Of a stretch of DNA of 64,000 nt, positions 1-64,000 are shown one piece after another. Under the pieces are notes generated by a model. That model was not told the DNA's origin. It did not search any database and was given only the letters and a program-made list of their open reading frames with translations. Each line of letters starts with the position of its first letter. Position 1 is the stretch's first letter. The stretch is from Pacificibacter marinus. Lineage in GTDB: Bacteria; Pseudomonadota; Alphaproteobacteria; Rhodobacterales; Rhodobacteraceae. The position numbers and the translations under genes were made by a program. The DNA is taken from positions 1 to 64,000 of the forward strand of contig NZ_JAHKPK010000014.1 of assembly GCF_018860665.1 (NCBI RefSeq), in the 5' to 3' direction.

Positions 1-153
1 GTTCGCGGCGAATGGCTGGGACAATACATCTTCGAAACGATTGAGGAGGCACAAGACCAGGCGACTGAATGGCTCTGGACTTACAACAACGAGCGGCCCA
101 ACATGGGCATCGGCGGCATAACTCCCGCAATGAAATTGAAAACAGCCGCATGA
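1..153 (+). CDS. IS3-family transposase OrfB, C-terminal part (5' end outside window)
   Basis: Fifty codons are visible from base 1 to a TGA at 151-153. They contain the end of the DDE integrase-type catalytic core typical of IS3 OrfB: the [12 protein letters not shown] segment followed by TPAMKL corresponds to the conserved Y-N-x-x-R-P-H-x-x-L-G-G-x-T-P tail of this family. OrfB is the catalytic part of the transposase, normally made by frameshifting from orfA. The catalytic aspartates and glutamate lie upstream of the window, so activity cannot be judged. Confidence 0.88.
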
Positions 154-193
154 ATTCTATGGCTGGACCCCATTAAAAATGGGGGGATTACCA
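1..193 (+). mobile_element. Right end of an IS3-family insertion sequence
   Basis: The window opens inside an insertion sequence: the end of a transposase gene, a short 3' region and a terminus. The probable terminus is GGGGGGATTACCA at 181-193, i.e. TGGTAATCCCCCC read inward, which has the TG...CA form usual for IS3 elements. A 7-bp hairpin, CCCCATT-AAA-AATGGGG, lies at 168-184 between the transposase stop and the terminus. Immediately beyond 193 the reading frame of a chemoreceptor begins on the other strand, so the element interrupted that gene. The left half of the element is outside the window; the exact end is inferred from where the receptor homology stops. Confidence 0.8.
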
Positions 194-3056
194 CTTGATC
201 GAGTTGATTTACCGCTGCATTGATTTCGGCAAGTCCGCTTGATTGTTCACGAGAAGATTCCGCAATTTCGGAAACATTGTTCGCAATTTCAGATACTGAA
301 CGAACTATGCCTTTCAAAGCGTCTCCTGTTTGGCCGACAAGACCGACCCCTCGTTTCACTAAGGAACCTGATTTAGATATTAGATCATTGATTTCACGTG
401 CCGCTTCCGAAGATCTTTGTGCAAGAGCTCGCACTTCAGAGGCGACAACTGCAAACCCACGGCCAGCTTCGCCGGCTCTTGCCGCTTCGACACCAGCATT
501 TAGAGCAAGGAGATTGGTTTGAAATGCAATATCATCAATGACCGAAGTGATCTTTGAAATTTGATTTGAGGAGGTTTCAATTTCACTCATAGCTTCGACG
601 GCTTCTTGCACGACGACACCTGATGCTTCAGCGTTTGCTTTGGCTGAGGCGACCATTTCGCTTGCTTGATTTGCGCCCTCAGCAGCTGAGCTCACCGACG
701 ATGTTAGCTGATCCAATGCCGTGGCAGTTTCTTCAAGAGTTGCAGCTTGCTGCTCGGTGCGTTGAGATAGATTATCTGCCGCGGTCGAAATTTCACTTGC
801 TTCACCACGGATCATGCCTGCGTTTTCGACAACGCTGCTCATCGCGCCCAGTAAGTTTGTCATCGCGAGGTTAAAGTCGTGGCGAAGCGTTTCGTAATCC
901 TGAGAAAAGGGTTCGGTGATTGTGTTCGTTAGATCGCCATCTGCAAGGCGTTTCAAGCCAACTCTCAGGCTCTCAACAACTTTATCCTGCTCAGCTTTCA
1001 TTTTTTCTTGTTCAATTTGAGCATCGCGCAGCGCCCTTTCGTTTTCGGTGATATCTGTTCCGAGCAGAATAATACGAAATGGCTTACCGCTAGCGTCTTT
1101 GACGGGGCATAATGTTCCATCTAACACGGACCTGTCGTCGTTCTTGGATGTCAAATTGAAGCGTCCATAAATGCTTTCGCCGTCCAGCAATCGGTTCCAA
1201 ATTGAGCCATTCTCAGTTTCTATGGCAGGATAAAATTTGAATAAATCATCATAATTAAGCCCTATGAGTGTCTCGCCTTCAAGCCCAGTCATTTGTGTAA
1301 AGCTCTTGTTTGCGGTGATCAAATTGCCTGAAAGATCGAATTCTGCTTTTGCTTGATTGGCGTCTAGAGCTGCAATAATGGCCGCGCTGGTTCTGAATTC
1401 TGTAACGTCTTTCCATTCCAAGACGCAGCCAATTTGATTGCCATCGAGGTCGCTGACCGAATTGATGTCGAGAGAGAAATATACATCTTTAACTTTAATG
1501 TCCGTCGCATATGGCATCATTGATGGATCAGACAGAATTTTGCGATTGTGTTCGGGTGATTTATGGAAAACGTCGATACTTTTTCCGACAAGGTCTTGGG
1601 CGTCGAAATCAGGGAACAGGCCTTGGAATGTTTCTTGATGATCTTTCATAAGCGAAAGTGCCGCTGTGTTCATATATGTGATGATGAAGTCTTGATTTAT
1701 CATCATCAAAGCGGCGGAAGAACCTTCAAATGCGGCGCCTTTGAAGAGGCCGTCGCTTGTGGCTTGTTCCGCTCGTCCCAGAGCGTTGCGAAATTCATCA
1801 AGGGCATTGGCAATTCCGCCAATTTCATCGCCTCGTTGGATACCAGGAACATCGCCAGAGTAATCACCTGCAGAGACTTTGCGCATCGAGTTTTCAACAC
1901 GGGTCAAAGGCTTGGAAATCGTGCGGGAAATTAGATAAGCGATAACGGCTGTTGCAATTATCATGAATATGCCATCACGAACCATTTCATTGCGTAAGTG
2001 ATTGGCTGGTAGTAAAATTTCGTCGATCGTCTGTTCGGCGATAAGACCCCAGCGCACTCCATGATAATCGATCGGAAGATAAGCTGCGAGATGTTCGTGT
2101 GCATGCCCCATTTCTGCGTTCGCATCAGTTTCACGTATCAAACCTGTTTCACCCGCTAACGCGTGGCGTGCAGCTTGGTTCGTTACCGTTTGCACCAAGG
2201 CGGAGCTGCCTTCTGCGTGGATAGGGGCGCTTCGTAATTTCAAATCTGAACCCACGAGATATGCTTCGCCTGTCTCACCTAGGCCTGTCGTGCGTTGCAT
2301 GACTAAATTGAACCTGGCTGTTGGAAGTTGAAAAGCTATGACGCCTTTCGTCGCACCGCGGCGATCAACGATAGGGGCGCCGATAAAAGCCGCAGGGGCA
2401 CCGTGAGAAGGGGCATAAGCTTGAAGGTCTTCAAATATAATTTTTGAACCTTCGCCGGCGGTCTCATCCGTTGTTGCAGCTATTACAGCTTTTACAGTGG
2501 CACCCAAACCTGAGTCTTTGAACGGGCCGTCGATAAAGTTTGTTGCATAATCGCGTTCTTTGAACACAGAGTACACCAGATCGCCGTCCAAATTGAAAAC
2601 GAAGATATCATAATAGCCTTTTTCATCAGCAAGATCGCGAAAATAAGAATGATAAAGTTTGTGGACACGACTGTAACCAGAGCCATCTTCAGCCGCATCA
2701 AGGAGGTGCTTTTCGCCTTCGATATTCGGGTTCTGGTCGATATAGACGTCTTGCAGATAGGCCGTGGGGTCGTCTGGCAGAACACGCCAAGCTTCACCAA
2801 AGCCGCGCAATGCGGACAGTACTGTTGGGCTTGTCGCTTGGCCACGAATGTCAACATCTATGCTGTTTAGCCACGTTTGGAATTCTATTTGGCGAGCCTC
2901 GGCGATGGTTGAGAGCTTTTCTTCCGCTTCCCCCAAGAGGGCCTTAGAGGCATGCGAATAGGAAATGACCCCAGACACACAGATTGCCAAGGCCGTAAGG
3001 CCTATCATGACCATTGGCAATTTTTGTGCTAACTTGATTTTCTTAAAAACGTTCAT
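194..3056 (-). pseudogene. Methyl-accepting chemotaxis protein, 3' end lost to IS insertion
   Basis: A membrane chemoreceptor of about 954 native residues. The chosen start (ATG at 3056) follows a good GAGGAGAG ribosome site. In order: membrane segment (about 15-33), large periplasmic Cache-like sensor (50-350), second membrane segment (362-378), HAMP (378-430), two PAS domains (440-555 and 560-675), a second HAMP-like segment (694-744) and the methyl-accepting signalling bundle (760 on). The hairpin tip that contacts CheA/CheW is intact ([16 protein letters not shown], about 840-855). The coding sequence stops at NQLDQ, where relatives continue with a conserved Gln/Asn-rich helix; from 193 leftward the frame runs about 37 codons into the insertion sequence before a stop at 81. 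It is probably inactive or altered, since the descending signalling helix is shortened. Confidence 0.85.
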
Positions 3057-3439
3057 CAGTCTCTCCTCATCGCTTAGGATAAATGTCCACAGAGGTCCGG
3101 TGCGAGTTGCAGTGAAATTGGACGCGAGTGTCCATCTGCCTCGAGAAATGCCTTGAAGGAGTGAAGATTCGTTTAAGTCATATCCGATAGATCGAAACTT
3201 TTTGAATTTTAGACTGAGGAAATGGAGATTGTTACAAACGGGAAAGTCGCCGCGCGGGGGCGAAGGCAACGGAACTGTCGTGAATGCACTTCATACCAAG
3301 ACCAGAAATGATACGGGGTGACTGCCCACCTTTGATCCGTGCCTATAACTCACCAAGCTTTTTGTGGACGGTGAGACATTGTGGCTAGCCAAATTTTACA
3401 TGTGCGTCGATCTTGGTCGCTTATAACCCGCGATCTACG
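3057..3439. other. Intergenic stretch without a gene
   Basis: A gap of 383 bases lies between the start of the chemoreceptor and the end of pqiC, both on the minus strand. It should hold the chemoreceptor promoter. The reading frame of the receptor stays open upstream to 3269, but that part has no recognisable protein features and lies behind a clear ribosome site, so it is taken as leader. No terminator hairpin with a T-run was seen after pqiC. Confidence 0.5.
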
Positions 3440-4003
3440 TTATTTTAGGCCCTTGCTGGCGATATACGTTGCGAGATCTAATATGATTTGGCCGCGTGCT
3501 TGCGCTACAGCTTGGGGGCCGCCTGTGGTGTCAAATGGCACGGTTAGATCAAACAGTCCTGAACGTTCGCGTCGTTCATCTGTGACGCCGACAAAATACT
3601 GTCCCGTGGCGCGGAATTGTCCGTCGGCTTGAGCAACAAGGCTTTCGAAACGAACTTCTAAACGGGCATCAGGGAAAGCCTCAAACGGCCAAGGTTCAGA
3701 GGCCACGCGAGCATTTGAAAGCTTGGCAAGATTGCGAGTGAGCTCCAACGCGACAGAACGTTCTGGGGTGTCGGCCCAAAGGGCCGCGCCGCTAGGGACC
3801 AGCTTTCCGGTGGCATCTTGAACCACAATTTCATCGGCAGCTGCATATGTTGGCAATGAGACGTCGCTCACTTCAACTGCGCTAAATCCGATGCGCAGCT
3901 TTTCTGTCACAATGGGGGCCGTCACGGTATAGCGATCTGGCGCGGCTCCACAGGATGCGAGAACGAGGGAGGTCCCAACAAGGGCAGTTTTTAAAAAGGT
4001 CAT
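3440..4003 (-). CDS. pqiC: PqiC-type outer-membrane lipoprotein (ABC-transport auxiliary)
   Basis: A 187-residue lipoprotein with an N-terminal signal peptide and the lipobox LVLASC (cysteine 18). The remainder fits the PqiC/YmbA auxiliary family (ABC_trans_aux), which forms the outer-membrane end of MCE lipid-transfer systems. It is the last gene of the pqiA-pqiA-pqiB-pqiC run and starts 2 bases after the pqiB stop, which supports translation from the same message. Its expected role is to anchor the PqiB tunnel at the outer membrane; this is family knowledge, not visible in the sequence. Confidence 0.85.
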   Translation of the reverse strand: MTFLKTALVGTSLVLASCGAAPDRYTVTAPIVTEKLRIGFSAVEVSDVSLPTYAAADEIVVQDATGKLVPSGAALWADTPERSVALELTRNLAKLSNARVASEPWPFEAFPDARLEVRFESLVAQADGQFRATGQYFVGVTDERRERSGLFDLTVPFDTTGGPQAVAQARGQIILDLATYIASKGLK

Positions 4004-4005
4004 CG

Positions 4006-6090
4006 TTATCGTCCTCGAATGAGTGAGTCTGGATTGCGTTCTAACATGCGGGCCAAAGATGTCATGGCATCGGCGGCCTGCGAAATGTCACGCAGGGCGG
4101 CCTGCGCATCGCGGCTGATCACATCGCCTTTGTTATAGCCTTCGATGGTGGCACTTGCTTGTGTCAAAACGCGTTGGATACGCCCAACCAATGTGGGCAA
4201 ATCTTGGGTGGCGACAGCAACAGCATCCGCGGCTTTACGCGTAGAGTCCAGCGTCGCGTTTATGTTTGTCACAGCGCCACCTTTGCGCAGTTCTGCCAAT
4301 GTTTCGTTTAGTTCATTCAGCGCCGCGCCAAGGTCTGCTGGTAATTTTCTTGCTGCCTCTGTCCCAAGTATTTGATCGGCAGAGGATGTGAGTGCGGTCA
4401 ACTGTGTTGTCAAATCAGCAAGCGGCAGACTTTCCGCTTTCGCGGCCACGGCTTGAAGCTGTGAAATGAGTGCTGGCACACCTTCGACAGAGGTGTTCAC
4501 GCCGTCTGCGGCTTTGGCTGCGGCGTCAAGCGCCGTGACCAGTTTGGAGGCCATTTGGCCGTCTTCAAGTTGGGCCAAAAGGGTTTCGAAACGGCTGATT
4601 GTCGCATTCAAGGTGACGGGGATGTTTTGCATGTCTTGCGAGGCCACAATCCCGCGCACATCGTTCAGCAAGGCCCGTAAATCTTGCGGCGTTTCGCGCA
4701 GGTCTGTGTCTGAAATTAAGGCTTCGGAACTGTTCAGTAAGCGGATTGCGCTGAACATCAACGCTTCAATCGGCAAGTTGTTGATCCTGTTGACCACGCC
4801 TTCAACTGTTGCTGTGGCGTCGGAAATTTGGCTCTTAGTGGTGGGAATGACCGGAACAATACCAGGGCCAAATTCCGCTTCATAGGGCGGTGCATTCTCA
4901 ACTTGCACCAGTTCGATTTTCAGTCCGGCTGACAAAAGGCCAGCCGAGACGAGGCGCGCGCGGAGCCCTTCATTGATGCGATCCGTCAAAAACGTCAACG
5001 CGCCTTCAGGGGTTACGTTTTGTTGCAAACCGAGGCGGGCAGGTTGGATAGATAAAACAGCATTCAGCAGTACGCGGCGTGCGCCAGTGGCGTCTTGGCC
5101 GACAATACCAGAAACGCTGCGCACTTTGCCTATGCGCAACCCGTTCAGTTCAACAGGGGCGTCTACGGCGAGGCCAGACACGCTTTCATCAAAAACAACG
5201 CGCATTTCCAAGACTTCCACTTCTGAAGCATTGAAAAGACTGTTTCGCGCCGAGGTTTCATCTTCGTAGACATCAAATTCAGCGCCTTCGCGCACGACGC
5301 CGCTTTCCGACACAAAGGTATCAAACGTCAGCCCGCCGCCAATCAATGTGGCTACGGACGAAAAATCAATTTCGGCACCACTTGGGCCAACAGAAAATGT
5401 AAATCCTGAGGTATCCCAAAATCGCGTAGACGGAGAGATTAAACGACTGTGAGGGTGATAAATGATTGCTTTGGCCGTGGCGAAATTGCCTTGCTCTGAA
5501 ATGGTTGCTGTGCCAACGCGCCCCACTTCGATACCGCGAAAAGAGATCGAGCTGTCATCGGTGATCGAGCCACCGGGTGTTGTACGCAGGGTGATCTCCA
5601 AGCCTTCTTTGCCGTGGCGCGACAAAGGCGCGTCGGATAATCCGGTAAAATGATCTTGCGCGTCAGATATGTCACTGTCCCATGAGCCTTCGATATAGAC
5701 GCCGCTCAAAACAGTATCGAGCCCTGTGACGCCGCGCGCGCTGAGTTCCGGCCGCACAACCCAAAACGAGGAGGCGGAGTCAACATAGGGGGCCACGTTT
5801 TTTTCAAGCCGCACGAGTGCGATTACGGTTTCTAAACCCTCTGAGAATTTAACATCTTCAACAACCCCAACCGCGATATCACGATACCGTAGCTCTGTTT
5901 CGCGTTTTGCAATGCCCGCGCCGTTTTCGAACTCAATGGAAATGAGCGGCCCGCGGTCACTGTAGGATTTCCACGCAACGCCAAGGGCAATCACCAGCGC
6001 CAACAGTGGGACGATCCACACAACGGAGAGGCGGCTTAACAAAGATCCGCGCACAGGCTCGATGGTGACGGTTGTCGGGGTGTCAGTCAT
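4006..6090 (-). CDS. pqiB: PqiB-type MCE protein, intermembrane lipid transport
   Basis: A 694-residue inner-membrane-anchored periplasmic protein. One membrane helix (about 23-41, VVWIVPLLALVIALGV) is followed by three MCE (MlaD-like) domains at roughly 45-140, 160-225 and 290-390, then a long helical C-terminal region. In E. coli PqiB these parts form stacked hexameric rings and a coiled needle that crosses the periplasm and carries lipids between membranes. The length is somewhat above the E. coli protein (about 546), mostly because of a longer C-terminal helical part. The start overlaps the upstream pqiA by 8 bases. Confidence 0.88.
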   Translation of the reverse strand: MTDTPTTVTIEPVRGSLLSRLSVVWIVPLLALVIALGVAWKSYSDRGPLISIEFENGAGIAKRETELRYRDIAVGVVEDVKFSEGLETVIALVRLEKNVAPYVDSASSFWVVRPELSARGVTGLDTVLSGVYIEGSWDSDISDAQDHFTGLSDAPLSRHGKEGLEITLRTTPGGSITDDSSISFRGIEVGRVGTATISEQGNFATAKAIIYHPHSRLISPSTRFWDTSGFTFSVGPSGAEIDFSSVATLIGGGLTFDTFVSESGVVREGAEFDVYEDETSARNSLFNASEVEVLEMRVVFDESVSGLAVDAPVELNGLRIGKVRSVSGIVGQDATGARRVLLNAVLSIQPARLGLQQNVTPEGALTFLTDRINEGLRARLVSAGLLSAGLKIELVQVENAPPYEAEFGPGIVPVIPTTKSQISDATATVEGVVNRINNLPIEALMFSAIRLLNSSEALISDTDLRETPQDLRALLNDVRGIVASQDMQNIPVTLNATISRFETLLAQLEDGQMASKLVTALDAAAKAADGVNTSVEGVPALISQLQAVAAKAESLPLADLTTQLTALTSSADQILGTEAARKLPADLGAALNELNETLAELRKGGAVTNINATLDSTRKAADAVAVATQDLPTLVGRIQRVLTQASATIEGYNKGDVISRDAQAALRDISQAADAMTSLARMLERNPDSLIRGR

Positions 6091-6742
6091 GTTCAGTCGT
6101 TCCTTGGCGCTCGTGGGATGTGTCCCAGATCATTTTGGTGTCAAAGGCTTGCGCCGAAAGCATTGTGAATATCACAGATAGGGCAAAAAACAGGCTTGCA
6201 ATACCAGGATTGATGGCCGCCAGAGTATCCAATTGCACCAAAGACGACATAATCGCAACGACGAAGATATCAATCATCGACCAACGGCCTATGGCTTCGA
6301 CGATTTCAAACAAGAGCTGCCTTTGATGGTTGGACATCGATGATCGCTTGGTCACCGAAATCGCGAGGAAGGCGATGGCAATGAATTTGCCCAGCGGAAT
6401 GACCACACTTGCAAGCAAGATAACCACCGCGATACCAATTGCGTCATGATGAACAAGCTCGATTGCGCCTCCGACAATGGTATCTTGTTGAACCTGAAGC
6501 AACGTACGGGTTTGCAGCATCGGGTACATATTGGCGGGCACGTAGCACATAAGACCCGCCAGCCATAGCGCCCAAACCCGTTGCAGGCTTTTGTTATTGT
6601 TGAGCTTTATAGATGCTCCGCAACGCCCACAGGTTGTGGTGCCCGCAGGCCAAGCGCGGGTACACCGTGTGCATGCAATGACGCCGATGTCTTTCGCACT
6701 TAAGATTTCTTGGGTGTCTCCAGCGAGTCCCATATCGACCAC
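6083..6742 (-). CDS. pqiA: PqiA-family membrane protein, second copy
   Basis: A 219-residue integral membrane protein with an N-terminal zinc-ribbon-like pair of CxxC motifs (CTRC and CGRC, residues about 24-40) and four hydrophobic segments. It corresponds to one half of E. coli PqiA, which contains two such domains in a single chain. The reading frame begins inside the end of the preceding pqiA: the ATG at 6742 overlaps it by 43 bases, and no closer start codon exists near the preceding stop (an alternative ATG is at 6733). It probably works with the other half as the inner-membrane partner of PqiB. Confidence 0.82.
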   Translation of the reverse strand: MVDMGLAGDTQEILSAKDIGVIACTRCTRAWPAGTTTCGRCGASIKLNNNKSLQRVWALWLAGLMCYVPANMYPMLQTRTLLQVQQDTIVGGAIELVHHDAIGIAVVILLASVVIPLGKFIAIAFLAISVTKRSSMSNHQRQLLFEIVEAIGRWSMIDIFVVAIMSSLVQLDTLAAINPGIASLFFALSVIFTMLSAQAFDTKMIWDTSHERQGTTEHD

Positions 6743-7335
6743 CTACAAATCAAATTGTCTTGAATGACAACCAAAAAAACAAGCACGGCAAACATCCAAA
6801 ATGCCGAACCAAAAGATACATCCGCGAGGTCACTGATTTTGATCAAAGCGACAGCACAACCAAGCGCGAATATTTCCACCATAGACCACGGTCTAAGGGC
6901 TTCTGAAAGGCGAAATGCTCCCATTGCGCCGCGTGCTGGTGTGCGATTTAAAACAATCGGCGACAACACATAGACTGTTAAAATGACACGCACAAAAGGC
7001 ACCACAACAATCAAGGCTGCGGTGGTCAGCGATAAGATCATCAAGGGGCCATCGCTAAAGGCCAAGGCTGCATCCAACAAAGACGCAGAGTTGGTGGCGC
7101 CTGCGGCATTGATCGTCAGAAACGGAAAAAACGTTGCCGCAACAATCAAGATCGCTATGGCCAATGATAACGCGATAATTTGGATACCTGCTTCATGTTT
7201 GTTTCGAATGAGCACGGTGTGGCATCTTGTGCAGACGGCACGCTCGCCTGTTTTCGGGCGCGCCAAAATATAGGCAGCATCGCATTGCGGGCAAACCAAG
7301 ATATGTTCTGGAGAAAGTGTATGCACGTCGTTCAT
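6700..7335 (-). CDS. pqiA: PqiA-family membrane protein, first copy
   Basis: A 211-residue membrane protein from the ATG at 7335, with CPQC and CTRC zinc-ribbon motifs near the N-terminus (about 17-37) and four membrane segments. The frame is open to an earlier ATG at 7371, but starting at 7335 puts the first CxxC at about the same distance from the N-terminus as in E. coli PqiA. Neither start has a strong ribosome site. It heads the pqi operon and reads away from the mrp operon. Together with the next gene it makes up the equivalent of the single two-domain PqiA of enterobacteria. Confidence 0.8.
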   Translation of the reverse strand: MNDVHTLSPEHILVCPQCDAAYILARPKTGERAVCTRCHTVLIRNKHEAGIQIIALSLAIAILIVAATFFPFLTINAAGATNSASLLDAALAFSDGPLMILSLTTAALIVVVPFVRVILTVYVLSPIVLNRTPARGAMGAFRLSEALRPWSMVEIFALGCAVALIKISDLADVSFGSAFWMFAVLVFLVVIQDNLICRWSIWDSLETPKKS

Positions 7336-7371
7336 CAGGGCATTGTACGCGTGTTTAAGCGCGCATACCAT

Positions 7372-7595
7372 AGCTGTTGAAAGGCACGGTCATGTGTCCG
7401 ATTGTGGCGCGGGATTGGTCTATTGTGCAAAGATGAGCGCCTTGTGAGTGGTGATTATGTGATTATTTTTCGCGCTGAAAAAGGTCGTACTAATAAGAGC
7501 GTAATTCACGACAATTTTTGTCAAATGGACTTGCAGTCTTGGGAAACGGCTTTAGTTTTGCCAAAGTGACAAAAACGTCCAAATAAGGAGCTCTC
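7372..7595. promoter_or_regulatory. Divergent promoter region between pqi and mrp operons
   Basis: This 224-base gap separates two operons that read away from each other, so it must carry both promoters. It contains an exact tandem 8-bp repeat, GTGATTAT twice, at 7451-7466, and a short inverted repeat GACAA...TTGTC near 7510-7523. Neither matches a binding site I can name. The ribosome site AAGGAG for mrpA is at 7585-7590. Confidence 0.45.
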
Positions 7596-10475
7596 GTGTC
7601 CCTCTTTTTCATCGTTGCTTTGCCCTTCTTTGGCGCGCTTTTGCCAGGCCTTATGAATTCCGCTGGTCGCTCGGCCTGTGCTGGCGTCACATTTACGGTT
7701 TCACTGCTCGCCTTTATTGGCCTGTTGAGCAACCTTCCCACAGTCCTTGCGGGCGACGTCGTCATGGTGGGCATCGACTGGATGCCTGTGCTTGGCTTGA
7801 ACTTCACCTTGATGTTGGACGGATTGGGCTTTTTCTTTGCAACGTTGATTTTGGGCATCGGCCTTTTGATCATCGCCTATGCGCGTAATTATCTAAGCCG
7901 TGACGACAATATGGGTGAGTTTTTCACCTATCTATTGTTGTTCCAAGGCGCGATGGTCGGGATTGTCTTAAGTGACAACATATTGCTGTTGCTTGTCTTC
8001 TGGGAAATCACATCTTTGTCGTCGTTCCTGTTGATCGGTTATTGGAAGCATCTGCCAGAGGGGCGTCAAGGCGCGCGGATGGCGTTGACGGTCACTGGCA
8101 TGGGCGGTTTGGCGATGATCGGTGGGATGCTGATCTTGGGTCAGATCGTGGGCAGTTATGATCTGAGCGTAATTTTGCAAAACCGCGATTTGATCCAAGC
8201 TGATCCGCTGTATGTGACGGCGTTGATCTTGATTTTACTGGGCTGTTTCACCAAATCAGCGCAGTTCCCGTTCCATTTCTGGTTGCCGCATGCGATGTCG
8301 GCCCCCACGCCTGTGTCAGCATATTTGCACTCCGCGACGATGGTAAAAGCAGGTATCTTCTTGATGGCGCGCATGTGGCCTGTCTTGTCTGGCACGCCTG
8401 AATGGTTCGTGATCGTCACCTCTGCTGGCTTGATCACAATGGTGCTGGGTGCCGTGATCGCCTTATTCAAACATGATCTGAAGGCGCTTTTGGCCTTTTC
8501 CACGGTCAGCCACCTTGGCCTGATCACCATGCTTTTGGGAACAGGCTCGGCGTTCGGCGCTATGGCCGCAGTGTTCCATATTTTGAACCACGCGACCTTC
8601 AAGGCCGCTTTGTTTATGTCCGCAGGGATTATCGATCACGAAGCGCACACCCGCGACATCCGTCGGTTGGGGGGCTTGCGCAAATTGATGCCTGTGACCT
8701 TTATGATTGCGTCACTGGCGGCCCTATCGATGGCGGGCATTCCTCTGCTCAACGGGTTCTTGTCCAAAGAAATGATGTTAGAGGAAGCCCATCACACGGT
8801 GCTGTTTGGGTCGCATTGGTTGGTGCCTGCTCTAGCCACCTTCGGCTCTGTTTTTTCAGCCGCTTATTGTTTCCGTCTGATCGGCCATGTGTTCTTTGGC
8901 CCCGTGCGCGATGATTACCCTGCCAAACCACATGATCCAAATCCTGGCCTGTGGATGCCGCCTGCGATTTTGGCCGTGTTGGTCGTGGTCATTGGTGTTG
9001 CCCCGTTTGTCGCAGAGCCTTTCGTCAAACTCGTGACTGCATCTGTTCTGGGCGGCGCAGCCGATTTGCCAAGCGCGCATTTCAAGATTTGGCACGGGTT
9101 GGTGCCCGCCTTGTTCATGTCGATTATTGCTGTCGCGGGCGGCTTGGTCATGATTGCAGTGTTTAATCCCGCGCTGCGTCTGTGGGATCGCACACCGCGC
9201 CCTGAAGCCAAACCGATCTTTGAGGCTATTGTTGAATCCGTCACGCAAGTCGCGCGTCTGTTGATCTTGCCGCTACACAATGGCGCATTCTCACGGTTCG
9301 CTGCCATCGGCGCGATCACGATCATAGCTGCTGGGTTTCATGCTTGGACGACGGGCACGCTTGGCGCGCCAACACGTGAAGCCCAAGCGGCTAGCCCTGT
9401 TGTGATTGCGGGGTGGGTGATGCTTGTCGCTGCAACGGCAGGGTTGGTTTTGATGCACCGCAATCGACTTTTGTCGCTGATTTTGATCGGCATTGTGGGC
9501 CTTATGGTCTCGATCGGCTTCGTGTTCTTCAGCGCGCCTGATTTGGCGATGACGCAATTCACTGTCGAAGTTGTTACCATCATCCTGCTGCTTTTGGCGC
9601 TTAACTTTTTGCCGAAATTCACCCCCGTTGAAAGTACAGTCCTGCGTCGTGTTCGTGATGCTGGTGTGGCGATTGCCGGTGGATTGGCGACATTCGGCTT
9701 GGCCTATTACTACATGTTGCGCACATCCGTCGCGCCGCCAATTTCCGAATTCCACTTGGCCAATTCCTACAAGGGTGGGGGCGGCAACAATGTTGTCAAC
9801 GTGATCTTGGTCGATTTTCGTGGCTTTGATACCTATGGCGAGATCATCGTGCTTGGGATCGCAGCTTTGTTAATTTACGCGTTAACCGAAACTTTGCTGA
9901 GCGGGCCCGTTCGGGCGCGTCTGTTGAACCGCAAGCCTGATCAAAAACGGGCAGGTAATAAGCATCCGATAATGATGGTCGTCCTGACCCGCGTGATCAT
10001 GCCTGTGGTTCTGTTGGTTGGGTTCTACATCTTCTTGCGCGGGCACAATGAACCCGGTGGCGGCTTTATCGCAGGGCTTATCGTGTCGATCGCGGTTGTC
10101 ATGCAGTATATGGCCAGCGGCTTTGCTTGGACGTCTGCACGGTTGAGATACCCTTATCACGGTGTGATTGGCGCAGGCGTTTTGATCGCTGGGTTTACGG
10201 GCATCGGGTCTTGGTTCGTCGGCAAGCCATTCTTGACCTCGGCCTTTACCTATGTGCGGATTCCGCCGTTCCACAAGTTCGAATTGGCCACGGCTGCTTT
10301 GTTCGATCTAGGTGTATTCTTGGCGGTGGTCGGCGCGGTGATGCTGTCGCTGGAAAGCTTCTCGCGTTTGGCCAAACGGGCCAATATGGCGGACAGCGAA
10401 TACCCAATGGATATTGATCCTTCAAGAGACGACCCAGATTCCGCCACAAGCGGTCAAGCAAAGGAGGAGGTGTAA
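7596..10475 (+). CDS. mrpA: Na+/H+ antiporter subunit A/B fusion (MrpAB)
   Basis: A 959-residue polytopic membrane protein, the largest subunit of the multi-subunit Mrp (Mnh/Pha) cation/proton antiporter. The N-terminal two thirds carry the NuoL-like proton-channel domain; residues about 625-670 are the MrpA-specific helix region; and residues about 790-935 are a complete MrpB domain (IFLRGHNEPGGGFIAGL). The fusion explains why no separate mrpB gene follows. It begins with GTG behind AAGGAG at a 5-base distance. The complex exchanges Na+ for H+ across the inner membrane and supports salt and alkali tolerance. It is the first of six adjoining genes. Confidence 0.93.
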   Translation: MSLFFIVALPFFGALLPGLMNSAGRSACAGVTFTVSLLAFIGLLSNLPTVLAGDVVMVGIDWMPVLGLNFTLMLDGLGFFFATLILGIGLLIIAYARNYLSRDDNMGEFFTYLLLFQGAMVGIVLSDNILLLLVFWEITSLSSFLLIGYWKHLPEGRQGARMALTVTGMGGLAMIGGMLILGQIVGSYDLSVILQNRDLIQADPLYVTALILILLGCFTKSAQFPFHFWLPHAMSAPTPVSAYLHSATMVKAGIFLMARMWPVLSGTPEWFVIVTSAGLITMVLGAVIALFKHDLKALLAFSTVSHLGLITMLLGTGSAFGAMAAVFHILNHATFKAALFMSAGIIDHEAHTRDIRRLGGLRKLMPVTFMIASLAALSMAGIPLLNGFLSKEMMLEEAHHTVLFGSHWLVPALATFGSVFSAAYCFRLIGHVFFGPVRDDYPAKPHDPNPGLWMPPAILAVLVVVIGVAPFVAEPFVKLVTASVLGGAADLPSAHFKIWHGLVPALFMSIIAVAGGLVMIAVFNPALRLWDRTPRPEAKPIFEAIVESVTQVARLLILPLHNGAFSRFAAIGAITIIAAGFHAWTTGTLGAPTREAQAASPVVIAGWVMLVAATAGLVLMHRNRLLSLILIGIVGLMVSIGFVFFSAPDLAMTQFTVEVVTIILLLLALNFLPKFTPVESTVLRRVRDAGVAIAGGLATFGLAYYYMLRTSVAPPISEFHLANSYKGGGGNNVVNVILVDFRGFDTYGEIIVLGIAALLIYALTETLLSGPVRARLLNRKPDQKRAGNKHPIMMVVLTRVIMPVVLLVGFYIFLRGHNEPGGGFIAGLIVSIAVVMQYMASGFAWTSARLRYPYHGVIGAGVLIAGFTGIGSWFVGKPFLTSAFTYVRIPPFHKFELATAALFDLGVFLAVVGAVMLSLESFSRLAKRANMADSEYPMDIDPSRDDPDSATSGQAKEEV

Positions 10476-10476
10476 C

Positions 10477-10833
10477 ATGGAATTTCTCGTTGCATCAGCC
10501 ATCGGCATTTTGACAGCTGGCGGTATTTACCTCACGCTGCGCTTGCGTACCTTTCCTGTGATTATGGGGATTTCTCTGCTCACATATGCGGTGAATGTGT
10601 TTATCTTTGCCTCTGGGCGTTTGACCGTCGGCGCACCTCCGATCTTAAGTGATGGCGTGACCACTTATACGGATCCATTGCCACAGGCCTTGGTGCTGAC
10701 TGCTATTGTTATTTCCTTTGGCATGACAGCGGTTGTGGTGATGATCGGTTTGGGGGCCTTTTTGGGGTCTGATGATGATCACGTGGATGATCAGCCTGAA
10801 GCCTCGGATTCTAAAGCGGAGGGCCAGTCATGA
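10477..10833 (+). CDS. mrpC: Na+/H+ antiporter subunit C (MrpC)
   Basis: A 118-residue protein with three membrane segments, homologous to NuoK, the small Mrp subunit C. The start is the ATG one base after the mrpA stop, preceded by AAAGGAGGAGG, a very strong ribosome site inside the end of mrpA. The tail after residue about 95 is acidic (DDDHVDDQPE) and hydrophilic. The end overlaps mrpD by 4 bases, indicating coupled translation. Confidence 0.92.
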   Translation: MEFLVASAIGILTAGGIYLTLRLRTFPVIMGISLLTYAVNVFIFASGRLTVGAPPILSDGVTTYTDPLPQALVLTAIVISFGMTAVVVMIGLGAFLGSDDDHVDDQPEASDSKAEGQS

Positions 10834-12401
10834 CCCATTGGTTGATCACACCCATCGTTTTGCCCGCATTGTTGGCGCCATTTATTGTGCTGGCCGCGCG
10901 TTATCACATTGGCATTCAAAGAAGTTTTTCTGTTGCGGGTGTTTTGGCACTGATTGCAATTGCTTTGGGACTTGTTTTTCAGGTCTCGGATGGCACAATT
11001 TTATTGTACCAACTCAGCGACTGGGCCGCGCCCTTTGGCATCGTTTTGGTCGGAGATCGCCTGTCGACGATGATGGTCTTACTGACGGCTGTCTTGGCGC
11101 TGTTTGTGCTGCTTTATGCAATAGGGTCTGGCTGGGACAATCGAGGACGGCATTTCCACGCGTTGTTCCAGTTCCAATTGATGGGAATCATGGGCGCATT
11201 CTTGACGGGTGACCTGTTCAACTTGTTTGTGTTTTTCGAAGTGCTGTTGATTGCCTCTTACGGGCTGATGATCCATGGAGGTGGCACTCCGCGATTGCGT
11301 GCGGGTGTGCAATATGTGCTGTTCAATCTGATCGGATCCACGCTGTTCTTATTCGCGCTGGCATCGATCTATGCTGAAACGGGCACGTTGAACATGGCTG
11401 ATTTGGCCAATCGCGTGGCGATGATCGGGGCGGCTGACACAGTGGGCATCCGCGTCGCAGCTGTACTGTTGCTGCTTGTGTTTGCGATCAAAGCCGCCGT
11501 GGTGCCGTTGCATTTTTGGCTGCCATCCAGCTATGCCGAAGCGCCTGCGCCGGTGGCTGCCTTGTTCGCGATTATGACCAAAGTTGGTGCCTATGCGATC
11601 ATTCGCGTCTATACGATGATCTTTCCGCCAGACCTATCAGTTACAGCGGGGTTGCATGATGTTTGGTTGATGCCTGCGGCGTTGATATCTGTCGCTGTTG
11701 GTATGGTGGGCGTCTTAGCGGCGAAAAAACTGGACCGTTTGGTGGCCTTTGCTGTGATCGGATCGATGGGCATGGTTATGGTATCGATTTCTTTGTTCAC
11801 GCCGGAAGGGATCGCCGCGGCACTTTACTATATCATTCATTCAACTCTGGCGGGCGCTGCGTTGTTCTTGGTCGTTGATCTGGTGCGCACAGGGCGGGCC
11901 AATCTTGACCTTACATCGCAACCGGCTGTCGTCGGCAATGCTTTGACCGCAGGATTGTTTTTTGTAGGCGCGATCGCCATGGCAGGCTTGCCGCCATTGT
12001 CAGGTTTTCTTGGGAAACTCTTGGTGCTGAATGCAGCCTTTGAGTCTGGCCTTGTGGTGTGGATATGGGCGGTCGTGTTGGGATCAAGCCTTATCGGCAT
12101 CGTCGGATTTGTGCGCGCTGGCAGTATTGTGTTTTGGAAAGCCCAAGGCGAGGCACCGCTTGAAGATGCATCAGAGTTCGAGCGCCCGACGGTGTTATCC
12201 TATGTCGCGGTCGGTGGCTTACTATCGTTGTTGATCGCGCTGTCCGTCTTTGCCGGTCAGGTCCATGGGTATGCTACAACGATGGCCGCTCAGCTGTTCG
12301 CACCTCAGCCATATATGTCTAAGGTTTTGGACACGGCGGGTAAGTTGAGCACACCTGCTGTAGCCGATGATCATTCAAGCGCGAAAGAGGAGGGTCACTG
12401 A
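10830..12401 (+). CDS. mrpD: Na+/H+ antiporter subunit D (MrpD)
   Basis: A 523-residue NuoN/NuoL-like proton-translocating subunit with about 14 membrane segments. The conserved core includes the segment with the key membrane lysine and PLHFWLPSSYAEAPAPVAAL, typical of this superfamily. With MrpA it is thought to form the ion path of the antiporter. The start overlaps mrpC by ATGA. Confidence 0.92.
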   Translation: MTHWLITPIVLPALLAPFIVLAARYHIGIQRSFSVAGVLALIAIALGLVFQVSDGTILLYQLSDWAAPFGIVLVGDRLSTMMVLLTAVLALFVLLYAIGSGWDNRGRHFHALFQFQLMGIMGAFLTGDLFNLFVFFEVLLIASYGLMIHGGGTPRLRAGVQYVLFNLIGSTLFLFALASIYAETGTLNMADLANRVAMIGAADTVGIRVAAVLLLLVFAIKAAVVPLHFWLPSSYAEAPAPVAALFAIMTKVGAYAIIRVYTMIFPPDLSVTAGLHDVWLMPAALISVAVGMVGVLAAKKLDRLVAFAVIGSMGMVMVSISLFTPEGIAAALYYIIHSTLAGAALFLVVDLVRTGRANLDLTSQPAVVGNALTAGLFFVGAIAMAGLPPLSGFLGKLLVLNAAFESGLVVWIWAVVLGSSLIGIVGFVRAGSIVFWKAQGEAPLEDASEFERPTVLSYVAVGGLLSLLIALSVFAGQVHGYATTMAAQLFAPQPYMSKVLDTAGKLSTPAVADDHSSAKEEGH

Positions 12402-12402
12402 T

Positions 12403-12903
12403 ATGGTTCGCACCTTTAAATGGCTGATGCCGCATCCTTTTTTGACGCTGCTTTTGGCTGTCGTTTGGGTTATTTTGCAAAAGGAAGTCTCTGCAGGTAT
12501 GGCCGTCTTCGGTGTCATCCTTGGTATTTTGATTCCTTGGGGCACATCAATTTGGTGGCCTGATAGGCCCAAAAGTTTGCGTTTGCGCAAGTTGTGCTCT
12601 TATAGCCTTATGGTCGTTTGGGACATTGTTGTTGCCAATATTCAAGTGGCTTGGATCGTATTGTCCGTGCCCAATTCCAAACTGAAACCGACTTGGATTG
12701 TGGTGCCGCTTGAATTGAAACACCCCGAAGCCATCACACTCTTGGCTGGAACGATCACTTTGACACCAGGCACTGTGTCTGCAGATGTTTCTGACGAAGG
12801 GCATAGCCTTTTGGTGCATGTGCTGCACACAGATGATCCTGACGCCGTGCGCGACGACATCATGACCCGATACCAAGATCGACTGAAGGAAATCTTCTCA
12901 TGA
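12403..12903 (+). CDS. mrpE: Na+/H+ antiporter subunit E (MrpE)
   Basis: A 166-residue subunit with hydrophobic N-terminal segments and a conserved C-terminal domain (TLLAGTITLTPGT, about residues 110-122) that is diagnostic for MrpE. The chosen ATG at 12403 lies 1 base after the mrpD stop and has GAGGAGGG upstream; the frame is open a little further up, inside mrpD. MrpE is needed for full antiport but not for channel formation. It overlaps mrpF by 4 bases. Confidence 0.9.
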   Translation: MVRTFKWLMPHPFLTLLLAVVWVILQKEVSAGMAVFGVILGILIPWGTSIWWPDRPKSLRLRKLCSYSLMVVWDIVVANIQVAWIVLSVPNSKLKPTWIVVPLELKHPEAITLLAGTITLTPGTVSADVSDEGHSLLVHVLHTDDPDAVRDDIMTRYQDRLKEIFS

Positions 12904-13187
12904 CGACAGCTTCAACCGTTATGGACATCGCATTGATCATCGCTTTTGTCGCCCTTGCGCTTGGGCAAGTTCTATCCATGGTGCGGCTGGTTTTAGGGCC
13001 AACACCGGGGGATCGCATCCTTGCGTTGGATACGATGGTCGTGAACGCCCTAGGTCTTGTGGTTGTCTTGGGCATTCAACAGGGCACGCAAATCTATTTT
13101 GAAGTGTCATTGTTAATCGCCATGCTAGGGTTCGTATCAACCGTGGCTTTGGCGCGGTTCATCTTGCGCGGAGATATTATCGAATGA
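12900..13187 (+). CDS. mrpF: Na+/H+ antiporter subunit F (MrpF)
   Basis: A 95-residue protein with three membrane segments and the conserved R-x-x-x-GPTPGDRILALD motif (about residues 28-44) of MrpF/PhaF. ATGA overlaps join it to mrpE upstream and mrpG downstream. It is a small structural subunit of the antiporter. Confidence 0.9.
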   Translation: MTTASTVMDIALIIAFVALALGQVLSMVRLVLGPTPGDRILALDTMVVNALGLVVVLGIQQGTQIYFEVSLLIAMLGFVSTVALARFILRGDIIE

Positions 13188-13555
13188 CTTTTGAAATCAT
13201 CGGAACCTACCTCGCAGCGCTGTCTTTGCTGATCGGGTCAGGCTTTATCATTATTGGCGTTATCGGACTTTTGAAGTTCAACGATCCTATGACGCGGCTC
13301 CATGCGCCCACGAAAGTTGGGACTATCGGTATCGGGATGTTATTGTTGGCCTCGACCCTTCATTCCTTTGCTCTGGGCGAAGGATCTGTGCATGAGCTGC
13401 TGATCATGGCGTTCTTATTCGTCACAGCGCCAATTTCGGCCAATTTTATCGCTAAGGCGAACATCCATCGCGGTGAGTGTGAAACGCCGCCTGCGCCAGC
13501 GCGTGACGATACATGGTCTACGTTGAACACTCCTGAGGAAGATAAAGAAATCTGA
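13184..13555 (+). CDS. mrpG: Na+/H+ antiporter subunit G (MrpG)
   Basis: A 123-residue protein with three membrane helices and the MrpG signature GLLKFNDPMTRLHAPTK (about residues 28-44). It closes the operon, and the last 30 residues are hydrophilic. No strong terminator with a T-run follows before the convergent LacI-type gene 65 bases on. Confidence 0.9.
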   Translation: MTFEIIGTYLAALSLLIGSGFIIIGVIGLLKFNDPMTRLHAPTKVGTIGIGMLLLASTLHSFALGEGSVHELLIMAFLFVTAPISANFIAKANIHRGECETPPAPARDDTWSTLNTPEEDKEI

Positions 13556-13619
13556 AGCGCGGCTTGAGCTTTGTCTGCTCCCCACAGGCACGTCAGTTAG
13601 AGCCACTTCACGCAACGGG

Positions 13620-14657
13620 CTATGCTGACAGGCGTGTCAATATTTTAAAACCAAGGTCGTGGACGGATTTAATAGGCTGTCCCATCAATTTGTCCAATAC
13701 AGAACTGGCTGCGAGATGCCCCAATCGCAGTCGATCCACGGCAACTGTGGTCAAGGCGGGATCGATATCACGGGCGAAGTCTTGGTCGCCAAAACCAACT
13801 ATAGCGATATCTTGGGGCACTCTAAATCCACGAGCGCGCAGCTCTATTATGGCTCCATGAGCTGATAAATCAGAACTGCAAAACACCGCTCCTTTGCGAA
13901 AATCACTGTGATCAATGAGATGTGCCATAGCCGCGCGGCCCGCGCCGATGCTGGCGGTGCCGCCTGTATTGGCATCTGGCACCGCGTTTTGTGAGAGCAC
14001 AGTAAATCGTTCGGCAAAGGCAGACTGCCTGCGTAAGGCACGTTCATCATCAGCGGTGATTGTTGCGGCAAAGGCGTGGCCTTTTGCCTTTAGATATTCC
14101 GCTACGGCATGCCCTGCGGCGCTGTGATTGAATCCTACGCAGATATCAATGGGTTCGTCCGTGATGTCCCAAATTTCCACAACTGGAATGCCCGCGCCCT
14201 GCAACTGTTTTCGGGCCTTGTCGCTGTGATGAATGCCGGTCAACAGCATGGCGTCGGGTCTGCGCGACAGGTGCGTGGCGATCAGCGCGTCCTCAGATGC
14301 GGTATTAAATCCCGTTTCTGACAACAGCACTTGATAGCCGTTTTGGCGCAGGTGATCTGAAAACGTGGCCATAAATGAAGTGTAGACGACATTGGTCAAA
14401 GACGGGATCAATGCGGACACCAGATTGGATCGTTTGGATGCCAATGCCCCTGCGACAGCATTAGGTACAAACCCTGTTGCATCAATGGCGTCTTGAATGC
14501 GACGCAATGTATCCTTTGAAACCTTGTCTGGATGTGAGAGAGCGCGGGATACCGTCACTTGGGTTACACCTGCAAGGCGTCCGACGTCTGCCATCGTCAC
14601 GCGGCTTGTGACTTTTTTGTTAAAAATTCCATCTGCCATTTTGTGATCATTAGGCAT
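13620..14657 (-). CDS. LacI-family transcriptional regulator (gluconate/idonate type)
   Basis: A 345-residue repressor-like protein. An N-terminal LacI helix-turn-helix (about 21-45, TMADVGRLAGVTQVTVSRALS) with the hinge region precedes a periplasmic-binding-protein-like sugar domain. The overall pattern resembles GntR/IdnR gluconate and idonate repressors. It is transcribed away from an L-idonate 5-dehydrogenase gene, and an 18-bp perfect palindrome lies between them, so it most likely represses that gene in the absence of the sugar acid. The start is uncertain: ATG at 14657 or at 14639, neither with a clear ribosome site. Confidence 0.85.
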   Translation of the reverse strand: MPNDHKMADGIFNKKVTSRVTMADVGRLAGVTQVTVSRALSHPDKVSKDTLRRIQDAIDATGFVPNAVAGALASKRSNLVSALIPSLTNVVYTSFMATFSDHLRQNGYQVLLSETGFNTASEDALIATHLSRRPDAMLLTGIHHSDKARKQLQGAGIPVVEIWDITDEPIDICVGFNHSAAGHAVAEYLKAKGHAFAATITADDERALRRQSAFAERFTVLSQNAVPDANTGGTASIGAGRAAMAHLIDHSDFRKGAVFCSSDLSAHGAIIELRARGFRVPQDIAIVGFGDQDFARDIDPALTTVAVDRLRLGHLAASSVLDKLMGQPIKSVHDLGFKILTRLSA

Positions 14658-14689
14658 TCAATGTGACGCCGCAAGGGCTTTCGAGTACG

Positions 14690-14719
14690 TTGACAATCAA
14701 AAATGTATGCGCATACATT
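14690..14719 (+). promoter_or_regulatory. Promoter of the idonate dehydrogenase gene with LacI-type operator
   Basis: A consensus -35 box TTGACA (14690-14695) is followed at 18 bases by TACATT (14714-14719) as a possible -10 box. The perfect palindrome AATGTATGCGCATACATT at 14702-14719 fills the spacer and the -10 box. Its even length, central CG and 18-bp span are typical for LacI-family operators, and the neighbouring gene at 13620-14657 encodes such a regulator. Binding here would block RNA polymerase directly. The palindrome and boxes are seen; the regulator-operator pairing is inferred. Confidence 0.75.
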
Positions 14720-14847
14720 GCGCTGTAATTTGTCGGCGATGATTGCACCATCACCCTGTCGAAAGATCTTTCGTATGATAAAACCGTTGCGCTTTGTGGC
14801 GATTGATCAGCCCGCGCCGTAATCCAATTTTAGACTTAGGAACGTTT

Positions 14848-15903
14848 ATGAAAACCCGAGTGTGCTGCCTTCATGAGGCAAAAGATCTGCGTATCGAAAC
14901 CCGTGATGTCGTCGCGCCCAAAGCGGGTGAAGTGCGTGTGGCGCTTGGCGCTGGTGGGATTTGCGGATCTGATCTGCATTATTATCAGCATGGCGGTTTT
15001 GGAGCCATCCGCGTGAAAGAGCCTATCATCTTGGGGCACGAGGCTGCTGGCTTTGTCGAGGCGCTTGGCGCAGGTGTCACGGGACTTAAAGCGGGCGATA
15101 TGGTTGCGCTGAACCCCAGCATCAATTGCGGCACATGTGAATATTGTGCGCAGGGGCTTGAGATGCATTGCACAGACATGATCTTTAGCGGATCGGCGAT
15201 GCGCACGCCGCATGTGCAAGGGATGTACCGCGATAAAATCACTCTGCCTGCGGCGCAATGTGTACCGGTGACAGGCGATGTGTCTGTGGCTGAGGCGGCT
15301 TGTTCAGAACCTTTGGCTGTCTGCATGCATGCCCATAGCCTCGCGGGTGATTTACAAGGCAAGCGCGTATTGGTGATGGGAGCAGGGCCGATTGGTGGGC
15401 TCTGTACGGCTTTGGCCAAAGCGGCTGGCGCGTCCGAGATTGTCGTGGCTGATCTGCAAGATGTGCCGTTAACAGTCGCCTCTGACATGGGGGCTACGAC
15501 AACCATTAATGTTATGAGCGACACCACAACCATGGCCGGATATGCCCAAGGTAAAGGATATTTCGATGCAGCTTTCGAATGTACAGGTGCTGCGCCTGCA
15601 CTGGTTAGCGCTTTGGGGGCCTTGCGTCCGCGCGGCGTAATAGTTCAGGTCGGTATGGGCGGCGATACCGCTATCCCGCTGGGCGTTTTGGTGGCCAAGG
15701 AACTGACCCATCGCGGCACCTTCCGGTTCTACAATGAGTTCCAGCACGCCGTGACTGCTATCTCAACGCGCAGCATCGATGTGCGCCCGATGATCACGGC
15801 GCAAATGCCATTGGACAGGGCTGTTGAAGCCTTTGAATTGGCGGGCGATCGTACTCAAGCCGTCAAGGTGCATCTGATGTTCAACACGGATTCTGCTGCG
15901 TAA
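14848..15903 (+). CDS. idnD: L-idonate 5-dehydrogenase, zinc alcohol dehydrogenase family
   Basis: A 351-residue medium-chain dehydrogenase. The catalytic zinc site includes C39 (GICGSD) and H64-E65 (GHEAAG); the four structural-zinc cysteines are C94, C97, C100 and C108; a Rossmann motif (VLVMGAGPIG) sits near residue 175. IdnD oxidises L-idonate to 5-keto-D-gluconate with NAD(P)+. The start at 14848 follows TTAGGAAC. It stands alone: no kinase, ketogluconate reductase or transporter adjoins it, so the physiological substrate could also be a related polyol or sugar acid. A shared terminator separates it from the convergent iolG. Confidence 0.82.
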   Translation: MKTRVCCLHEAKDLRIETRDVVAPKAGEVRVALGAGGICGSDLHYYQHGGFGAIRVKEPIILGHEAAGFVEALGAGVTGLKAGDMVALNPSINCGTCEYCAQGLEMHCTDMIFSGSAMRTPHVQGMYRDKITLPAAQCVPVTGDVSVAEAACSEPLAVCMHAHSLAGDLQGKRVLVMGAGPIGGLCTALAKAAGASEIVVADLQDVPLTVASDMGATTTINVMSDTTTMAGYAQGKGYFDAAFECTGAAPALVSALGALRPRGVIVQVGMGGDTAIPLGVLVAKELTHRGTFRFYNEFQHAVTAISTRSIDVRPMITAQMPLDRAVEAFELAGDRTQAVKVHLMFNTDSAA

Positions 15904-15932
15904 TTATTACAGTTTTACAGGCAGTCAATGCA

Positions 15933-15961
15933 AAACGGGGGCTCCAAAAGGGCCCCCGTTT
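15933..15961. terminator. Bidirectional terminator between idnD and iolG
   Basis: The stem AAACGGGGGC/GCCCCCGTTT (15933-15942 with 15952-15961, 10 pairs, 9-base loop) is flanked by A-rich sequence on one side and T-rich on the other. It can end both convergent transcripts. Confidence 0.85.
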
Positions 15962-15983
15962 CAATATGTTATGATAATCTATA

Positions 15984-16970
15984 TTAAACAGTGACAGGCT
16001 TGCCTGTCTTGAACGACTCCGTGGCTGCATCTGCCAAAAGCTGAGCTTTCAAACCATCTGTGATGCTTGGCATCACTGGTGTGCCATTGGTCAGAGCATT
16101 AATGAAATGCTGCATCTCAGACAGATAAGCCGTCTCGTAACGCTCCAGGAAAAAGTTGAGCGTGGGCGCGCGGCGAAAGCCCGCTTCGGTGGCCACTTCC
16201 ACGGTGTTCTCAAGCAGGTTTTCCGCGCGCAACATGCCTTTGGACCCGTGCACTTCAAGGCGTTGATCGTAGCCATAGCTGGCACGGCGAGAGTTGGAAA
16301 TCTGACAGATTTTACCGCTTGCCGTGGTCAAAGTCACCGCAGCGGTGTCGACATCGCCGGCCGCGCCAATCGCGGGGTCAACCAAGGCAGACCCGACTGC
16401 AAAGATTTGCACAGGTTCTTCCCCAAGTAAAAAACGTGCCATGTCGAAATCATGGATCATCATGTCGCGAAAAATGCCGCCCGAGCTTTCAATATAGCTG
16501 ATAGGGGGCGCGGCTGGGTCGCGCGACAGTATCGTCACGATTTCAACATCACCCACTTCGCCCGCCGCAATGCGCGCTTGGACGTTGGCAAAGTTCGGAT
16601 CAAAACGACGGTTGAATGCGGTCATGAAGGCGACGTTGTTGCTTTCGACCACTTTGATACAATCGCGAATGCGGTCCGCCGACATATCAATCGGTTTTTC
16701 GCAAAAAATCGCTTTGCCAGCTTTCGCCGCCGCGTGGATCAAATCGTAATGCGTGTCTGTTGGCGTGCAGATGATGATCGCATCCACGTCACCGCTGGCG
16801 ATGATGGTATCGACGTCACGAACCTGTGCCCCCGTGGATTTAGCCAATGCCATAGCCGAGGCAGGAAAGGCATCTGCAAGAGCGACTATTTTTGCCTCAG
16901 GCATGCGCATCAGGGATCGCGCATGCACTTGCCCGATGCGGCCACAGCCCAAAATTCCAATGTTCAGCAT
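15984..16970 (-). CDS. iolG: Inositol 2-dehydrogenase (Gfo/Idh/MocA family)
   Basis: A 328-residue NAD-dependent dehydrogenase that would oxidise myo-inositol to 2-keto-myo-inositol, the first catabolic step. The Rossmann motif GCGRIG is at 8-13, the family motif EKP at 91-93, and the catalytic pair D169...H173 (RDMMIHDFD) is present. The start at 16970 has AAAGGA upstream and lies 4 bases after the aldolase stop; the frame extends 9 codons further without better support. It is the last gene of the minus-strand iolD-iolC-iolB-aldolase-iolG operon and ends at a shared terminator. Confidence 0.88.
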   Translation of the reverse strand: MLNIGILGCGRIGQVHARSLMRMPEAKIVALADAFPASAMALAKSTGAQVRDVDTIIASGDVDAIIICTPTDTHYDLIHAAAKAGKAIFCEKPIDMSADRIRDCIKVVESNNVAFMTAFNRRFDPNFANVQARIAAGEVGDVEIVTILSRDPAAPPISYIESSGGIFRDMMIHDFDMARFLLGEEPVQIFAVGSALVDPAIGAAGDVDTAAVTLTTASGKICQISNSRRASYGYDQRLEVHGSKGMLRAENLLENTVEVATEAGFRRAPTLNFFLERYETAYLSEMQHFINALTNGTPVMPSITDGLKAQLLADAATESFKTGKPVTV

Positions 16971-16974
16971 TGCG

Positions 16975-17814
16975 CTATCCTTTGTTGACAGGACCAAAGG
17001 CCCGCAAAACGTTTCGTGTCGCCGCGACCAATGGATCGTGGGTTTCTTTCAAAATGGTGACGCGATCAAAGCGGGATGGATCGGCATTTACAGCCTCGCG
17101 TAGGGCCGCACCAAAGGCCATCCGCAACTCGGTGCCGATGTTGAATTTGCAGATTTTAGAGCTTGTCGCAAGTTCGGTTCGCTGCGCCACAGGCACGCCA
17201 GACCCGCCATGGATCACCAAAGGAACAGTTGTCAGGGCCTCAATCGCGCGGATGCGCTGCATGTCCAAGCCGCCCTCTTTGTCTTGTTGCAAATGCACGT
17301 TGCCGACTGAAATCGCCATTGCATCTACGCCAGACTCAGCCGCGAACTTCGCCGCCTCTTCAGGGTCAGTACCCGCTGAGTTTTCACCATCAGCATAGCC
17401 AACAAAACCGATTTCTCCCTCGCAAGAAATGCCGGCATTATGCGCCATTTCCGCGATCCGCGCCGTCTCATCGATGTTTTGGTTCAAAGGTTTGCGCGAC
17501 CCGTCATACATTAAGGATGTGAAACCCGAGTCCAAGGCTTCTTGGCATTCCTCAAAGGTATATCCGTGATCAAGGTGGGCGACGACAGGTATGCTGGCAT
17601 TTTCAGCCAGATGCCGGAACATTTTGCCCAATATTGGTAGGGGGGTATGCGCGCGACATGATGGACCAGCCTGCAAAATCACAGGACAGCCCTCTGCTTC
17701 TGCTGCGGCCACATAGGCGCGCATGTCTTCCCAACCGAGTGTGACCAAACCGGCCACAGCGTAACCACCTGTGAGGGCTGGTTGAAGGGCCTGTGCGAGT
17801 GTGACCAGTGTCAT
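16975..17814 (-). CDS. Class II aldolase, IolJ/FbaA-like
   Basis: A 279-residue zinc-dependent aldolase. The conserved HLDHG (80-84) supplies the catalytic Asp82 and a zinc His; further expected ligands and active-site residues are E134 (GEIG), H174 and H202 in the HGGSG phosphate-binding motif. Placed between iolB and iolG, it most likely cleaves 2-deoxy-5-keto-gluconate 6-phosphate into dihydroxyacetone phosphate and malonate semialdehyde, the job of IolJ in Bacillus. In rhizobia this step is thought to be carried out by an extra domain of IolC, which is absent from the IolC here. A general fructose-bisphosphate aldolase cannot be excluded. It overlaps iolB by ATGA. Confidence 0.83.
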   Translation of the reverse strand: MTLVTLAQALQPALTGGYAVAGLVTLGWEDMRAYVAAAEAEGCPVILQAGPSCRAHTPLPILGKMFRHLAENASIPVVAHLDHGYTFEECQEALDSGFTSLMYDGSRKPLNQNIDETARIAEMAHNAGISCEGEIGFVGYADGENSAGTDPEEAAKFAAESGVDAMAISVGNVHLQQDKEGGLDMQRIRAIEALTTVPLVIHGGSGVPVAQRTELATSSKICKFNIGTELRMAFGAALREAVNADPSRFDRVTILKETHDPLVAATRNVLRAFGPVNKG

Positions 17815-18665
17815 TTAAATTTCGCCACCATGTCTTTGATCCCAGGGATCGTTTCAATTTGGTAGGCATGCGTTGGCTGAAAGTACTGCACCAAGCTGCG
17901 CTGAGAGAGGCCACCTAAAATGGTGAAATAGTACATCTCGTAGCCCGGCATCGCGACACAAGGATGGTAACCGCTGCGCAGCAAAATCGTTGATCTATCC
18001 ATCAACTGGTAGGCATCGCCCGGTTTGCCTTCTTCGTGTTGAATGATCTGAACGCCAGAGCCGTGGTTCGGACGGAAACGGAAATTATAGGTCTCGTCGT
18101 GGCGTGTCTCGATGATATTGCCATCGGCGTCTTTGCGGTCCGTGTCATGTTTGTGCGCAGGAAAACCAGACCAGCCGCCTTCACCAACCGTGAACAGTTC
18201 AGACACCAGCAAACGACCGACTTTGTCGTGATGCGCCTGCCCCAAGATGTGCTTGATCTTGCGGTGCGTTTTGGTGTCGTCTGAACCGTATTGTACTTTG
18301 TCCAACTGAGCCACGCGCACATCAAAAGGCTCAAGCACTTTGTCGTAACGCGCACCTGCGATGAATGTTTCTGTGTCGCGGGTTGCCACGAAAGTCACTT
18401 TCGCCCCAACAGGCACGTAAACGCCTTCTGGTTCACCGTCCCAAACATCCAAAGTACGGTTGCCGATGGCCTTGTACTCAACGCCTTCAACGCTCACGTC
18501 GATGGTGCCTGTGGCAGGTACGATGCAGGTTTCGTATCCGGGCACTTGATATTCAAAGGCTTCGCCTGCTTTCAGTTTGACGATATTCAAATAGTTGAGC
18601 GGAACTGTCGCATCATCTGCGTCTACAATGGGAATATTTTTATTGTCGTATGGGGCGATATGCAT
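17811..18665 (-). CDS. iolB: 5-deoxy-glucuronate isomerase
   Basis: A 284-residue cupin-type isomerase converting 5-deoxy-D-glucuronate to 2-deoxy-5-keto-D-gluconate in inositol breakdown. The metal-binding signature includes GWSGFPAHKHD (about 170-180) and HDETYNF. AAGGAATTCAA precedes the ATG. It sits 9 bases after iolC and overlaps the aldolase gene by 4 bases. Confidence 0.92.
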   Translation of the reverse strand: MHIAPYDNKNIPIVDADDATVPLNYLNIVKLKAGEAFEYQVPGYETCIVPATGTIDVSVEGVEYKAIGNRTLDVWDGEPEGVYVPVGAKVTFVATRDTETFIAGARYDKVLEPFDVRVAQLDKVQYGSDDTKTHRKIKHILGQAHHDKVGRLLVSELFTVGEGGWSGFPAHKHDTDRKDADGNIIETRHDETYNFRFRPNHGSGVQIIQHEEGKPGDAYQLMDRSTILLRSGYHPCVAMPGYEMYYFTILGGLSQRSLVQYFQPTHAYQIETIPGIKDMVAKFK

Positions 18666-18674
18666 TTGAATTCC

Positions 18675-19655
18675 TTAGGTAACTTGGGTTGGGCCAGGGT
18701 GATTGGCCAGAAAGTTTTCGAGATCGGCAGGGAAAGGCATCGCAGGGGCGCAGCCGGGCTTTGCAACCACGATGGCCGCACAGGCAGAGCCGCGCAGTAC
18801 GGCCTCTTTGAGGGGGTAGCCATCGGCGATAGAGGCCAAAAGACCCGCCATGAAACTGTCGCCCGCGCCCGTGGGTTTGAGTGCGGTGACAGGGAAAATA
18901 CCGGTGCGAATTTCCGCACCATCGGCAAACGTAACTGCACCATGCTCGCCCATTTTGTAGACAACGATGGTTGCTGTTGAGGCGGCAAGGGCGCGGGCTT
19001 TGTCCATGCCTTTGTCAATGCCGCCCGCCATAAAGCCGAACTCTTCGTCATTGCCAATGATGACATCAGACAGCGCGCCAGCTTTTGACAGAACCTCTTC
19101 GGCGACCTTTGCTGAGGGCCAGCTGTAAGGCCTGTAATCGACGTCAAAGATGATCGGAATACCCGCTTCGCGTGCCAACTCAAAGGCCCGAAATGTGGCA
19201 GACCGTGATGGCTCTGCCGCAAAAACAGTGCCCGCCGTAACCAATGCGCCGTAAGACGCATAATCAACGGCCTCCACATCCTCGATGGTCATTTCAAAAT
19301 CAGCGGCACTGTTGCGGTAGATCACCGATTGGTGGTCTTCGATGCGGCTTTCATAAAGCGCCAGAGAGTTGCGAAACTCGCCGCCGATGGGTTTCACATG
19401 GTTGCGGCCAACGCCGTAGTGATCCAGCTTGTTGGTGCAAAATCGCCCCACTGCATCGTCCGAGACACGGGTGACAAGCGAAGCTTTGCCGCCAAGTTTG
19501 ACAACGCCCGCTGCAATATTGGCAGACGATCCGCCCATATCCGCTGTGAATTGATCAGCCGTTTCGGTCGCGCCATTAGGGCCTGTGAACAGGTCCATGC
19601 CCACGCGTCCGATGACGACAAAGTTGTTCTTTTTGATGCCTGCATATACGTCCAT
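18675..19655 (-). CDS. iolC: 5-dehydro-2-deoxygluconokinase, PfkB family
   Basis: A 326-residue sugar kinase that phosphorylates 2-deoxy-5-keto-D-gluconate at C6. The PfkB signatures are present: MGGSSANIAAG near residues 40-50 and the ATP/catalytic motif PTGAGDSF near 262-269. It ends after the kinase domain, unlike the longer fused IolC of Sinorhizobium-type organisms that carries an extra aldolase-like domain. The start codon overlaps the iolD stop as TAATG. Confidence 0.92.
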   Translation of the reverse strand: MDVYAGIKKNNFVVIGRVGMDLFTGPNGATETADQFTADMGGSSANIAAGVVKLGGKASLVTRVSDDAVGRFCTNKLDHYGVGRNHVKPIGGEFRNSLALYESRIEDHQSVIYRNSAADFEMTIEDVEAVDYASYGALVTAGTVFAAEPSRSATFRAFELAREAGIPIIFDVDYRPYSWPSAKVAEEVLSKAGALSDVIIGNDEEFGFMAGGIDKGMDKARALAASTATIVVYKMGEHGAVTFADGAEIRTGIFPVTALKPTGAGDSFMAGLLASIADGYPLKEAVLRGSACAAIVVAKPGCAPAMPFPADLENFLANHPGPTQVT

Positions 19656-21520
19656 TACACACCCTTTCGTTGTTTGGTGCGTGAGGCTTCTGTCTCGAGA
19701 TGCTTTTCGGCGACCTTTTTATGCGTTGTGATGTGCGGCGTGCCCACTTCCCACCATGTGTGACCCTCAGTGGTCCAGCCCTCATAGGCGTCGACCTTCA
19801 TCACGATGACGGATGTTTTGTCTGACGCCTGTGCGCGTTTGAAGGCTTCGCCGAATTCATGCGGATTCGCCACGGTTTCAGCATTGGCACCCATGGATTT
19901 GGCATGCGCTTCAAAATCGACGGCAAAAGGCGCTTTGATCGTTGGGCAGTCTTCCAACAGGTTGTTGAAGCTCTCGTTGCCAGTGTTGTTTTGCAGTTTG
20001 TTGATGACGGCAAATCCACCATTATCAAGCACACAGATGATCATCTTGTGGCCTGACAAAACGGATGAATACACATCCGAGTTCATCAACATGTAAGACC
20101 CGTCGCCAGTGAACACGATGGTGTCGCGCTCTGGTTCGCGCTCGTACTGCGCGATACGTGCGCCCCAGCCGCCTGCGATCTCGTACCCCATGCAAGAGAA
20201 ACCGAATTCCACATCAACTGTGCCAATGTCTTTGGTCTGCCAATGGGCTGTGACCTCTGCAGGCAAGCCGCCTGCAGCCGCGACAACACGATCACGTGGA
20301 TCGCACAGATCGTTCACCACGCGAATGGTTTGAGCATAAGAGTTCGGCCCATTTCCGACTGTGGTGACTTTATCTGTATAGGCAACCCATTTGACGCGCT
20401 CTTCTTTGGCAAAGGCGGTCCAAGTGGCAGGGCTTGCGTAATCGCCAAGGGCCGCCGACAAGGCGGGAAGGCTGAGTTTTGCGTCTCCCACAACAGGTAC
20501 AGACATGTGCTTCATCGCATCGTGACGACCGACGTTGACGCCGATGATTTTGGCGTCTTGCGCGAAAGCGGTCCACGATCCAGTGGTGAAATCTTGCAGA
20601 CGCGTGCCGACTGCGACGATCACATCCGCCTTCTCTGCGATGGAATTGGCGCTGTTCGACCCCGTGACACCAACAGGCCCGATGTTCAGCGCGTGATCTT
20701 GCAACAAATTGGCGCGCCCCGCGATGGTTTCCACCACGGGGATATTATGAGTTTCGGCAAAGGCAGTGAGTTCCGCCACTGCGCCAGAATACTGAACGCC
20801 ACCGCCAGCGATGATCATCGGGCGTTCCGCTTTGGACAGTACAGCAATTGCATCTGCCACATCTGCCACATCAGGAGCTTGGCGGCGCATACGGTGAACG
20901 CGTTTCTCGAAAAAGCTTTCAGGATACTCATAAGTCCAGCCTTGGACGTCTTGTGGCAATCCAATGAATGCAGGCCCACAATCTGTTGGGTCCATCATCG
21001 TGGCCAGTGCTGCCGGCAAAGATTGCAAGATTTGCGCCGGATGCGTGATGCGATCCCAGAACCGTGTGACGGCTTTGAACGCGTCGTTCACACCAATAGT
21101 GGGATTGTTGAAGTGCTCAAGCTGTTGCAAAACAGGGTCGGGCAGGCGGGTGGTAAAGGCATCTCCACAGAGCAACAACATCGGCAAACGGTTGGCGTGT
21201 GCCAGTCCCGCTGACGTCAAAAGGTTCGTTGTGCCGGGGCCCGCACTTGCGGTGCAAAGCATGAAACGTTGACGTAACCATTGTTTGGCATAGGCCGCAG
21301 CCGCGAACCCCATGCCTTGCTCGTTTTGGCCGCGATACAACGGTAGCGTGTCGCGCACATCATAGAGCGCTTCGCCCAAGCATGTCACATTGCCATGGCC
21401 AAAAATGCCAAAGCCGCCACCGCAAACGCGCATCTCTTGACCGTCAATTTCGATGAACTGATTGTCGAGATATTTGATGATCGCCTGCGCTGTTGTCAGA
21501 TGTATTGTTTTGTTTGTCAT
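19655..21520 (-). CDS. iolD: 3D-(3,5/4)-trihydroxycyclohexane-1,2-dione acylhydrolase
   Basis: A 621-residue thiamine-diphosphate enzyme that hydrolytically opens the ring of the diketone intermediate to 5-deoxy-D-glucuronate. N-terminal TPP-binding, central and C-terminal TPP-binding domains are all recognisable; the cofactor motif starts at GDGSYMLMNSDVYS (about 480) and ends with the conserved Asn pair region VLDNGGF. AGGAAG lies upstream of the ATG. It heads the minus-strand iol operon; the CCGG palindrome at 21594-21611 is 74 bases upstream of its start. Confidence 0.94.
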   Translation of the reverse strand: MTNKTIHLTTAQAIIKYLDNQFIEIDGQEMRVCGGGFGIFGHGNVTCLGEALYDVRDTLPLYRGQNEQGMGFAAAAYAKQWLRQRFMLCTASAGPGTTNLLTSAGLAHANRLPMLLLCGDAFTTRLPDPVLQQLEHFNNPTIGVNDAFKAVTRFWDRITHPAQILQSLPAALATMMDPTDCGPAFIGLPQDVQGWTYEYPESFFEKRVHRMRRQAPDVADVADAIAVLSKAERPMIIAGGGVQYSGAVAELTAFAETHNIPVVETIAGRANLLQDHALNIGPVGVTGSNSANSIAEKADVIVAVGTRLQDFTTGSWTAFAQDAKIIGVNVGRHDAMKHMSVPVVGDAKLSLPALSAALGDYASPATWTAFAKEERVKWVAYTDKVTTVGNGPNSYAQTIRVVNDLCDPRDRVVAAAGGLPAEVTAHWQTKDIGTVDVEFGFSCMGYEIAGGWGARIAQYEREPERDTIVFTGDGSYMLMNSDVYSSVLSGHKMIICVLDNGGFAVINKLQNNTGNESFNNLLEDCPTIKAPFAVDFEAHAKSMGANAETVANPHEFGEAFKRAQASDKTSVIVMKVDAYEGWTTEGHTWWEVGTPHITTHKKVAEKHLETEASRTKQRKGV

Positions 21521-21593
21521 GTGCTTAATTCTTCCTCACGCTGATCGATTTTGCGATTGTTGCTTGCGCGCTTTCGAATCCGAAGATACTAAT

Positions 21594-21611
21594 TTTGCAA
21601 CCGGTTGCAAA
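21594..21611. promoter_or_regulatory. LacI-type operator between iolD and the divergent dehydrogenase gene
   Basis: The perfect 18-bp palindrome TTTGCAACCGGTTGCAAA lies in the divergent promoter region of iolD (-) and the Gfo/Idh gene at 21640 (+). Its core is identical to the palindrome at 25880-25901 upstream of the inositol transporter, next to a LacI-family gene. The CCGG centre is a standard feature of LacI-family operators. One bound repressor here could control both directions. Confidence 0.82.
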
Positions 21612-21639
21612 TAGAATCTGAAAAGAAAGACTCAGCGGC

Positions 21640-22737
21640 ATGAAAGAAATAGGAATTGGGATCATCGGTGGCGGCTATATGGGCAAAGCCCATGCGGTCG
21701 CGATGTCCGCCGTCGGTGCGGTGTTCAATACGGCTCTGCGCCCCCGTTTAGAAATGATCTGTGCCAGCTCACCTGCAAGTGCGCAGCGGTATCTTGAGGC
21801 TTATGGGTTTAAGCGCGCGACAGACGACTGGCGGGTGTTGGTGAATGATCCGCGGGTTGAGGCGATCATGATTGCCTCGCCGCAAGAAACCCACCGCGAG
21901 ATTGCATTGGCCGCCTTTGCATTGAACAAGCCAGTATTTTGCGAAAAACCGCTCGGGGCGTCATTAAGTGACAGTCAAATCATGACCGAGGCAGCCCGTG
22001 GCCAGATAAGTATGACTGGGTTCAATTACATTCGCACCCCAGCAAGCCAGTTTGCCCGCAAGCTGATTGCTGAGGGCGCTATCGGCGATATCACATGGTT
22101 TCGCGGTGAGCATACAGAAGATTTCATGGCCGATCCAGAAAGCCCTGCGACATGGCGGACCATGGGGGATGCCAACGGCACTATGGGCGATCTGGCCCCT
22201 CATATGATCAATGGCGCATTGGCCTTGATCGGGCCGATTGCCAAGTTGATCGCCGAAGTCGAGACCGTGCACACCACGCGTCCAGGCGGCACAGTGGACA
22301 ACGACGATCACGGTCAACTGATGTGTCGTTTCGAAAATGGTGCGATGGGGCAGATGTATTTCAGCCGCATCAGCCATGGTCGCAAAATGGGCTATGCCTA
22401 TGAAATCACCGGCACGAAAGGTGCGATTAAATTCGATCAAGAAGATCAAAACGCGCTTTGGCTTTACAATGCAGACGAGCCAGAGGCCACACGCGGATTT
22501 CGCAAAATTCTGATCGGCCCTGCGCACCCAGATTACGAAAACTTCTGCCAAGGCCCCGGCCACGGCACAGGATACCAAGACCAAATTATCATTGAATCGC
22601 GTGATTTCTTACGTGCGATCGAAACTCAAACACCCGTTTGGCCCACATTCCAAGATGGGTTGGACGTTACTCAAGTTGTCGCTGCAGCATTGGCATCGTC
22701 TCGCGCAAAAGCGTGGGTTGATGTGGTCGCTGTTTAG
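21640..22737 (+). CDS. Gfo/Idh/MocA-family inositol-type dehydrogenase
   Basis: A 365-residue NAD(P)-dependent oxidoreductase with an N-terminal Rossmann fold (IGGGYMG, about 9-15) and the EKP motif near 108 (FCEKPLGA). The catalytic region contains DLAPHMIN. It is divergent from iolD, with the repressor operator between them and iolE following 20 bases downstream, so it probably acts on inositol or an inositol stereoisomer such as scyllo-inositol. The exact substrate cannot be read from the sequence. Confidence 0.8.
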   Translation: MKEIGIGIIGGGYMGKAHAVAMSAVGAVFNTALRPRLEMICASSPASAQRYLEAYGFKRATDDWRVLVNDPRVEAIMIASPQETHREIALAAFALNKPVFCEKPLGASLSDSQIMTEAARGQISMTGFNYIRTPASQFARKLIAEGAIGDITWFRGEHTEDFMADPESPATWRTMGDANGTMGDLAPHMINGALALIGPIAKLIAEVETVHTTRPGGTVDNDDHGQLMCRFENGAMGQMYFSRISHGRKMGYAYEITGTKGAIKFDQEDQNALWLYNADEPEATRGFRKILIGPAHPDYENFCQGPGHGTGYQDQIIIESRDFLRAIETQTPVWPTFQDGLDVTQVVAAALASSRAKAWVDVVAV

Positions 22738-22757
22738 CGTTTTCGAAAGGCTCTGAC

Positions 22758-23648
22758 ATGACTATTAAAATCGGCAACGCCCCCTGTTCTTGGGGAATCG
22801 AATTTCCAAGCGATCCAGCGTATCCAACATGGCAATCCGTATTGGATCAATGTGCTGGTGCTGGCTACAAAGGCATCGAACTTGGCCCCATCGGCTATAT
22901 GCCTGAAGACCCAAAAGTGCTGGCTCCTGCTTTGGCCGAACGTGATTTGGAAATCATCGGCGGTGTGGTGTTCCAAGCGTTTCACGACCCAAACAATTGG
23001 GGCACTTTGTTGGACGCGGCAACGCGCACCTGCAAGGCGCTTGTGGCTCACGGCGCGCAGCATTTGGTATTGATCGACAGCATTTCACCGCGTCGTGCGC
23101 CAACGGCTGGACGGGCGTCCGAGGCCGAACAAATGGACAAGGCCGAATGGACAGCTTTTCGTGATCGCATCGCAACCATCGCGAAAATGGGCGCTGAAGA
23201 CTACGGTTTGACTGTTGGCATTCATGCACACGCCGCTGGGTTTATGGATTTTGAGCCTGAACTTGAGCGCCTGTTGAGTGAGGTCGACGAAAAGATCCTC
23301 AAGATCTGTTTTGACACAGGCCATCACTCTTATGCTGGCTTCGATCCAGTGGCCTTTATGGACCGCTACATCGACCGCATTTCGTACATGCACTTCAAAG
23401 ATATCGACCCTAAAGTCAAAGCGGACGTCGTTGAAAAACGCACTGATTTCTACACGGCTTGCGGGCAGGGTATTTTCTGCAATCTCGGTCAAGGTGATGT
23501 TGATTTCCCAGCCGTACGTCAGCGTCTTTTGGATGCGGGCTTTGAGGGCTGGTGCACTGTTGAACAAGACTGTGATCCATCTATGCCTGGCACGCCGCTT
23601 GAAGATGCGCGCGCCAATCGTGAATATTTGCAATCCATTGGATTCTAA
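22758..23648 (+). CDS. iolE: Myo-inosose-2 dehydratase
   Basis: A 296-residue TIM-barrel protein of the xylose-isomerase-like superfamily. It removes water from 2-keto-myo-inositol to give the diketone substrate of IolD. Family features include the opening GNAPCSWGIEF, the metal-binding glutamate and histidine positions in VGIHAHAAGFMDFEPE and CFDTGHHSYAGFDP, and SYMHFKDID. The start follows GAAAGGCTCTGAC. It lies between two Gfo/Idh genes in the plus-strand part of the iol island. Confidence 0.92.
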   Translation: MTIKIGNAPCSWGIEFPSDPAYPTWQSVLDQCAGAGYKGIELGPIGYMPEDPKVLAPALAERDLEIIGGVVFQAFHDPNNWGTLLDAATRTCKALVAHGAQHLVLIDSISPRRAPTAGRASEAEQMDKAEWTAFRDRIATIAKMGAEDYGLTVGIHAHAAGFMDFEPELERLLSEVDEKILKICFDTGHHSYAGFDPVAFMDRYIDRISYMHFKDIDPKVKADVVEKRTDFYTACGQGIFCNLGQGDVDFPAVRQRLLDAGFEGWCTVEQDCDPSMPGTPLEDARANREYLQSIGF

Positions 23649-23660
23649 GGAGACTTACCT

Positions 23661-24794
23661 ATGGCAAAGTTAAAATGGGGTATGATTGGCGGCGGCGAGG
23701 GGAGCCAAATTGGCCCCGCGCACCGTTTGGGCGCATTGGCTGACGGGCGGTTCGAATTTGCCGCTGGCGCGCTGGATCATCGGGCTGATGCTGGTCGTGA
23801 CTATGCACAGCGTTTGGGCATTGCCCAAGACCGCGCTTATGGCGATTGGACGGAGATGCTTGTGGGCGAAAAAGACCGTGCGGATCGGGTTGATCTGGTG
23901 ACGGTTGCAACGCCAAACGCGACGCATTTCGAGATCACCAAATCCTTCTTGGAAGCGGGCTTTAATGTGCTGTGCGAAAAGCCGATGACGATGACTGTGG
24001 AAGAGGGCGAGGCCATTGTTGGTATCGCTGAAAAGACAGGCAAAATCTGTGCGGTGAACTATTGTTATTCCGCCTATCCTATGGTGCGCCAAGCGCGGGC
24101 GATGGTTCAGTCCGGCGAACTTGGGAAACCGCGTTTGGTTGTCACGAACTTTTCGCATGGCCACCACGGCGATGCGACGGATGCTGATAATCCTCGGGTG
24201 CGCTGGCGCTATGATCCTGCGATGGCGGGTGTTTCTGGTCAGTTTGCTGATTGTGGTATTCACGCGCTACATATGGCGAGTTTCATCTGTAACGATGAGG
24301 TCGAAACACTCTCCGCTGACTTCGCCTCAACGATTTCCAGTCGTGAGCTGGAAGATGACGCGATGGTCAATTTCCGCATGTCGGGCGGCACTGTTGGGCG
24401 TCTTTGGACCTCATCTGTGGCGATCGGTCGGCAGCATGGGTTCGACATTCAAGTGTTTGGAGAAACGGGCGGCCTGCGTTGGGCTTCTGAGCAACCAAAC
24501 CAGTTGATCTATACCCCTGTTGGCGGGCGCACCCAGATCATCGAAAAAGGCGAATCCGGCCTGTCAGAAGACGCGCAGCGTTTGTCGCGAGTCTCTATCG
24601 CACACCCTGAGGGCTTTCCCTTGGCTGTGGCGAATATCTATTGTGATTTGGCAGATGCGATTGCGGGCGAGACCCGCGATGGGTTGCCAAATGCATCAGA
24701 CGGGGTGCGGTCTATGGCGGCGGTTCACACGGCTGTGGCATCCGCGAAAGAGGGCGGCGTTTGGATGGATGCGCGTCCATCCATTTTCAAATAA
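23661..24794 (+). CDS. Gfo/Idh/MocA-family oxidoreductase
   Basis: A 377-residue protein, the third dehydrogenase of this family in the island. It has GGGEGSQIG near the N-terminus, EKPMTMT near 113, and DCGIHALHMASF in the catalytic region. It follows iolE by 12 bases behind GGAGAC and almost touches the convergent LacI gene (4-base gap). It may oxidise another inositol isomer or a keto-inositol; the GGGEGSQIGPAHR start resembles inositol- or levoglucosan-type members, but I cannot assign a substrate. Confidence 0.78.
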   Translation: MAKLKWGMIGGGEGSQIGPAHRLGALADGRFEFAAGALDHRADAGRDYAQRLGIAQDRAYGDWTEMLVGEKDRADRVDLVTVATPNATHFEITKSFLEAGFNVLCEKPMTMTVEEGEAIVGIAEKTGKICAVNYCYSAYPMVRQARAMVQSGELGKPRLVVTNFSHGHHGDATDADNPRVRWRYDPAMAGVSGQFADCGIHALHMASFICNDEVETLSADFASTISSRELEDDAMVNFRMSGGTVGRLWTSSVAIGRQHGFDIQVFGETGGLRWASEQPNQLIYTPVGGRTQIIEKGESGLSEDAQRLSRVSIAHPEGFPLAVANIYCDLADAIAGETRDGLPNASDGVRSMAAVHTAVASAKEGGVWMDARPSIFK

Positions 24795-24798
24795 GCAC

Positions 24799-25797
24799 TT
24801 AGGGACGGGGCCGCAATGTGCCCCGTTCCACCACACGACACGGGAATAATCGTGCTTCAGGGTAACGATCGGGCTCGTCCAGCATCGCGACCATCAATTC
24901 AATCGACGAACTGATAATTTGGCGAATAGGCTGATGGATGGTCGTCAGATTGATGTTTTCCCACCCTGACATTTCCATATCGTTCAAGCCAATGATGCCG
25001 ATATCTTCGGGCGCGCGAAGGCCCATGTCTTTGACCGCACTGAGCGCGCCAATGGACAAGACATCATCCGCGCAAAAATACGCTTCAGCTGGGTTTTCCT
25101 TCAACAAACGTAGCATTTCAGCGCGGCCTGCCTCGAAAGAATAGGCAGAAGCATAACTATGGGAATGTGTAATTTCAGGGTGGCGAGACAGTTCATTTTC
25201 AAAGCCTTCAAGACGATCCTGTGCGGATGTCGCCAGCTGCGGACCACCCAAATAGGCCACTTTCTTATAGCCGCGCTGCACCAGTTCCCGTGCCGCCATG
25301 CGCCCCGCTTCGACGTTGTCGATACCCACGACATGTACATCAGGGCTGCTGGTGTAGCGGCCAAAGGTATGCACGACAGGGAGTTTTTGATCGCGAAAAG
25401 CCTTAGAGAATACTGGCGGTAGGGTGGATGACGCGACGATGGCACCATCCACTGAATACTGCTGTAGCATTCGTAAGGAGTTCTCGGGATCGACTTCGTC
25501 ACTCAAATTAACCAAGAGCGGTCGCAATCCGCGATCTTGTAGGCCGCGGGTGAACAGGTCGAACACCTGCAAAAAGATCGGGTTGTGAAAGTTGTTGCTG
25601 ACCAATCCGATCAGTTTGGTGCGGCGCGTCGTAAGGCTGCGCGCTAAAAAGTTCGGACTGTAGCCAAGTTCAGCGGCGGCTTTTTCAACTTTGCGACGCA
25701 TTTTGAGGGAAACGGACGCACCATCTGTAAAGGTGCGCGAGACAGCCGAGGTCGAAACTCCAGCGCGGGTCGCGACATCTTTGAGCGTTGCAGTCAT
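24799..25797 (-). CDS. LacI-family regulator of the inositol genes
   Basis: A 332-residue DNA-binding protein from the ATG at 25797, which has AAGGAGG at 8 bases; eight further in-frame codons upstream are not needed. N-terminal LacI helix-turn-helix (TLKDVATRAGVSTSAVSR, about 4-21) and a sugar-binding core domain. It lies next to the transporter promoter and divides the catabolic from the uptake genes. Two perfect palindromes with the core GCAACCGGTTGC (21594-21611 and 25880-25901) are the obvious operators, the second lying upstream of its own gene too, so autoregulation is likely. The inducer is presumably inositol or a breakdown product. Confidence 0.87.
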   Translation of the reverse strand: MTATLKDVATRAGVSTSAVSRTFTDGASVSLKMRRKVEKAAAELGYSPNFLARSLTTRRTKLIGLVSNNFHNPIFLQVFDLFTRGLQDRGLRPLLVNLSDEVDPENSLRMLQQYSVDGAIVASSTLPPVFSKAFRDQKLPVVHTFGRYTSSPDVHVVGIDNVEAGRMAARELVQRGYKKVAYLGGPQLATSAQDRLEGFENELSRHPEITHSHSYASAYSFEAGRAEMLRLLKENPAEAYFCADDVLSIGALSAVKDMGLRAPEDIGIIGLNDMEMSGWENINLTTIHQPIRQIISSSIELMVAMLDEPDRYPEARLFPCRVVERGTLRPRP

Positions 25798-25866
25798 CAC
25801 TTCATCCTCCTTGGCACGCAATGTTATGCCCGTATCTCTTTGAAATGTCAGTAGAGGTGAGGGTAG

Positions 25867-25901
25867 GGTTGCAAAATAATTTTTGCAACCGGTTGCAAAA
25901 A
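25867..25901. promoter_or_regulatory. LacI-type operator with an extra half site upstream of the inositol transporter
   Basis: A 22-bp perfect palindrome (25880-25901, core TTTTGCAACCGGTTGCAAAA) lies between the regulator gene and the transporter operon. A third half site, GGTTGCAAAA, is at 25867-25876; it forms a second, differently spaced inverted repeat with the left arm of the main palindrome (GGTTGCAAAA-TAAT-TTTTGCAACC). The main site matches the one at 21594-21611. Confidence 0.82.
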
Positions 25902-25984
25902 AAACGAATCCGTGTTTTGTTCTGTTTGAGAAGGGCGCAGCCCGCTCGATTGCTGATTAAAATCGCGTTCTTGGGAGGAACAAC

Positions 25985-26935
25985 ATGAAATCTATTTTTA
26001 CCAAACTTATGCTGACCGCAGCGGTCATCGCGTCACCTGCTTTGGCGACAGCAGATGATCACGGCGATGACCTGAAATATATCCTTGTGAGCCACGCCCC
26101 AGATTCAGATACATGGTGGAACACAGTTAAAAACGGTATCGCCCTTGCGGGCGAGCAAATGGATGTAAGTGTTGAGTATCGCAATCCGCCAACCGGCGAT
26201 TTGGCCGATATGGCACGCATCATCGAACAAGCTGCGGCAACGCAGCCAGATGGCATCATCACAACCCTCGCAGATTTCGATGTCTTGAGCGGTCCTATCC
26301 GTTCTGCAGTCGATCAGGGCATTGACGTCATCATCATGAATTCCGGAACTGTTGAGCAAGCACGCGACGTTGGCGCGCTGATGTTCGTTGGTCAGCCAGA
26401 GTATGATGCTGGTCTCGCAGCGGGCCTTCGCGCCAAAGGTGACGGCGTTGAGAGCTTTGTTTGTGTCAACCACGCGATCTCCAACACTGTTGTAGCGCAG
26501 CGTTGTCAAGGCTTTGCAGACGGCTTGGGTGTCGAGCTTGGCAGCCAAATGATCGACTCTGGCGAAGACCCCTCGGAGGTTAAAAACCGCGTTCAAGCCT
26601 ATTTGAATGCCAATCCTGATACAGATGCGGTTTTGACGCTTGGTCCGGTTTCCGCTGACCCTACGCTGCTTGCACTTGACGAAATGGGGCTCTCTGGTGA
26701 GATCTACTTTGGTACATTCGACCTTGGCGAAGAAATCGTAAAAGGCATCAAAAACGACATTATTGAGTGGGGCATCGACCAGCAACCATTCTTGCAGGCC
26801 TACCTGCCTGTTGTGATCCTGTCCAACTTTGATCGTTACGGCGTACTTCCAGGCAACAACATCAACTCTGGTCCCGGTTTCGTGACCAAAGATGCACTTG
26901 AAAAAGTTGAAGAGTTTGCTGGCGTCTACCGCTAA
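25985..26935 (+). CDS. Sugar (inositol-type) ABC transporter, periplasmic binding protein
   Basis: A 316-residue binding protein of the ribose/inositol-type Peripla_BP_4 family. The signal peptide ends near LATA-DDH (about 23). The mature domain fits two-lobed sugar binders (DTWWNTVKNG, QPDGIITTLAD). It starts after TTGGGAGGAAC and is the first gene of the transporter operon, directly behind the iol-type operator. Inositol as ligand is inferred from context. A hairpin with T-run follows the stop before the permease gene, which would leave more binding protein than membrane components. Confidence 0.86.
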   Translation: MKSIFTKLMLTAAVIASPALATADDHGDDLKYILVSHAPDSDTWWNTVKNGIALAGEQMDVSVEYRNPPTGDLADMARIIEQAAATQPDGIITTLADFDVLSGPIRSAVDQGIDVIIMNSGTVEQARDVGALMFVGQPEYDAGLAAGLRAKGDGVESFVCVNHAISNTVVAQRCQGFADGLGVELGSQMIDSGEDPSEVKNRVQAYLNANPDTDAVLTLGPVSADPTLLALDEMGLSGEIYFGTFDLGEEIVKGIKNDIIEWGIDQQPFLQAYLPVVILSNFDRYGVLPGNNINSGPGFVTKDALEKVEEFAGVYR

Positions 26936-26949
26936 GTCAAACCGTTAAG

Positions 26950-26986
26950 AAGGGTGCGCAGGATTTTGCGCGCCCTTTGTTTTTTA
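26950..26986 (+). terminator. Intra-operon terminator after the binding-protein gene
   Basis: The stem AAGGGTGCGCA/TGCGCGCCCTT (26950-26960 with 26967-26977, 11 pairs with one G-T) is followed by TGTTTTTTAT. It sits 15 bases after the binding-protein stop and before the permease, so it is probably a partial terminator or mRNA stabiliser that sets unequal expression. Confidence 0.82.
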
Positions 26987-27010
26987 TATTTAAAATGAGA
27001 GGGAGTGCTC

Positions 27011-28132
27011 ATGTCACAAGCCAACGAGGCCATTGAGAGTGACGAACGAGTCAAACGGATTTCCCCCCTGCGCAAAGCCCTTATCCGACCTGAGCTTGGT
27101 GGTATGTGTGGGACGGTTATCGTCTTCGTTCTGTTTCTAATTTTTGCCGGTGATAGCGGCATGTTTAGCCCGCAAGGTGTGATGAACTGGAGCCAAGTTT
27201 CGGCACAGTTTATGATCATCGCCGTTGGGGCATGTTTATTGATGATTGCTGGCGAGTTCGACCTGTCAGTCGGCTCTATGATTGGGTTCGCCAGTATGAT
27301 CATGGCAATTTTTGCCACGACTTTCGGCTGGCCTATGTGGCTCGCAATTCTCGTCACTTTTGCCATTACAATTAGCCTCGGCGCCATGAACGGCCTTATT
27401 GTCGTTCGCACAGGTCTGCCAAGCTTTATTGTGACGCTGGCATTCTTGTTCATTTTGCGCGGTTTCGCGATTTTCTTGCCCTATGCATTCGAAGGCAAAA
27501 GCAACATCGGCGGCATCAAAGAAATCTCGGAAGGTGACTGGCTTGCTTCTGTGTTCGGTGGCAAGATTTTCAAAGGCTTGTTCCAATGGATGGGCGACAA
27601 TGAACTGATCGCCACGTTCTCACGCGGTACAAAAGCTGGCCAGCCAGTTATTGAAGGCATCCCAATGTTGATCGTCTGGGCCCTTGGCTTGATTTTCTTG
27701 GGTCACTTCATTCTCACACGCACAAAATTCGGCAACTGGATTTTTGCTGCGGGCGGTGATTCCGAAGCCGCACGTAATTCTGGAGTTCCGGTCGATCGTG
27801 TTAAGATTTTGCTCTTCATGTTTACAGCCTTCTGCGCCACGGTTTTGGCTACGGTTCAGGTCATGGAATTCAGCTCAGCTGACGCAGGGCGTGGCTTGCT
27901 TAAAGAATTCGAAGCCATCATCGCGGTTGTGATTGGCGGCGCATTGCTCACAGGTGGTTATGGGTCAGTCTTGGGTGCGGCGCTTGGTGCTTTGATCTTT
28001 GGCGTTGTGCAGCAGGGTCTGTTTTTTGCTGGTGTTGAAAGCTCGCTGTTCCGCGTCTTCCTAGGCGTCATCTTGCTCGGTGCGGTGATCTTGAACACCT
28101 ACATCCGCCGCATCATCACGGGAGAACGTTGA
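27011..28132 (+). CDS. Sugar ABC transporter permease (inositol-type)
   Basis: A 373-residue inner-membrane permease of the ribose/fructose-type (BPD_transp_2) family with about ten membrane segments and the conserved [14 protein letters not shown] motif (about 80-93). ATG at 27011 lies 6 bases after GAGGGAG; a GTG two codons earlier is less likely. An extra-membranous insert at about 160-210 ([17 protein letters not shown]) resembles FrcC-like permeases. The ATPase gene follows after 1 base. Confidence 0.88.
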
Positions 28133-28133
28133 T

Positions 28134-28922
28134 ATGAGTACTGATATCAAACCACTCATTCAAATGAAGAATATCGAAAAGCACTTTGGCCGCGTGATTG
28201 CTTTGGCTGGTGTGTCTGTCGATATTTTCCCTGGCGAATGTCACTGTCTCTTGGGCGATAACGGCGCGGGTAAATCCACCTTTATCAAGACCATGTCAGG
28301 GGTGCATAAACCCACGCATGGCGAAATCTTATTTGATGGCGTACCGATGCAGTTTGCCGACCCTCGTGATGCGATCACAGCTGGGATTGCGACTGTGCAC
28401 CAACATTTGGCGATGATTCCGCTGATGTCTGTGAGCCGTAATTTCTTTATGGGCAATGAGCCACAGAAGTCTTTTGGCCCTTTCAAGGTGTTTGATCACG
28501 CGCATGCGAATGAGGTCACAATGACCGAAATGCGCAAGATGGGCATTAACCTGCGCGGACCAGATCAGGCCGTTGGTACATTGTCTGGCGGTGAGCGCCA
28601 GACTGTTGCCATTGCGCGTGCGGTGCACTTTGGGGCGAAGGTTCTTATTCTTGATGAACCGACCTCTGCTCTTGGTGTGCGCCAAACAGCCAACGTGCTG
28701 GCCACCATCGACAAGGTGCGCAAGCAAGGTGTTGCCGTGGTCTTTATCACGCATAACGTACGTCATGCGATGGCCGTTGGGGATCGTTTTACAGTGCTGA
28801 ACCGCGGTAAAACCCTAGGCACAGCAACGCGTGGGGAGGTCTCTCCTGAAGAGCTGCAAGATTTGATGGCCGGTGGTCAGGAACTTGCGACCCTTGAAGG
28901 GTCTCTTGGCGGTACGGTTTAG
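28134..28922 (+). CDS. Sugar ABC transporter ATPase (inositol-type, single NBD)
   Basis: A 262-residue ATPase with Walker A (GDNGAGKST, about 40-48), signature LSGGERQ (about 149-155), Walker B ([11 protein letters not shown]) and switch histidine (FITHNV). Most sugar ABC systems of this class use a fused double ATPase of about 500 residues; a single one of this length matches the FrcA type, which works as a homodimer. It ends the transporter operon and is followed by a terminator. Confidence 0.9.
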
Positions 28923-28952
28923 GCCGATAGGGCAAGAGATTTAGGAAAGCTG

Positions 28953-28988
28953 CGGCGCTGCGGGCATAAGGCTTGCTGCGCCGTTTTT
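28953..28988 (+). terminator. Terminator of the inositol transporter operon
   Basis: The stem CGGCGC/GCGCCG (28953-28958 with 28978-28983), with possible inner GC pairs, is followed by TTTTTG. It lies 30 bases after the ATPase stop. Confidence 0.75.
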
Positions 28989-29043
28989 GTGTGAAAATGA
29001 CGATGATTTTTGGGATGACGCGCGATTGCGAACCCCGACTTGT

Positions 29044-29850
29044 CTAACGTGAATAGGCTTCAAACAAATGCGGGCCACTTGTTGTGTTGTCGATCATTTC
29101 AAGAACATGCTCTGGAATATGCGGGCTGTCACGGTCAAACAATCCGCTATGGCGCAGAGCAGTCATGGAATGCATGGAGTGGGGCGGGCGTTCGAACACC
29201 ACGCGCACGGCGCAGGGCATATGGTTGCTATCCGCAGATACGCCAAGTTTGATGCCATGTAGGCGGGTCCAACGCATAGAATAATCGGGGTAAAGCACCG
29301 TTTGAGTTAGCTCGACTTCGGCGCCATATTCGTGATCCGACATGAAAATGCGATCCCCTGTCATCAAAGCAGCCCCTTGATAGCGAAAATGATGACGGCA
29401 GGATTTGTCGTGTGGCCCCATGCGTTCGAGGCGTTTGTAAAACATATAATGGTCGCGAGCCTCAAAGGTAATCAGGTTTCGGATCACCTTTCCGGGCTGT
29501 GACATGGATTGGTAATATTCCCAAAATGTGCCAGCCATATTCTGAATGCGAGGTTCATTTCTGGCCATAAGTTTATCGATGTATTGGCGTAACATGCGCC
29601 CTGTGCTGTCATCATTGTCGAGGCCGCGCAGCTGGATCAACTCGGCAAAATCCTTGGGGGGCAGCATCAATTCGTGCATTTCAACGCCAAAGTAGTCACA
29701 TAATTTGCGCATTAGCCCTGTTCGAGGGGTCGACGTCCCTGCAAGGTAACGATTGAGTTGACTGCGATTGATACCCAAATCGCGACTGACCTGAGAGATG
29801 GATGTCTTGAAGGAGCATAGCAGGCGCAGATTTTCAGATATTTCGGACAT
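29044..29850 (-). CDS. XRE-family transcriptional regulator with unknown C-terminal domain
   Basis: A 268-residue protein with an N-terminal Cro/CI-type helix-turn-helix (about 14-40: TSISQVSRDLGINRSQLNRYL) followed by about 190 residues I cannot assign to a known effector domain. It contains cysteine/histidine pairs around HDKSCRHHFRYQ (about 150-160). It is divergent from the racemase-asparaginase operon, and a 10-bp palindrome lies between them, so it probably controls those genes. Confidence 0.78.
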   Translation of the reverse strand: MSEISENLRLLCSFKTSISQVSRDLGINRSQLNRYLAGTSTPRTGLMRKLCDYFGVEMHELMLPPKDFAELIQLRGLDNDDSTGRMLRQYIDKLMARNEPRIQNMAGTFWEYYQSMSQPGKVIRNLITFEARDHYMFYKRLERMGPHDKSCRHHFRYQGAALMTGDRIFMSDHEYGAEVELTQTVLYPDYSMRWTRLHGIKLGVSADSNHMPCAVRVVFERPPHSMHSMTALRHSGLFDRDSPHIPEHVLEMIDNTTSGPHLFEAYSR

Positions 29851-29892
29851 CTTGCTCTTTTTCTCGCGGTAATTGCATCAGTTAGCACCAAT

Positions 29893-29902
29893 TTGCGCGC
29901 AA
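29893..29902. promoter_or_regulatory. Possible operator of the XRE regulator
   Basis: The perfect palindrome TTGCGCGCAA lies midway in the 107-base divergent gap between the XRE gene and the racemase gene. Short palindromes in this position are typical of XRE-type operators, but a 10-mer can also arise by chance. Confidence 0.35.
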
Positions 29903-29957
29903 TGAGCCAATTGTCAACAACAGGTAAACCGCGCATGATCAAGATAAGGAGACTTCT

Positions 29958-30686
29958 ATGACAAACAGACCATTTACGATCGGGATCATTGCAGGATCTG
30001 GCCCCGAAGCAGGAATCGATTTGTGGTCCAAGGTTCTGATATCAAACCAGAAAATTATGGGTGACGCCTTTCATGGCGATCTTGAGGCACCACGCGTGGT
30101 TATTGTGTCTGAGCCACAATTGGGCTTGTCTATGGCGCTGCGCGCCAACGAGACTGAAACGTGGGAGGCCGTAGAACGCAGTGTGCGCCAAATCGCGCCA
30201 CAAGTAGATTTCTTTGTGATTGCCTGTAACACATTGAATTGGTTTGCGCCGCGGATCGATGCTTTACTGTCCACCTTGCCGGATGCGGGTGAGTTTTTGT
30301 CATTTCAGTCGGTGTTAAGAGAAGTCCTTTTGCAAGCAGGTCAGTCCTCTGTCGGTCTATTGGCTGCGGGTCCCGTTGCGGCACTTGACGACTATTCCGT
30401 TTACACGACACTTTGTTCGGACATAGAGTTTGAGACACCTAAACAAGCAGAACCATTGCACTTTTTAATCGAAGATGTGAAACGGTTCGGGCAGAATCAC
30501 AACGGGCTGGCACAGCGCTTTGAAGATATCGCCCAAAACCTGACCGCATCCGTTGTTGTTTTGGCCTGCACAGAGTTGCCATTGATTGCCGCAGATGTGG
30601 CTGGCAAAACATTTATAGACGTGACGGAGTGTGTGGCGGAAACGCTGGTAACCCGCGCGATCACCGCGCGAAAGATTGATCTATGA
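29958..30686 (+). CDS. Aspartate/glutamate-type racemase
   Basis: A 242-residue cofactor-independent amino-acid racemase. The two catalytic cysteines lie in the paired motifs ACNTLNW (about 94) and ACTELPL (about 198), and the opening GIIAGSGPEAG is characteristic. Such enzymes interconvert L- and D-aspartate or related acids. AAGGAGAC precedes the ATG. It overlaps the asparaginase gene by ATGA, so both belong to one operon, likely under the divergent XRE regulator. Confidence 0.85.
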   Translation: MTNRPFTIGIIAGSGPEAGIDLWSKVLISNQKIMGDAFHGDLEAPRVVIVSEPQLGLSMALRANETETWEAVERSVRQIAPQVDFFVIACNTLNWFAPRIDALLSTLPDAGEFLSFQSVLREVLLQAGQSSVGLLAAGPVAALDDYSVYTTLCSDIEFETPKQAEPLHFLIEDVKRFGQNHNGLAQRFEDIAQNLTASVVVLACTELPLIAADVAGKTFIDVTECVAETLVTRAITARKIDL

Positions 30687-31531
30687 AGTTGCTATTGATC
30701 CACACAGGCGGCACCATCGGTATGGTGTCAAGCGATGACGGATTGACACCACAAGCTGGTCTTGTTGAAGCGGCTGTGGCTGCGCGTTTGCCCGTAGGTG
30801 TCGATGTACATCAGCATGTTTTTACGCCTTTGGTGGACAGTGCCAACCTTGGACCCGATCATTGGAATGAAATGCTAGATGTGATCGATGCGCATCCTGA
30901 CTGCCCTGTTTTGGTGATCCAAGGCACAGACACAATGGCGTTTACAGGCGCGGCGCTATCGCAAGCGCTAGAAGGGCTGGAGCGCCGCGTGGTGCTCTGC
31001 GCCTCCATGGTGCCTCTTGGGGCAGGCGGTGATGCTGAGGCTAATTTAAGCTCTGCGATCGACGCCTTGCTGCATGATAAAACTGTTGGCGTATTTCTGT
31101 CTTTTAACAACACATTGATGTCTGCGCGTGCTGTGGTCAAGCATCACAGTTATGCGCTGGATTCATTTCGGACCATCCCGCAAGACCCAATGACACGGCC
31201 CAAGCATCGTCGCTTTGGGGCCAAACGATTGGCTATCGTGACCTTGGCTGCAGGTCTACCCGCAGCAGCACTTGCGGCGATGTTGGCGGAACTGGACGGG
31301 GCTGTATTGCGGGTTTTTGGTACGGGCACGATCATGAGTGACGCGGGTCTTATTGCTGCGTTGTCTCAGGCCGTCGAACGTGGCGTGCAAATCCGTGCCG
31401 TTAGTCAGTGTGAGGTCGGTTCGCTTGAACCAGGCACTTATGCTGCGGGGGCGGCTTTGTGGAATACGGGTGTGCAAAACGGTGGACGTGAGACGCCAGA
31501 GGCTGCCTTGGTCCATCTGTGGCTGAACTGA
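30683..31531 (+). CDS. Asparaginase (type I/II family)
   Basis: A 282-residue amidohydrolase that would split asparagine to aspartate and ammonia. The first catalytic threonine motif HTGGTIG (7-13) and the second motif VIQGTDTM (about 77-84) are present, as is PLGAGGDAEAN. It is shorter than the usual 320-350 residues; the shortfall is in the C-terminal domain. With the racemase it suggests use of D- or L-Asn/Asp, or a related compound, as nitrogen source. Confidence 0.83.
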   Translation: MKLLLIHTGGTIGMVSSDDGLTPQAGLVEAAVAARLPVGVDVHQHVFTPLVDSANLGPDHWNEMLDVIDAHPDCPVLVIQGTDTMAFTGAALSQALEGLERRVVLCASMVPLGAGGDAEANLSSAIDALLHDKTVGVFLSFNNTLMSARAVVKHHSYALDSFRTIPQDPMTRPKHRRFGAKRLAIVTLAAGLPAAALAAMLAELDGAVLRVFGTGTIMSDAGLIAALSQAVERGVQIRAVSQCEVGSLEPGTYAAGAALWNTGVQNGGRETPEAALVHLWLN

Positions 31532-31543
31532 TCCGTTAAAGCT

Positions 31544-31565
31544 GCCGTCTTTACGGCGTCTTTTA
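31544..31565 (+). terminator. Terminator of the racemase-asparaginase operon
   Basis: A short stem GCCGT-CTTT-ACGGC (31544-31557) followed by GTCTTTTAT lies 12 bases after the asparaginase stop. The stem is only 5 pairs, so efficiency may be modest. Confidence 0.55.
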
Positions 31566-31580
31566 TATGCGTTTAACAGT

Positions 31581-31604
31581 AAAAGGGCCGCCCGAAGGCG
31601 ACCC
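31581..31604 (-). terminator. Terminator of the symporter gene
   Basis: Read on the minus strand, GGGTCGCC-TTCG-GGCGGCCC followed by TTTT forms an 8-pair stem (one G-T) capped by the very stable UUCG tetraloop, 42 bases after the symporter stop. Confidence 0.88.
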
Positions 31605-31646
31605 AGTCTATCTTAATATGTTTTAGATGTGTTCCAACGTGATCGC

Positions 31647-33083
31647 TTAGTCGTCTTTCCAGCGCGCTGTGTTCCAAGCCTCACGGTCCAGATTCAAGTC
31701 CTGAAAATCGTCAGGGTCAAACACGGGCCGTTTGACGCCAGCTTTAAGTTGCTTGCGGAAATCATCCACGACACGCATTGCCGTCGGGAAGAGCATCATC
31801 AAGGCCACAAGGTTGACCACAGCCAAAATGCCCATCATCGGATCTGAGAAGAAGAATACAGATGTCGCATTAGGCGCTACGGCACCCAACATCACGATGC
31901 CCAAAATCGCCACACGCAAGCCGATGATTGCTTCTTTGGATTTCGTGATCGCCGCCATAGCATTTTCGCCAAGGTAGGTGTTGTAGATGATCGACGAAAA
32001 CGCAAAGAGCAAAATACCAACAGTCAAAGCGTATTTGGACCAATCGCCAAAGTGGCTTGCCAAAGATTGCTGTGTCAACACAACGCCATCGATGCCTTCA
32101 GCGCCCGGAACATAGACATCGCCCAGCAGCACAACAAAAGCTGTACAAGAACAGATGATGATAGTGTCGATGAACACCGAGAAAGACTGCGTGATGCCTT
32201 GGCTTACTGGGTGGCGCACAAGCGCTGTAGCCGCCACGTTTGGCGCAGAGCCCAAGCCTGCCTCGTTCGAGAACAGTCCCCGACGCAGACCGTTGGCAAT
32301 TGCAGCACCCATGCCGCCTGCAACAGCTTCGTTAAAGCCAAATGCACTGCTGACGATTTCGGTGAAGACCCGTGGGATTTCGCCAATGTTCAAGAGTATC
32401 GCAAGAACTGCCAAGCCGATGTAACCAACAGCCATCACAGGCACAACGACATCCGCCGCTTTGGCGATGCGTTTGATACCACCGAAGACAACAAAGGCCG
32501 TGATCACGACAAGTGCGATGCCAGTGTACAGGCGGTCAATGCCAAAGGATTCTTGCACCGCACCGGCAACTGTATTGCCTTGGAAGGCGTTAAAGCCAAG
32601 ACCAAAGGACGCGAGCAAACATACAGCATAGATCACAGCGATCCAGTTGTAGCGCGCGCCAAGTCCGCGACGAATGTAGTCTGCTGGACCACCGCGAAAG
32701 GCGCTGTCGCCATCAGATTGTTTGTAAACTTGCGCCAAAGTACATTCGATTAATGATGTCGCCATGCCAGCAAAGGCAATCGCCCACATCCAGAACACCG
32801 CACCAGGGCCGCCAAGCGTGATCGCCACGGCAACACCAGCAATGTTACCACCGCCCACGCGTCCACCAACAGACACAAGCAAAGCCGCACGTGCGGACAA
32901 AGCGTTCGGGTCTTGGTTTTGGTTGTCGCCAGACAAGACGCGGAACATACGTTTGAAAAACTCGATCTGGATGAAACCAGACATGAGTGTCATGAAAATG
33001 CCAAATACGACAAGTATGGGGATAAGGGCCCATCCCCACGTGAGGTCATTGATGACCCCAAAGAATGCTTCTAGGTTTTGCAT
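31647..33083 (-). CDS. Alanine/glycine:cation symporter (AGCS family)
   Basis: A 478-residue transporter with about ten membrane helices, using Na+ or H+ to drive uptake of alanine or glycine. AGCS-type features include ALSARAALLVSVGGRVGGGNIAGVA split by the first loop (about 60-84) and FSNEAGLGSAP (about 270). The start at 33083 has GGAGGG at a good distance; seven upstream codons are dispensable. It is convergent with the asparaginase operon and may complete a small amino-acid utilisation region. Confidence 0.9.
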   Translation of the reverse strand: MQNLEAFFGVINDLTWGWALIPILVVFGIFMTLMSGFIQIEFFKRMFRVLSGDNQNQDPNALSARAALLVSVGGRVGGGNIAGVAVAITLGGPGAVFWMWAIAFAGMATSLIECTLAQVYKQSDGDSAFRGGPADYIRRGLGARYNWIAVIYAVCLLASFGLGFNAFQGNTVAGAVQESFGIDRLYTGIALVVITAFVVFGGIKRIAKAADVVVPVMAVGYIGLAVLAILLNIGEIPRVFTEIVSSAFGFNEAVAGGMGAAIANGLRRGLFSNEAGLGSAPNVAATALVRHPVSQGITQSFSVFIDTIIICSCTAFVVLLGDVYVPGAEGIDGVVLTQQSLASHFGDWSKYALTVGILLFAFSSIIYNTYLGENAMAAITKSKEAIIGLRVAILGIVMLGAVAPNATSVFFFSDPMMGILAVVNLVALMMLFPTAMRVVDDFRKQLKAGVKRPVFDPDDFQDLNLDREAWNTARWKDD

Positions 33084-33269
33084 AGTCCCTCCAGTCAGAA
33101 CCAATTGTGTGTGTTAGTGACGTTTCTTGGGCATTTTCGCCTCGTTGTTCTTGCGCGGACCCTAGGTAACTGGGGGCAAGCTGGCTATTGCCTAAGATAG
33201 GAACATCTGGCGCTATTCGGTTCTATTTTGACACTATTTAGCACCATTTCAAATGAGTTCGATCTATTC
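33084..33269 (-). promoter_or_regulatory. Upstream region of the symporter gene with repeated CTATT motifs
   Basis: Four copies of CTATT occur at 33185, 33213, 33223 and 33234. The last three are spaced by 10 and 11 bases, about one helical turn, and the second and fourth have related flanks (CGCTATT, ACACTATT). This could be a cooperative binding region for an amino-acid-responsive regulator. No promoter boxes were assigned. Confidence 0.3.
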
Positions 33270-33743
33270 TTACGCCTCAGTGTGCTGCCCGCAAGCGTCT
33301 ATTTTGGGTGGGCTTAAGCTGAGGATGGCTTCCAGTCCGCAATTTCCATAGACCAAATCAGCCAATGTAACGGCGTCGAGTTCATTGTAAAAGGCTTCCA
33401 GAGCACGCTCTATATACTGGCGCAGTCTACAGCTGTCAGACAAGGGGCATGTGTTTGTACGCGGCGAAAAGCATTCGGCAAACGGGACATTGCTTTCAAA
33501 GATACGAAACAACTGGCCGATAGAAATTTCAGTCATATCACGTCCCAGCCGTAAGCCGCCTGAGCGCCCGCGCTGGGTCGAAACATATCCATGCAGATGT
33601 AATTGATGCACGACTTGCGCCAAATGATTGCTAGATGCGTTGCATGCCTGCGCGATGTCAGATGACCGCACAGTCTCATCTTTGTGGACCGCACAAAACA
33701 TCAAAACACGCGCCGCGAGATTGGTTTTTGTTGTCAAACGCAT
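33270..33743 (-). CDS. Rrf2-family regulator, NsrR/IscR-like with three cysteines
   Basis: A 157-residue protein from ATG 33743 (the frame stays open upstream but without protein features). It has the Rrf2 winged helix (LAARVLMFCAVHKD, SSDIAQACNASSNHLAQVV) and a cysteine cluster CFSPRTNTCPLSDSC that fits an iron-sulfur ligand set as in the NO sensor NsrR. Such proteins repress NO-detoxification or related genes until the cluster is nitrosylated. A 14-bp palindrome lies 91 bases upstream. The neighbouring genes are TusA- and molybdenum-cofactor-related, so the true targets are unclear. Confidence 0.8.
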   Translation of the reverse strand: MRLTTKTNLAARVLMFCAVHKDETVRSSDIAQACNASSNHLAQVVHQLHLHGYVSTQRGRSGGLRLGRDMTEISIGQLFRIFESNVPFAECFSPRTNTCPLSDSCRLRQYIERALEAFYNELDAVTLADLVYGNCGLEAILSLSPPKIDACGQHTEA

Positions 33744-33833
33744 GATCTGCCCGCTTTCGATACTGTGGTACAATTGAGCTGCCCTAAGGGGCTCGGTCTC
33801 AAAATGTCGTAGCGCGCTAAAATGTGCGGGTCT

Positions 33834-33847
33834 CTGATCTAGATCAG
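33834..33847. promoter_or_regulatory. FNR/Dnr-like palindrome between rrf2 and tusA genes
   Basis: CTGATCTAGATCAG is a perfect 14-bp palindrome with the TGAT-N4-ATCA core of FNR/CRP-type sites (consensus TTGAT-N4-ATCAA; one outer base per arm differs). It lies in the 204-base divergent region. A second inverted repeat, GATTTT...AAAATC at 33900-33918, is closer to the tusA-like gene. A role in oxygen or NO control is inferred. Confidence 0.5.
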
Positions 33848-33947
33848 GTGGGGACGGGCTGTTGTCGCACGCATAGGCCAATGACCTAGCTTTTGTTCGG
33901 ATTTTATTGATCAAAATCTGCAATAGACAAGGCGCGCGCAGCCTCCT

Positions 33948-34217
33948 ATGCAAATGCGTATGAAGTGGGATCAAGACATCGACGCCATCGGCCTTTTGTG
34001 CCCTTTGCCTGTGCTCAAAGCGCGCAAGCGATTGTTGGCGATGAAAACCGGTGAGGTTTTGCGCCTTGTGGCGTCAGACCCTGCTGCAGTGATTGATGTG
34101 CCGCATTTTTGCGCCGAAGCCGGCCATAGGCTTTTGGCGCAAACCGTAGCAGACGAGGCGCAGTGCAAGCTTAGCCCGACTGGCACGGCGCATTTCTATT
34201 TCATCAAATGTGGTTAA
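33948..34217 (+). CDS. TusA-family sulfurtransferase-like protein
   Basis: An 89-residue SirA/TusA-fold protein with the defining CPLPVLKARK motif (about 18-27), whose cysteine carries a persulfide. It ends in FYFIKCG. TusA homologues deliver sulfur for tRNA thiolation or for molybdenum-enzyme cofactors; the adjoining mobA gene makes the latter attractive. The start is uncertain (ATG at 33948, 33954 or 33960, none with a good ribosome site). Its stop codon overlaps that of the convergent mobA. Confidence 0.8.
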   Translation: MQMRMKWDQDIDAIGLLCPLPVLKARKRLLAMKTGEVLRLVASDPAAVIDVPHFCAEAGHRLLAQTVADEAQCKLSPTGTAHFYFIKCG

Positions 34218-34828
34218 GTATCTTGCGTGCTTATCTGCTCAGCCAGTTTCAAATCTTCAGGTGTGTTGATGTTGAAGAACGGATCAAAGGCTGATGCTTC
34301 AAACATAATTGTGTCTGCGTTTTGTGCGTGGGTCCATTGCGTGACCTTGCGAGTGCCCGCCAATAGATCCGCACGCAGTTGATCGCGGGCATCCGTGGGC
34401 CAAATCCCAAACGTGGGATGCAGCCACAGTTGACCTGTCGCGTCGCGCGTACCAGCCAAAGCGATTTTGCCCTCGGTACGTTCTGCATTAAGGCGATTGG
34501 CAAGGTCGCGGGGAAAAAACGGGGTATCCACGGCTGTGGTGATCACGGCCTCATGCCCCAGACCTGCGGCCCAGTCCATCGCCGCTAAGATGCCGGACAG
34601 TGGGCCAAGATGGCCCTCTAATGGATCGGGGATCACCCGAACATTATATTGCGCAAATCGAGCGACATCCCCATTCGCATTCAGTGCAACAGGCGAACAT
34701 TGCGCTTTCAGACGCGCAAGCCCGTGTTCCAATAGCGTTTTGTCACCCAATTGACATAGCGCCTTGTCGCGTGCGCCCATGCGTATTCCGCGCCCTCCAG
34801 CCAAAATCAGAGCAGGTATTTTGATCAT
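34214..34828 (-). CDS. mobA: Molybdenum cofactor guanylyltransferase
   Basis: A 204-residue nucleotidyltransferase that joins GMP to molybdopterin to make the guanine dinucleotide cofactor used by NasA. The N-terminal GTP-binding motif LILAGGRGIRMGARDKAL (about 6-23) is intact. The start is taken at ATG 34828, the usual distance before LAGG; nine further codons are open upstream. Its 3' end overlaps the end of the tusA-like gene by 4 bases. Confidence 0.9.
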   Translation of the reverse strand: MIKIPALILAGGRGIRMGARDKALCQLGDKTLLEHGLARLKAQCSPVALNANGDVARFAQYNVRVIPDPLEGHLGPLSGILAAMDWAAGLGHEAVITTAVDTPFFPRDLANRLNAERTEGKIALAGTRDATGQLWLHPTFGIWPTDARDQLRADLLAGTRKVTQWTHAQNADTIMFEASAFDPFFNINTPEDLKLAEQISTQDT

Positions 34829-34980
34829 CGCTGGATTGTCCGGATTGCTGGTCATTGGTGCGGTCCATATGCAAGGCGCTCAATTTGGCGCGAAGCGCTC
34901 TTATATGCAAGGGGTTTCAGGATTCAGTTTCATCATCATAGAGAGCAACCTTGCGCGCTTCGATTAAAAAATAGGCGTTG

Positions 34981-35057
34981 GGCCATAATTTTACACAGTA
35001 CCTCCCTGCGTTGACTTTACAACGCAAAGCCCCTGTGACCCTTGTCAAATTATGGCC
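34981..35057. promoter_or_regulatory. Nested inverted repeat spanning the nasT start codon
   Basis: Three inverted repeats are nested around one centre: GGCCATAATTT (34981-34991) with AAATTATGGCC (35047-35057), CACAG (34994-34998) with CTGTG (35033-35037), and GCGTTG (35008-35013) with CAACGC (35020-35025). The outer right arm contains the nasT ATG (35052-35054). In RNA this would fold into one long interrupted hairpin hiding the start codon; in DNA it could be an operator. The repeats are seen; the function is inferred. Confidence 0.55.
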
Positions 35058-35636
35058 AATACTCTTTCCGTTATCATTGTCGAACCCGATCCCGCGCGTG
35101 CGCAGCTTATCATCGATAGCCTGTGCGATGCGGGCGATTACCATGTGCATGTCATCGCTGAACCCACAGGTTTGGCGCGTCATATCAAAGCGCATAATCC
35201 AGACATCGTGTTGATCGATGTCGAAAGCCCTTCACGGGATACGCTCGAAGAACTTACACTTGCATCTGGCCCCCTGGATCGTCCTGTGGCGATGTTCGTG
35301 GACCGTTCAGATGATGGTCTGTCCACGGCCGCGATCGAGGCGGGGGTCTCAGCTTACGTGGTCGACGGTCTGCAAAGTCAGCGTGTGAAACCTGTAATTG
35401 ACGCGGCCATTGCGCGGTTCCGTATGTTCCAACGGATGCGTACGGAGCTGGCGGAAACCAAGCGCGCTTTGGAAGAACGTAAAGTCATTGATCGCGCAAA
35501 GGGGATGCTGATGCGTGCCCGCGGGATTGGCGAGGACGAAGCCTATGCGCTTTTACGCAAGACCGCGATGGATCAAGGTAAACGCGTGGCTGATGTTGCC
35601 AACGCGTTGGTGACCGCTGCGGGGCTTTTGGCATGA
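35052..35636 (+). CDS. nasT: NasT-type ANTAR antitermination regulator
   Basis: A 194-residue two-domain protein: an N-terminal receiver-like domain (DIVLIDVES, about 51-59) and a C-terminal ANTAR RNA-binding domain (about 125-190, VIDRAKGMLMRARGIGEDEA). In nitrate-assimilating bacteria NasT binds a two-hairpin leader RNA and stops a terminator from forming; without nitrate it is held by NasS. Exactly such a leader lies downstream at 36909-37027. It overlaps nasS by ATGA. Confidence 0.92.
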   Translation: MANTLSVIIVEPDPARAQLIIDSLCDAGDYHVHVIAEPTGLARHIKAHNPDIVLIDVESPSRDTLEELTLASGPLDRPVAMFVDRSDDGLSTAAIEAGVSAYVVDGLQSQRVKPVIDAAIARFRMFQRMRTELAETKRALEERKVIDRAKGMLMRARGIGEDEAYALLRKTAMDQGKRVADVANALVTAAGLLA

Positions 35637-36808
35637 AGGGCACGGTTCTCTCTGTTGGTTTCATGCCGCTGGTGGATGCAGCACCACTGATTGTTGCACA
35701 AGAAATGGGGTTCGCTGCCGAAGAAGGTATCGCACTGGATTTGCGCCGCGCGCCATCGTGGTCATCTTTGCGGGATATGCTCAGTTTTGGCCAAGTTGAG
35801 GCGGCACATATGTTGTCACCAGTGCCTGTTGCTTCTGCTTTGGGACTAGGTGGAGCACATGCAAAACTGTCTGCAGTCTCGGTTTTATCCATAAATGGGA
35901 CTGTTATTGGTGTTTCCAATGCTTTGGCGCAGAAAATGCGCGGGCAGGGGCACAGTTTTGATTTCCGCGATGCTTATGCCGCGGGTAATGCGCTGATTGC
36001 GGCTGCAGGGGCGCGGTTGCGCATCGGCGTGCCATTTCCGTTTTCGATGCATGCGGAACTTTTGTATTACTGGCTATCGGCTTTAGGGCTTCCCGCGCCG
36101 CAGGGCGTCGATATTAAAACGGTCCCCCCGTCGTTGATGGCAGAGGCTATCAAGGCGGGCGAGATCGACGCTTTTTGTGTAGGGGAACCTTGGGGGTCTA
36201 TCGCTGTGGAAAACGGCGTTGGTGAATTGTTATTGCCCGGATCCGCGATATGGTCCTTTGCGCCGGAAAAAGTTCTTGCTGTGCGCTCTGATTGGGCTGA
36301 ACAAGAAACGGCCCTGATGGGGCGGTTGATCCGGTCTGTATGTCGCGCTGGGCGGTGGCTGGCTGATCCGTCATCGCGCCTTTTGCGGTCCGAACTTTTG
36401 GCGCGTCCTGAATACCTGAACATGTCTGCTGACATTTTGGACCGGTCCTTTGATGGGCGGTTGGTGATTTCCAAAGCGGGTGTTGAACGTCGCGTAGATC
36501 AATTCATGGAATTCAACACAGGGGCGGCTTGTTTTCCGTGGCGATCCCAAGCGGAATGGATTGGTGGTCAGCTCGCTGCGCGTTTGGGGCTTGATCGCCC
36601 TGCGGCTTTAGCTGCTGCAGGATCGGTGTTTCGATCTGATCTATATCGCGCCGCACATGCCCGAACATCCGCAGATATGCCGATTGCATCGAGCAAAGTT
36701 GAAGGCGGTGTCGAGGTGCCAACAGCCGTTGCATCAGAATCAGGTCAGATCATTTTGCAGCCTGACCGGTTTTTCGATGGGCGCGTTTTTGAGCCAAATT
36801 TGGGCTAG
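35633..36808 (+). CDS. nasS: NasS-type cytoplasmic nitrate sensor
   Basis: A 391-residue homologue of the nitrate-binding protein NrtA without a signal peptide, so it stays in the cytoplasm. Shared features with the NrtA at 37091 include SVGFMPLVDAAPLIVAQEMGF at the N-terminus (interrupted here for brevity at residue 26) and FCVGEPWG near residue 180. NasS binds NasT when nitrate is absent and releases it when nitrate binds. It overlaps nasT by 4 bases. Confidence 0.9.
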   Translation: MKGTVLSVGFMPLVDAAPLIVAQEMGFAAEEGIALDLRRAPSWSSLRDMLSFGQVEAAHMLSPVPVASALGLGGAHAKLSAVSVLSINGTVIGVSNALAQKMRGQGHSFDFRDAYAAGNALIAAAGARLRIGVPFPFSMHAELLYYWLSALGLPAPQGVDIKTVPPSLMAEAIKAGEIDAFCVGEPWGSIAVENGVGELLLPGSAIWSFAPEKVLAVRSDWAEQETALMGRLIRSVCRAGRWLADPSSRLLRSELLARPEYLNMSADILDRSFDGRLVISKAGVERRVDQFMEFNTGAACFPWRSQAEWIGGQLAARLGLDRPAALAAAGSVFRSDLYRAAHARTSADMPIASSKVEGGVEVPTAVASESGQIILQPDRFFDGRVFEPNLG

Positions 36809-36862
36809 AGCTTAAATAATAAGCAAAACTACCGAGGGTTTTGCTGCTGTTGAAAAAACATT

Positions 36863-36961
36863 CCGTGATGCATTGCGGACTTCGCATCAAAACGGTCCAC
36901 TGAACTCAGTCGAAGGCAATGGCGCCACGACGCAGAATTATGTTTCCAGTGATGGAATACG
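36863..36961 (+). ncRNA. ANTAR-type antitermination leader (two hexaloop hairpins)
   Basis: Two hairpins show the ANTAR-target hallmark, a six-base loop with A first and G fourth. P1 (36909-36931): GTCG, internal loop, GGC, loop AATGGC, GCC, CGAC. P2 (36941-36961): TGTTTCC, loop AGTGAT, GGAA, one bulged T, ACG. A 9-base linker separates them and a strong terminator begins 10 bases after P2. P2's 3' strand contains ATACG, the same five bases as the terminator's left stem, so both can pair with CGTAT on the right side. A further hairpin (TGATGC/GCATCA with CCG/CGG, 36863-36895) lies upstream. NasT, encoded just upstream, is the expected binder. Confidence 0.85.
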
Positions 36962-36971
36962 AAGAGCAAAG

Positions 36972-37027
36972 CCGCTCGATACGTTCACCCTCCTCCTCCC
37001 GGGTGGGTCGTATCGGCGGTTTTTTTT
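36972..37027 (+). terminator. Regulated terminator of the nas leader
   Basis: A long stem CCGC(T)CGATACG with CGTATCGGCGG (36972-36983 with 37009-37019, 11 pairs, one bulge) is extended by CACCC/GGGTG (36986-36990 with 37001-37005) and followed by eight T. It lies 64 bases before nrtA. This is a strong intrinsic terminator that must be overcome to express the operon, the logical target of NasT antitermination. Confidence 0.9.
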
Positions 37028-37090
37028 GTGTTTGAGGTCGGTGTGCCGAGCAAGCCACCCTCAAGCGGATGACGACAAAGGGACACGGTA

Positions 37091-38458
37091 ATGAAGAAAC
37101 TACTTATTGGCCTCATCGCCAGCACAGCACTCGCAGCACCCGGTTTTGCCGAAATGCTAGATCTTGAAAAAGACGAACTGACATTTGGCTTTATCAAATT
37201 GACCGACATGGCACCGCTCGCTGTTGCATACGAGCAGGGCTTCTTTGATGACGAAGGTCTGTTTGTCACATTGGAAGCGCAAGCCAACTGGAAAGTGCTT
37301 TTGGATGGCGTGATCGACGGCACACTGGACGGTGCGCATATGCTGGCGGGTCAGCCTTTGGCGGCCACAATCGGTTACGGCACCGAAGCGCATATCGTCA
37401 CGCCATTCTCAATGGATTTGAACGGCAATGCGATCACCTTGTCGAACGAGGTTTGGGAAACCATTAAGCCGACTTTGCCAACAGACCCTGATGGCAAAAT
37501 CTCGCACCCTATTTCAGCTTCCGCTTTGAAACCTGTGCTTGACGATTACGCTGCTAAAGGCAAGCCGTTCAACATGGGCATGGTGTTCCCAGTGTCCACG
37601 CATAATTATGAACTGCGCTACTGGTTGGCAGCGGGTGGTATCAACCCTGGATACTACTCACCTGAAAACGTCTCCGGTCAAATCGGTGCAGAAGTCTTCT
37701 TGTCTGTGACGCCCCCACCTCAAATGCCAGCGACGTTGGAAGCGGGCACGATCGACGGTTATTGCGTTGGGGAACCGTGGAACCAGCAAGCCGTGTTTAA
37801 AGGCATCGGCGTGCCTGTGATCACCGATTACGAACTTTGGAAAAACAACCCAGAGAAAGTGTTCGGCATCACCAACGAATTTTCTGAAATGTACCCGAAC
37901 ACAACCAAAGCTGTGGTCAAGGCGCTGATCCGCGCTGCGATGTGGTTGGACGAAAACGACAACGCCAACCGTCCTGAAGCGGTGGAAATCCTGTCACGTG
38001 CCGACTATGTGGGCGCCGATTACGATGTGATTGCGAACTCTATGACGGGGACGTTTGAGTATGAAAAAGGCGATGCGCGCGAGGTTCCAGACTTCAACGT
38101 GTTCTTCCGTCACCACGCCACATACCCGTTCTATTCTGACGCTGTTTGGTACCTGACGCAGATGCGTCGCTGGGGTCAAATTGCCGAGGCCAAGCCTGAT
38201 AGCTGGTATGATGAGGTTGCGAAATCTGTTTACAAACCAGAGATTTACCTCGAGGCAGCAAAGCTTTTGGTCGAAGAAGGTTTGGCAGATTCAGCTGATT
38301 TCCCTTGGGACTCTGATGGCTATAAAGCGCCAACGCCAGCTGAGGACATCATCGATGGTATCGAGTTCAATGGTGCCACGCCAAATGCTTACTTGGAAAG
38401 CCTGCCGATTGGCCTGAAAGGCGAACAGATCGTCTCAGGTTCAGACATCAAAGGTTAA
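37091..38458 (+). CDS. nrtA: Nitrate ABC transporter, periplasmic binding protein
   Basis: A 455-residue NrtA/CmpA-family protein with a signal peptide (about 1-20, cleaved after GFA). Conserved nitrate-binder segments include [20 protein letters not shown] and YCVGEPWN. It binds nitrate in the periplasm and delivers it to NrtB. AAAGGGACACGG precedes the start. It is the first gene after the regulated leader. A perfect 8-bp hairpin follows its stop before nrtB. Confidence 0.92.
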
Positions 38459-38466
38459 TCTTAAGC

Positions 38467-38486
38467 GGAGCGCCTAAAGGCGCTCC
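38467..38486 (+). other. Intercistronic hairpin after nrtA
   Basis: GGAGCGCC-TAAA-GGCGCTCC forms a perfect 8-pair hairpin 8 bases after the nrtA stop, followed by ACCTTTTACC. It is likely to stabilise the nrtA message or partly terminate, giving more binding protein than permease. Confidence 0.7.
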
Positions 38487-38515
38487 ACCTTTTACCGTTT
38501 TTAAGGATCGCCCCA

Positions 38516-39610
38516 ATGACTGCCATTGACCCACATACCTTGGACGCAGATAGCATTGCGAAGTCCAAAGAGGCAAAGCGCGCCAGACTGTTCACCCGTA
38601 TCAACAAAGCGGATAAATGGTTTCAAGTGATCGGCCTGAGCTGGATGACCCCGATTTTGAAAGCGCTCGCGGGCGACAATCCACGCGCGCAAGGCAAGGA
38701 AATTTGGCGCCTTTTGGGTGTGCCTGTCTTGGCGATCATCGGATTTTTACTGCTTTGGGGCGTTATGGCACCCAAGGTCGTGACCTCTCTTGGGGCGATC
38801 CCCGGACCGGCAGCTGTCTGGGTCGAGGCAAAGAACCTTCACGCAGATGCGATTGCAAAATCGGAAAAGAAAGCCAGTCATGAAGAACGTGTGACAAAAC
38901 GCAACGAGCGCTTTATTGCGAATGGTCAGCCTGACAAAGTTAAGGACATTCCATATACGGGGTCGCCGTCTTACTACACACAGATTTGGACCTCGATCAA
39001 AACGGTGTTCTTTGGCTTCTTGATTGGTTCTGTTATCGCCATTCCTTTGGGCATCTTTGCAGGCCTGTCACCTTATGCGAACTCAGCCATAAACCCGTTG
39101 GTACAATTGTTTAAACCTGTATCGCCGCTGGCGTGGTTGCCGATTGTGACCATGGTTGTCTCTGCCGTCTACACCACGAACGATGGCATGTTTTCCAAGT
39201 CGTTTTTGGTATCCGCGATCACGGTGACGCTCTGTTCGCTTTGGCCCACGTTGATCAACACGGCGATGGGGGTGGCCACCATCGACAAAGATTTGATTTC
39301 TGTCTCTAAAGTTCTGAAAATGAACACATACAGTAAAATCACCAAGCTGGTTTTGCCCTCTGCTTTGCCGTTGATTTTCACCGGCTTGCGCCTGTCATTG
39401 GGTGTGGGCTGGATGGTTTTGATCGCTGCTGAAATGCTGGCGCAGAATCCCGGATTGGGCAAGTTCGTTTGGGATGAATTCCAAAACGGATCCTCGCAAT
39501 CTTTGGCGAAAATCATCGTTGCGGTGCTGACCATCGGTATCATCGGGTTCTTGTTGGACCGTGTGATGTTCGCACTGCAATCCCTGACAACTTTCTCGAA
39601 CAACCGGTGA
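38516..39610 (+). CDS. nrtB: Nitrate ABC transporter permease
   Basis: A 364-residue inner-membrane permease of the NrtB/SsuC type. A soluble, lysine-rich N-terminal part and one helix near 65-85 precede a loop and five or six membrane segments. The EAA-like loop for the ATPase is at about 250-275 (GVATIDKDLISVSKVLKMN). It follows TTTTTAAGGATCGCCCC. Confidence 0.9.
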   Translation: MTAIDPHTLDADSIAKSKEAKRARLFTRINKADKWFQVIGLSWMTPILKALAGDNPRAQGKEIWRLLGVPVLAIIGFLLLWGVMAPKVVTSLGAIPGPAAVWVEAKNLHADAIAKSEKKASHEERVTKRNERFIANGQPDKVKDIPYTGSPSYYTQIWTSIKTVFFGFLIGSVIAIPLGIFAGLSPYANSAINPLVQLFKPVSPLAWLPIVTMVVSAVYTTNDGMFSKSFLVSAITVTLCSLWPTLINTAMGVATIDKDLISVSKVLKMNTYSKITKLVLPSALPLIFTGLRLSLGVGWMVLIAAEMLAQNPGLGKFVWDEFQNGSSQSLAKIIVAVLTIGIIGFLLDRVMFALQSLTTFSNNR

Positions 39611-39614
39611 TCTC

Positions 39615-41306
39615 ATGAGCATTTTAACGTTCGAAAACGTCAACAAAGGCTTCGGCAACGGGCTGACGCGTCAAGAAGTTCTCAAGGACATTTCCTTGGA
39701 TGTAAAAGAAGGTGAATTCCTTGCCATCCTAGGGTTCTCTGGCTCTGGAAAGTCCACGATCATGAATATGGTCGCAGGTCTGGAAAAGCCCGACACAGGC
39801 AGCGTGACCTTCAAAGGTCAGCCGATTGAAGGCCCCGGCCCAGAACGCGGTTTGGTGTTTCAGTCCTATTCTTTGATGCCGTGGTTGACGGTCAAAGGGA
39901 ATGTCCTATTGGCGGTTCAAAGCGTCTTTCCAAAGCTGTCCAAGGCTGAGCAAAGCGACAAAGCGGATCACTACATCAATATGGTTGGGTTGGGGCACGC
40001 GTCAGCGCGTCGCCCTGCGGAATTGTCCGGCGGGATGCGTCAACGTGTGTCTGTGGCCCGTGCTTTGGCGATGGACCCTGAGATGCTGTTGCTGGACGAG
40101 CCATTGTCTGCGCTTGATGCTTTGACACGTGCGAATTTGGCCGATGAGATTTTGGATATTTGGGAGCAGGACAAAAAGACCTGTATCTTGATCACCAACG
40201 ATGTGGACGAAGCCATTTTACTGGCGGATCGCATTGTGCCACTCAATCCTGATGGCACGTTGGGTGAGCCTTTTGTGGTGAATATTCCACGTCCACGGGA
40301 TCGTGGGGCGATGAACAACGATGTGACGTTCAAAGCCTTACGCGTTGCTGTGACGTCTTACTTGATGGATGTGGGGATCACCGCCAAACACGAAGAATCG
40401 CGCATCCTGCCAAATGTAACGCCGATCCATTCTGTGCCTGCGGCTGTGACCAAAGCCCAAGAAGGCATGATCACAGATCGTTACCTTGATTTCTCGCAAA
40501 TCCATAAGATTTACCCGACCCCCAAAGGGCCGCTCACTGTTGTGGAAGACTTTGATCTTAAGGTGAACCGTGGCGAATTTATTTCAGTTATCGGCCACTC
40601 TGGTTGCGGCAAATCTACTGTTTTGACGATGGCGGCAGGTCTGAATGATATCTCGAAAGGTGTCATCAAACTTGATGGGTATGAGGTGCGTGGCGCGGAC
40701 CCTGAACGCGCGGTTGTGTTCCAATCGCCGAACCTGTTCCCTTGGCTCACAGCCAAAGAAAACGTCGCCATCGGTGTGCATAAAGTCTATCCCAACGCCA
40801 GCCAAGCTGAACGCCAAGATGTGATCGAATACTATTTGGAACGTGTGGGGCTCGCGGACGCGATGGACAAAGAAGCGCATTCTATGTCCAACGGTATGAA
40901 ACAGCGTGTCGGAATCGCTCGCGCCTTTGCTTTATCGCCCAAATTGCTGCTGCTTGATGAGCCCTTCGGTATGCTTGACAGTCTGACACGGTGGGAATTG
41001 CAAGAGGTGTTGATGGAAGTGTGGGAACGCACAAAAGTCACCACGATCTGTGTCACGCATGACGTGGATGAGGCGATTTTGCTGTCGGACCGTGTTGTGA
41101 TGATGACCAATGGGCCACAGGCGACAATCGGCAAAATCACCAATGTTAATCTGCCACGACCACGCACCCGCAAAGCGCTGCTTGAGCACCCTGATTACTA
41201 TCACTACCGCCAAGAGGTTCTCGATTTCTTGGAAGAGTACGAACACGGTGCCAAACCAAAACCAAAGGTGCAAATGCCTGCCGTGAAATCAGTCGCAGCC
41301 GAGTAA
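39615..41306 (+). CDS. nrtC: Nitrate ABC transporter ATPase, two fused NBDs
   Basis: A 563-residue protein holding two complete ATPase domains (about 1-250 and 285-530), in place of separate nrtC and nrtD genes. NBD1: Walker A GFSGSGKST (40-48), signature LSGG (about 137-140), Walker B LLLDEP, but the switch histidine is N195 (LITNDVDEA). NBD2: Walker A GHSGCGKST (about 327-335), Walker B LLLDEP and H482 intact, but the signature is MSNG (424-427). In the expected head-to-tail arrangement one composite ATP site is fully canonical while the other lacks both the switch His and a normal signature. It ends with a lysine/proline-rich tail. Confidence 0.9.
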   Translation: MSILTFENVNKGFGNGLTRQEVLKDISLDVKEGEFLAILGFSGSGKSTIMNMVAGLEKPDTGSVTFKGQPIEGPGPERGLVFQSYSLMPWLTVKGNVLLAVQSVFPKLSKAEQSDKADHYINMVGLGHASARRPAELSGGMRQRVSVARALAMDPEMLLLDEPLSALDALTRANLADEILDIWEQDKKTCILITNDVDEAILLADRIVPLNPDGTLGEPFVVNIPRPRDRGAMNNDVTFKALRVAVTSYLMDVGITAKHEESRILPNVTPIHSVPAAVTKAQEGMITDRYLDFSQIHKIYPTPKGPLTVVEDFDLKVNRGEFISVIGHSGCGKSTVLTMAAGLNDISKGVIKLDGYEVRGADPERAVVFQSPNLFPWLTAKENVAIGVHKVYPNASQAERQDVIEYYLERVGLADAMDKEAHSMSNGMKQRVGIARAFALSPKLLLLDEPFGMLDSLTRWELQEVLMEVWERTKVTTICVTHDVDEAILLSDRVVMMTNGPQATIGKITNVNLPRPRTRKALLEHPDYYHYRQEVLDFLEEYEHGAKPKPKVQMPAVKSVAAE

Positions 41307-41311
41307 CCAAC

Positions 41312-42607
41312 ATGGATGCGAAAAAACTTGTCATCATCGGCGCAGGAATGGCCCCCGGTCGATTGCTTGATCATTTGATCGCGGCTGATCCGCAAGCTTT
41401 TGATGTCACGCTGTTCAACGCAGAAAAGCGTGGCACTTATAACCGTCTTATGCTGTCGCCTGTCTTGTCTGGCGAAAAGACCTATGCGGATATCGTGACT
41501 CATGATGACGTTTGGTACGCCAAGCATGGTGTGACGTGCCGATTTGATGAGCGCGTGCTGTCGATTGATCCAGTTGCCAAAATGGTGGTCGGGGAAAAGG
41601 GCAGTGTTGCCTATGACAAGCTGGTGATCGCGACGGGATCAACGCCATTTATGATCCCGATTCCGGGGCATGATTTACCCGGCGTGATCGCCTATCGCGA
41701 TCTTGAAGACACCGAGGTTATGATCGCGCTTGGCCGAAAAACTGACGCACGCGCTGTTGTGATCGGTGGCGGTGTTTTGGGGCTTGAGGCTGCAGCCGGC
41801 ATGGCTGCGCGCGGGGTCAACGTGACGGTGGTGCACAATTCAGGCCATGTCATGAACCGTCAACTCGACGCACCCGCAGGTGGGTTGCTGAGAGCTGATC
41901 TTGAAGCGCGGGGTATACAGGTGCTTTGCAATGCCGCGTCAAAGCAAATCGTAGCGGGTGCAGATGGTCGTGTGCGGGCTTTGCAATTGATTGATGGCAC
42001 AGAGATTGCTTGTGATCTTTTGGTGATGGCTGTTGGGATCAGACCCAATGTCTCCGTCGCGGCTGACGCAGGTTTGAACGTAGACAAGGGCGTTGTTGTC
42101 GATGATCACATGCAGACCTCAAACCCGAATATTTTCGGCTTGGGCGAATGTGTGGAACATAACGGTGCGTTGTTTGGCTTGGTGGCCCCGCTTTATGATC
42201 AAGCCGAGGTTCTTGCCAAAACACTGCTGGGTCAAAGCGCGCAGTTTGTGCCTAAAGAGCTGTCGACCAAGTTGAAAGTCACCGGTTGTGATTTGTTCTC
42301 TGCCGGAGATTTCGAAGATGGTGATGATCGCGAAAGCATCGTGTTTCACGACAAAATACGGCGTGTCTACAAGCGGTTGGTGATCAAGCAAAACAAACTT
42401 ATCGGTGCCGTTCTTTATGGTGAAACTGCCGATGGCGCGTGGTTCTACCAACATATCACAGCTGGCACAAATGTGGCGTCATTGCGTGATCAGCTCATAT
42501 TCGGACCTGCTTTTGATGCAGATCACACGCAACTGCCTCAGTCTGCGATCACGTCAGACATCGCGCGCCCCGCGTCCATTTCGATGATTCAAGAAAGCCT
42601 ACAATGA
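41312..42607 (+). CDS. FAD/NAD(P)H-dependent oxidoreductase of the nitrate operon
   Basis: A 431-residue flavoprotein with two dinucleotide-binding folds (LVIIGAGMAPG near 6 and AVVIGGGVLGLEAA near 150) and a rubredoxin-reductase-like C-terminal domain. It matches the N-terminal half of NirB but has no siroheme or 4Fe-4S nitrite-reductase part. Between the transporter and nasA, and overlapping nasA by ATGA, it most likely passes electrons from NAD(P)H to NasA, whose C-terminus carries a 2Fe-2S domain, i.e. a NasB-like role. A nitrite reductase partner elsewhere is the alternative. Confidence 0.82.
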   Translation: MDAKKLVIIGAGMAPGRLLDHLIAADPQAFDVTLFNAEKRGTYNRLMLSPVLSGEKTYADIVTHDDVWYAKHGVTCRFDERVLSIDPVAKMVVGEKGSVAYDKLVIATGSTPFMIPIPGHDLPGVIAYRDLEDTEVMIALGRKTDARAVVIGGGVLGLEAAAGMAARGVNVTVVHNSGHVMNRQLDAPAGGLLRADLEARGIQVLCNAASKQIVAGADGRVRALQLIDGTEIACDLLVMAVGIRPNVSVAADAGLNVDKGVVVDDHMQTSNPNIFGLGECVEHNGALFGLVAPLYDQAEVLAKTLLGQSAQFVPKELSTKLKVTGCDLFSAGDFEDGDDRESIVFHDKIRRVYKRLVIKQNKLIGAVLYGETADGAWFYQHITAGTNVASLRDQLIFGPAFDADHTQLPQSAITSDIARPASISMIQESLQ

Positions 42608-45255
42608 CACTGCCTTGCCAATCAAACGAAACGCGGTCCACTTGCCCTTATTGCGGGGTTGGCTGCGGCGTATTGCTGAAATCTGACGATCAAGGCGGGT
42701 TGAGTGTGCGGGGCGACCCTGAGCATCCTGCCAATTTCGGGCGTTTGTGTTCGAAAGGGTCTGCTTTGGGCGAAACTGTGTCCCATGCAGGCCGCTTGTT
42801 GTCCCCACAAATTGACGGTGTCGACTCTGATTGGGACACAGCGTTGGATTTGGTGGCGCAAAAGTTCAAACAGACTATCGCAGACCACGGGCCAGACAGC
42901 GCGGCATTTTACGTCTCGGGTCAGTTGCTGACCGAAGACTATTACGTTGCCAATAAACTGATGAAAGGCTTCATCGGATCTGCCAATATCGACACCAATT
43001 CGCGGCTGTGCATGGCCTCTACCGTGGCGGGGCACAAACGTGCTTTTGGCACAGATACAGTGCCCGGCACTTACGAAGATCTGGAAGCCGCCGATCAAAT
43101 CGTGCTGGTCGGATCAAATTTGGCATGGTGCCATCCGGTCTTGTATCAACGCATCGTGGCAGCGCGTGAAAAGAACCCCGATTTGAAAATCATCGTCGTC
43201 GATCCACGGCGCACCGCAAGTTGCGATCTGGCTGATTTGCATCTGCCTTTGCGCGTGGGCACCGATGTGGCTTTGTTCAACGGGTTGCTGGCTGAAATCG
43301 CATCACAAGGTGCCAGTGATCAGAAATACCTAACCCATGTGAACGGGGCAGAGGCGGCGATTAAAGCTGCGCGCAAAGGCGATCCAACTGTCACGGACCT
43401 TGAACCTGAGATATTGCAGCGTTTCTATGACATGTGGATCGGCACGCCGAAAACGGTCACGGTGTTTTCCCAAGGGGTCAATCAGTCCTCTGCGGGCGCA
43501 GACAAGGTCAACGCGATCTTGAACTGTCACCTTGTGACTGGACGGATTGGCACAAAAGGCTGTGGGCCGTTTTCTGTCACAGGACAGCCCAACGCCATGG
43601 GCGGACGCGAGGTCGGTGGTTTGGCCAATATGTTGGCCTGTCATCTGGACATCGAAAATCCTGCGCATCATGCGGCAGTCTCAACGTTTTGGCAGACAGA
43701 TCGTTTGTCGCCAAAGTTGGGCCTGAAAGCTGTCGATATGTTCGAGGCCGTGGGTGATGGGCGTATCAAAGCGCTCTGGGTCATTCACACAAATCCGGCG
43801 GTCTCGATGCCGGATGCCGACAAAGTGGTTGCAGCGATGAAATCTTGCGATTTTGTTGTTGTCTCAGACATCACTGCCGCCACAGACACGGCGCGTTTGG
43901 CGGATGTGTTGCTGCCCGCAAGCGCTTGGGGTGAAAAAGACGGCACAGTTACCAATTCGGACCGTACTATATCGCGTCAACGCCCCGCTATGGCGCCCCC
44001 TGGGAAGGCACGGGCTGACTGGGACATCTTGGCCGATGTTGGACGTCGCATGGGCTGGGGCGATGCCTTTGATTTCAAAACGCCTGCTGATATTTTTCGC
44101 GAATATGCGGATATGTCGCGCCTTGGTACGGTCTTTGGTAAGGACTTCGATATCTCTGCTTTGAGCGACATCGACAATATTGCCTATGATAGTCTTGTAC
44201 CGCAGCGCTGGCCGATCACGCATGCGTGTGAAGGCGGTCGGTTCTTTGCCGATGGGCAGTTCTTCACGGCGGATGGCAAGGCCAACATGCTGCCGCTGAC
44301 ATATCGCGCACCCGCTGCCAAAACTGGAAAACGCTATCCTTTGCGGATGAACACAGGTCGTATTCGTGATCAGTGGCACACGATGACCCGCACGGCGCTG
44401 TCTCCACGCTTGTCGGCGCATTTGGCCGAGCCCTTCATCGAAATTCATCCCGATGACGCGGAAGCCGCAGGGATCAAGCCATCGATGCTTGTGCAGGTCA
44501 AAAGCCCCGCGGGGTCGGGAATTTTTCGGGCAATGATCACGAGCCGCGTGCGACAAGGTGATGTGTTTGCTCCGATGCATTGGACTGGCGAGACCGCCCC
44601 CAGCGCGCGTGTTGATGCGCTTGTGCCGCCTGTGGTTGATCCTGTCTCAGGCCAGCCGGAAAGCAAAGCCTCTGTGGTGGCTGTGTCGCCTTATAAGGCC
44701 GAATGGTACGGCTTTGCTGTGTCGTCGGATGAGGTTGCGCCCAATTGCGATTATTGGGCGCGCGCCAAAACCCGCACAGGTTACCGTTTGGAATTGGCTG
44801 GGGCTGTCACACCTAAAGATTGGGAAGCCGAGGCGCGTCGCATGTTCGATCTGCCTGACATGCCAGCGCAAACAATGATTGATGCAAATTCTGGTACAGC
44901 ACGTCTGGCATTTTATGATGGCGCCGTGCTCAAGGCAGCTTTGTTTATCTCGAAAACACCTGTGGCTGTGATGCGCGACTATCTTGCCACTTTGCCCACA
45001 ACAGATGCGCCCCATGCGATTGCGGGCGTGTCGCCTTCCGATCAGCCCGATCCGGGCGCTGTCGTTTGCTCTTGCTTTAATGTGGGCATCAATACAATTG
45101 TGACGGCGATAGAGACCGATGGCCTGATGAGCGTCGAGGCCGTTGGCAAAGCCTTGCAAGCGGGTACAAATTGTGGCTCTTGCAGACCAGAAATTGCGGA
45201 CCTGCTGTTGAAACTGCGGGAGGCGCAGACACAAGCGAAAGAGGCAGCAGAATGA
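42604..45255 (+). CDS. nasA: Assimilatory nitrate reductase catalytic subunit
   Basis: An 883-residue molybdenum enzyme reducing nitrate to nitrite in the cytoplasm. The N-terminal 4Fe-4S motif is C14-x2-C17-x3-C21-x27-C49. The Mo-bis-MGD binding domains fill about 60-800. A C-terminal BFD-like 2Fe-2S domain uses CSC (C822, C824) and CGSC (C857, C860), as in Klebsiella-type NasA. There is no signal peptide. It needs the cofactor made with MobA (34214-34828). Its stop overlaps the next gene by ATGA. Confidence 0.94.
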   Translation: MTLPCQSNETRSTCPYCGVGCGVLLKSDDQGGLSVRGDPEHPANFGRLCSKGSALGETVSHAGRLLSPQIDGVDSDWDTALDLVAQKFKQTIADHGPDSAAFYVSGQLLTEDYYVANKLMKGFIGSANIDTNSRLCMASTVAGHKRAFGTDTVPGTYEDLEAADQIVLVGSNLAWCHPVLYQRIVAAREKNPDLKIIVVDPRRTASCDLADLHLPLRVGTDVALFNGLLAEIASQGASDQKYLTHVNGAEAAIKAARKGDPTVTDLEPEILQRFYDMWIGTPKTVTVFSQGVNQSSAGADKVNAILNCHLVTGRIGTKGCGPFSVTGQPNAMGGREVGGLANMLACHLDIENPAHHAAVSTFWQTDRLSPKLGLKAVDMFEAVGDGRIKALWVIHTNPAVSMPDADKVVAAMKSCDFVVVSDITAATDTARLADVLLPASAWGEKDGTVTNSDRTISRQRPAMAPPGKARADWDILADVGRRMGWGDAFDFKTPADIFREYADMSRLGTVFGKDFDISALSDIDNIAYDSLVPQRWPITHACEGGRFFADGQFFTADGKANMLPLTYRAPAAKTGKRYPLRMNTGRIRDQWHTMTRTALSPRLSAHLAEPFIEIHPDDAEAAGIKPSMLVQVKSPAGSGIFRAMITSRVRQGDVFAPMHWTGETAPSARVDALVPPVVDPVSGQPESKASVVAVSPYKAEWYGFAVSSDEVAPNCDYWARAKTRTGYRLELAGAVTPKDWEAEARRMFDLPDMPAQTMIDANSGTARLAFYDGAVLKAALFISKTPVAVMRDYLATLPTTDAPHAIAGVSPSDQPDPGAVVCSCFNVGINTIVTAIETDGLMSVEAVGKALQAGTNCGSCRPEIADLLLKLREAQTQAKEAAE

Positions 45256-46205
45256 CATTAGCCCCCCATGTACGCACATTAGGTCGTGGCCCTGGACGTT
45301 CGCGGTCGCTGACACGTGATGAAGCCTATGACGCGATGCAGATCATTCTAAGCGGCCAAGCCGCGCCTGAATCTGTTGGAGCTTTGTTGATGCTCTTGCG
45401 CATGAAAGGCGAGGTTGCAGATGAGATCGCGGGGTTTACCCAAGCCCTGCGCGATGATCTGCCCAATGCGCCGAAGCCCGATCTGGATTGGCCCAGTTAC
45501 GCCGCAGGGCGCACGCGTGGCCTTCCGTACTTTCTGCTGTCCGCCAAATTGGTCGCAGCGGCAGGCTATTCTGTGTTGATGCACGGCTTTAACGGCGAAG
45601 GCGAGGCGGCACAGACCATTCGCGATGCGCTGCCCTATGCTGGTATTCCTGTCTGCGACGATATTGGCGGGGCGACTGTCGCGCTCACTGCCGAGAAGAT
45701 CGCTTATCTGCCGCTTGAAAACTTCGCGCCAGAATTGCACCGTCTTTTACTGTTGCGCCGCGATTTTAACCTTCGTTCTTGTCTTAATACAGTCAGTCGG
45801 ATGCTCAACCCCGGTGCCGCCGATGCCAGTGTGCAAGGGGTCTTTCATCCCTCATACCGCGAACTTCAGGCGGATGCGTCTAAATTGCTGTCACTGACAT
45901 CCCTTACGGTGATCAAAGGCGGTGGAGGCGAATTTGAACGCAATCCATCCAAAGATATCGTTGCCTTCGGTCTTCGTGATGGTGCGTCTTGGGAACACAG
46001 CTATGCTCCTGATTTAGAGGCTACGCGTAAACTGAATGACGGCGAAACGGACCCCAAGCGGTTGCGCGATCTGTGGGAAGGCACTGCACATGATGCCTTT
46101 GCCGAAGGGATCGTCATCAGTACGGCAGCATTGGCATTGGACACTTTGGGTGTCGCAAATCCAAATGAAGTAGCGCGATCTTTGTGGGCCACACGCGCGC
46201 AATAA
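45252..46205 (+). CDS. Glycosyl transferase/TrpD2-like protein of the nitrate operon
   Basis: A 317-residue protein resembling the anthranilate phosphoribosyltransferase superfamily (YbiB/TrpD2 group): an N-terminal helical domain with LTRDEAYDAMQIILSG (about 19-34) and a larger domain with VLMHGFNGEGE. It is not the tryptophan enzyme, as the usual phosphoribosyl-binding GTGGD motif is not evident. It ends the nas operon, translationally coupled to nasA. TrpD2 members bind nucleic acids; what it does for nitrate use is unknown. Confidence 0.72.
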   Translation: MTLAPHVRTLGRGPGRSRSLTRDEAYDAMQIILSGQAAPESVGALLMLLRMKGEVADEIAGFTQALRDDLPNAPKPDLDWPSYAAGRTRGLPYFLLSAKLVAAAGYSVLMHGFNGEGEAAQTIRDALPYAGIPVCDDIGGATVALTAEKIAYLPLENFAPELHRLLLLRRDFNLRSCLNTVSRMLNPGAADASVQGVFHPSYRELQADASKLLSLTSLTVIKGGGGEFERNPSKDIVAFGLRDGASWEHSYAPDLEATRKLNDGETDPKRLRDLWEGTAHDAFAEGIVISTAALALDTLGVANPNEVARSLWATRAQ

Positions 46206-46357
46206 TGCACCGCTGAGAGGACGGCGGGGTTTTCTATTTGGGTCGCCTTTGACGTATTTTATGCGCAAAGAACCACATTTGTTTCCGCGATAATGCCCGA
46301 TTTTCGCCTTTTTGCCCTGCGATGTTTAATCAACAGGCAATGAGATTGGGATCGAAC

Positions 46358-46666
46358 ATGGCACTTTTAGAAAACGCACAGCTTTCTTTTGAAACTTGGT
46401 CAAATGGACTTACAGCTGCAGACAGCGCTGTCCTCGGCGTGATTGGATTTGGCCTTATGATTTTTGCGGTGGCCGCTTTGTTGATCCAGCGCCATGTCGA
46501 AAAGCGCATGCTGGAAAAGCACCAGATGACAGAGTGTTCGCGCTCGAACCGCCCTGTATTGGGGGTGCGCCACAGCCATATGCCCTGCAACGACAATAAA
46601 TCTGGACGCCTTTTGATCGGGCAAAAGAAAGATCCCTTTTTATCGCGTCTTGAACGTCTGGCATAA
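46358..46666 (+). CDS. Small single-pass membrane protein, unknown function
   Basis: A 102-residue protein from ATG 46358 (the frame is open 12 codons further up). One clear membrane helix (about 25-45, AVLGVIGFGLMIFAVAALLI) is followed by a basic region (QRHVEKRMLEKHQ) and a hydrophilic tail with two cysteines. I recognise no family. It stands alone between the nas operon and the next orphan gene. Confidence 0.6.
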   Translation: MALLENAQLSFETWSNGLTAADSAVLGVIGFGLMIFAVAALLIQRHVEKRMLEKHQMTECSRSNRPVLGVRHSHMPCNDNKSGRLLIGQKKDPFLSRLERLA

Positions 46667-46674
46667 AGATTACC

Positions 46675-46701
46675 GACACTATTTTTTGAGACACTATTTT
46701 T
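46675..46701 (+). repeat. 12-bp direct repeat GACACTATTTTT, two copies
   Basis: The same 12 bases occur at 46675-46686 and 46690-46701, 15 bases apart, directly upstream of the orphan gene at 46728. The arrangement suggests a promoter-proximal binding site or a small duplication. Confidence 0.5.
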
Positions 46702-46727
46702 AATGATATGAAGAGTTGAGAAACATA

Positions 46728-47099
46728 ATGTTTAAAATGGTCATACAGGCAGTGATGTTATCTGCCGCAGCACTTTTCTTTATTTTTTCGAAATCTGACG
46801 GGCTTCGAGCCGCGTCGAAAACGGGCGATTTTTCATCCATCGCTCAGGTTGCTGGCAATGGACAAGAGGGGGGCCTGTCTGGTTTGGGTGCTATGTCTGA
46901 GCGCTTTCAGAATGGCGACTATGGCGTGAATTGGGCCAAGTATGACCCACGCCGCCTTTGGCAGGACCGCCCAAAATCAATCCGCCTCAACCCCAAAACC
47001 ATTCACGTCGATCCAGCTGATGCAGAACAAGACCTTGCAGCCGTTATGGCTGCCAAAGGCCTTGACCCTGAAATCGTGACAACAGTCTATCTGGATTGA
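46728..47099 (+). CDS. Exported or membrane-anchored protein, unknown function
   Basis: A 123-residue protein beginning at ATG 46728. A hydrophobic N-terminus (about 4-23, VIQAVMLSAAALFFIFS) could be a signal peptide or anchor; the rest is hydrophilic with RRLWQDRPKSIRLNPKTI in the middle. No known domain was recognised. A tandem 12-bp repeat lies just upstream. It is convergent with mipZ, ending 22 bases from it. Confidence 0.6.
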   Translation: MFKMVIQAVMLSAAALFFIFSKSDGLRAASKTGDFSSIAQVAGNGQEGGLSGLGAMSERFQNGDYGVNWAKYDPRRLWQDRPKSIRLNPKTIHVDPADAEQDLAAVMAAKGLDPEIVTTVYLD

Positions 47100-47121
47100 G
47101 GCCTATCGGTCCCGCGAAATC

Positions 47122-47934
47122 CTAGAAATTGATGTCAACACCGGGCAAATCTAGTGCTTTCATCAGGTCACGGACCTCTTGACGGGCAGCGACATTTGAA
47201 ATGTTGAGCGCATTTTTGACGCCGATTTCTTTAAGGTCGAGCAGGGTCAAACCGCGTGGGAACAATTCGCGAAAGATGACACGTTCAGAAAAGCCTGGTG
47301 AGACACGAAAACCGATGCGCTTGGACAGATCGTGCATCGCGTCGCCGATTTTTTTCTTATTGTGCATGTTTTGCGCACCAAGACGGTTGCGCAAGACGAC
47401 CCAGTCTATGGGTTTAAGTCCTGCGGTGGCGCGCAATTGCCGCGCATTCCAAACCATTTCTGAATAAACGGATGGTCCAATGATTTTATTGGTTTCAGGA
47501 TCAACCCGCGCCAGCAAATCGAAATCGATAAAGCTGTCATTCATCGGGGTGACCAAGGTGTCGGCCAGTGAATGGGCGACTTGGCTCAAGCGTGTATGTG
47601 ACCCCGGGCAGTCGATCAAAATGAAATCACATGTTTCTTTCAAGCCTGCGACGGCCAAAGACAACCGGCGGTCATACATGTTTTCGCCTTCACCAAGATC
47701 AGAGGCATCGACATCGGGCAGATCGCGATATTCTGGCGTGGGAAGGTCAAAACCTTCACGCAAGCAGAATGCCAAGCGATTCTCAAGGTAGCGCGCCATG
47801 GTTTTCTGGCGCAAATCCAGATCCAGAGCCCCAACACGAAGCCCCATGCGCGACAAGGCCGTTGCGACATGCATGGACACGGTCGACTTACCTGCGCCGC
47901 CCTTTTCATTGCCTACGATGATAATATGAGCCAC
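47122..47934 (-). CDS. mipZ: Division-plane positioning ATPase MipZ
   Basis: A 270-residue ParA-like ATPase with the deviant Walker A KGGAGKST (about 11-18), Walker A' LDLDLRQ near 38 and Walker B FILIDCPG near 105. In alphaproteobacteria MipZ forms gradients from the chromosome origins and inhibits FtsZ away from midcell, replacing MinCD. It lies downstream of rpmE in the same orientation, separated by a terminator and 226 bases. Confidence 0.9.
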   Translation of the reverse strand: MAHIIIVGNEKGGAGKSTVSMHVATALSRMGLRVGALDLDLRQKTMARYLENRLAFCLREGFDLPTPEYRDLPDVDASDLGEGENMYDRRLSLAVAGLKETCDFILIDCPGSHTRLSQVAHSLADTLVTPMNDSFIDFDLLARVDPETNKIIGPSVYSEMVWNARQLRATAGLKPIDWVVLRNRLGAQNMHNKKKIGDAMHDLSKRIGFRVSPGFSERVIFRELFPRGLTLLDLKEIGVKNALNISNVAARQEVRDLMKALDLPGVDINF

Positions 47935-48106
47935 GTGTCATTCACCTTATCTGCGGCGCGCTTATATTGCGCGCTCCTGTTTCGCGTTGCCTCTATATGC
48001 CGCTGTTGCCCATATTGGTGCAAGTGCAATTGCGAAACTGAACTGAATTGAAAAGGAATTGTTGCCTGTCCCTCGCACAGATAATTGTCAGTGTCGGGTT
48101 ACAAAA

Positions 48107-48134
48107 AAAACGCCACTCCATGGAGCGGCGTTTT
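48107..48134 (-). terminator. Terminator after rpmE
   Basis: AAAACGCC-A-CTCC-AT-GGAG-C-GGCGTTTT forms a long symmetrical hairpin with T-runs on the minus strand, 27 bases after the rpmE stop. It ends the ribosomal-protein transcript. Confidence 0.85.
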
Positions 48135-48160
48135 CGGTAATACAGTCAAAGGTGTTTGGC

Positions 48161-48382
48161 TTAGAAGCCAAGACCTGCGTATTTGTTTTTGAACTTGGAC
48201 ACACGGCCGCCAGCATCAAGAAGACGGGAGCTGCCGCCATTCCATGCAGGGTGTGCAGTTGGGTCGATGTCGAGAGCAAGCTGATCGCCCTCGGACCCCC
48301 AAGTGGATTTCATTTGAACCACTGTACCGTCTGTCATTTTGACGTTGATCATGTGGTATTCTGGGTGTGTATCTTTTTTCAT
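48161..48382 (-). CDS. rpmE: 50S ribosomal protein L31
   Basis: A 73-residue ribosomal protein beginning [12 protein letters not shown]. It contains no cysteine, so it is of the zinc-independent kind. It follows rplS by 11 bases and is the last gene of the translation block, just before a terminator. Confidence 0.93.
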
Positions 48383-48393
48383 GATAGTGCCCC

Positions 48394-48768
48394 TTACGCC
48401 TTTGGCGCTTTGTAGTTGGTGACTTCTGAGATACGTGCGGATTTACCGCGACGATCACGCAAGTAGTAGAGTTTCGCACGGCGCACACGACCACGACGCA
48501 CAACTTCGATGCTGTCGATGTTGGTTGAGTGCAGCGGGAATACGCGTTCTACGCCTTCACCGAATGAGATTTTGCGAACTGTGAACGAGCCGGCGATGCC
48601 TTTGCCGTTCTTACGAGCGATACAAACGCCTTCGTAGTTCTGTACACGAGAGCGCGTGCCCTCAGTAACTTTGTAACCAACGCGGATGGTGTCACCCGCT
48701 TTGAAATCTGGAATAGTCTTGCCAAGAGCAGCAACCTGCTCGGCTTCCAGCTGTGCGATAAGATCCAT
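48394..48768 (-). CDS. rplS: 50S ribosomal protein L19
   Basis: A 124-residue ribosomal protein at the 30S-50S interface. ATG at 48768 is preceded by TGGAGAA; the eight codons open upstream are not part of the family. Typical motifs include [16 protein letters not shown] and [13 protein letters not shown]. It lies 267 bases after trmD in the same direction, so it may have its own promoter. Confidence 0.94.
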
Positions 48769-49035
48769 CGCTATTCTCCAATATATGCTCACGGTATTTT
48801 CCGTGAAGGTGTGTACGTCCCCAGAGCTCTGCGTCTTCTATCGGGTCCATCAGGTGATGCCCGCCAGAGGGTTCAGGTCGTTTTCATTTATCGCGTCTGC
48901 TATGGGGCAAGATCTTGCGTCGAAGAAAACGCAAATGCCAATACACAAACGGTCCGGTGACTGATTCCAATCCCGAACAGCCGGTGTATAGGCGTCAATT
49001 GTCGCTTGGGCAAGCAGGGAATGGCGCGGATTGTG

Positions 49036-49863
49036 CTATTTAGGTTTGACGTATTCAGTCCACATGTCTGGCCGTCTGTCTTTGGTGGTTTCTTGTGCCA
49101 TTTTCAGACGCCAATCCGCAATTTTTCCGTGGTGGCCAGACATCAACACTTCGGGAATTTCACGCCCTCGCCAGTCTTTGGGGCGGGTATATTGCGGGTG
49201 TTCCAGCAAGCCGTTTGAATGGCTTTCCTCTTCGATACTTTCCGCATTGCCAAGCACGCCCGGCAAGAGCCGTACAGTGGCGTCGATCATCGCTGTCGCG
49301 GGGATTTCACCACCGGTCAAAACGAAATCGCCCAAGGAGACTTCTTCGATGCCAAAGTGTTCAATGACACGTTCATCAAGGCCTTCGAACCGACCACAAA
49401 TCATCGTCACGCCCTCGGCTTGGGACCATTTTTTCGCCATCGCCTGATCAAAGCGTTTGCCGCGTGGCGACAGATACACAAGTGGCCATTTCTCGCGGTC
49501 TGCCGGCAGGCCGTTCATCGCGAAATCTACAGCTTTGCCCATGATATCAGGACGCAAGACCATACCTGCACCACCGCCCGCAGGCGTGTCATCGACATTG
49601 CGGTGCTTGCCTTCGCCAAAGATACGCAGATCAATAGGCTCCAGTTGCCACAGCCCCTCTTGCAGAGCTTTGCCCGTCAAGCTTTCGCCCAACATCCCCG
49701 GAAAGGCGGTTGGCAAAAGCGTGATGATCTTGGCTTTCCACGTGCCCGCGATGTCAGGCGTGTCTTGCATCAATTCGCGCGGTTGCGCAGTTGGGCGCAC
49801 AGCCAAACGGCCGTGGGATTTGGTGGCAAGCTTAGGGGCGGTATTGGGTGTATCTGTGCTCAT
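49036..49863 (-). CDS. trmD: tRNA (guanine-N1-)-methyltransferase
   Basis: A 275-residue knotted SAM-dependent enzyme that methylates G37 of tRNAs to prevent frameshifting. The knot motifs LSPRGKRFDQ, GRFEGLDERV and GDFVLTGGEIPA are intact. About 40 residues precede the usual start of the family (near WKAKIITLLP); they may be an extension or a start within the region, since no better site was decided. The gene precedes rplS as in many bacteria. Confidence 0.92.
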   Translation of the reverse strand: MSTDTPNTAPKLATKSHGRLAVRPTAQPRELMQDTPDIAGTWKAKIITLLPTAFPGMLGESLTGKALQEGLWQLEPIDLRIFGEGKHRNVDDTPAGGGAGMVLRPDIMGKAVDFAMNGLPADREKWPLVYLSPRGKRFDQAMAKKWSQAEGVTMICGRFEGLDERVIEHFGIEEVSLGDFVLTGGEIPATAMIDATVRLLPGVLGNAESIEEESHSNGLLEHPQYTRPKDWRGREIPEVLMSGHHGKIADWRLKMAQETTKDRRPDMWTEYVKPK

Positions 49864-49902
49864 AGGCCCATATAGACGCGCGAGGGTGCAAAGGGAAAGG
49901 GC

Positions 49903-50679
49903 TTAGGGGGCTGTGCGTAAGATCGCCGCTTTGGCCGTTTTAAAATCTTTGCCCCAAAGTTTACGACGATTGAGCTCTAAAAGCTGCGCGCGTATGTCAT
50001 GGCTCAAAGAAACATTCACACTTTCGGGCAGTATCAAGTCCGAGCGTAAATGCGTCAAATTGAGAATATCCAGCAAGGGATCAATAGGATGATTAAGGTC
50101 TTCTATTGCCGTGGTGTGAACGGCCTGATCGCCTAAGCGGACGCGTAGATCGTTGATAATCTTGTCATGATCTGCGGCGACTGCGTACTTTGCGACATAG
50201 TCATCAAGGCTTATGGTGCACCGATTGTTTTTCAGTCGTTGCCAATGGCATGAGGCCAACCATCCTTCGCGTCGTGTTGTGTAATAGGTCTCAAAACTGT
50301 CTGCATCGCCCGCGACATCAATCCACGCATCACGGATCAATTCCATCGCAATCGGTGCTGGTTCGTATTTGCCCACGCCAGACGAGCCGGGAAAATGCCC
50401 AGCAAGGCTTTCACTGCTGACCAAGACAGGGCGTGGATCATCTTGGTTTACAAGCGCAAAGAACGCACGCGCATGGGCGGTGATATTGGCTTTCGTGTCT
50501 TTGCAGCGATTGCCCGAGAAATCTAAAACCGCCTGTGACAGCGCTGAAATCAACGCCCCTTGTTGCAGGTAAAGTTCAACATGGGGCAGCAGCAAGGCGC
50601 TGTTTTGGGCAAGTGTGGCCTGCAGGGTTTTCGTACCTGTTTTGTGAAACCCTGCATGTATGACGATACGCCTGCTCAT
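49903..50679 (-). CDS. Sulfotransferase-like P-loop protein
   Basis: A 258-residue protein opening with IHAGFHKTGTKTLQ (about 6-19), the PAPS-binding loop pattern of sulfotransferases. Later segments (LVSSESLAG, TTRREGWLASCHWQRL) fit that fold. The acceptor is unknown. It sits between rimM and trmD, a position not otherwise used in the canonical operon, with an 8-base gap to rimM. Confidence 0.68.
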   Translation of the reverse strand: MSRRIVIHAGFHKTGTKTLQATLAQNSALLLPHVELYLQQGALISALSQAVLDFSGNRCKDTKANITAHARAFFALVNQDDPRPVLVSSESLAGHFPGSSGVGKYEPAPIAMELIRDAWIDVAGDADSFETYYTTRREGWLASCHWQRLKNNRCTISLDDYVAKYAVAADHDKIINDLRVRLGDQAVHTTAIEDLNHPIDPLLDILNLTHLRSDLILPESVNVSLSHDIRAQLLELNRRKLWGKDFKTAKAAILRTAP

Positions 50680-50686
50680 GTGTTCT

Positions 50687-51196
50687 TTACTCGAATAACC
50701 CTTCGGGCGGATCGGCTATGATGCGTTTACTGGCCAAGTCGACGGTAGGGACGGCGGCTTTGGTGAAGGGCAGCAAGGCAGGTTCGCGCAGATTTGGCGC
50801 ATGGACCTCTAGCAGATCGCCAGCACCGTGATCGACCACAAGCCGCACTTCGCCCAATTTGGTGCCGCCAGTGTCAAAGACTTCGAGGCCAATCAAGTCG
50901 GTATAGTAATACTCATCATCGGGCAAAGAGGGCAGTTGATCACGGTTTGCAAAAACTGTGACGCCTTTAAGCGCATCGGCATCTTCTTTGGTTTTGACGC
51001 CAGACAAAGACACGACAAAGCCGTTTTTGATGGATTGCTTTAGCGTCACATCAAAGCTGCGCGCGCCGTCTTCGGTGAACAGCGGGCTGTAGTCAGCAAT
51101 CGCTTGTGGGTCCGCGCAAAAGGATTTGAGGCGCACATCGCCATGGACGCCAAATGACCCTGCGATGGCCCCAACGATAATTCTCGGTTCGCTCAT
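50687..51196 (-). CDS. rimM: Ribosome maturation factor RimM
   Basis: A 169-residue 16S rRNA processing factor with an N-terminal RimM domain ([19 protein letters not shown], about 8-26) and a C-terminal PRC-barrel ([13 protein letters not shown] near 95). It helps assemble the 30S head around S19. ATG at 51196 is preferred; five more codons upstream are open but their message contains the likely ribosome site AAAGAG. Confidence 0.91.
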
Positions 51197-51272
51197 AGCG
51201 TGCTCTTTCATAGTCTAAGGCCTTTTACCAAAACCGGGATATGCGGCTTTGGTAAAAGGCTCTTGAGTAAGA

Positions 51273-51911
51273 TTACCGTGTCTCAAGTTTCGGGCAAGGC
51301 AAACGTTCTTCCCAACCCAGTTGTTCTAGCTCCGGATCCAACCCCTCAGATTCGGGATGCCCAATACACAGATAACCGACCAATTCCCAATCGTCAGGAA
51401 TGTCGAGATCCGCCTTCAGGCGCACGGCATCTAAAATAGACACCCAACCCAGTCCAAGTCCATAAGTGCGCAAGGTCAGCCAAAACTGCATAATCGCGCA
51501 GACGACAGAATATCGGCGCATTTCAGGCATGGTGCCTGCGCCAAGACCTTTGCCCTTTTGGGTGACTTCGTCGCAAAACACGGCCAAATGAATGGGGGCG
51601 TCTTGCAGGCCTGCGAGTTTCAATCCGGCATAGAGTTTCGCCGTGTCACCCGTATAACCGCGCAACGCCCGCGTGTTGGCGGTCTCGAAATTATCAAGAA
51701 CCGCCGCGCGGGCGTTGTCACTTATGACATCCACAATTCGCCAAGGCTGTGACAGCCCGACGGAAGGGGCCAAAGAAAAGCTCGTCAGGCATATGTCCAT
51801 AATCTCTTGGTCAACAGGGGTGCTGCGAAAACGCCGCACATCGCGCCGCAATCGCATCACCTTTTCAAGCGCTATACGCTCGCTGTCGGTAAAAGACGTG
51901 GACAGGGCCAA
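51273..51911 (-). CDS. bluB: 5,6-dimethylbenzimidazole synthase BluB
   Basis: A 212-residue nitroreductase-fold enzyme that breaks down reduced FMN with oxygen to make the lower ligand of vitamin B12. BluB features are RRDVRRFRSTPV (about 22-33) and SLAPSVGLSQPWR (about 46-58). It lies 5 bases after rpsP within the translation block, so it is probably co-transcribed with ribosomal genes. Confidence 0.85.
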   Translation of the reverse strand: MALSTSFTDSERIALEKVMRLRRDVRRFRSTPVDQEIMDICLTSFSLAPSVGLSQPWRIVDVISDNARAAVLDNFETANTRALRGYTGDTAKLYAGLKLAGLQDAPIHLAVFCDEVTQKGKGLGAGTMPEMRRYSVVCAIMQFWLTLRTYGLGLGWVSILDAVRLKADLDIPDDWELVGYLCIGHPESEGLDPELEQLGWEERLPCPKLETR

Positions 51912-51916
51912 GGGGC

Positions 51917-52303
51917 TTATTCCTCAGCAGCAGCCTCGGCAGGTGCCGCAGCAGCTTCAGCCGCGTCAGCAGCTTTTTGAGCTTTTTCTTCAGCGCGCTC
52001 TTGTGCTTTTTTGCCTGGGACAGCTTTTTTCGGGTTGCTACGCTCAGTTTTAGCAACAACACCAGCCGCTTCGAGCATACGCACAACGCGGTCTGTTGGC
52101 TGTGCGCCTTCGCCCAACCAGTAATTTACGCGGTCGAGATCCATGATCACGCGCTCTTCGGAATCTTTGGCCAAGAGTGGGTTGTATGTGCCGAGTTTCT
52201 CGATGAAACGACCATCGCGTGGCATGCGTGAGTCAGCAGCTACGATACGGTAAAAAGGACGTTTTTTAGAGCCACCGCGGGCGAGACGAATTTTCATAGA
52301 CAT
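51917..52303 (-). CDS. rpsP: 30S ribosomal protein S16
   Basis: A 128-residue protein; the first 80 residues are the conserved S16 core ([20 protein letters not shown]) and the tail is an alanine/glutamate/lysine-rich extension of about 45 residues. AGGAG lies 8 bases before the ATG. It heads the segment rpsP-bluB-rimM. Confidence 0.94.
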
Positions 52304-52347
52304 AGTGAATTCTCCTGATTGAGTAAGTGACCGAACCTAAGGACCGG

Positions 52348-52644
52348 TTATTCTTGGTGTTTTTCGTGATGATGGATAACTTCCTGAATGATGAATTTCA
52401 GGAAAGCTTTTGCGAATTCCGGATCAAGGTCTGCGCGTTTTGCGAGATCCTCAAGGCGGGCAATTTGTTTGGTCTCACGCGCCGGATCAGAGGGCGGAAG
52501 ATCATGTTCGGCTTTGAGCTTGCCAACAGCTTGGGTGTGCTTGAAGCGCTCACCAAGGGTGTAAACAAGGATCGCGTCGAGGCGGTCGATGCTCTCGCGG
52601 TGTTCTTTGAGGACCTCTTGGGCCAAGGCGATTGGATCACTCAT
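52348..52644 (-). CDS. Chorismate mutase, AroQ type
   Basis: A 98-residue all-helical protein with the AroQ pattern: HRESIDRLDAILVYTLGERF (about 15-34), a central KLKAEHDLPPSDPARE and a C-terminal helix. It converts chorismate to prephenate for phenylalanine and tyrosine. It overlaps the acetyltransferase gene by ATGA and is followed by rpsP. Confidence 0.85.
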   Translation of the reverse strand: MSDPIALAQEVLKEHRESIDRLDAILVYTLGERFKHTQAVGKLKAEHDLPPSDPARETKQIARLEDLAKRADLDPEFAKAFLKFIIQEVIHHHEKHQE

Positions 52645-53189
52645 GCGTAAGCCTCCATTCCGCCATCCATCAAGGCCGAAGCCTCTGGGTGGCGGTATAC
52701 AACTGTTTCATCCAATGTTTCCCCATCGGGGCGCGCGGCTGTATCATCGCGCAGCGCACCAAGGCGTGTGGCCAAAGCAATGGATCGCGCATTTTTAGGA
52801 TCGATGTAGGACACAAGCGTGTCTCGGCCAAGTTCTGCATAGGCATAATCACGTGCCATTTGCGCGGCCTCAAAGGCGTAACCTTTGCCCTCGCCTGCAG
52901 CGGTCATCATCCAGCCCAATTCCAATTCGGGGAAATGGTCTGGCTTGAGCAATGCCACTTGGCCAACAAACTTGCCGTCTTCCAAGGTCTCAACGCCCCA
53001 AGCTCCATGGCCAAACAAAGACCACTGCGCCACGTCAGAGCAAAAGCTGAACCATGCTTGACGGCGTTTAAGTTGCCCCATGTAACCCGCACGTTCAGAG
53101 GCAAAGACATCGGCATAAGCGTCGAAGTCTGAGCTGACATGCGCACGAAGGCGCAAGCGTTGGGTTTCTATGGTGGGGGCTGTGGTCAT
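52641..53189 (-). CDS. GNAT-family acetyltransferase (RimJ/RimL type)
   Basis: A 182-residue acetyltransferase: IETQRLRLR opening (about 7-15), acetyl-CoA region ELGWMMTAAGEGKGYAFEA (about 90-108) and a YIDPKNARSIALATRLG motif (about 128-144), all typical for protein N-terminal or ribosomal-protein acetyltransferases. The substrate is unknown. It overlaps both neighbours by one to four bases. Confidence 0.82.
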   Translation of the reverse strand: MTTAPTIETQRLRLRAHVSSDFDAYADVFASERAGYMGQLKRRQAWFSFCSDVAQWSLFGHGAWGVETLEDGKFVGQVALLKPDHFPELELGWMMTAAGEGKGYAFEAAQMARDYAYAELGRDTLVSYIDPKNARSIALATRLGALRDDTAARPDGETLDETVVYRHPEASALMDGGMEAYA

Positions 53190-53518
53190 TAAGCGTGGTC
53201 TCCCAGCGGCTGACCGTCAAGGACGGGGCGCGTGAAAGAGCGGTCATAGCGAATGATGCAGCGCGTGCGTTCGGCATAGGCGTAGGCAGCGTTGCATTCT
53301 TCATCGACAGCCATGCGATTGCGATAGTCTTCATAATCTGCAAGGGATGGAAAAGAGAAATGGCAGTAGGCCGTGTCGTTGGCGCCCTCGTGCGGGAACC
53401 AATAGCCATGATGTGTGCCGCCCATACGGGTGATGATGTGGATCCATGCGCGGGCATAGATCTCGAACTCAGCTACTTTATATGGGTCTATTTGATAGGT
53501 GAGAGAGCAAGTGATCAT
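53189..53518 (-). CDS. NIPSNAP-family protein
   Basis: A 109-residue ferredoxin-like-fold protein with the NIPSNAP-type opening ITCSLTYQIDPYKVAEFEIYAR and the HYGYW/HHGYWFPHEG region. The biochemical role of the family is not well defined. It overlaps ffh by 4 bases and the acetyltransferase by 1 base, so it belongs to the ffh transcript. Confidence 0.75.
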   Translation of the reverse strand: MITCSLTYQIDPYKVAEFEIYARAWIHIITRMGGTHHGYWFPHEGANDTAYCHFSFPSLADYEDYRNRMAVDEECNAAYAYAERTRCIIRYDRSFTRPVLDGQPLGDHA

Positions 53519-55026
53519 TTCTTCTTACCCAATCCCGTGAGATTGCCGGGCAAACCCATGCCGCCGCCAAGACCAGGCAGGCCCATGCCGCGCGGCATAG
53601 CGCCTTGCAGGGCTTTGGTGGCTTCGGCCATTTTCGCGGGGTCCATGTCTTCCAGACCTTGAGGGCCGCCTTTGCCGATCATGCCTTTCATGGCCTGTTT
53701 CAGCATGCCGCCTTTGCCCATTTTGCCCATCTTTTTCATCATGTCCGCCATTTGACGGTGCATTTTCAAAAGTTTGTTCAATTCGGACACTTCAAGACCC
53801 GCACCTTTGGCGATACGTTTCTTGCGCGAAGCTTGCAACAATGCGGGGTTGGCGCGTTCGCGTTTGGTCATGGATTGGATCAAAGCGATCTGGCGTTTGA
53901 TGGTTTTGTCTTCAAAGCCACTGTCTTTGACCTGCTTGGCCATTTTACCCATGCCGGGCATCATTCCCATGAGACCTTCCATGCCGCCCATTTTGAGCAT
54001 CTGCTCGAGCTGCATTTTCATGTCGTTCATGTTGAACTGGCCTTTGGTGAAGCGACGCATCATGCGCTCGGCTTGCTCGGCCTCGATGGTTTCTTGGGCT
54101 TTTTCAACAAGGGCAACGATATCGCCCATGCCAAGAATACGGCCAGCGATACGATCAGGAGTGAACTCTTCGAGCGCATCCATTTTTTCGCCAAGACCGA
54201 CAAATTTGATCGGCTTGCCAGTGACTGCACGCATAGAAAGCGCAGCACCACCGCGTCCGTCGCCGTCCATACGGGTCAGAACAACGCCGGAAATGCCGAT
54301 GCGGTCGTTAAAGTTTTCGGCTGTGTTGACAGCATCCTGACCGGTGAGACCATCAACCACGAGCAAAATTTCGCGGGGGTTGGTCACATCACGGACGGCT
54401 TCAACTTCGGCCATCAATTCGTCATCGATAGACAAGCGGCCCGCCGTGTCGAGCATGTAGACGTCATAGCCGCCCATGGTCGCCTGCTGTTTGGCGCGCT
54501 TGGCGATGTCGGCAGGTTTTTGGCCTGCGACGATGGGCAGAGTGTCGACGCCGATTTGTTGGCCCAAGACTTCAAGCTGTTGCATCGCCGCTGGGCGGTA
54601 CACATCGAGCGAGGCCATGAGCACGCGCTTGTTTTGCTTTTCTTTCAGACGTTTCGCGAGCTTGGCAGTCGTCGTGGTTTTACCGCCACCTTGTAGACCG
54701 ACCATCAAGATCGGGGCAGGGGGATTGTCGACTTTGAGCAGCTCGGCGTTTTCTTCAGAGTCGCCGCTTAGCACATTGACCAATTCGTCGTGGACGATTT
54801 TGATCACCTGCTGGCCAGGAGTCACGGACTTGGTAACAGCTTGGCCCGTGGCGCGGTCTTGCACGGCTTTGACGAAATCGCGGGCCACAGGCAAGGAAAC
54901 GTCAGCTTCCAAAAGGGCCACACGCACTTCGCGCAGCGCTGTTTTGACGTCATCTTCGGACAGCGCGCCTTGGCTTGTCAGCTTGTCAAAAACACCGGAG
55001 AGGCGTTCGGATAGATTTTCAAACAT
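53515..55026 (-). CDS. ffh: Signal recognition particle protein Ffh
   Basis: A 503-residue SRP GTPase. N domain, G domain with P-loop GLQGGGKTTTTAKLA (about 105-119), DTAGR and TRMDGDGRGG motifs, and a methionine-rich M domain (about 330-450, MGMMPGMGKM) that binds signal sequences and SRP RNA. The C-terminus is glycine/methionine-rich. The start follows TAGGAGGGCCGGC. The 285 bases upstream hold several hairpins. Confidence 0.95.
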   Translation of the reverse strand: MFENLSERLSGVFDKLTSQGALSEDDVKTALREVRVALLEADVSLPVARDFVKAVQDRATGQAVTKSVTPGQQVIKIVHDELVNVLSGDSEENAELLKVDNPPAPILMVGLQGGGKTTTTAKLAKRLKEKQNKRVLMASLDVYRPAAMQQLEVLGQQIGVDTLPIVAGQKPADIAKRAKQQATMGGYDVYMLDTAGRLSIDDELMAEVEAVRDVTNPREILLVVDGLTGQDAVNTAENFNDRIGISGVVLTRMDGDGRGGAALSMRAVTGKPIKFVGLGEKMDALEEFTPDRIAGRILGMGDIVALVEKAQETIEAEQAERMMRRFTKGQFNMNDMKMQLEQMLKMGGMEGLMGMMPGMGKMAKQVKDSGFEDKTIKRQIALIQSMTKRERANPALLQASRKKRIAKGAGLEVSELNKLLKMHRQMADMMKKMGKMGKGGMLKQAMKGMIGKGGPQGLEDMDPAKMAEATKALQGAMPRGMGLPGLGGGMGLPGNLTGLGKKK

Positions 55027-55259
55027 GCCGGCCCTCCTAAGACCTTAAAAACTGATGTGCCTCATATGGGAATGAGGCGGCGACGTTCCAAGACATATTG
55101 CCAAACGATGAGCGCCCCCGTGGGCGCAACGCGCTGACGGAGGGCGATCCCGGCTTATGCCATGGGACCGGAAGTCTAGGTGCTTCCGGAGAGTTGTGCT
55201 TGCATTACGCTGACGCGCGACATGAGTCAAGCGCTGCACCAATGGCATCCCTATATAAT
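55027..55259 (-). promoter_or_regulatory. Structured upstream region of ffh
   Basis: No gene is supported here, but three hairpins occur between the azoreductase terminator and ffh: CCGGAAG/CTTCCGG (55168-55174 with 55183-55189, 8-base loop), GCGCCC-CCGT-GGGCGC (55112-55127) and CCTCAT-ATGGGA-ATGAGG (55060-55077). None has a T-run, so they are not terminators. They may form a leader RNA. The SRP RNA core was looked for and not found. Confidence 0.45.
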
Positions 55260-55289
55260 AAGGCGCACCCTATATAGAGAGCGCGCCTT
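55260..55289 (-). terminator. Possible terminator of the azoreductase gene
   Basis: Read on the minus strand, AAGGCGC and GCGCCTT pair (7 bp, long AT-rich loop) and are followed by ATTATATAG. It lies 23 bases after the azoreductase stop; the weak T-run lowers confidence. Confidence 0.5.
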
Positions 55290-55311
55290 TGAGGGTTTGC
55301 ATTCGGTGTGA

Positions 55312-55848
55312 TTAGGCCGCAAGCGCAGTAATCTGTTCTTCTGAGGTCACAAAGGTCACGTCGGTTATGCCGATAAAGCCCAAAACGTGACGCAGGTAAG
55401 TTGAGGCAAAATCATACTCCGCGCCCAATGGGGTGCCGCCTGATGCATAAGCAACGATGGCCTTTTTTCCCGCCAGTTTTCCAACAGGACCGTTTTCTGT
55501 GTAATTGAATGTGCGCCCGACGCGCGCCACTTGGTCGATCCATGCTTTCATCGCGGCAGGGACGCCAAAATTATAGACGGGCAGGCCAATGGCGATCACA
55601 TCTGCGGCGATCAGTTCGTCAACCAATGTGTCTGAAAAGGCCAAGACGTCTTTTTGAGCCTCGGAGCGATCATCCATAGGGGTAAAGTTCGCACCGACCC
55701 ATGCTTCATCGATATGCGGAACCGACTGTGACAGATCGCGTTCAGTTGTTTTTTCTGGGTTCAGGGTTTGAACAATCTGTGCTGTTAGTTTGCGCGATGC
55801 TGAGGTCGCGTGACGTGCTGAGCTGTTGATCGTAAGTACATGTGTCAT
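55312..55848 (-). CDS. azoR: FMN-dependent NADH-azoreductase-like flavodoxin-fold protein
   Basis: A 178-residue quinone/azo reductase family member. The FMN phosphate site INSSARHATSASRKL (about 7-21) and PVYNFGVPAAMKAWID (about 89-104) are conserved. It is about 20 residues shorter than E. coli AzoR at the C-terminus. It likely reduces quinones with NADH. The upstream gene is divergent. Confidence 0.83.
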   Translation of the reverse strand: MTHVLTINSSARHATSASRKLTAQIVQTLNPEKTTERDLSQSVPHIDEAWVGANFTPMDDRSEAQKDVLAFSDTLVDELIAADVIAIGLPVYNFGVPAAMKAWIDQVARVGRTFNYTENGPVGKLAGKKAIVAYASGGTPLGAEYDFASTYLRHVLGFIGITDVTFVTSEEQITALAA

Positions 55849-56033
55849 GAAATATCCTTGGGGTTGGAGGAGCGTTTTATCTGAGCACCAGAATTAAGGA
55901 GGCTTTGAAATCTAAGTAAGTCGGTATTCTCGCGCATAAAGCGTTCGCAAATGAACCTTGAATGCAGAGGGCGCCTAGACGTTTCGCAGGATCGAGCTAC
56001 ACTTCCCAAAAGCACAACAAGGCTTCACGGATC

Positions 56034-56753
56034 ATGTCCCATACTTCAGTTCTTATCGTGGGCAGTGCCCCAAACGCGCCCGAGGTTGCCTCATGGGATG
56101 TCTCAAACTTTTCCGCCGTTGTGGTCATCAACAATGCGTGGAAGGCGGTGCCGCACTGGACGCATTTCATTCATCCAGAAGACTTTCCGCCTGAGCGACA
56201 CCCTTCAGTAATCCCTCAGGGATGTATGCAAATCGGCGCTGATATTTATGTGGAGGCCCAGAATAAATACGGTGGGTTTGTCTATGCAGGTGGGACGATG
56301 GCGTTCACGTCTGCCTATTGGGCGCTCGATGCATTTCGCCCCGATGTTTTGGCATTCTTCGCCTGTGACATGGTTTACCCAAAGACGGGGGCGACCCATT
56401 TCTATGGTTCAGGCACAGCAGACCCGTTGCGCAAAGATCCAACGCTGGTGTCATTGCGTGCCAAAGCGCGGCGTTTGCAGGTTTTCGCAGCGCAGCAAGA
56501 CTGTGCAATCGTCAATCTAAGCTCTGGTGATAGTGTGTTGCCTTTTCCGCGTTGTGACAAATCTGGTGAACTGCATGACGTGAAGCCTGAGATATACGAC
56601 ATTGATGTCGCAAGCGAGGCCGCATCACTTGAGCGGCAATTCGACTATTTCGTGCCATCGGGCAGGTATTGGGAGCAAATCGACCGGTTTGAGGCGGATG
56701 TCATCGCAAAGATTGATGCAACTTGGCTGCGCGCCTTTGATGAAACTCTCTGA
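56034..56753 (+). CDS. Conserved-looking protein, Rossmann-like, unknown function
   Basis: A 239-residue soluble protein from ATG 56034; the frame is open 24 codons upstream, but the glycine-rich fold starts at once after this ATG (VLIVGSAPNAPE, residues 5-16). Further notable segments are VVVINNAWKA, FIHPEDFPPERHP, YAGGTMAFTSAYWAL and FACDMVY followed by THFYGSG. The pattern recalls sialyltransferase- or MptE-like nucleotide-sugar folds, but the match is loose and no function is assigned. Confidence 0.65.
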   Translation: MSHTSVLIVGSAPNAPEVASWDVSNFSAVVVINNAWKAVPHWTHFIHPEDFPPERHPSVIPQGCMQIGADIYVEAQNKYGGFVYAGGTMAFTSAYWALDAFRPDVLAFFACDMVYPKTGATHFYGSGTADPLRKDPTLVSLRAKARRLQVFAAQQDCAIVNLSSGDSVLPFPRCDKSGELHDVKPEIYDIDVASEAASLERQFDYFVPSGRYWEQIDRFEADVIAKIDATWLRAFDETL

Positions 56754-56877
56754 GGGCTCGGCATTTTTTTTCAGTCGCGACTTTCAACCGACAAAGCATA
56801 GTCCGCACTTGTCTTTTTGAACGCTAGATGTGTAAACGGGAGAACCTCGTTCGTTAACGCACAGATGTGAGTCAGTT

Positions 56878-57765
56878 ATGAATATAGAAAATTGGGACGA
56901 AATCCGCACCGCATTTCAAGTTGCCAAAATGGGCACAGTATCTGGCGCTGCGCAGGTTTTGGGGGTGCATCACGCCACTGTCATTCGTCATATCGACTCG
57001 CTGGAACAAACGCTTGGGGTGAAGCTGTTCCAACGTCACGCACGTGGTTACACATCGACCGAAGCTGGTACGGATTTGTTGAAAGTGGCTCAGGCCACTG
57101 ATGATCAGTTTTCTCAACTGGTCAATCGGATCAAAGGGCGTGGCGAAGATGTGAGCGGCGAGTTGATCATTACATCCTTGCCTCTTATCTCGCGTCTAAT
57201 TGCGCCTGTTTTGGCTGATTTTCAGGCGCTGCATCCCAAGTTGGTCGTGCGGTATTTGACCGGTGAACGGGTGTTTCGCTTGGAATACGGCGAAGCGCAT
57301 GTCGCGATCCGCACCGGTGCAGCCCCCCAAGAGCCCGATAATGTTGTGCAACCTTTTGGCACGCAGAAATTTGGGCTTTTCGTCCACACGTCCTATGTAG
57401 ATCGGTTTGGGATGCCTGCGCCGGAAAACTTGCTGACAGATATGCGGTTTGTTGGATTCGACGACTTGACGCATCGCGCGCCTCACATGGTTTGGATGCG
57501 CGACAATGTTTCACCAGAGCAAATCAGTTTTCGTGTCTCTAGCTTAGAGGCAAGCCTAGAGGCTGTCTTGGCTGGGGCCGGCGCAGGGTTCGTCAGTCAT
57601 GATATTGCAGCAGCAGACGATGATCTTATTCGGATTTTCCCGACGCAAGCAGATTGGCAAGCGCCCAATTGGATTGTGACGCACGTCGATTTGCACCGAA
57701 CCCCCAAAGTGCAGGCGATGCTGAGCTATCTTAAAGAACGCGCAAAGGAATGGAATTTTGACTGA
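56878..57765 (+). CDS. LysR-family transcriptional regulator
   Basis: A 295-residue regulator with an N-terminal winged helix (AFQVAKMGTVSGAAQVLGVHHATVIRHI interrupted around residues 13-40) and a substrate-binding domain. It overlaps the EamA transporter gene by 8 bases and reads the same way, an arrangement seen when the regulator and exporter serve one compound. LysR genes are more often divergent from their target, so autoregulated co-expression is possible. Confidence 0.88.
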   Translation: MNIENWDEIRTAFQVAKMGTVSGAAQVLGVHHATVIRHIDSLEQTLGVKLFQRHARGYTSTEAGTDLLKVAQATDDQFSQLVNRIKGRGEDVSGELIITSLPLISRLIAPVLADFQALHPKLVVRYLTGERVFRLEYGEAHVAIRTGAAPQEPDNVVQPFGTQKFGLFVHTSYVDRFGMPAPENLLTDMRFVGFDDLTHRAPHMVWMRDNVSPEQISFRVSSLEASLEAVLAGAGAGFVSHDIAAADDDLIRIFPTQADWQAPNWIVTHVDLHRTPKVQAMLSYLKERAKEWNFD

Positions 57766-58663
57766 CGCTGCAAGCCGCCTAGAGCGCCGCAACGGACATC
57801 TGGCGATGCTCGTTTTTTCCTTTCTTGTCGCGGGCAGTTTCTCGTTGGGCGGCTTAGCTATGAAAACGGACACGATTTCACCGATTGCCTTCAACAGCAT
57901 GCGGTTCGTGATTGCGACCTGTGCTGTTGGCGTTTTGGCGATGGCCACGGGTGGCATTCCGCGTTTCGCGCTTCGAGCGCCCTGGCGCTACGCTATCTTG
58001 GGCGGGTTGTTCGCGCTTTACTTTATTATGATGTTTATCGGTTTGGAAACAGCTGCGCCCATTTCGATTTCCGCGCTGTTCACCTTAACGCCTTTGATGT
58101 CAGCGGTCTTTGGCTATTTCATCATGCGCCAAATCACCACCAAGCGCATCGCTTTCGCTTTGGCCGTCGGGGCCTCTGGCGCGCTTTGGGTGATTTTCCG
58201 AGCTGACATTTCCGCTCTTTTGGCGTTTGAAGTCGGGCGTGGTGAGATGATCTATTTTATTGGCGTGGTTGGACATGCGCTTTACACGCCGCTTGTGCCG
58301 CGTCTGAATAGAGGCGAGCGTACTTTTGTTTTCATCTTCCTTATCTTGATCGCGACCACACTTGTCGCACTCGCCTTTGGTGCATCTGACATTATGACGA
58401 CGAATTGGACCAGTCTGCCTGGTATCGTTTGGATCGCCATGGGATATACAGCGATTATCGCCACCACCTTTACCGCGACTTTGCTGACATTCGCCTCGGT
58501 ACGTTTGGACAGCGCTAAGGTTATGGCTTACACGTATCTGACGCCATCATGGGTGATCCTATGGGAAATCGCACTGGGCAACGGCGTGCCGCCTGCTTTG
58601 ATTTTCGGTGGCATCGGTTTGACGATACTCGCGTTGTATTTGCTGTTGAAGCATGAAGAATAA
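57758..58663 (+). CDS. DMT-superfamily (EamA) transporter
   Basis: A 301-residue protein with ten membrane segments in two EamA repeats (about 15-145 and 165-300). Such permeases move metabolites or drugs; the substrate is unknown. The start is taken as TTG at 57758, which has AAAGGAA upstream; an ATG at 57806 is the alternative but would trim the first helix. It is convergent with the ArsR gene. Confidence 0.85.
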   Translation: MTDAASRLERRNGHLAMLVFSFLVAGSFSLGGLAMKTDTISPIAFNSMRFVIATCAVGVLAMATGGIPRFALRAPWRYAILGGLFALYFIMMFIGLETAAPISISALFTLTPLMSAVFGYFIMRQITTKRIAFALAVGASGALWVIFRADISALLAFEVGRGEMIYFIGVVGHALYTPLVPRLNRGERTFVFIFLILIATTLVALAFGASDIMTTNWTSLPGIVWIAMGYTAIIATTFTATLLTFASVRLDSAKVMAYTYLTPSWVILWEIALGNGVPPALIFGGIGLTILALYLLLKHEE

Positions 58664-58705
58664 GACGCGCCAAGCGTGAATTGACGTCTGACCTCACCCG
58701 CCTCG

Positions 58706-59065
58706 CTATGTGGGGTGCGTGTCGTCAGTCTCGTTCAATTCGGCTTCTAAAAACCGCTCAAGCCCATCCAAATCCAGTGCTTCGAACTGACCAAAGCCCT
58801 GCATCCAGATCGACGCAGCACGCATGGCGTCGGGTTCAAGTTTGCACCATTTCACCCGCCCACGTTTTTCTTGCGCGATCAGCCCTGCGCGCATCAGTAG
58901 CGTCAGATGCTTGCTGACAGCTGCCAAAGACATCTCGAACGGTTCTGCTACATCTGTGACGGCCATGTCGTCTTCCAACAGCATCTCAAGGATCGCGCGC
59001 CGTGTGGGGTCGGCGAGGGCAGCAAAGACAAGATCAAGGGATTTGGCGTGATGGGGTTGGGTCAT
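58706..59065 (-). CDS. ArsR-family transcriptional regulator
   Basis: A 119-residue winged-helix repressor from ATG 59065, with DLVFAALADPTRRAILEML (about 10-28) and the recognition helix MSLAAVSKHLTLL. It lacks the CVC metal-binding motif of classic ArsR, so it is probably a non-metal member of the family like those paired with SRPBCC proteins; no such partner is adjacent. Confidence 0.85.
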   Translation of the reverse strand: MTQPHHAKSLDLVFAALADPTRRAILEMLLEDDMAVTDVAEPFEMSLAAVSKHLTLLMRAGLIAQEKRGRVKWCKLEPDAMRAASIWMQGFGQFEALDLDGLERFLEAELNETDDTHPT

Positions 59066-59295
59066 AGCGTCAGCGTTAAAAGGGTGGAGGCCTTTGGTCA
59101 ACCATTTGGTTGAATATAGTAAAGGGGCTTGAAATGCGCCTCTTGCGCCCAGTTATGGTCAAAGTGTTGCAATGGTAAAAAGTCATTTTCGTTTAATATC
59201 AAATTGTTACGTTGTTTTTGAAAAGCCTAATCCCGTATTGACTCACGCAGACCTGCACCATAGTTTGCCGGCAACTGACCAGAGGGGCTTTGACG

Positions 59296-59676
59296 ATGAC
59301 AGACCCGCATGATCCGAAGCGGCTTAAAGCCTTGGATGAGCGGATCGCGACATTGAAAAAGGCGCAAGAGCCAACAAGCTCCCGCGGTGAAGAACACTTT
59401 TCTCAGGCCAATATGGCATGGCGGATGGTGATAGAATTGGTGGCCGGTCTGTTGATCGGTTTCGGCATGGGATGGGGCTTGGATAAGCTTTTTGGCACAA
59501 CGCCCATCTTTATCGTGCTGATGGTTGGATTTGGACTGGCTGCGGGCGTCAAAACGATGATGCGCACAGCCCAGACGATCCAAGCGGAACAAGAGGCGGA
59601 AGCCTCTAAACTGAATGCGCAGGCAACTGCGGTAGATGATAACGCGGCAAAAGCCGCAGGTGACGAGAGGGATTGA
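59296..59676 (+). CDS. atpI: ATP synthase protein I
   Basis: A 126-residue protein with two membrane helices (about 44-62 and 72-90) between charged ends, the AtpI pattern that assists assembly of the c-ring. ATG at 59296 follows AGAGGGG. A possible -35 (TTGACT, 59238-59243) lies upstream, with no good -10 box. It opens the F0 operon atpI-atpB-atpE-b'-b and ends 2 bases before atpB. Confidence 0.88.
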
Positions 59677-59678
59677 AC

Positions 59679-60434
59679 ATGGCGACCGAAGCACATGGTA
59701 CTGAGAGCAGCCTTGCATTCCACCCGATGGATCAGTTCAGAATTACGCCGCTTTTCGGAGATGGCGATGTTCACTGGTACACGGTAACCAACGCGACCCT
59801 CTGGATGGGCCTTGCGGTTCTCGGTGTGGTTTTGCTTTTGGTTGTTGGTTCACGCGGCCGGTCAATTGTGCCTTCTAAAGGCCAATCCCTTGCCGAACTC
59901 ACATACGGTTTCGTTTACAAAATGCTCGAAGATGTGGGCGGCAAAGACTCCGTGCGCTACTTCCCGTACGTGATGACACTGTTTTGCTTCATCGCATTCT
60001 CAAACATCTTGGGCCTTTTGCCTTTGTCCTTCACGCCAACGACCCACATCGCGGTCACAGGTGTTCTGGCGCTGCTCGTGTTCGTTTTTGTCACGGTTCT
60101 TGGCTTTGTCAAAAATGGTGCGAAATTCCTTGAACTGTTCTGGGTCAAATCCGCGCCGCTCGCGCTGCGTCCTGTTCTGGCCGTGATCGAGCTTATCTCA
60201 TATTTCGTGCGTCCTGTTAGCCACTCCATTCGTTTGGCTGGCAACATGATGGCTGGTCACGCTGTGATCAAAGTTTTCGCGACATTCGCGGCCATCAAAC
60301 TTATCGCACCCGTTTCTATCGCGGCCATTACAGCCATGTATGGTCTCGAACTTCTCGTAGCCTTCATTCAGGCCTACGTGTTCACCATTCTAACCTGCGT
60401 GTACCTTAAAGACGCGCTGCATCCGTCACACTAA
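59679..60434 (+). CDS. atpB: ATP synthase F0 subunit a
   Basis: A 251-residue membrane subunit that forms the proton half-channels next to the c-ring. The essential arginine is R185 in the [12 protein letters not shown] helix. ATG at 59679 follows GAGAGGGATTG. Five to six membrane segments are present. Confidence 0.95.
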
Positions 60435-60494
60435 TCGGATCAGGTTCGAACTCTAACTACTTTTCAGCCAATTCCAACGTAAGGAGATACCCCC

Positions 60495-60731
60495 ATGGAA
60501 GGCAATATCGCAGAACTCGGCAAATACATCGGTGTAGGTCTCACAGCAATCGGCATGGGTGGCGCAGCTATCGGTGTTGGTAATGTTGCTGGCAACTACC
60601 TCGCGGGCGCATTGCGCAACCCATCCGCTGCTGCTTCACAAACTGCTACACTCTTCATCGGCATGGCGTTTGCCGAAGCTTTGGGGATTTTCTCTTTCCT
60701 CGTTGCTCTCTTGTTGATGTTCGCAGTCTAA
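60495..60731 (+). CDS. atpE: ATP synthase F0 subunit c
   Basis: A 78-residue hairpin protein of two membrane helices that forms the rotating ring. The glycine-rich first helix ([12 protein letters not shown]), the polar loop RNP (41-43) and the proton-carrying carboxylate E61 are all visible. TAAGGAG precedes the start. Two hairpins follow in the gap before the b' gene. Confidence 0.96.
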
Positions 60732-60756
60732 GTCAGACTCACACATCCTTACGGCG

Positions 60757-60815
60757 GGGTGGGTCTTAACTGATCCACCCTAGCGTAATTTGGCTCCTTC
60801 CGATCCTCGGAAGGA
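60757..60815 (+). other. Two intercistronic hairpins after atpE
   Basis: GGGTGGGT/ATCCACCC (60757-60764 with 60773-60780) and TCCTTCCG/CGGAAGGA (60795-60802 with 60808-60815) each make 8 pairs in the 108-base gap between subunits c and b'. Neither has a T-run. They probably protect the upstream message, fitting the need for many c subunits per complex. Confidence 0.65.
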
Positions 60816-60839
60816 ATTATCCAGAGCCAGGAGGACACC

Positions 60840-61361
60840 ATGGCGACAGAGACACATGGGGCAACTGAAGCAGTGGCGATGCCGCAGCTTGATTTTGCTA
60901 CTTTCCCGAACCAGATTTTCTGGCTTCTTGTCACGCTCGTCGTGATCTATTTCGTGCTGTCTAAAATTGCACTGCCGCGCATCTCTTCGGTGCTTGCAGA
61001 ACGCTCTGGCACGATCATGAACGACATTTCTGCTGCTGAAGAGCTCAAGCTCAAGGCCCAAGATGCAGAAAACGCATATAACAAAGCGCTCGCCGAGGCC
61101 AAAGCCGAAGCCCAGCGTATTTCAGGCGAAGCCAACGCAGCTATTCAAGCTGATTTGGACGTCGCTTTGGCAAAAGCTGACGCAGAGATCGCAGTGAAAG
61201 CTGCTGAATCCGAGGCGATGATCGCAGAGATCCGCGACAATGCCGCAGACAGCGTTAAAGTGGTTGCCAAAGACACGGCCAAAGAACTTGTTGCAGCATT
61301 TGGCGGCAAAGCCGATGCTAAGACACTGACCGCCGCGATCAACGCGCGCTTGAAAGGGTAA
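60840..61361 (+). CDS. atpG: ATP synthase F0 subunit b'
   Basis: A 173-residue peripheral-stalk subunit: one N-terminal membrane helix (about 24-42, [18 protein letters not shown]) and a long alanine/glutamate-rich coiled helix. It is the first of two b-type genes, as usual in alphaproteobacteria with a heterodimeric stalk. GGAGGACACC precedes the start. Confidence 0.92.
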
Positions 61362-61365
61362 GATC

Positions 61366-61923
61366 ATGAAAACACTTCTCGCCCTCACCGCCGCTGTTGT
61401 TGCGACACCTGCTTTCGCTGCAGATGGTCCATTCTTGTCCTTTAGCAACACGAACTTCATCGTCTTGCTTGGTTTCCTCGTCTTTATCGGTGTTTTGGTT
61501 TACGCAAAAGTGCCCTCCATGCTTGGTGGTCTTTTGGATAAACGCGCTGAAGGCATCTCGACCGAGCTTGAAGAAGCCCGTGCACTGCGCGAAGAAGCCC
61601 AAACAATTTTGGCATCCTACGAGCGCAAGCAACGCGAAGTTCAAGAGCAAGCTGACGCGATTGTGGCACAAGCCAAAATCGATGCAGAGGCCGCAGCCGT
61701 CAAAGCGAAAGAGGTCATCCAGACGTCTATTGCGCGCCGACTTGCTTCTGCTCAAGATCAGATCGCATCTGCGCAAGCTGCAGCCGTCCGTGACGTGCGC
61801 AACACTGCGGTCACCGTGGCCGTCGCCGCAGCAAAAGACGTGATTGCAAAACAGATGACCGCAGCAGACGCAAACAAATTGATTGATGACGCGATTGGCG
61901 ATGTAACTGAAAAGTTGCATTAA
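61366..61923 (+). CDS. atpF: ATP synthase F0 subunit b
   Basis: A 185-residue b subunit with an N-terminal hydrophobic, signal-like stretch (about 1-20), a membrane helix (about 27-47, NFIVLLGFLVFIGVLVYAKV) and a long charged coiled-coil. It pairs with b' to hold the F1 head. The F1 genes are not in this window. A strong terminator follows. Confidence 0.93.
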   Translation: MKTLLALTAAVVATPAFAADGPFLSFSNTNFIVLLGFLVFIGVLVYAKVPSMLGGLLDKRAEGISTELEEARALREEAQTILASYERKQREVQEQADAIVAQAKIDAEAAAVKAKEVIQTSIARRLASAQDQIASAQAAAVRDVRNTAVTVAVAAAKDVIAKQMTAADANKLIDDAIGDVTEKLH

Positions 61924-61947
61924 GCTTCTGTCTCAAAATCGAATTTT

Positions 61948-61980
61948 AAAGCCCTGCGGTGACGCGGGGCTTTTTCTTTT
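61948..61980 (+). terminator. Terminator of the ATP synthase F0 operon
   Basis: AAAGCCCTGCG-GTGA-CGCGGGGCTTT makes 11 pairs (one G-T) with a GTGA tetraloop, then TTTCTTTT, 25 bases after the atpF stop. Confidence 0.93.
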
Positions 61981-62040
61981 GAGCAGCGATGAGATTAAGA
62001 GACTGTTACAAATCAAGGCCGTCCGTGCCGAGGTGGGGCC

Positions 62041-62808
62041 TTAGCGCTTTTGTTCGTGATCAAATCGTAATTGCGCGATTGCCTCGTTCTTTTCGAACTT
62101 TTGTTGATCTTTCAGCGCCTGCTCCACATAATTCAGATGCGACACCACAGCAGAGCGGGCTGCTTCTGGATCACGCCTTTGCACTGCATCATTGATAAGC
62201 CGATGTTGATCTAGCAAATCGACGCGATTGGTGCGTTGTTTGAACATAACAGAGCGATTGTAGAACACGCCCTCGCGCAGCAAATCAAACATAGATCGCA
62301 TCATATGCAGCATCACGACGTTGTGGCTGGCTTCAATTATGGACAAATGAAACTCGGCATCTAGGCGGGCTTCGTCCGAAGGGTTGCGTTTTGGATGAGC
62401 CGCTTCCATTTTTTCGAAAATCGTATTGATGACCTTAAGGTCTGTTTCAGACCCTAAAGTTGCGGCACGTTCTGCGGCCAAGCCTTCCATATCGCGACGA
62501 AAGGCGATGTAGTCGAACACAGCTTCGTCGTGATCGCCAAAGAGTGTCACCAAAGCGGGTGAAAAGGCAGAGCCCAAAACATCGGCGACAAACACTCCAG
62601 CTCCAGCGCGCGTTTCCAGCAGGCCTTTGGTGCTCAGCTCACCAATCGCTTCGCGGAGTGACGGGCGCGATACGTTTAGACGTTCGGCCAAATCGCGCTC
62701 TGCTGGCAGTCTCTCACCCGGTCTTAGAATCCCGCGTAAAATCAGCAATTCAATTTGCTTGACCACACTTTGTGCCAGCTTTTCAGATTGTATTTTTTGA
62801 AAAGGCAT
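62041..62808 (-). CDS. GntR-family regulator of the FadR/FCD subfamily
   Basis: A 255-residue regulator with an N-terminal winged helix (ERLPAERDLAERLNVSRPSLREAI spanning about 32-55) and an all-helical FCD ligand domain. The metal/ligand residues D...H...H positions are hinted at by AEFHLSIIEASHN. It resembles PdhR/LldR-type regulators of organic acid use. No metabolic gene adjoins it; an inverted repeat 28 bases upstream may be its own operator. Confidence 0.87.
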   Translation of the reverse strand: MPFQKIQSEKLAQSVVKQIELLILRGILRPGERLPAERDLAERLNVSRPSLREAIGELSTKGLLETRAGAGVFVADVLGSAFSPALVTLFGDHDEAVFDYIAFRRDMEGLAAERAATLGSETDLKVINTIFEKMEAAHPKRNPSDEARLDAEFHLSIIEASHNVVMLHMMRSMFDLLREGVFYNRSVMFKQRTNRVDLLDQHRLINDAVQRRDPEAARSAVVSHLNYVEQALKDQQKFEKNEAIAQLRFDHEQKR

Positions 62809-62835
62809 GATGTCTCCGCCGGCTGATCGATATGA

Positions 62836-62856
62836 TTGGTCAATTTATATGACCAA
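62836..62856. promoter_or_regulatory. Inverted repeat upstream of the GntR/FCD gene
   Basis: TTGGTCA and TGACCAA (62836-62842 and 62850-62856) form a 7-bp inverted repeat with a 7-base AT spacer. TGGTC/GACCA half sites are usual for FadR/FCD regulators, though normally closer together. Autoregulation is inferred. Confidence 0.5.
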
Positions 62857-62876
62857 GTCGTGCTGCTGGCCATGAA

Positions 62877-62904
62877 AAAAGGCCGGACAAGGAGCCGGCC
62901 TTTT
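62877..62904. terminator. Terminator after the OmpA-type lipoprotein gene
   Basis: AAAAGGCCGG and CCGGCCTTTT pair perfectly (10 bp) across a short loop 20 bases after the lipoprotein stop, with A/T runs on both sides. Confidence 0.9.
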
Positions 62905-62923
62905 AAAAGAGTAGGAAAGTGAC

Positions 62924-63574
62924 TTACGCAGCGGGCGTGATAATGATCTCAACGCGGCGGTTTTGTGCGCGGCCTTCTGGTGTAAGGTTGGTTGTCACGG
63001 GCGCGTCTTCTCCACGTCCGTAAGCGTTCACACGGTAGGCTTCGACGCCGTTTGCCCGCAGAATTGTAGATACGGCTGAGGCGCGACGTGTGGACAGCTC
63101 TTGGTTGTAGCCTGCATCGCCCGTGTTATCGGTATGGCCAATGACCTGAACTGTCGTCGATGGGTAATCTTGCAAATTGCGAGCAAGCGCACCGAGATCA
63201 GATTGAAGCCCCGCACGCACAACGGCACTGTCGGTGGCGAATAAGATGTCCTGTGGCAAGGTCACAACCAGTTCTGAACCGGTATTGACGATTTGAACGT
63301 CATCATTGCCAAGGTCTTGGCGCAGGTCAGCGGCCTGTTGATCAAGCGTACCGCCGATACCAGCGCCGATAGCGCCGCCAATCACGGCGCCCACGGCGGC
63401 TTTGCCAAGCTTGCCGTCACTCTGTGATAGGCCAACGATGCCACCGAGAACCGCGCCCGCGACGGCGCCTTGGCGGGCTTTGGAGTCCGGGTCGCTCATA
63501 TTACTGCTGTCCATACATCCGGCTAAAGCGACGGCTGCGACAAGGGGAAAGGCGATAAGGGTGCGGGTCTTCAT
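62924..63574 (-). CDS. OmpA-family lipoprotein with glycine-zipper domain
   Basis: A 216-residue outer-membrane lipoprotein: signal peptide with lipobox LAGC (cysteine 20), a glycine-zipper region (about 36-75, AVAGAVLGGIVG and AAVGAVIGGAIGAGIGG) and a C-terminal OmpA peptidoglycan-binding domain (about 100-215, GHTDNTGDAGYNQELSTRRA as the core). It resembles YiaD. It would link the outer membrane to the cell wall. Confidence 0.9.
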   Translation of the reverse strand: MKTRTLIAFPLVAAVALAGCMDSSNMSDPDSKARQGAVAGAVLGGIVGLSQSDGKLGKAAVGAVIGGAIGAGIGGTLDQQAADLRQDLGNDDVQIVNTGSELVVTLPQDILFATDSAVVRAGLQSDLGALARNLQDYPSTTVQVIGHTDNTGDAGYNQELSTRRASAVSTILRANGVEAYRVNAYGRGEDAPVTTNLTPEGRAQNRRVEIIITPAA

Positions 63575-63689
63575 GAGACTACCTTTTTGTTAAACTGCTT
63601 TTATGCATCTTTTATCTTACGTCTGGCGGGATGCGCAGCGCCATAACGCATGCAGTGAAAAACTGGCGGAAAAGTGCTTATGAGTTTGT

Positions 63690-64000
63690 CTAAGGCCTGG
63701 CCTCAGATCGCACGGTTTCATAGGCCAAGAGAGCGCGTTTGACCGGCGTGCCCCAGTGATACCCTCCCAAATCGCCAGACTTGCGCAACACGCGGTGGCA
63801 GGGGATCAGCCAACTGATTGGATTGCGCCCGACGGCTGTCCCAACTGCGCGCACGGCTTTCGGATTTCCGATGGCCGTGGCGATATCGCCATAGGTGGTG
63901 ACCTCGCCGGATGGGATCGACAACAGCGCTTCCCAGACTTTGATTTGAAACGGGCCACCGATCAATTGAAGCTGCGCTGTGCCACCTGAAAGGGCCGCGT
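63690..64000 (-). CDS. ogt: Methylated-DNA-[protein]-cysteine methyltransferase, C-terminal part
   Basis: The reading frame enters from the right edge of the window and ends at 63690, giving about 103 residues. The active-site motif PCHRV with the methyl-accepting cysteine, the helix-turn-helix region TTYGDIATAIGNPKAVRAVG and GNP-ISWLIPCHRV context identify an O6-alkylguanine repair protein (Ogt/Ada C-terminal type). The protein accepts alkyl groups irreversibly. A TTG at 63965 is not taken as the start because the homology continues upstream; the N-terminus lies outside, and a longer Ada fusion cannot be excluded. Confidence 0.88.
   Translation of the reverse strand, partial: AALSGGTAQLQLIGGPFQIKVWEALLSIPSGEVTTYGDIATAIGNPKAVRAVGTAVGRNPISWLIPCHRVLRKSGDLGGYHWGTPVKRALLAYETVRSEARP

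Follow-up and report, generated by a model that had tools for sequence, protein, structure and literature searches.

The closest described systems to the leader analyzed here are the dual-hexaloop antiterminators EutV/eut, NasR/nasF, and AmiR/amiE, reported to carry hairpins whose hexaloops have A at position 1 and G at position 4, herein referred to as A1 and G4 (PMC3369931; PMC8934654). In the published ANTAR switch, the terminator carries at its 5' base a mini-hairpin, P2 (PMC3369931). For the eut leaders of E. faecalis, gaps of 5-12 nt between hairpins were reported. In the EutV system, a 14-nt linker sharply cuts induction in vivo, and a 20-nt extension abolishes antitermination in vitro. 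In the EutV structure, the protein grips G4, and A1 has no specific contact (PMC8934654). The use of the two hexaloops by an ANTAR dimer is unsettled: simultaneous binding was proposed (Ramesh 2012; PMC3369931), as opposed to a stepwise hand-over from the recruitment hairpin to the antitermination hairpin (Walshe 2022; PMC8934654).

Leaders under the control of NasT have been described in other bacteria. In Paracoccus denitrificans, the nasA leader RNA is bound by NasT, the NasS-NasT complex is dissociated by nitrate or nitrite, and free NasT was estimated to contain about six monomers (PMC3795266). Expression drops severely upon a three-base change in the hairpin HI, which lies 137 bp upstream of nasA, and replacement of HI in the chromosome abolishes growth of Paracoccus on nitrate (PMC5424462). 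When 3 bp were changed in the hairpin HII, located 91 bp upstream, induced expression was little reduced and expression on ammonium was doubled (PMC5424462). In Bradyrhizobium diazoefficiens, the NasT regulon (nosR, nirA, and others) is subject to NasT-dependent antitermination at leader hairpins (PMC6759348).

The DNA analyzed in this study, herein referred to as the window, is a stretch of 64,000 nucleotides from Pacificibacter marinus (contig NZ_JAHKPK010000014.1). Its nitrate locus follows mobA (34214-34855, minus strand) and has the same order as the nasA locus of Paracoccus: nasT, nasS, leader, and transporter genes, all on the plus strand. The gene nasT (35052-35636) encodes a protein of 194 aa with a receiver-like domain and a C-terminal ANTAR RNA-binding domain. 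The ANTAR domain scores 77.2 bits in Pfam (cut-off 27.3), and the receiver domain (Response_reg) scores 27.5 bits, under the Pfam cut-off of 30.2. By eye, the receiver domain seems to be devoid of the conserved lysine. These two features of the receiver are consistent with control by NasS and not by phosphorylation. The gene nasS (35633-36808) overlaps nasT by 4 bases and encodes an NrtA-like nitrate sensor of 391 aa (Pfam NMT1_2, E 1.3e-61). Judged by eye, the N-terminus of NasS has no signal peptide and that of the nrtA product has one. The locus thus has the makeup of a NasS-NasT regulator, with adjacent genes, a NasT with an ANTAR domain, and an NrtA-like NasS.

The alignment of NasT with EutV (6wsh) spans residues 7-187, and the ANTAR domain of NasT aligns with both EutV and NasR (4akk). 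By hand mapping with a 2-residue offset, the EutV residues reported to coordinate G4 (R142, E160, and Y164) and the plug residue M172 are retained in NasT, as are K143 and R177; three positions are changed (K147 to R, N173 to D, and R175 to G). NasT is the sole ANTAR protein found in the genome (3.9 Mb, 95% complete). Control of the leader by NasT is therefore the natural reading, since this only ANTAR protein found is encoded next to the leader.

The gap between nasS and nrtA (282 bases) houses the leader. The first controlled gene, nrtA (37091-38458), encodes a nitrate-binding protein (Pfam NMT1_2, E 5.4e-94). It is followed on the same strand by genes for the permease NrtB (38516-39610), a fused ATPase NrtCD (39615-41306), a NirB-like NAD(P)H reductase (41312-42607), and a NasC-like assimilatory nitrate reductase (42604-45255). 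These four genes were assigned by Pfam and NCBIfam matches, and the names in the operon are approximate, as several NCBIfam matches are under the curated cut-offs.

Three hairpins with A1/G4 hexaloops were found in a row in the leader, all on the plus strand. The first, P1, is located at 36909-36931 (GTCG-AA-GGC[AATGGC]GCC-A-CGAC) and has its hexaloop at 36918-36923. The middle hairpin, herein named Pm, is located at 36944-36957 (TTCC[AGTGAT]GGAA, hexaloop at 36948-36953). The third, P2, is located at 36964-36977 (GAGC[AAAGCC]GCTC, hexaloop at 36968-36973); its loop and 3' strand double as the base of the 5' arm in an intrinsic terminator at 36968-37027. The 5' arm of this terminator starts from AAAGCCGC, its 3' arm extends to 37019, and eight T follow at 37020-37027. 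The predicted stem includes 18 pairs as far as 37019 and 4 more pairs formed by the first four T with AAAG; a single base is left unpaired on either side. The terminator folds at -31.9 kcal/mol (z -5.7), a value equaled by none of 200 shuffles. P1 and Pm taken singly are unremarkable, as 17 and 41 of 200 shuffles, respectively, fold as well; their significance comes from conservation and not from the folding of a single sequence. The loop-to-loop steps are 30 nt from P1 to Pm and 20 nt from Pm to P2. The gaps between the stems are 12 nt for P1-Pm (10 nt if a bulged two-pair extension of the Pm stem is counted), 6 nt for Pm-P2, and 32 nt for P1-P2.

Thus, the leader resembles the dual-hexaloop antiterminators in its A1/G4 hairpins and in the overlap of P2 with the 5' arm of the terminator (PMC3369931; PMC8934654). 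An ANTAR leader is expected to have at least two such hairpins of at least three pairs, joined by a linker of about 5-12 nt. The single gaps of 6 and 12 nt are within this range, which is also the one reported for the eut leaders of E. faecalis, and the P1-P2 distance exceeds it. The described dual systems have two hexaloops, whereas here there are three. Since the two-loop motif is contained within the three, the leader is a variant of this group and not an outsider.

The preliminary description of this DNA, made from the sequence without database searches, had proposed an ANTAR-type antitermination leader before the nitrate operon and beside nasT and nasS, and this proposal is supported. The two hairpins it named, with loops AATGGC and AGTGAT, are present as P1 and Pm, and so is the terminator with eight T, for which 11+5 pairs had been counted instead of 18+4. 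The linker given there as 9 bases proved to be 12 nt long, or 10 nt with the bulged extension. The hairpin at 36944-36957 had been taken for P2. The true P2, the best-conserved part of the leader and the hexaloop that competes with the terminator, was absent from that description, so its dual leader was not complete.

A scan of 36500-37400 against the Rfam covariance models (release 15) gave three matches with E values of 3.2-7.9, at chance level, none of them to an ANTAR-type RNA. The blastn search of the leader DNA against a plasmid collection gave no match, and the leader sequence is highly divergent overall. A covariance model built here from relatives (R1, see below) finds a single leader in the genome, the one in the window, among 150 of 791 first-look candidates scored; several NasT operons are reported for B. 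diazoefficiens. The pattern GAGCANNGNNGCTC occurs at five places in the genome, and the four others have no array and terminator by eye.

In minimum-energy folds, which do not include kinetics, transcript prefixes ending at 36978, 36990, 37000, and 37010 form P1, Pm, and P2 together, and in prefixes ending at 37019 and 37027 the terminator displaces P2. We consider it probable that this is a nitrate-responsive antitermination leader of the nrtA-nrtB-nrtCD-nirB-like-nasC operon, operated by NasS-NasT through a P2/terminator switch. This estimate covers the switch of NasT, P2, and terminator as a whole; the part of Pm is shared with two variants weighed below. Without nitrate, NasT would be held by NasS, the 5' arm from AAAGCCGC would pair with the far arm, and the polymerase would halt at the eight T. 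With nitrate, NasS would release NasT. In the emerging RNA, P1, then Pm, and then P2 would fold in turn; NasT would be recruited at P1 and Pm and next would keep P2 closed. Closed P2 would keep positions 36968-36977 out of the base of the terminator, and transcription would proceed into nrtA. P1 would be the first loop for NasT and would serve in recruitment. Pm probably bridges P1 and P2, because the single gaps fit the range of 5-12 nt and the direct distance of 32 nt is beyond the spacings at which the EutV system failed. We infer the binding of NasT at each loop, its dependence on nitrate, the order of binding, and the bridging by Pm from this arrangement.

A search for NasS in 248 genomes of the family Rhodobacteraceae gave matches in 103 genomes, and 90 places were read (L002-L091). 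Genomes with only a weak and probably nrtA-type match (G001, G047, and G237) and truncated or weaker NasS places (G006, G008, G015, G022, G057, G120, G126, G166, G177, and G193) were excluded. By sequence patterns, a P2-type site followed by a T-run was found in 82 of the 90 leaders, 76 of which also have P1. For the alignment, 74 leaders were used, leaving out L090, which is too similar to L089, and, by choice, L077. The covariance model R1 was built from these 74. It matches 82 of the 90 leaders at E 0.001, including 74 by construction; as compared with the pattern-chosen 82, it adds L015, which has no TTTT run, and drops L059. Seven places are in neither set (L030, L062, L065, L066, L068, L087, and L091). 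By eye, L030 and L062 have another sequence after NasS and lack a leader of this kind in the part read, and their control element seems to have been lost or moved. In a separate scan, R1 matched 57 of 80 named NasS loci with E below 0.001, including those of Ruegeria, Roseovarius, Salipiger, and Celeribacter. Among the Paracoccus and Rhodobacter loci, only L223 passes the cut of E 0.001.

The covariation of stems, proposed earlier as a check, was found in these relatives. In the 74 aligned leaders, compensating changes were counted in 208 cells, vs. 81.5 ± 7.8 in 500 shuffles, a control that ignores relatedness, and at most 96 in a slid control, which preserves relatedness. In the model-fitted alignment of 82 leaders, the count was 245, vs. 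92.1 ± 9.6 for shuffles. The stems thus show compensating changes, although the number of pairs with any two-sided change is near that of shuffles and not clearly above chance: 12 vs. 10.2 in the 74 leaders (reached by 40 of 500 shuffles) and 12 vs. 10.6 in the 82 leaders (106 of 500). In the 74 relatives, 8 of 9 pairs of the P1 stem have a two-sided change and 75.7% of cells are paired, the outer pairs least. Every cell of the P2 stem is paired, and 2 of its 4 pairs have a two-sided change; the outer pairs covary, from GAGC/GCTC to AAGC/GCTT and AGGC/GCCT. The weakest covariation was found for the Pm stem (2 of 4 pairs, 74% of cells paired).

In all 82 pattern-chosen leaders, including that of the window, positions 7-14 of P2 take part in at least 5 terminator pairs; these leaders were chosen by the P2-type site and the T-run and not by pairing. 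When the loop was left free, the pattern RAGC-N6-GCTY gave 83 places in 78 of the 90 leaders, including a few P1 hairpins shaped like P2; all 83 have G4, and 81 have A1. G4 of P1 and of P2 is kept in 81 of 82 leaders each in the model-fitted alignment, and A1 in 79 of 82 each, the near-invariance of P1 being partly by construction, as it was picked with a pattern demanding A1 and G4. In Pm, G4 is kept in 73 of 82 leaders and A1 in 44, with G at this position in 33 more.

The Pm loop was also recovered independently of the model. Model-free folding of the stretch between P1 and P2 gave a loop of 6-7 nt with G4 in 51 of 76 leaders, vs. 8.7 ± 3.1 (maximum 17) in 60 sets of dinucleotide shuffles. 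Leaders dissimilar to the training set gave the same result (23 of 39, vs. 4.5 with a maximum of 9 in 100 shuffle sets); this test set contains the 40 of the 57 R1-matched loci that are unlike the training leaders, minus one near-copy. As a whole, however, this stretch has only a small folding advantage over shuffles (mean z -0.69), with 54 of 76 leaders below the shuffle mean. Pm is looser than P1 and P2: its fitted stem halves are mostly 7 nt apart, and G4 is absent in 9 of 82 leaders. A strict hexaloop with A or G at position 1 and G4 was found for Pm in 24 of 82 leaders (2.5 in shuffles) and for P1 in 77 of 82 (3.8 in shuffles). Retention of G4 with relaxation of A1 to A or G would be the look of a Pm loop that is used, though less strictly.

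The scan was extended to NasS loci from further families in the class and the phylum, 77 of them in the main scan. From the 77, a set of 42 loci was chosen, many of the rest having no such leader in the stretch of sequence covered. The set holds loci in which the overlap of P2 and terminator was seen, L106 and L107 being added by eye; in L113 and L157 the overlap was seen in one of two scans only. L099, the near-copies L159, L164, L166, L249, and L254, and the doubtful L136 and L142 were left out. In this chosen set, which is not a census, 15 leaders have three loops, 15 have Pm and P2, 11 have P1 and P2, and one has neither upstream loop; the assignment varies slightly between scans, as L265 is three-loop in one scan and P1+P2 in the other. 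By chance, both upstream loops are expected in 0.11 leaders on average (maximum 2 in 200 shuffle sets), vs. 15 of 42 in real sequences. The Pm+P2 leaders have loop distances of 18-25, and the P1+P2 leaders have distances of 41-54. Full three-loop leaders outside the family were found in L126, L128, L100, L103, L138, and L144, and three A1/G4 loops were seen by eye in Rhodobacter capsulatus SP108 (L182). Among 12 P1+P2 leaders, many have a middle hairpin (mean z -1.6), the loop of which is frequently without G4. In the family f13, L101 and L109 have no middle hairpin and L162 has only a weak one; thus, Pm is not universal. A class-wide search with R1 under stricter filters matched 7 of 385 genomes, R1 being too family-specific for a wide census. 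Judged by eye, its matches L096 and L097 resemble chance hits, and L098 has a leader with a different layout.

The Paracoccus leader itself can be read in the same terms. In P. denitrificans DSM 413 (L184), the hairpin GGCCCGGCGC[AACGGC]... and a hairpin with the loop GACGAT end 138 and 92 bases before the ATG, respectively, and CGC[AATGAT]GCG lies between the two. Since the 3' ends at -138 and -92 match the published -137 and -91, HI corresponds by position to P1 and HII to the third hexaloop. The leader region (4280-4449 in L184) thus has three G4 hexaloops and no clear U-tract terminator. The available text of the Paracoccus work describes two hairpins, HI and HII, with no hexaloop P2 in a terminator, whereas the window has three hexaloops. 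Additionally, the first gene in Paracoccus is nasA and its terminator is unclear in the sequence, whereas in the window the first gene is nrtA and the terminator is strong. The mild phenotype of the HII change speaks against a strict P2 model, which would not predict it, although termination may also have been weakened by this change.

Four other explanations were weighed against this probable reading. The preliminary description had taken P1 and the hairpin at 36944-36957 for a complete dual motif that excludes the terminator through a shared ATACG, pairing alternatively with CGTAT. Both of these loops are indeed A1/G4, and ATACG is present at 36957-36961 and 36979-36983. The repeat is not conserved, however: the sequence preceding P2 has a 5-mer in common with the terminator arm in 14 of 82 leaders, as various 5-mers, vs. 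a mean of 15.7 when terminator arms were swapped between leaders (147 of 200 swaps reach 14), so the mutually exclusive pairing is at chance level. Moreover, the Pm stem at 36954-36957 lies outside the terminator, and it is the canonical P2 (36964-36977), the hairpin with the highest conservation, that lies within the terminator arm. This version is highly improbable. Even less credit is due to a conserved attenuator under some factor other than NasT. Such a factor finds room in that we infer the NasT dependence of this leader, but the leader adjoins nasTS, carries A1/G4 hexaloops, and lies next to the gene for the only ANTAR protein found in the genome, and in Paracoccus both EMSA and genetics point to NasT (PMC3795266; PMC5424462).

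The two remaining alternatives are variants of the NasS-NasT switch and differ from it in the role of the upstream hairpins. NasT may bind only P1 and P2, with Pm as a spacer hairpin whose loop letters are irrelevant. The stricter loops of P1 and P2, the P1-P2 loop distance of 47-51 in 56 of 82 leaders, the middle hairpins without G4 in several leaders outside the family (e.g., L111 and L252), and the essential role in P. denitrificans of HI, equivalent to P1 by position (PMC5424462), all agree with a spacer. No particular loop would be required of a spacer, yet G4 of Pm is kept in 73 of 82 leaders, the Pm loop is found without model fitting in 51 of 76 leaders vs. 8.7 in shuffles, and Pm and P2 form the sole pair with A/G1 and G4 found in 15 of the 42 chosen loci outside the family. 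We regard the spacer as unlikely overall, though deserving serious consideration. It is rather doubtful that, conversely, Pm and P2 form an ordinary dual motif, with P1 dispensable or acting only as a 5' stabilizer. The loop distance of 20 between Pm and P2 equals that of the two-loop leaders outside the family (18-25), but the P1 loop is stricter than that of Pm, 8 of 9 pairs of the P1 stem have two-sided changes, and the matching hairpin HI is essential in P. denitrificans (PMC5424462).

Taken together, the most likely reading is that NasS-NasT acts on this leader by nitrate-dependent antitermination, as in Paracoccus; its conserved layout of three hexaloops goes beyond the published dual model. 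In the literature searched, which covers few subscription papers, no three-hexaloop ANTAR leader was found. We tentatively suggest, with less than even confidence, that the ancestral nitrate leader of Alphaproteobacteria was a three-loop array in which P2 was fixed and two upstream loading loops, about 50 and 20 nt away from P2, passed NasT stepwise towards the polymerase or seated a NasT oligomer, and that lineages then kept both upstream loops or lost one. If this array reading is true, the leader would be a multi-step ANTAR switch in which the number and spacing of loading loops set sensitivity. Leaders with two upstream hexaloops at fixed steps, together with natural relatives in which only one of these two was found, provide a ready-made test of the simultaneous and stepwise models; under the stepwise model, the upstream pair is predicted to act one after the other, and each loop to be replaceable in part. 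The analysis also gives a coordinate-level map of the switch for a nitrate operon of Rhodobacteraceae, whose leader is matched by no Rfam model.

Some leaders of other layouts were seen by eye. L106 possibly has four G4 hexaloops. In L098 and L114, a hexaloop leader with a terminator is located near nasS, in L098 between nasT and nasS. This position suggests that in these lineages NasT may control the expression of its own partner.

The region upstream of P1 differs from the leader in character. A third hairpin at 36863-36895 had been proposed as a second RNA input; it corresponds to the inverted repeat TGATGC-N12-GCATCA at 36866-36889 (plus strand). As RNA it is not supported, since 30 of 200 shuffles fold as well and the same region in relatives is no more structured than shuffles: the 60 nt 5' of P1 fold at -12.78 vs. 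-12.60 kcal/mol for shuffles in 76 relatives, with 37 of the 76 below the shuffle mean, and thus show no excess of RNA structure. The repeat is probably promoter or operator DNA and not part of the RNA switch, and perhaps a candidate NtrC site. In the equivalent of about 36820-36905, the word TGCAGCA was found in 24 of the 76 relatives, vs. 2.1 in shuffles, and 10 of 16 occurrences of TTGAC cluster at -40 to -31 before P1. Words of the TGCAGCA type and TTGAC are probable candidates for activator and promoter sites of the nas operon. A consensus scan of 36780-37095 gave no sigma-70 promoter. Soon after the nasS stop, at 36822-36845, there is a hairpin, AGCAAAAC-TACCGAGG-GTTTTGCT, which is terminator-like on the minus strand; it is possibly the end of the nasTS transcript. 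In leaders of other families (L098, L106, L107, L108, L118, and L139), TGGCAC-N5-TTGC/CTGC sites were seen by eye just upstream of the leader, which we take to be sigma-54-like sites; in the family of the window, TGGCAC occurs once in 76 leaders.
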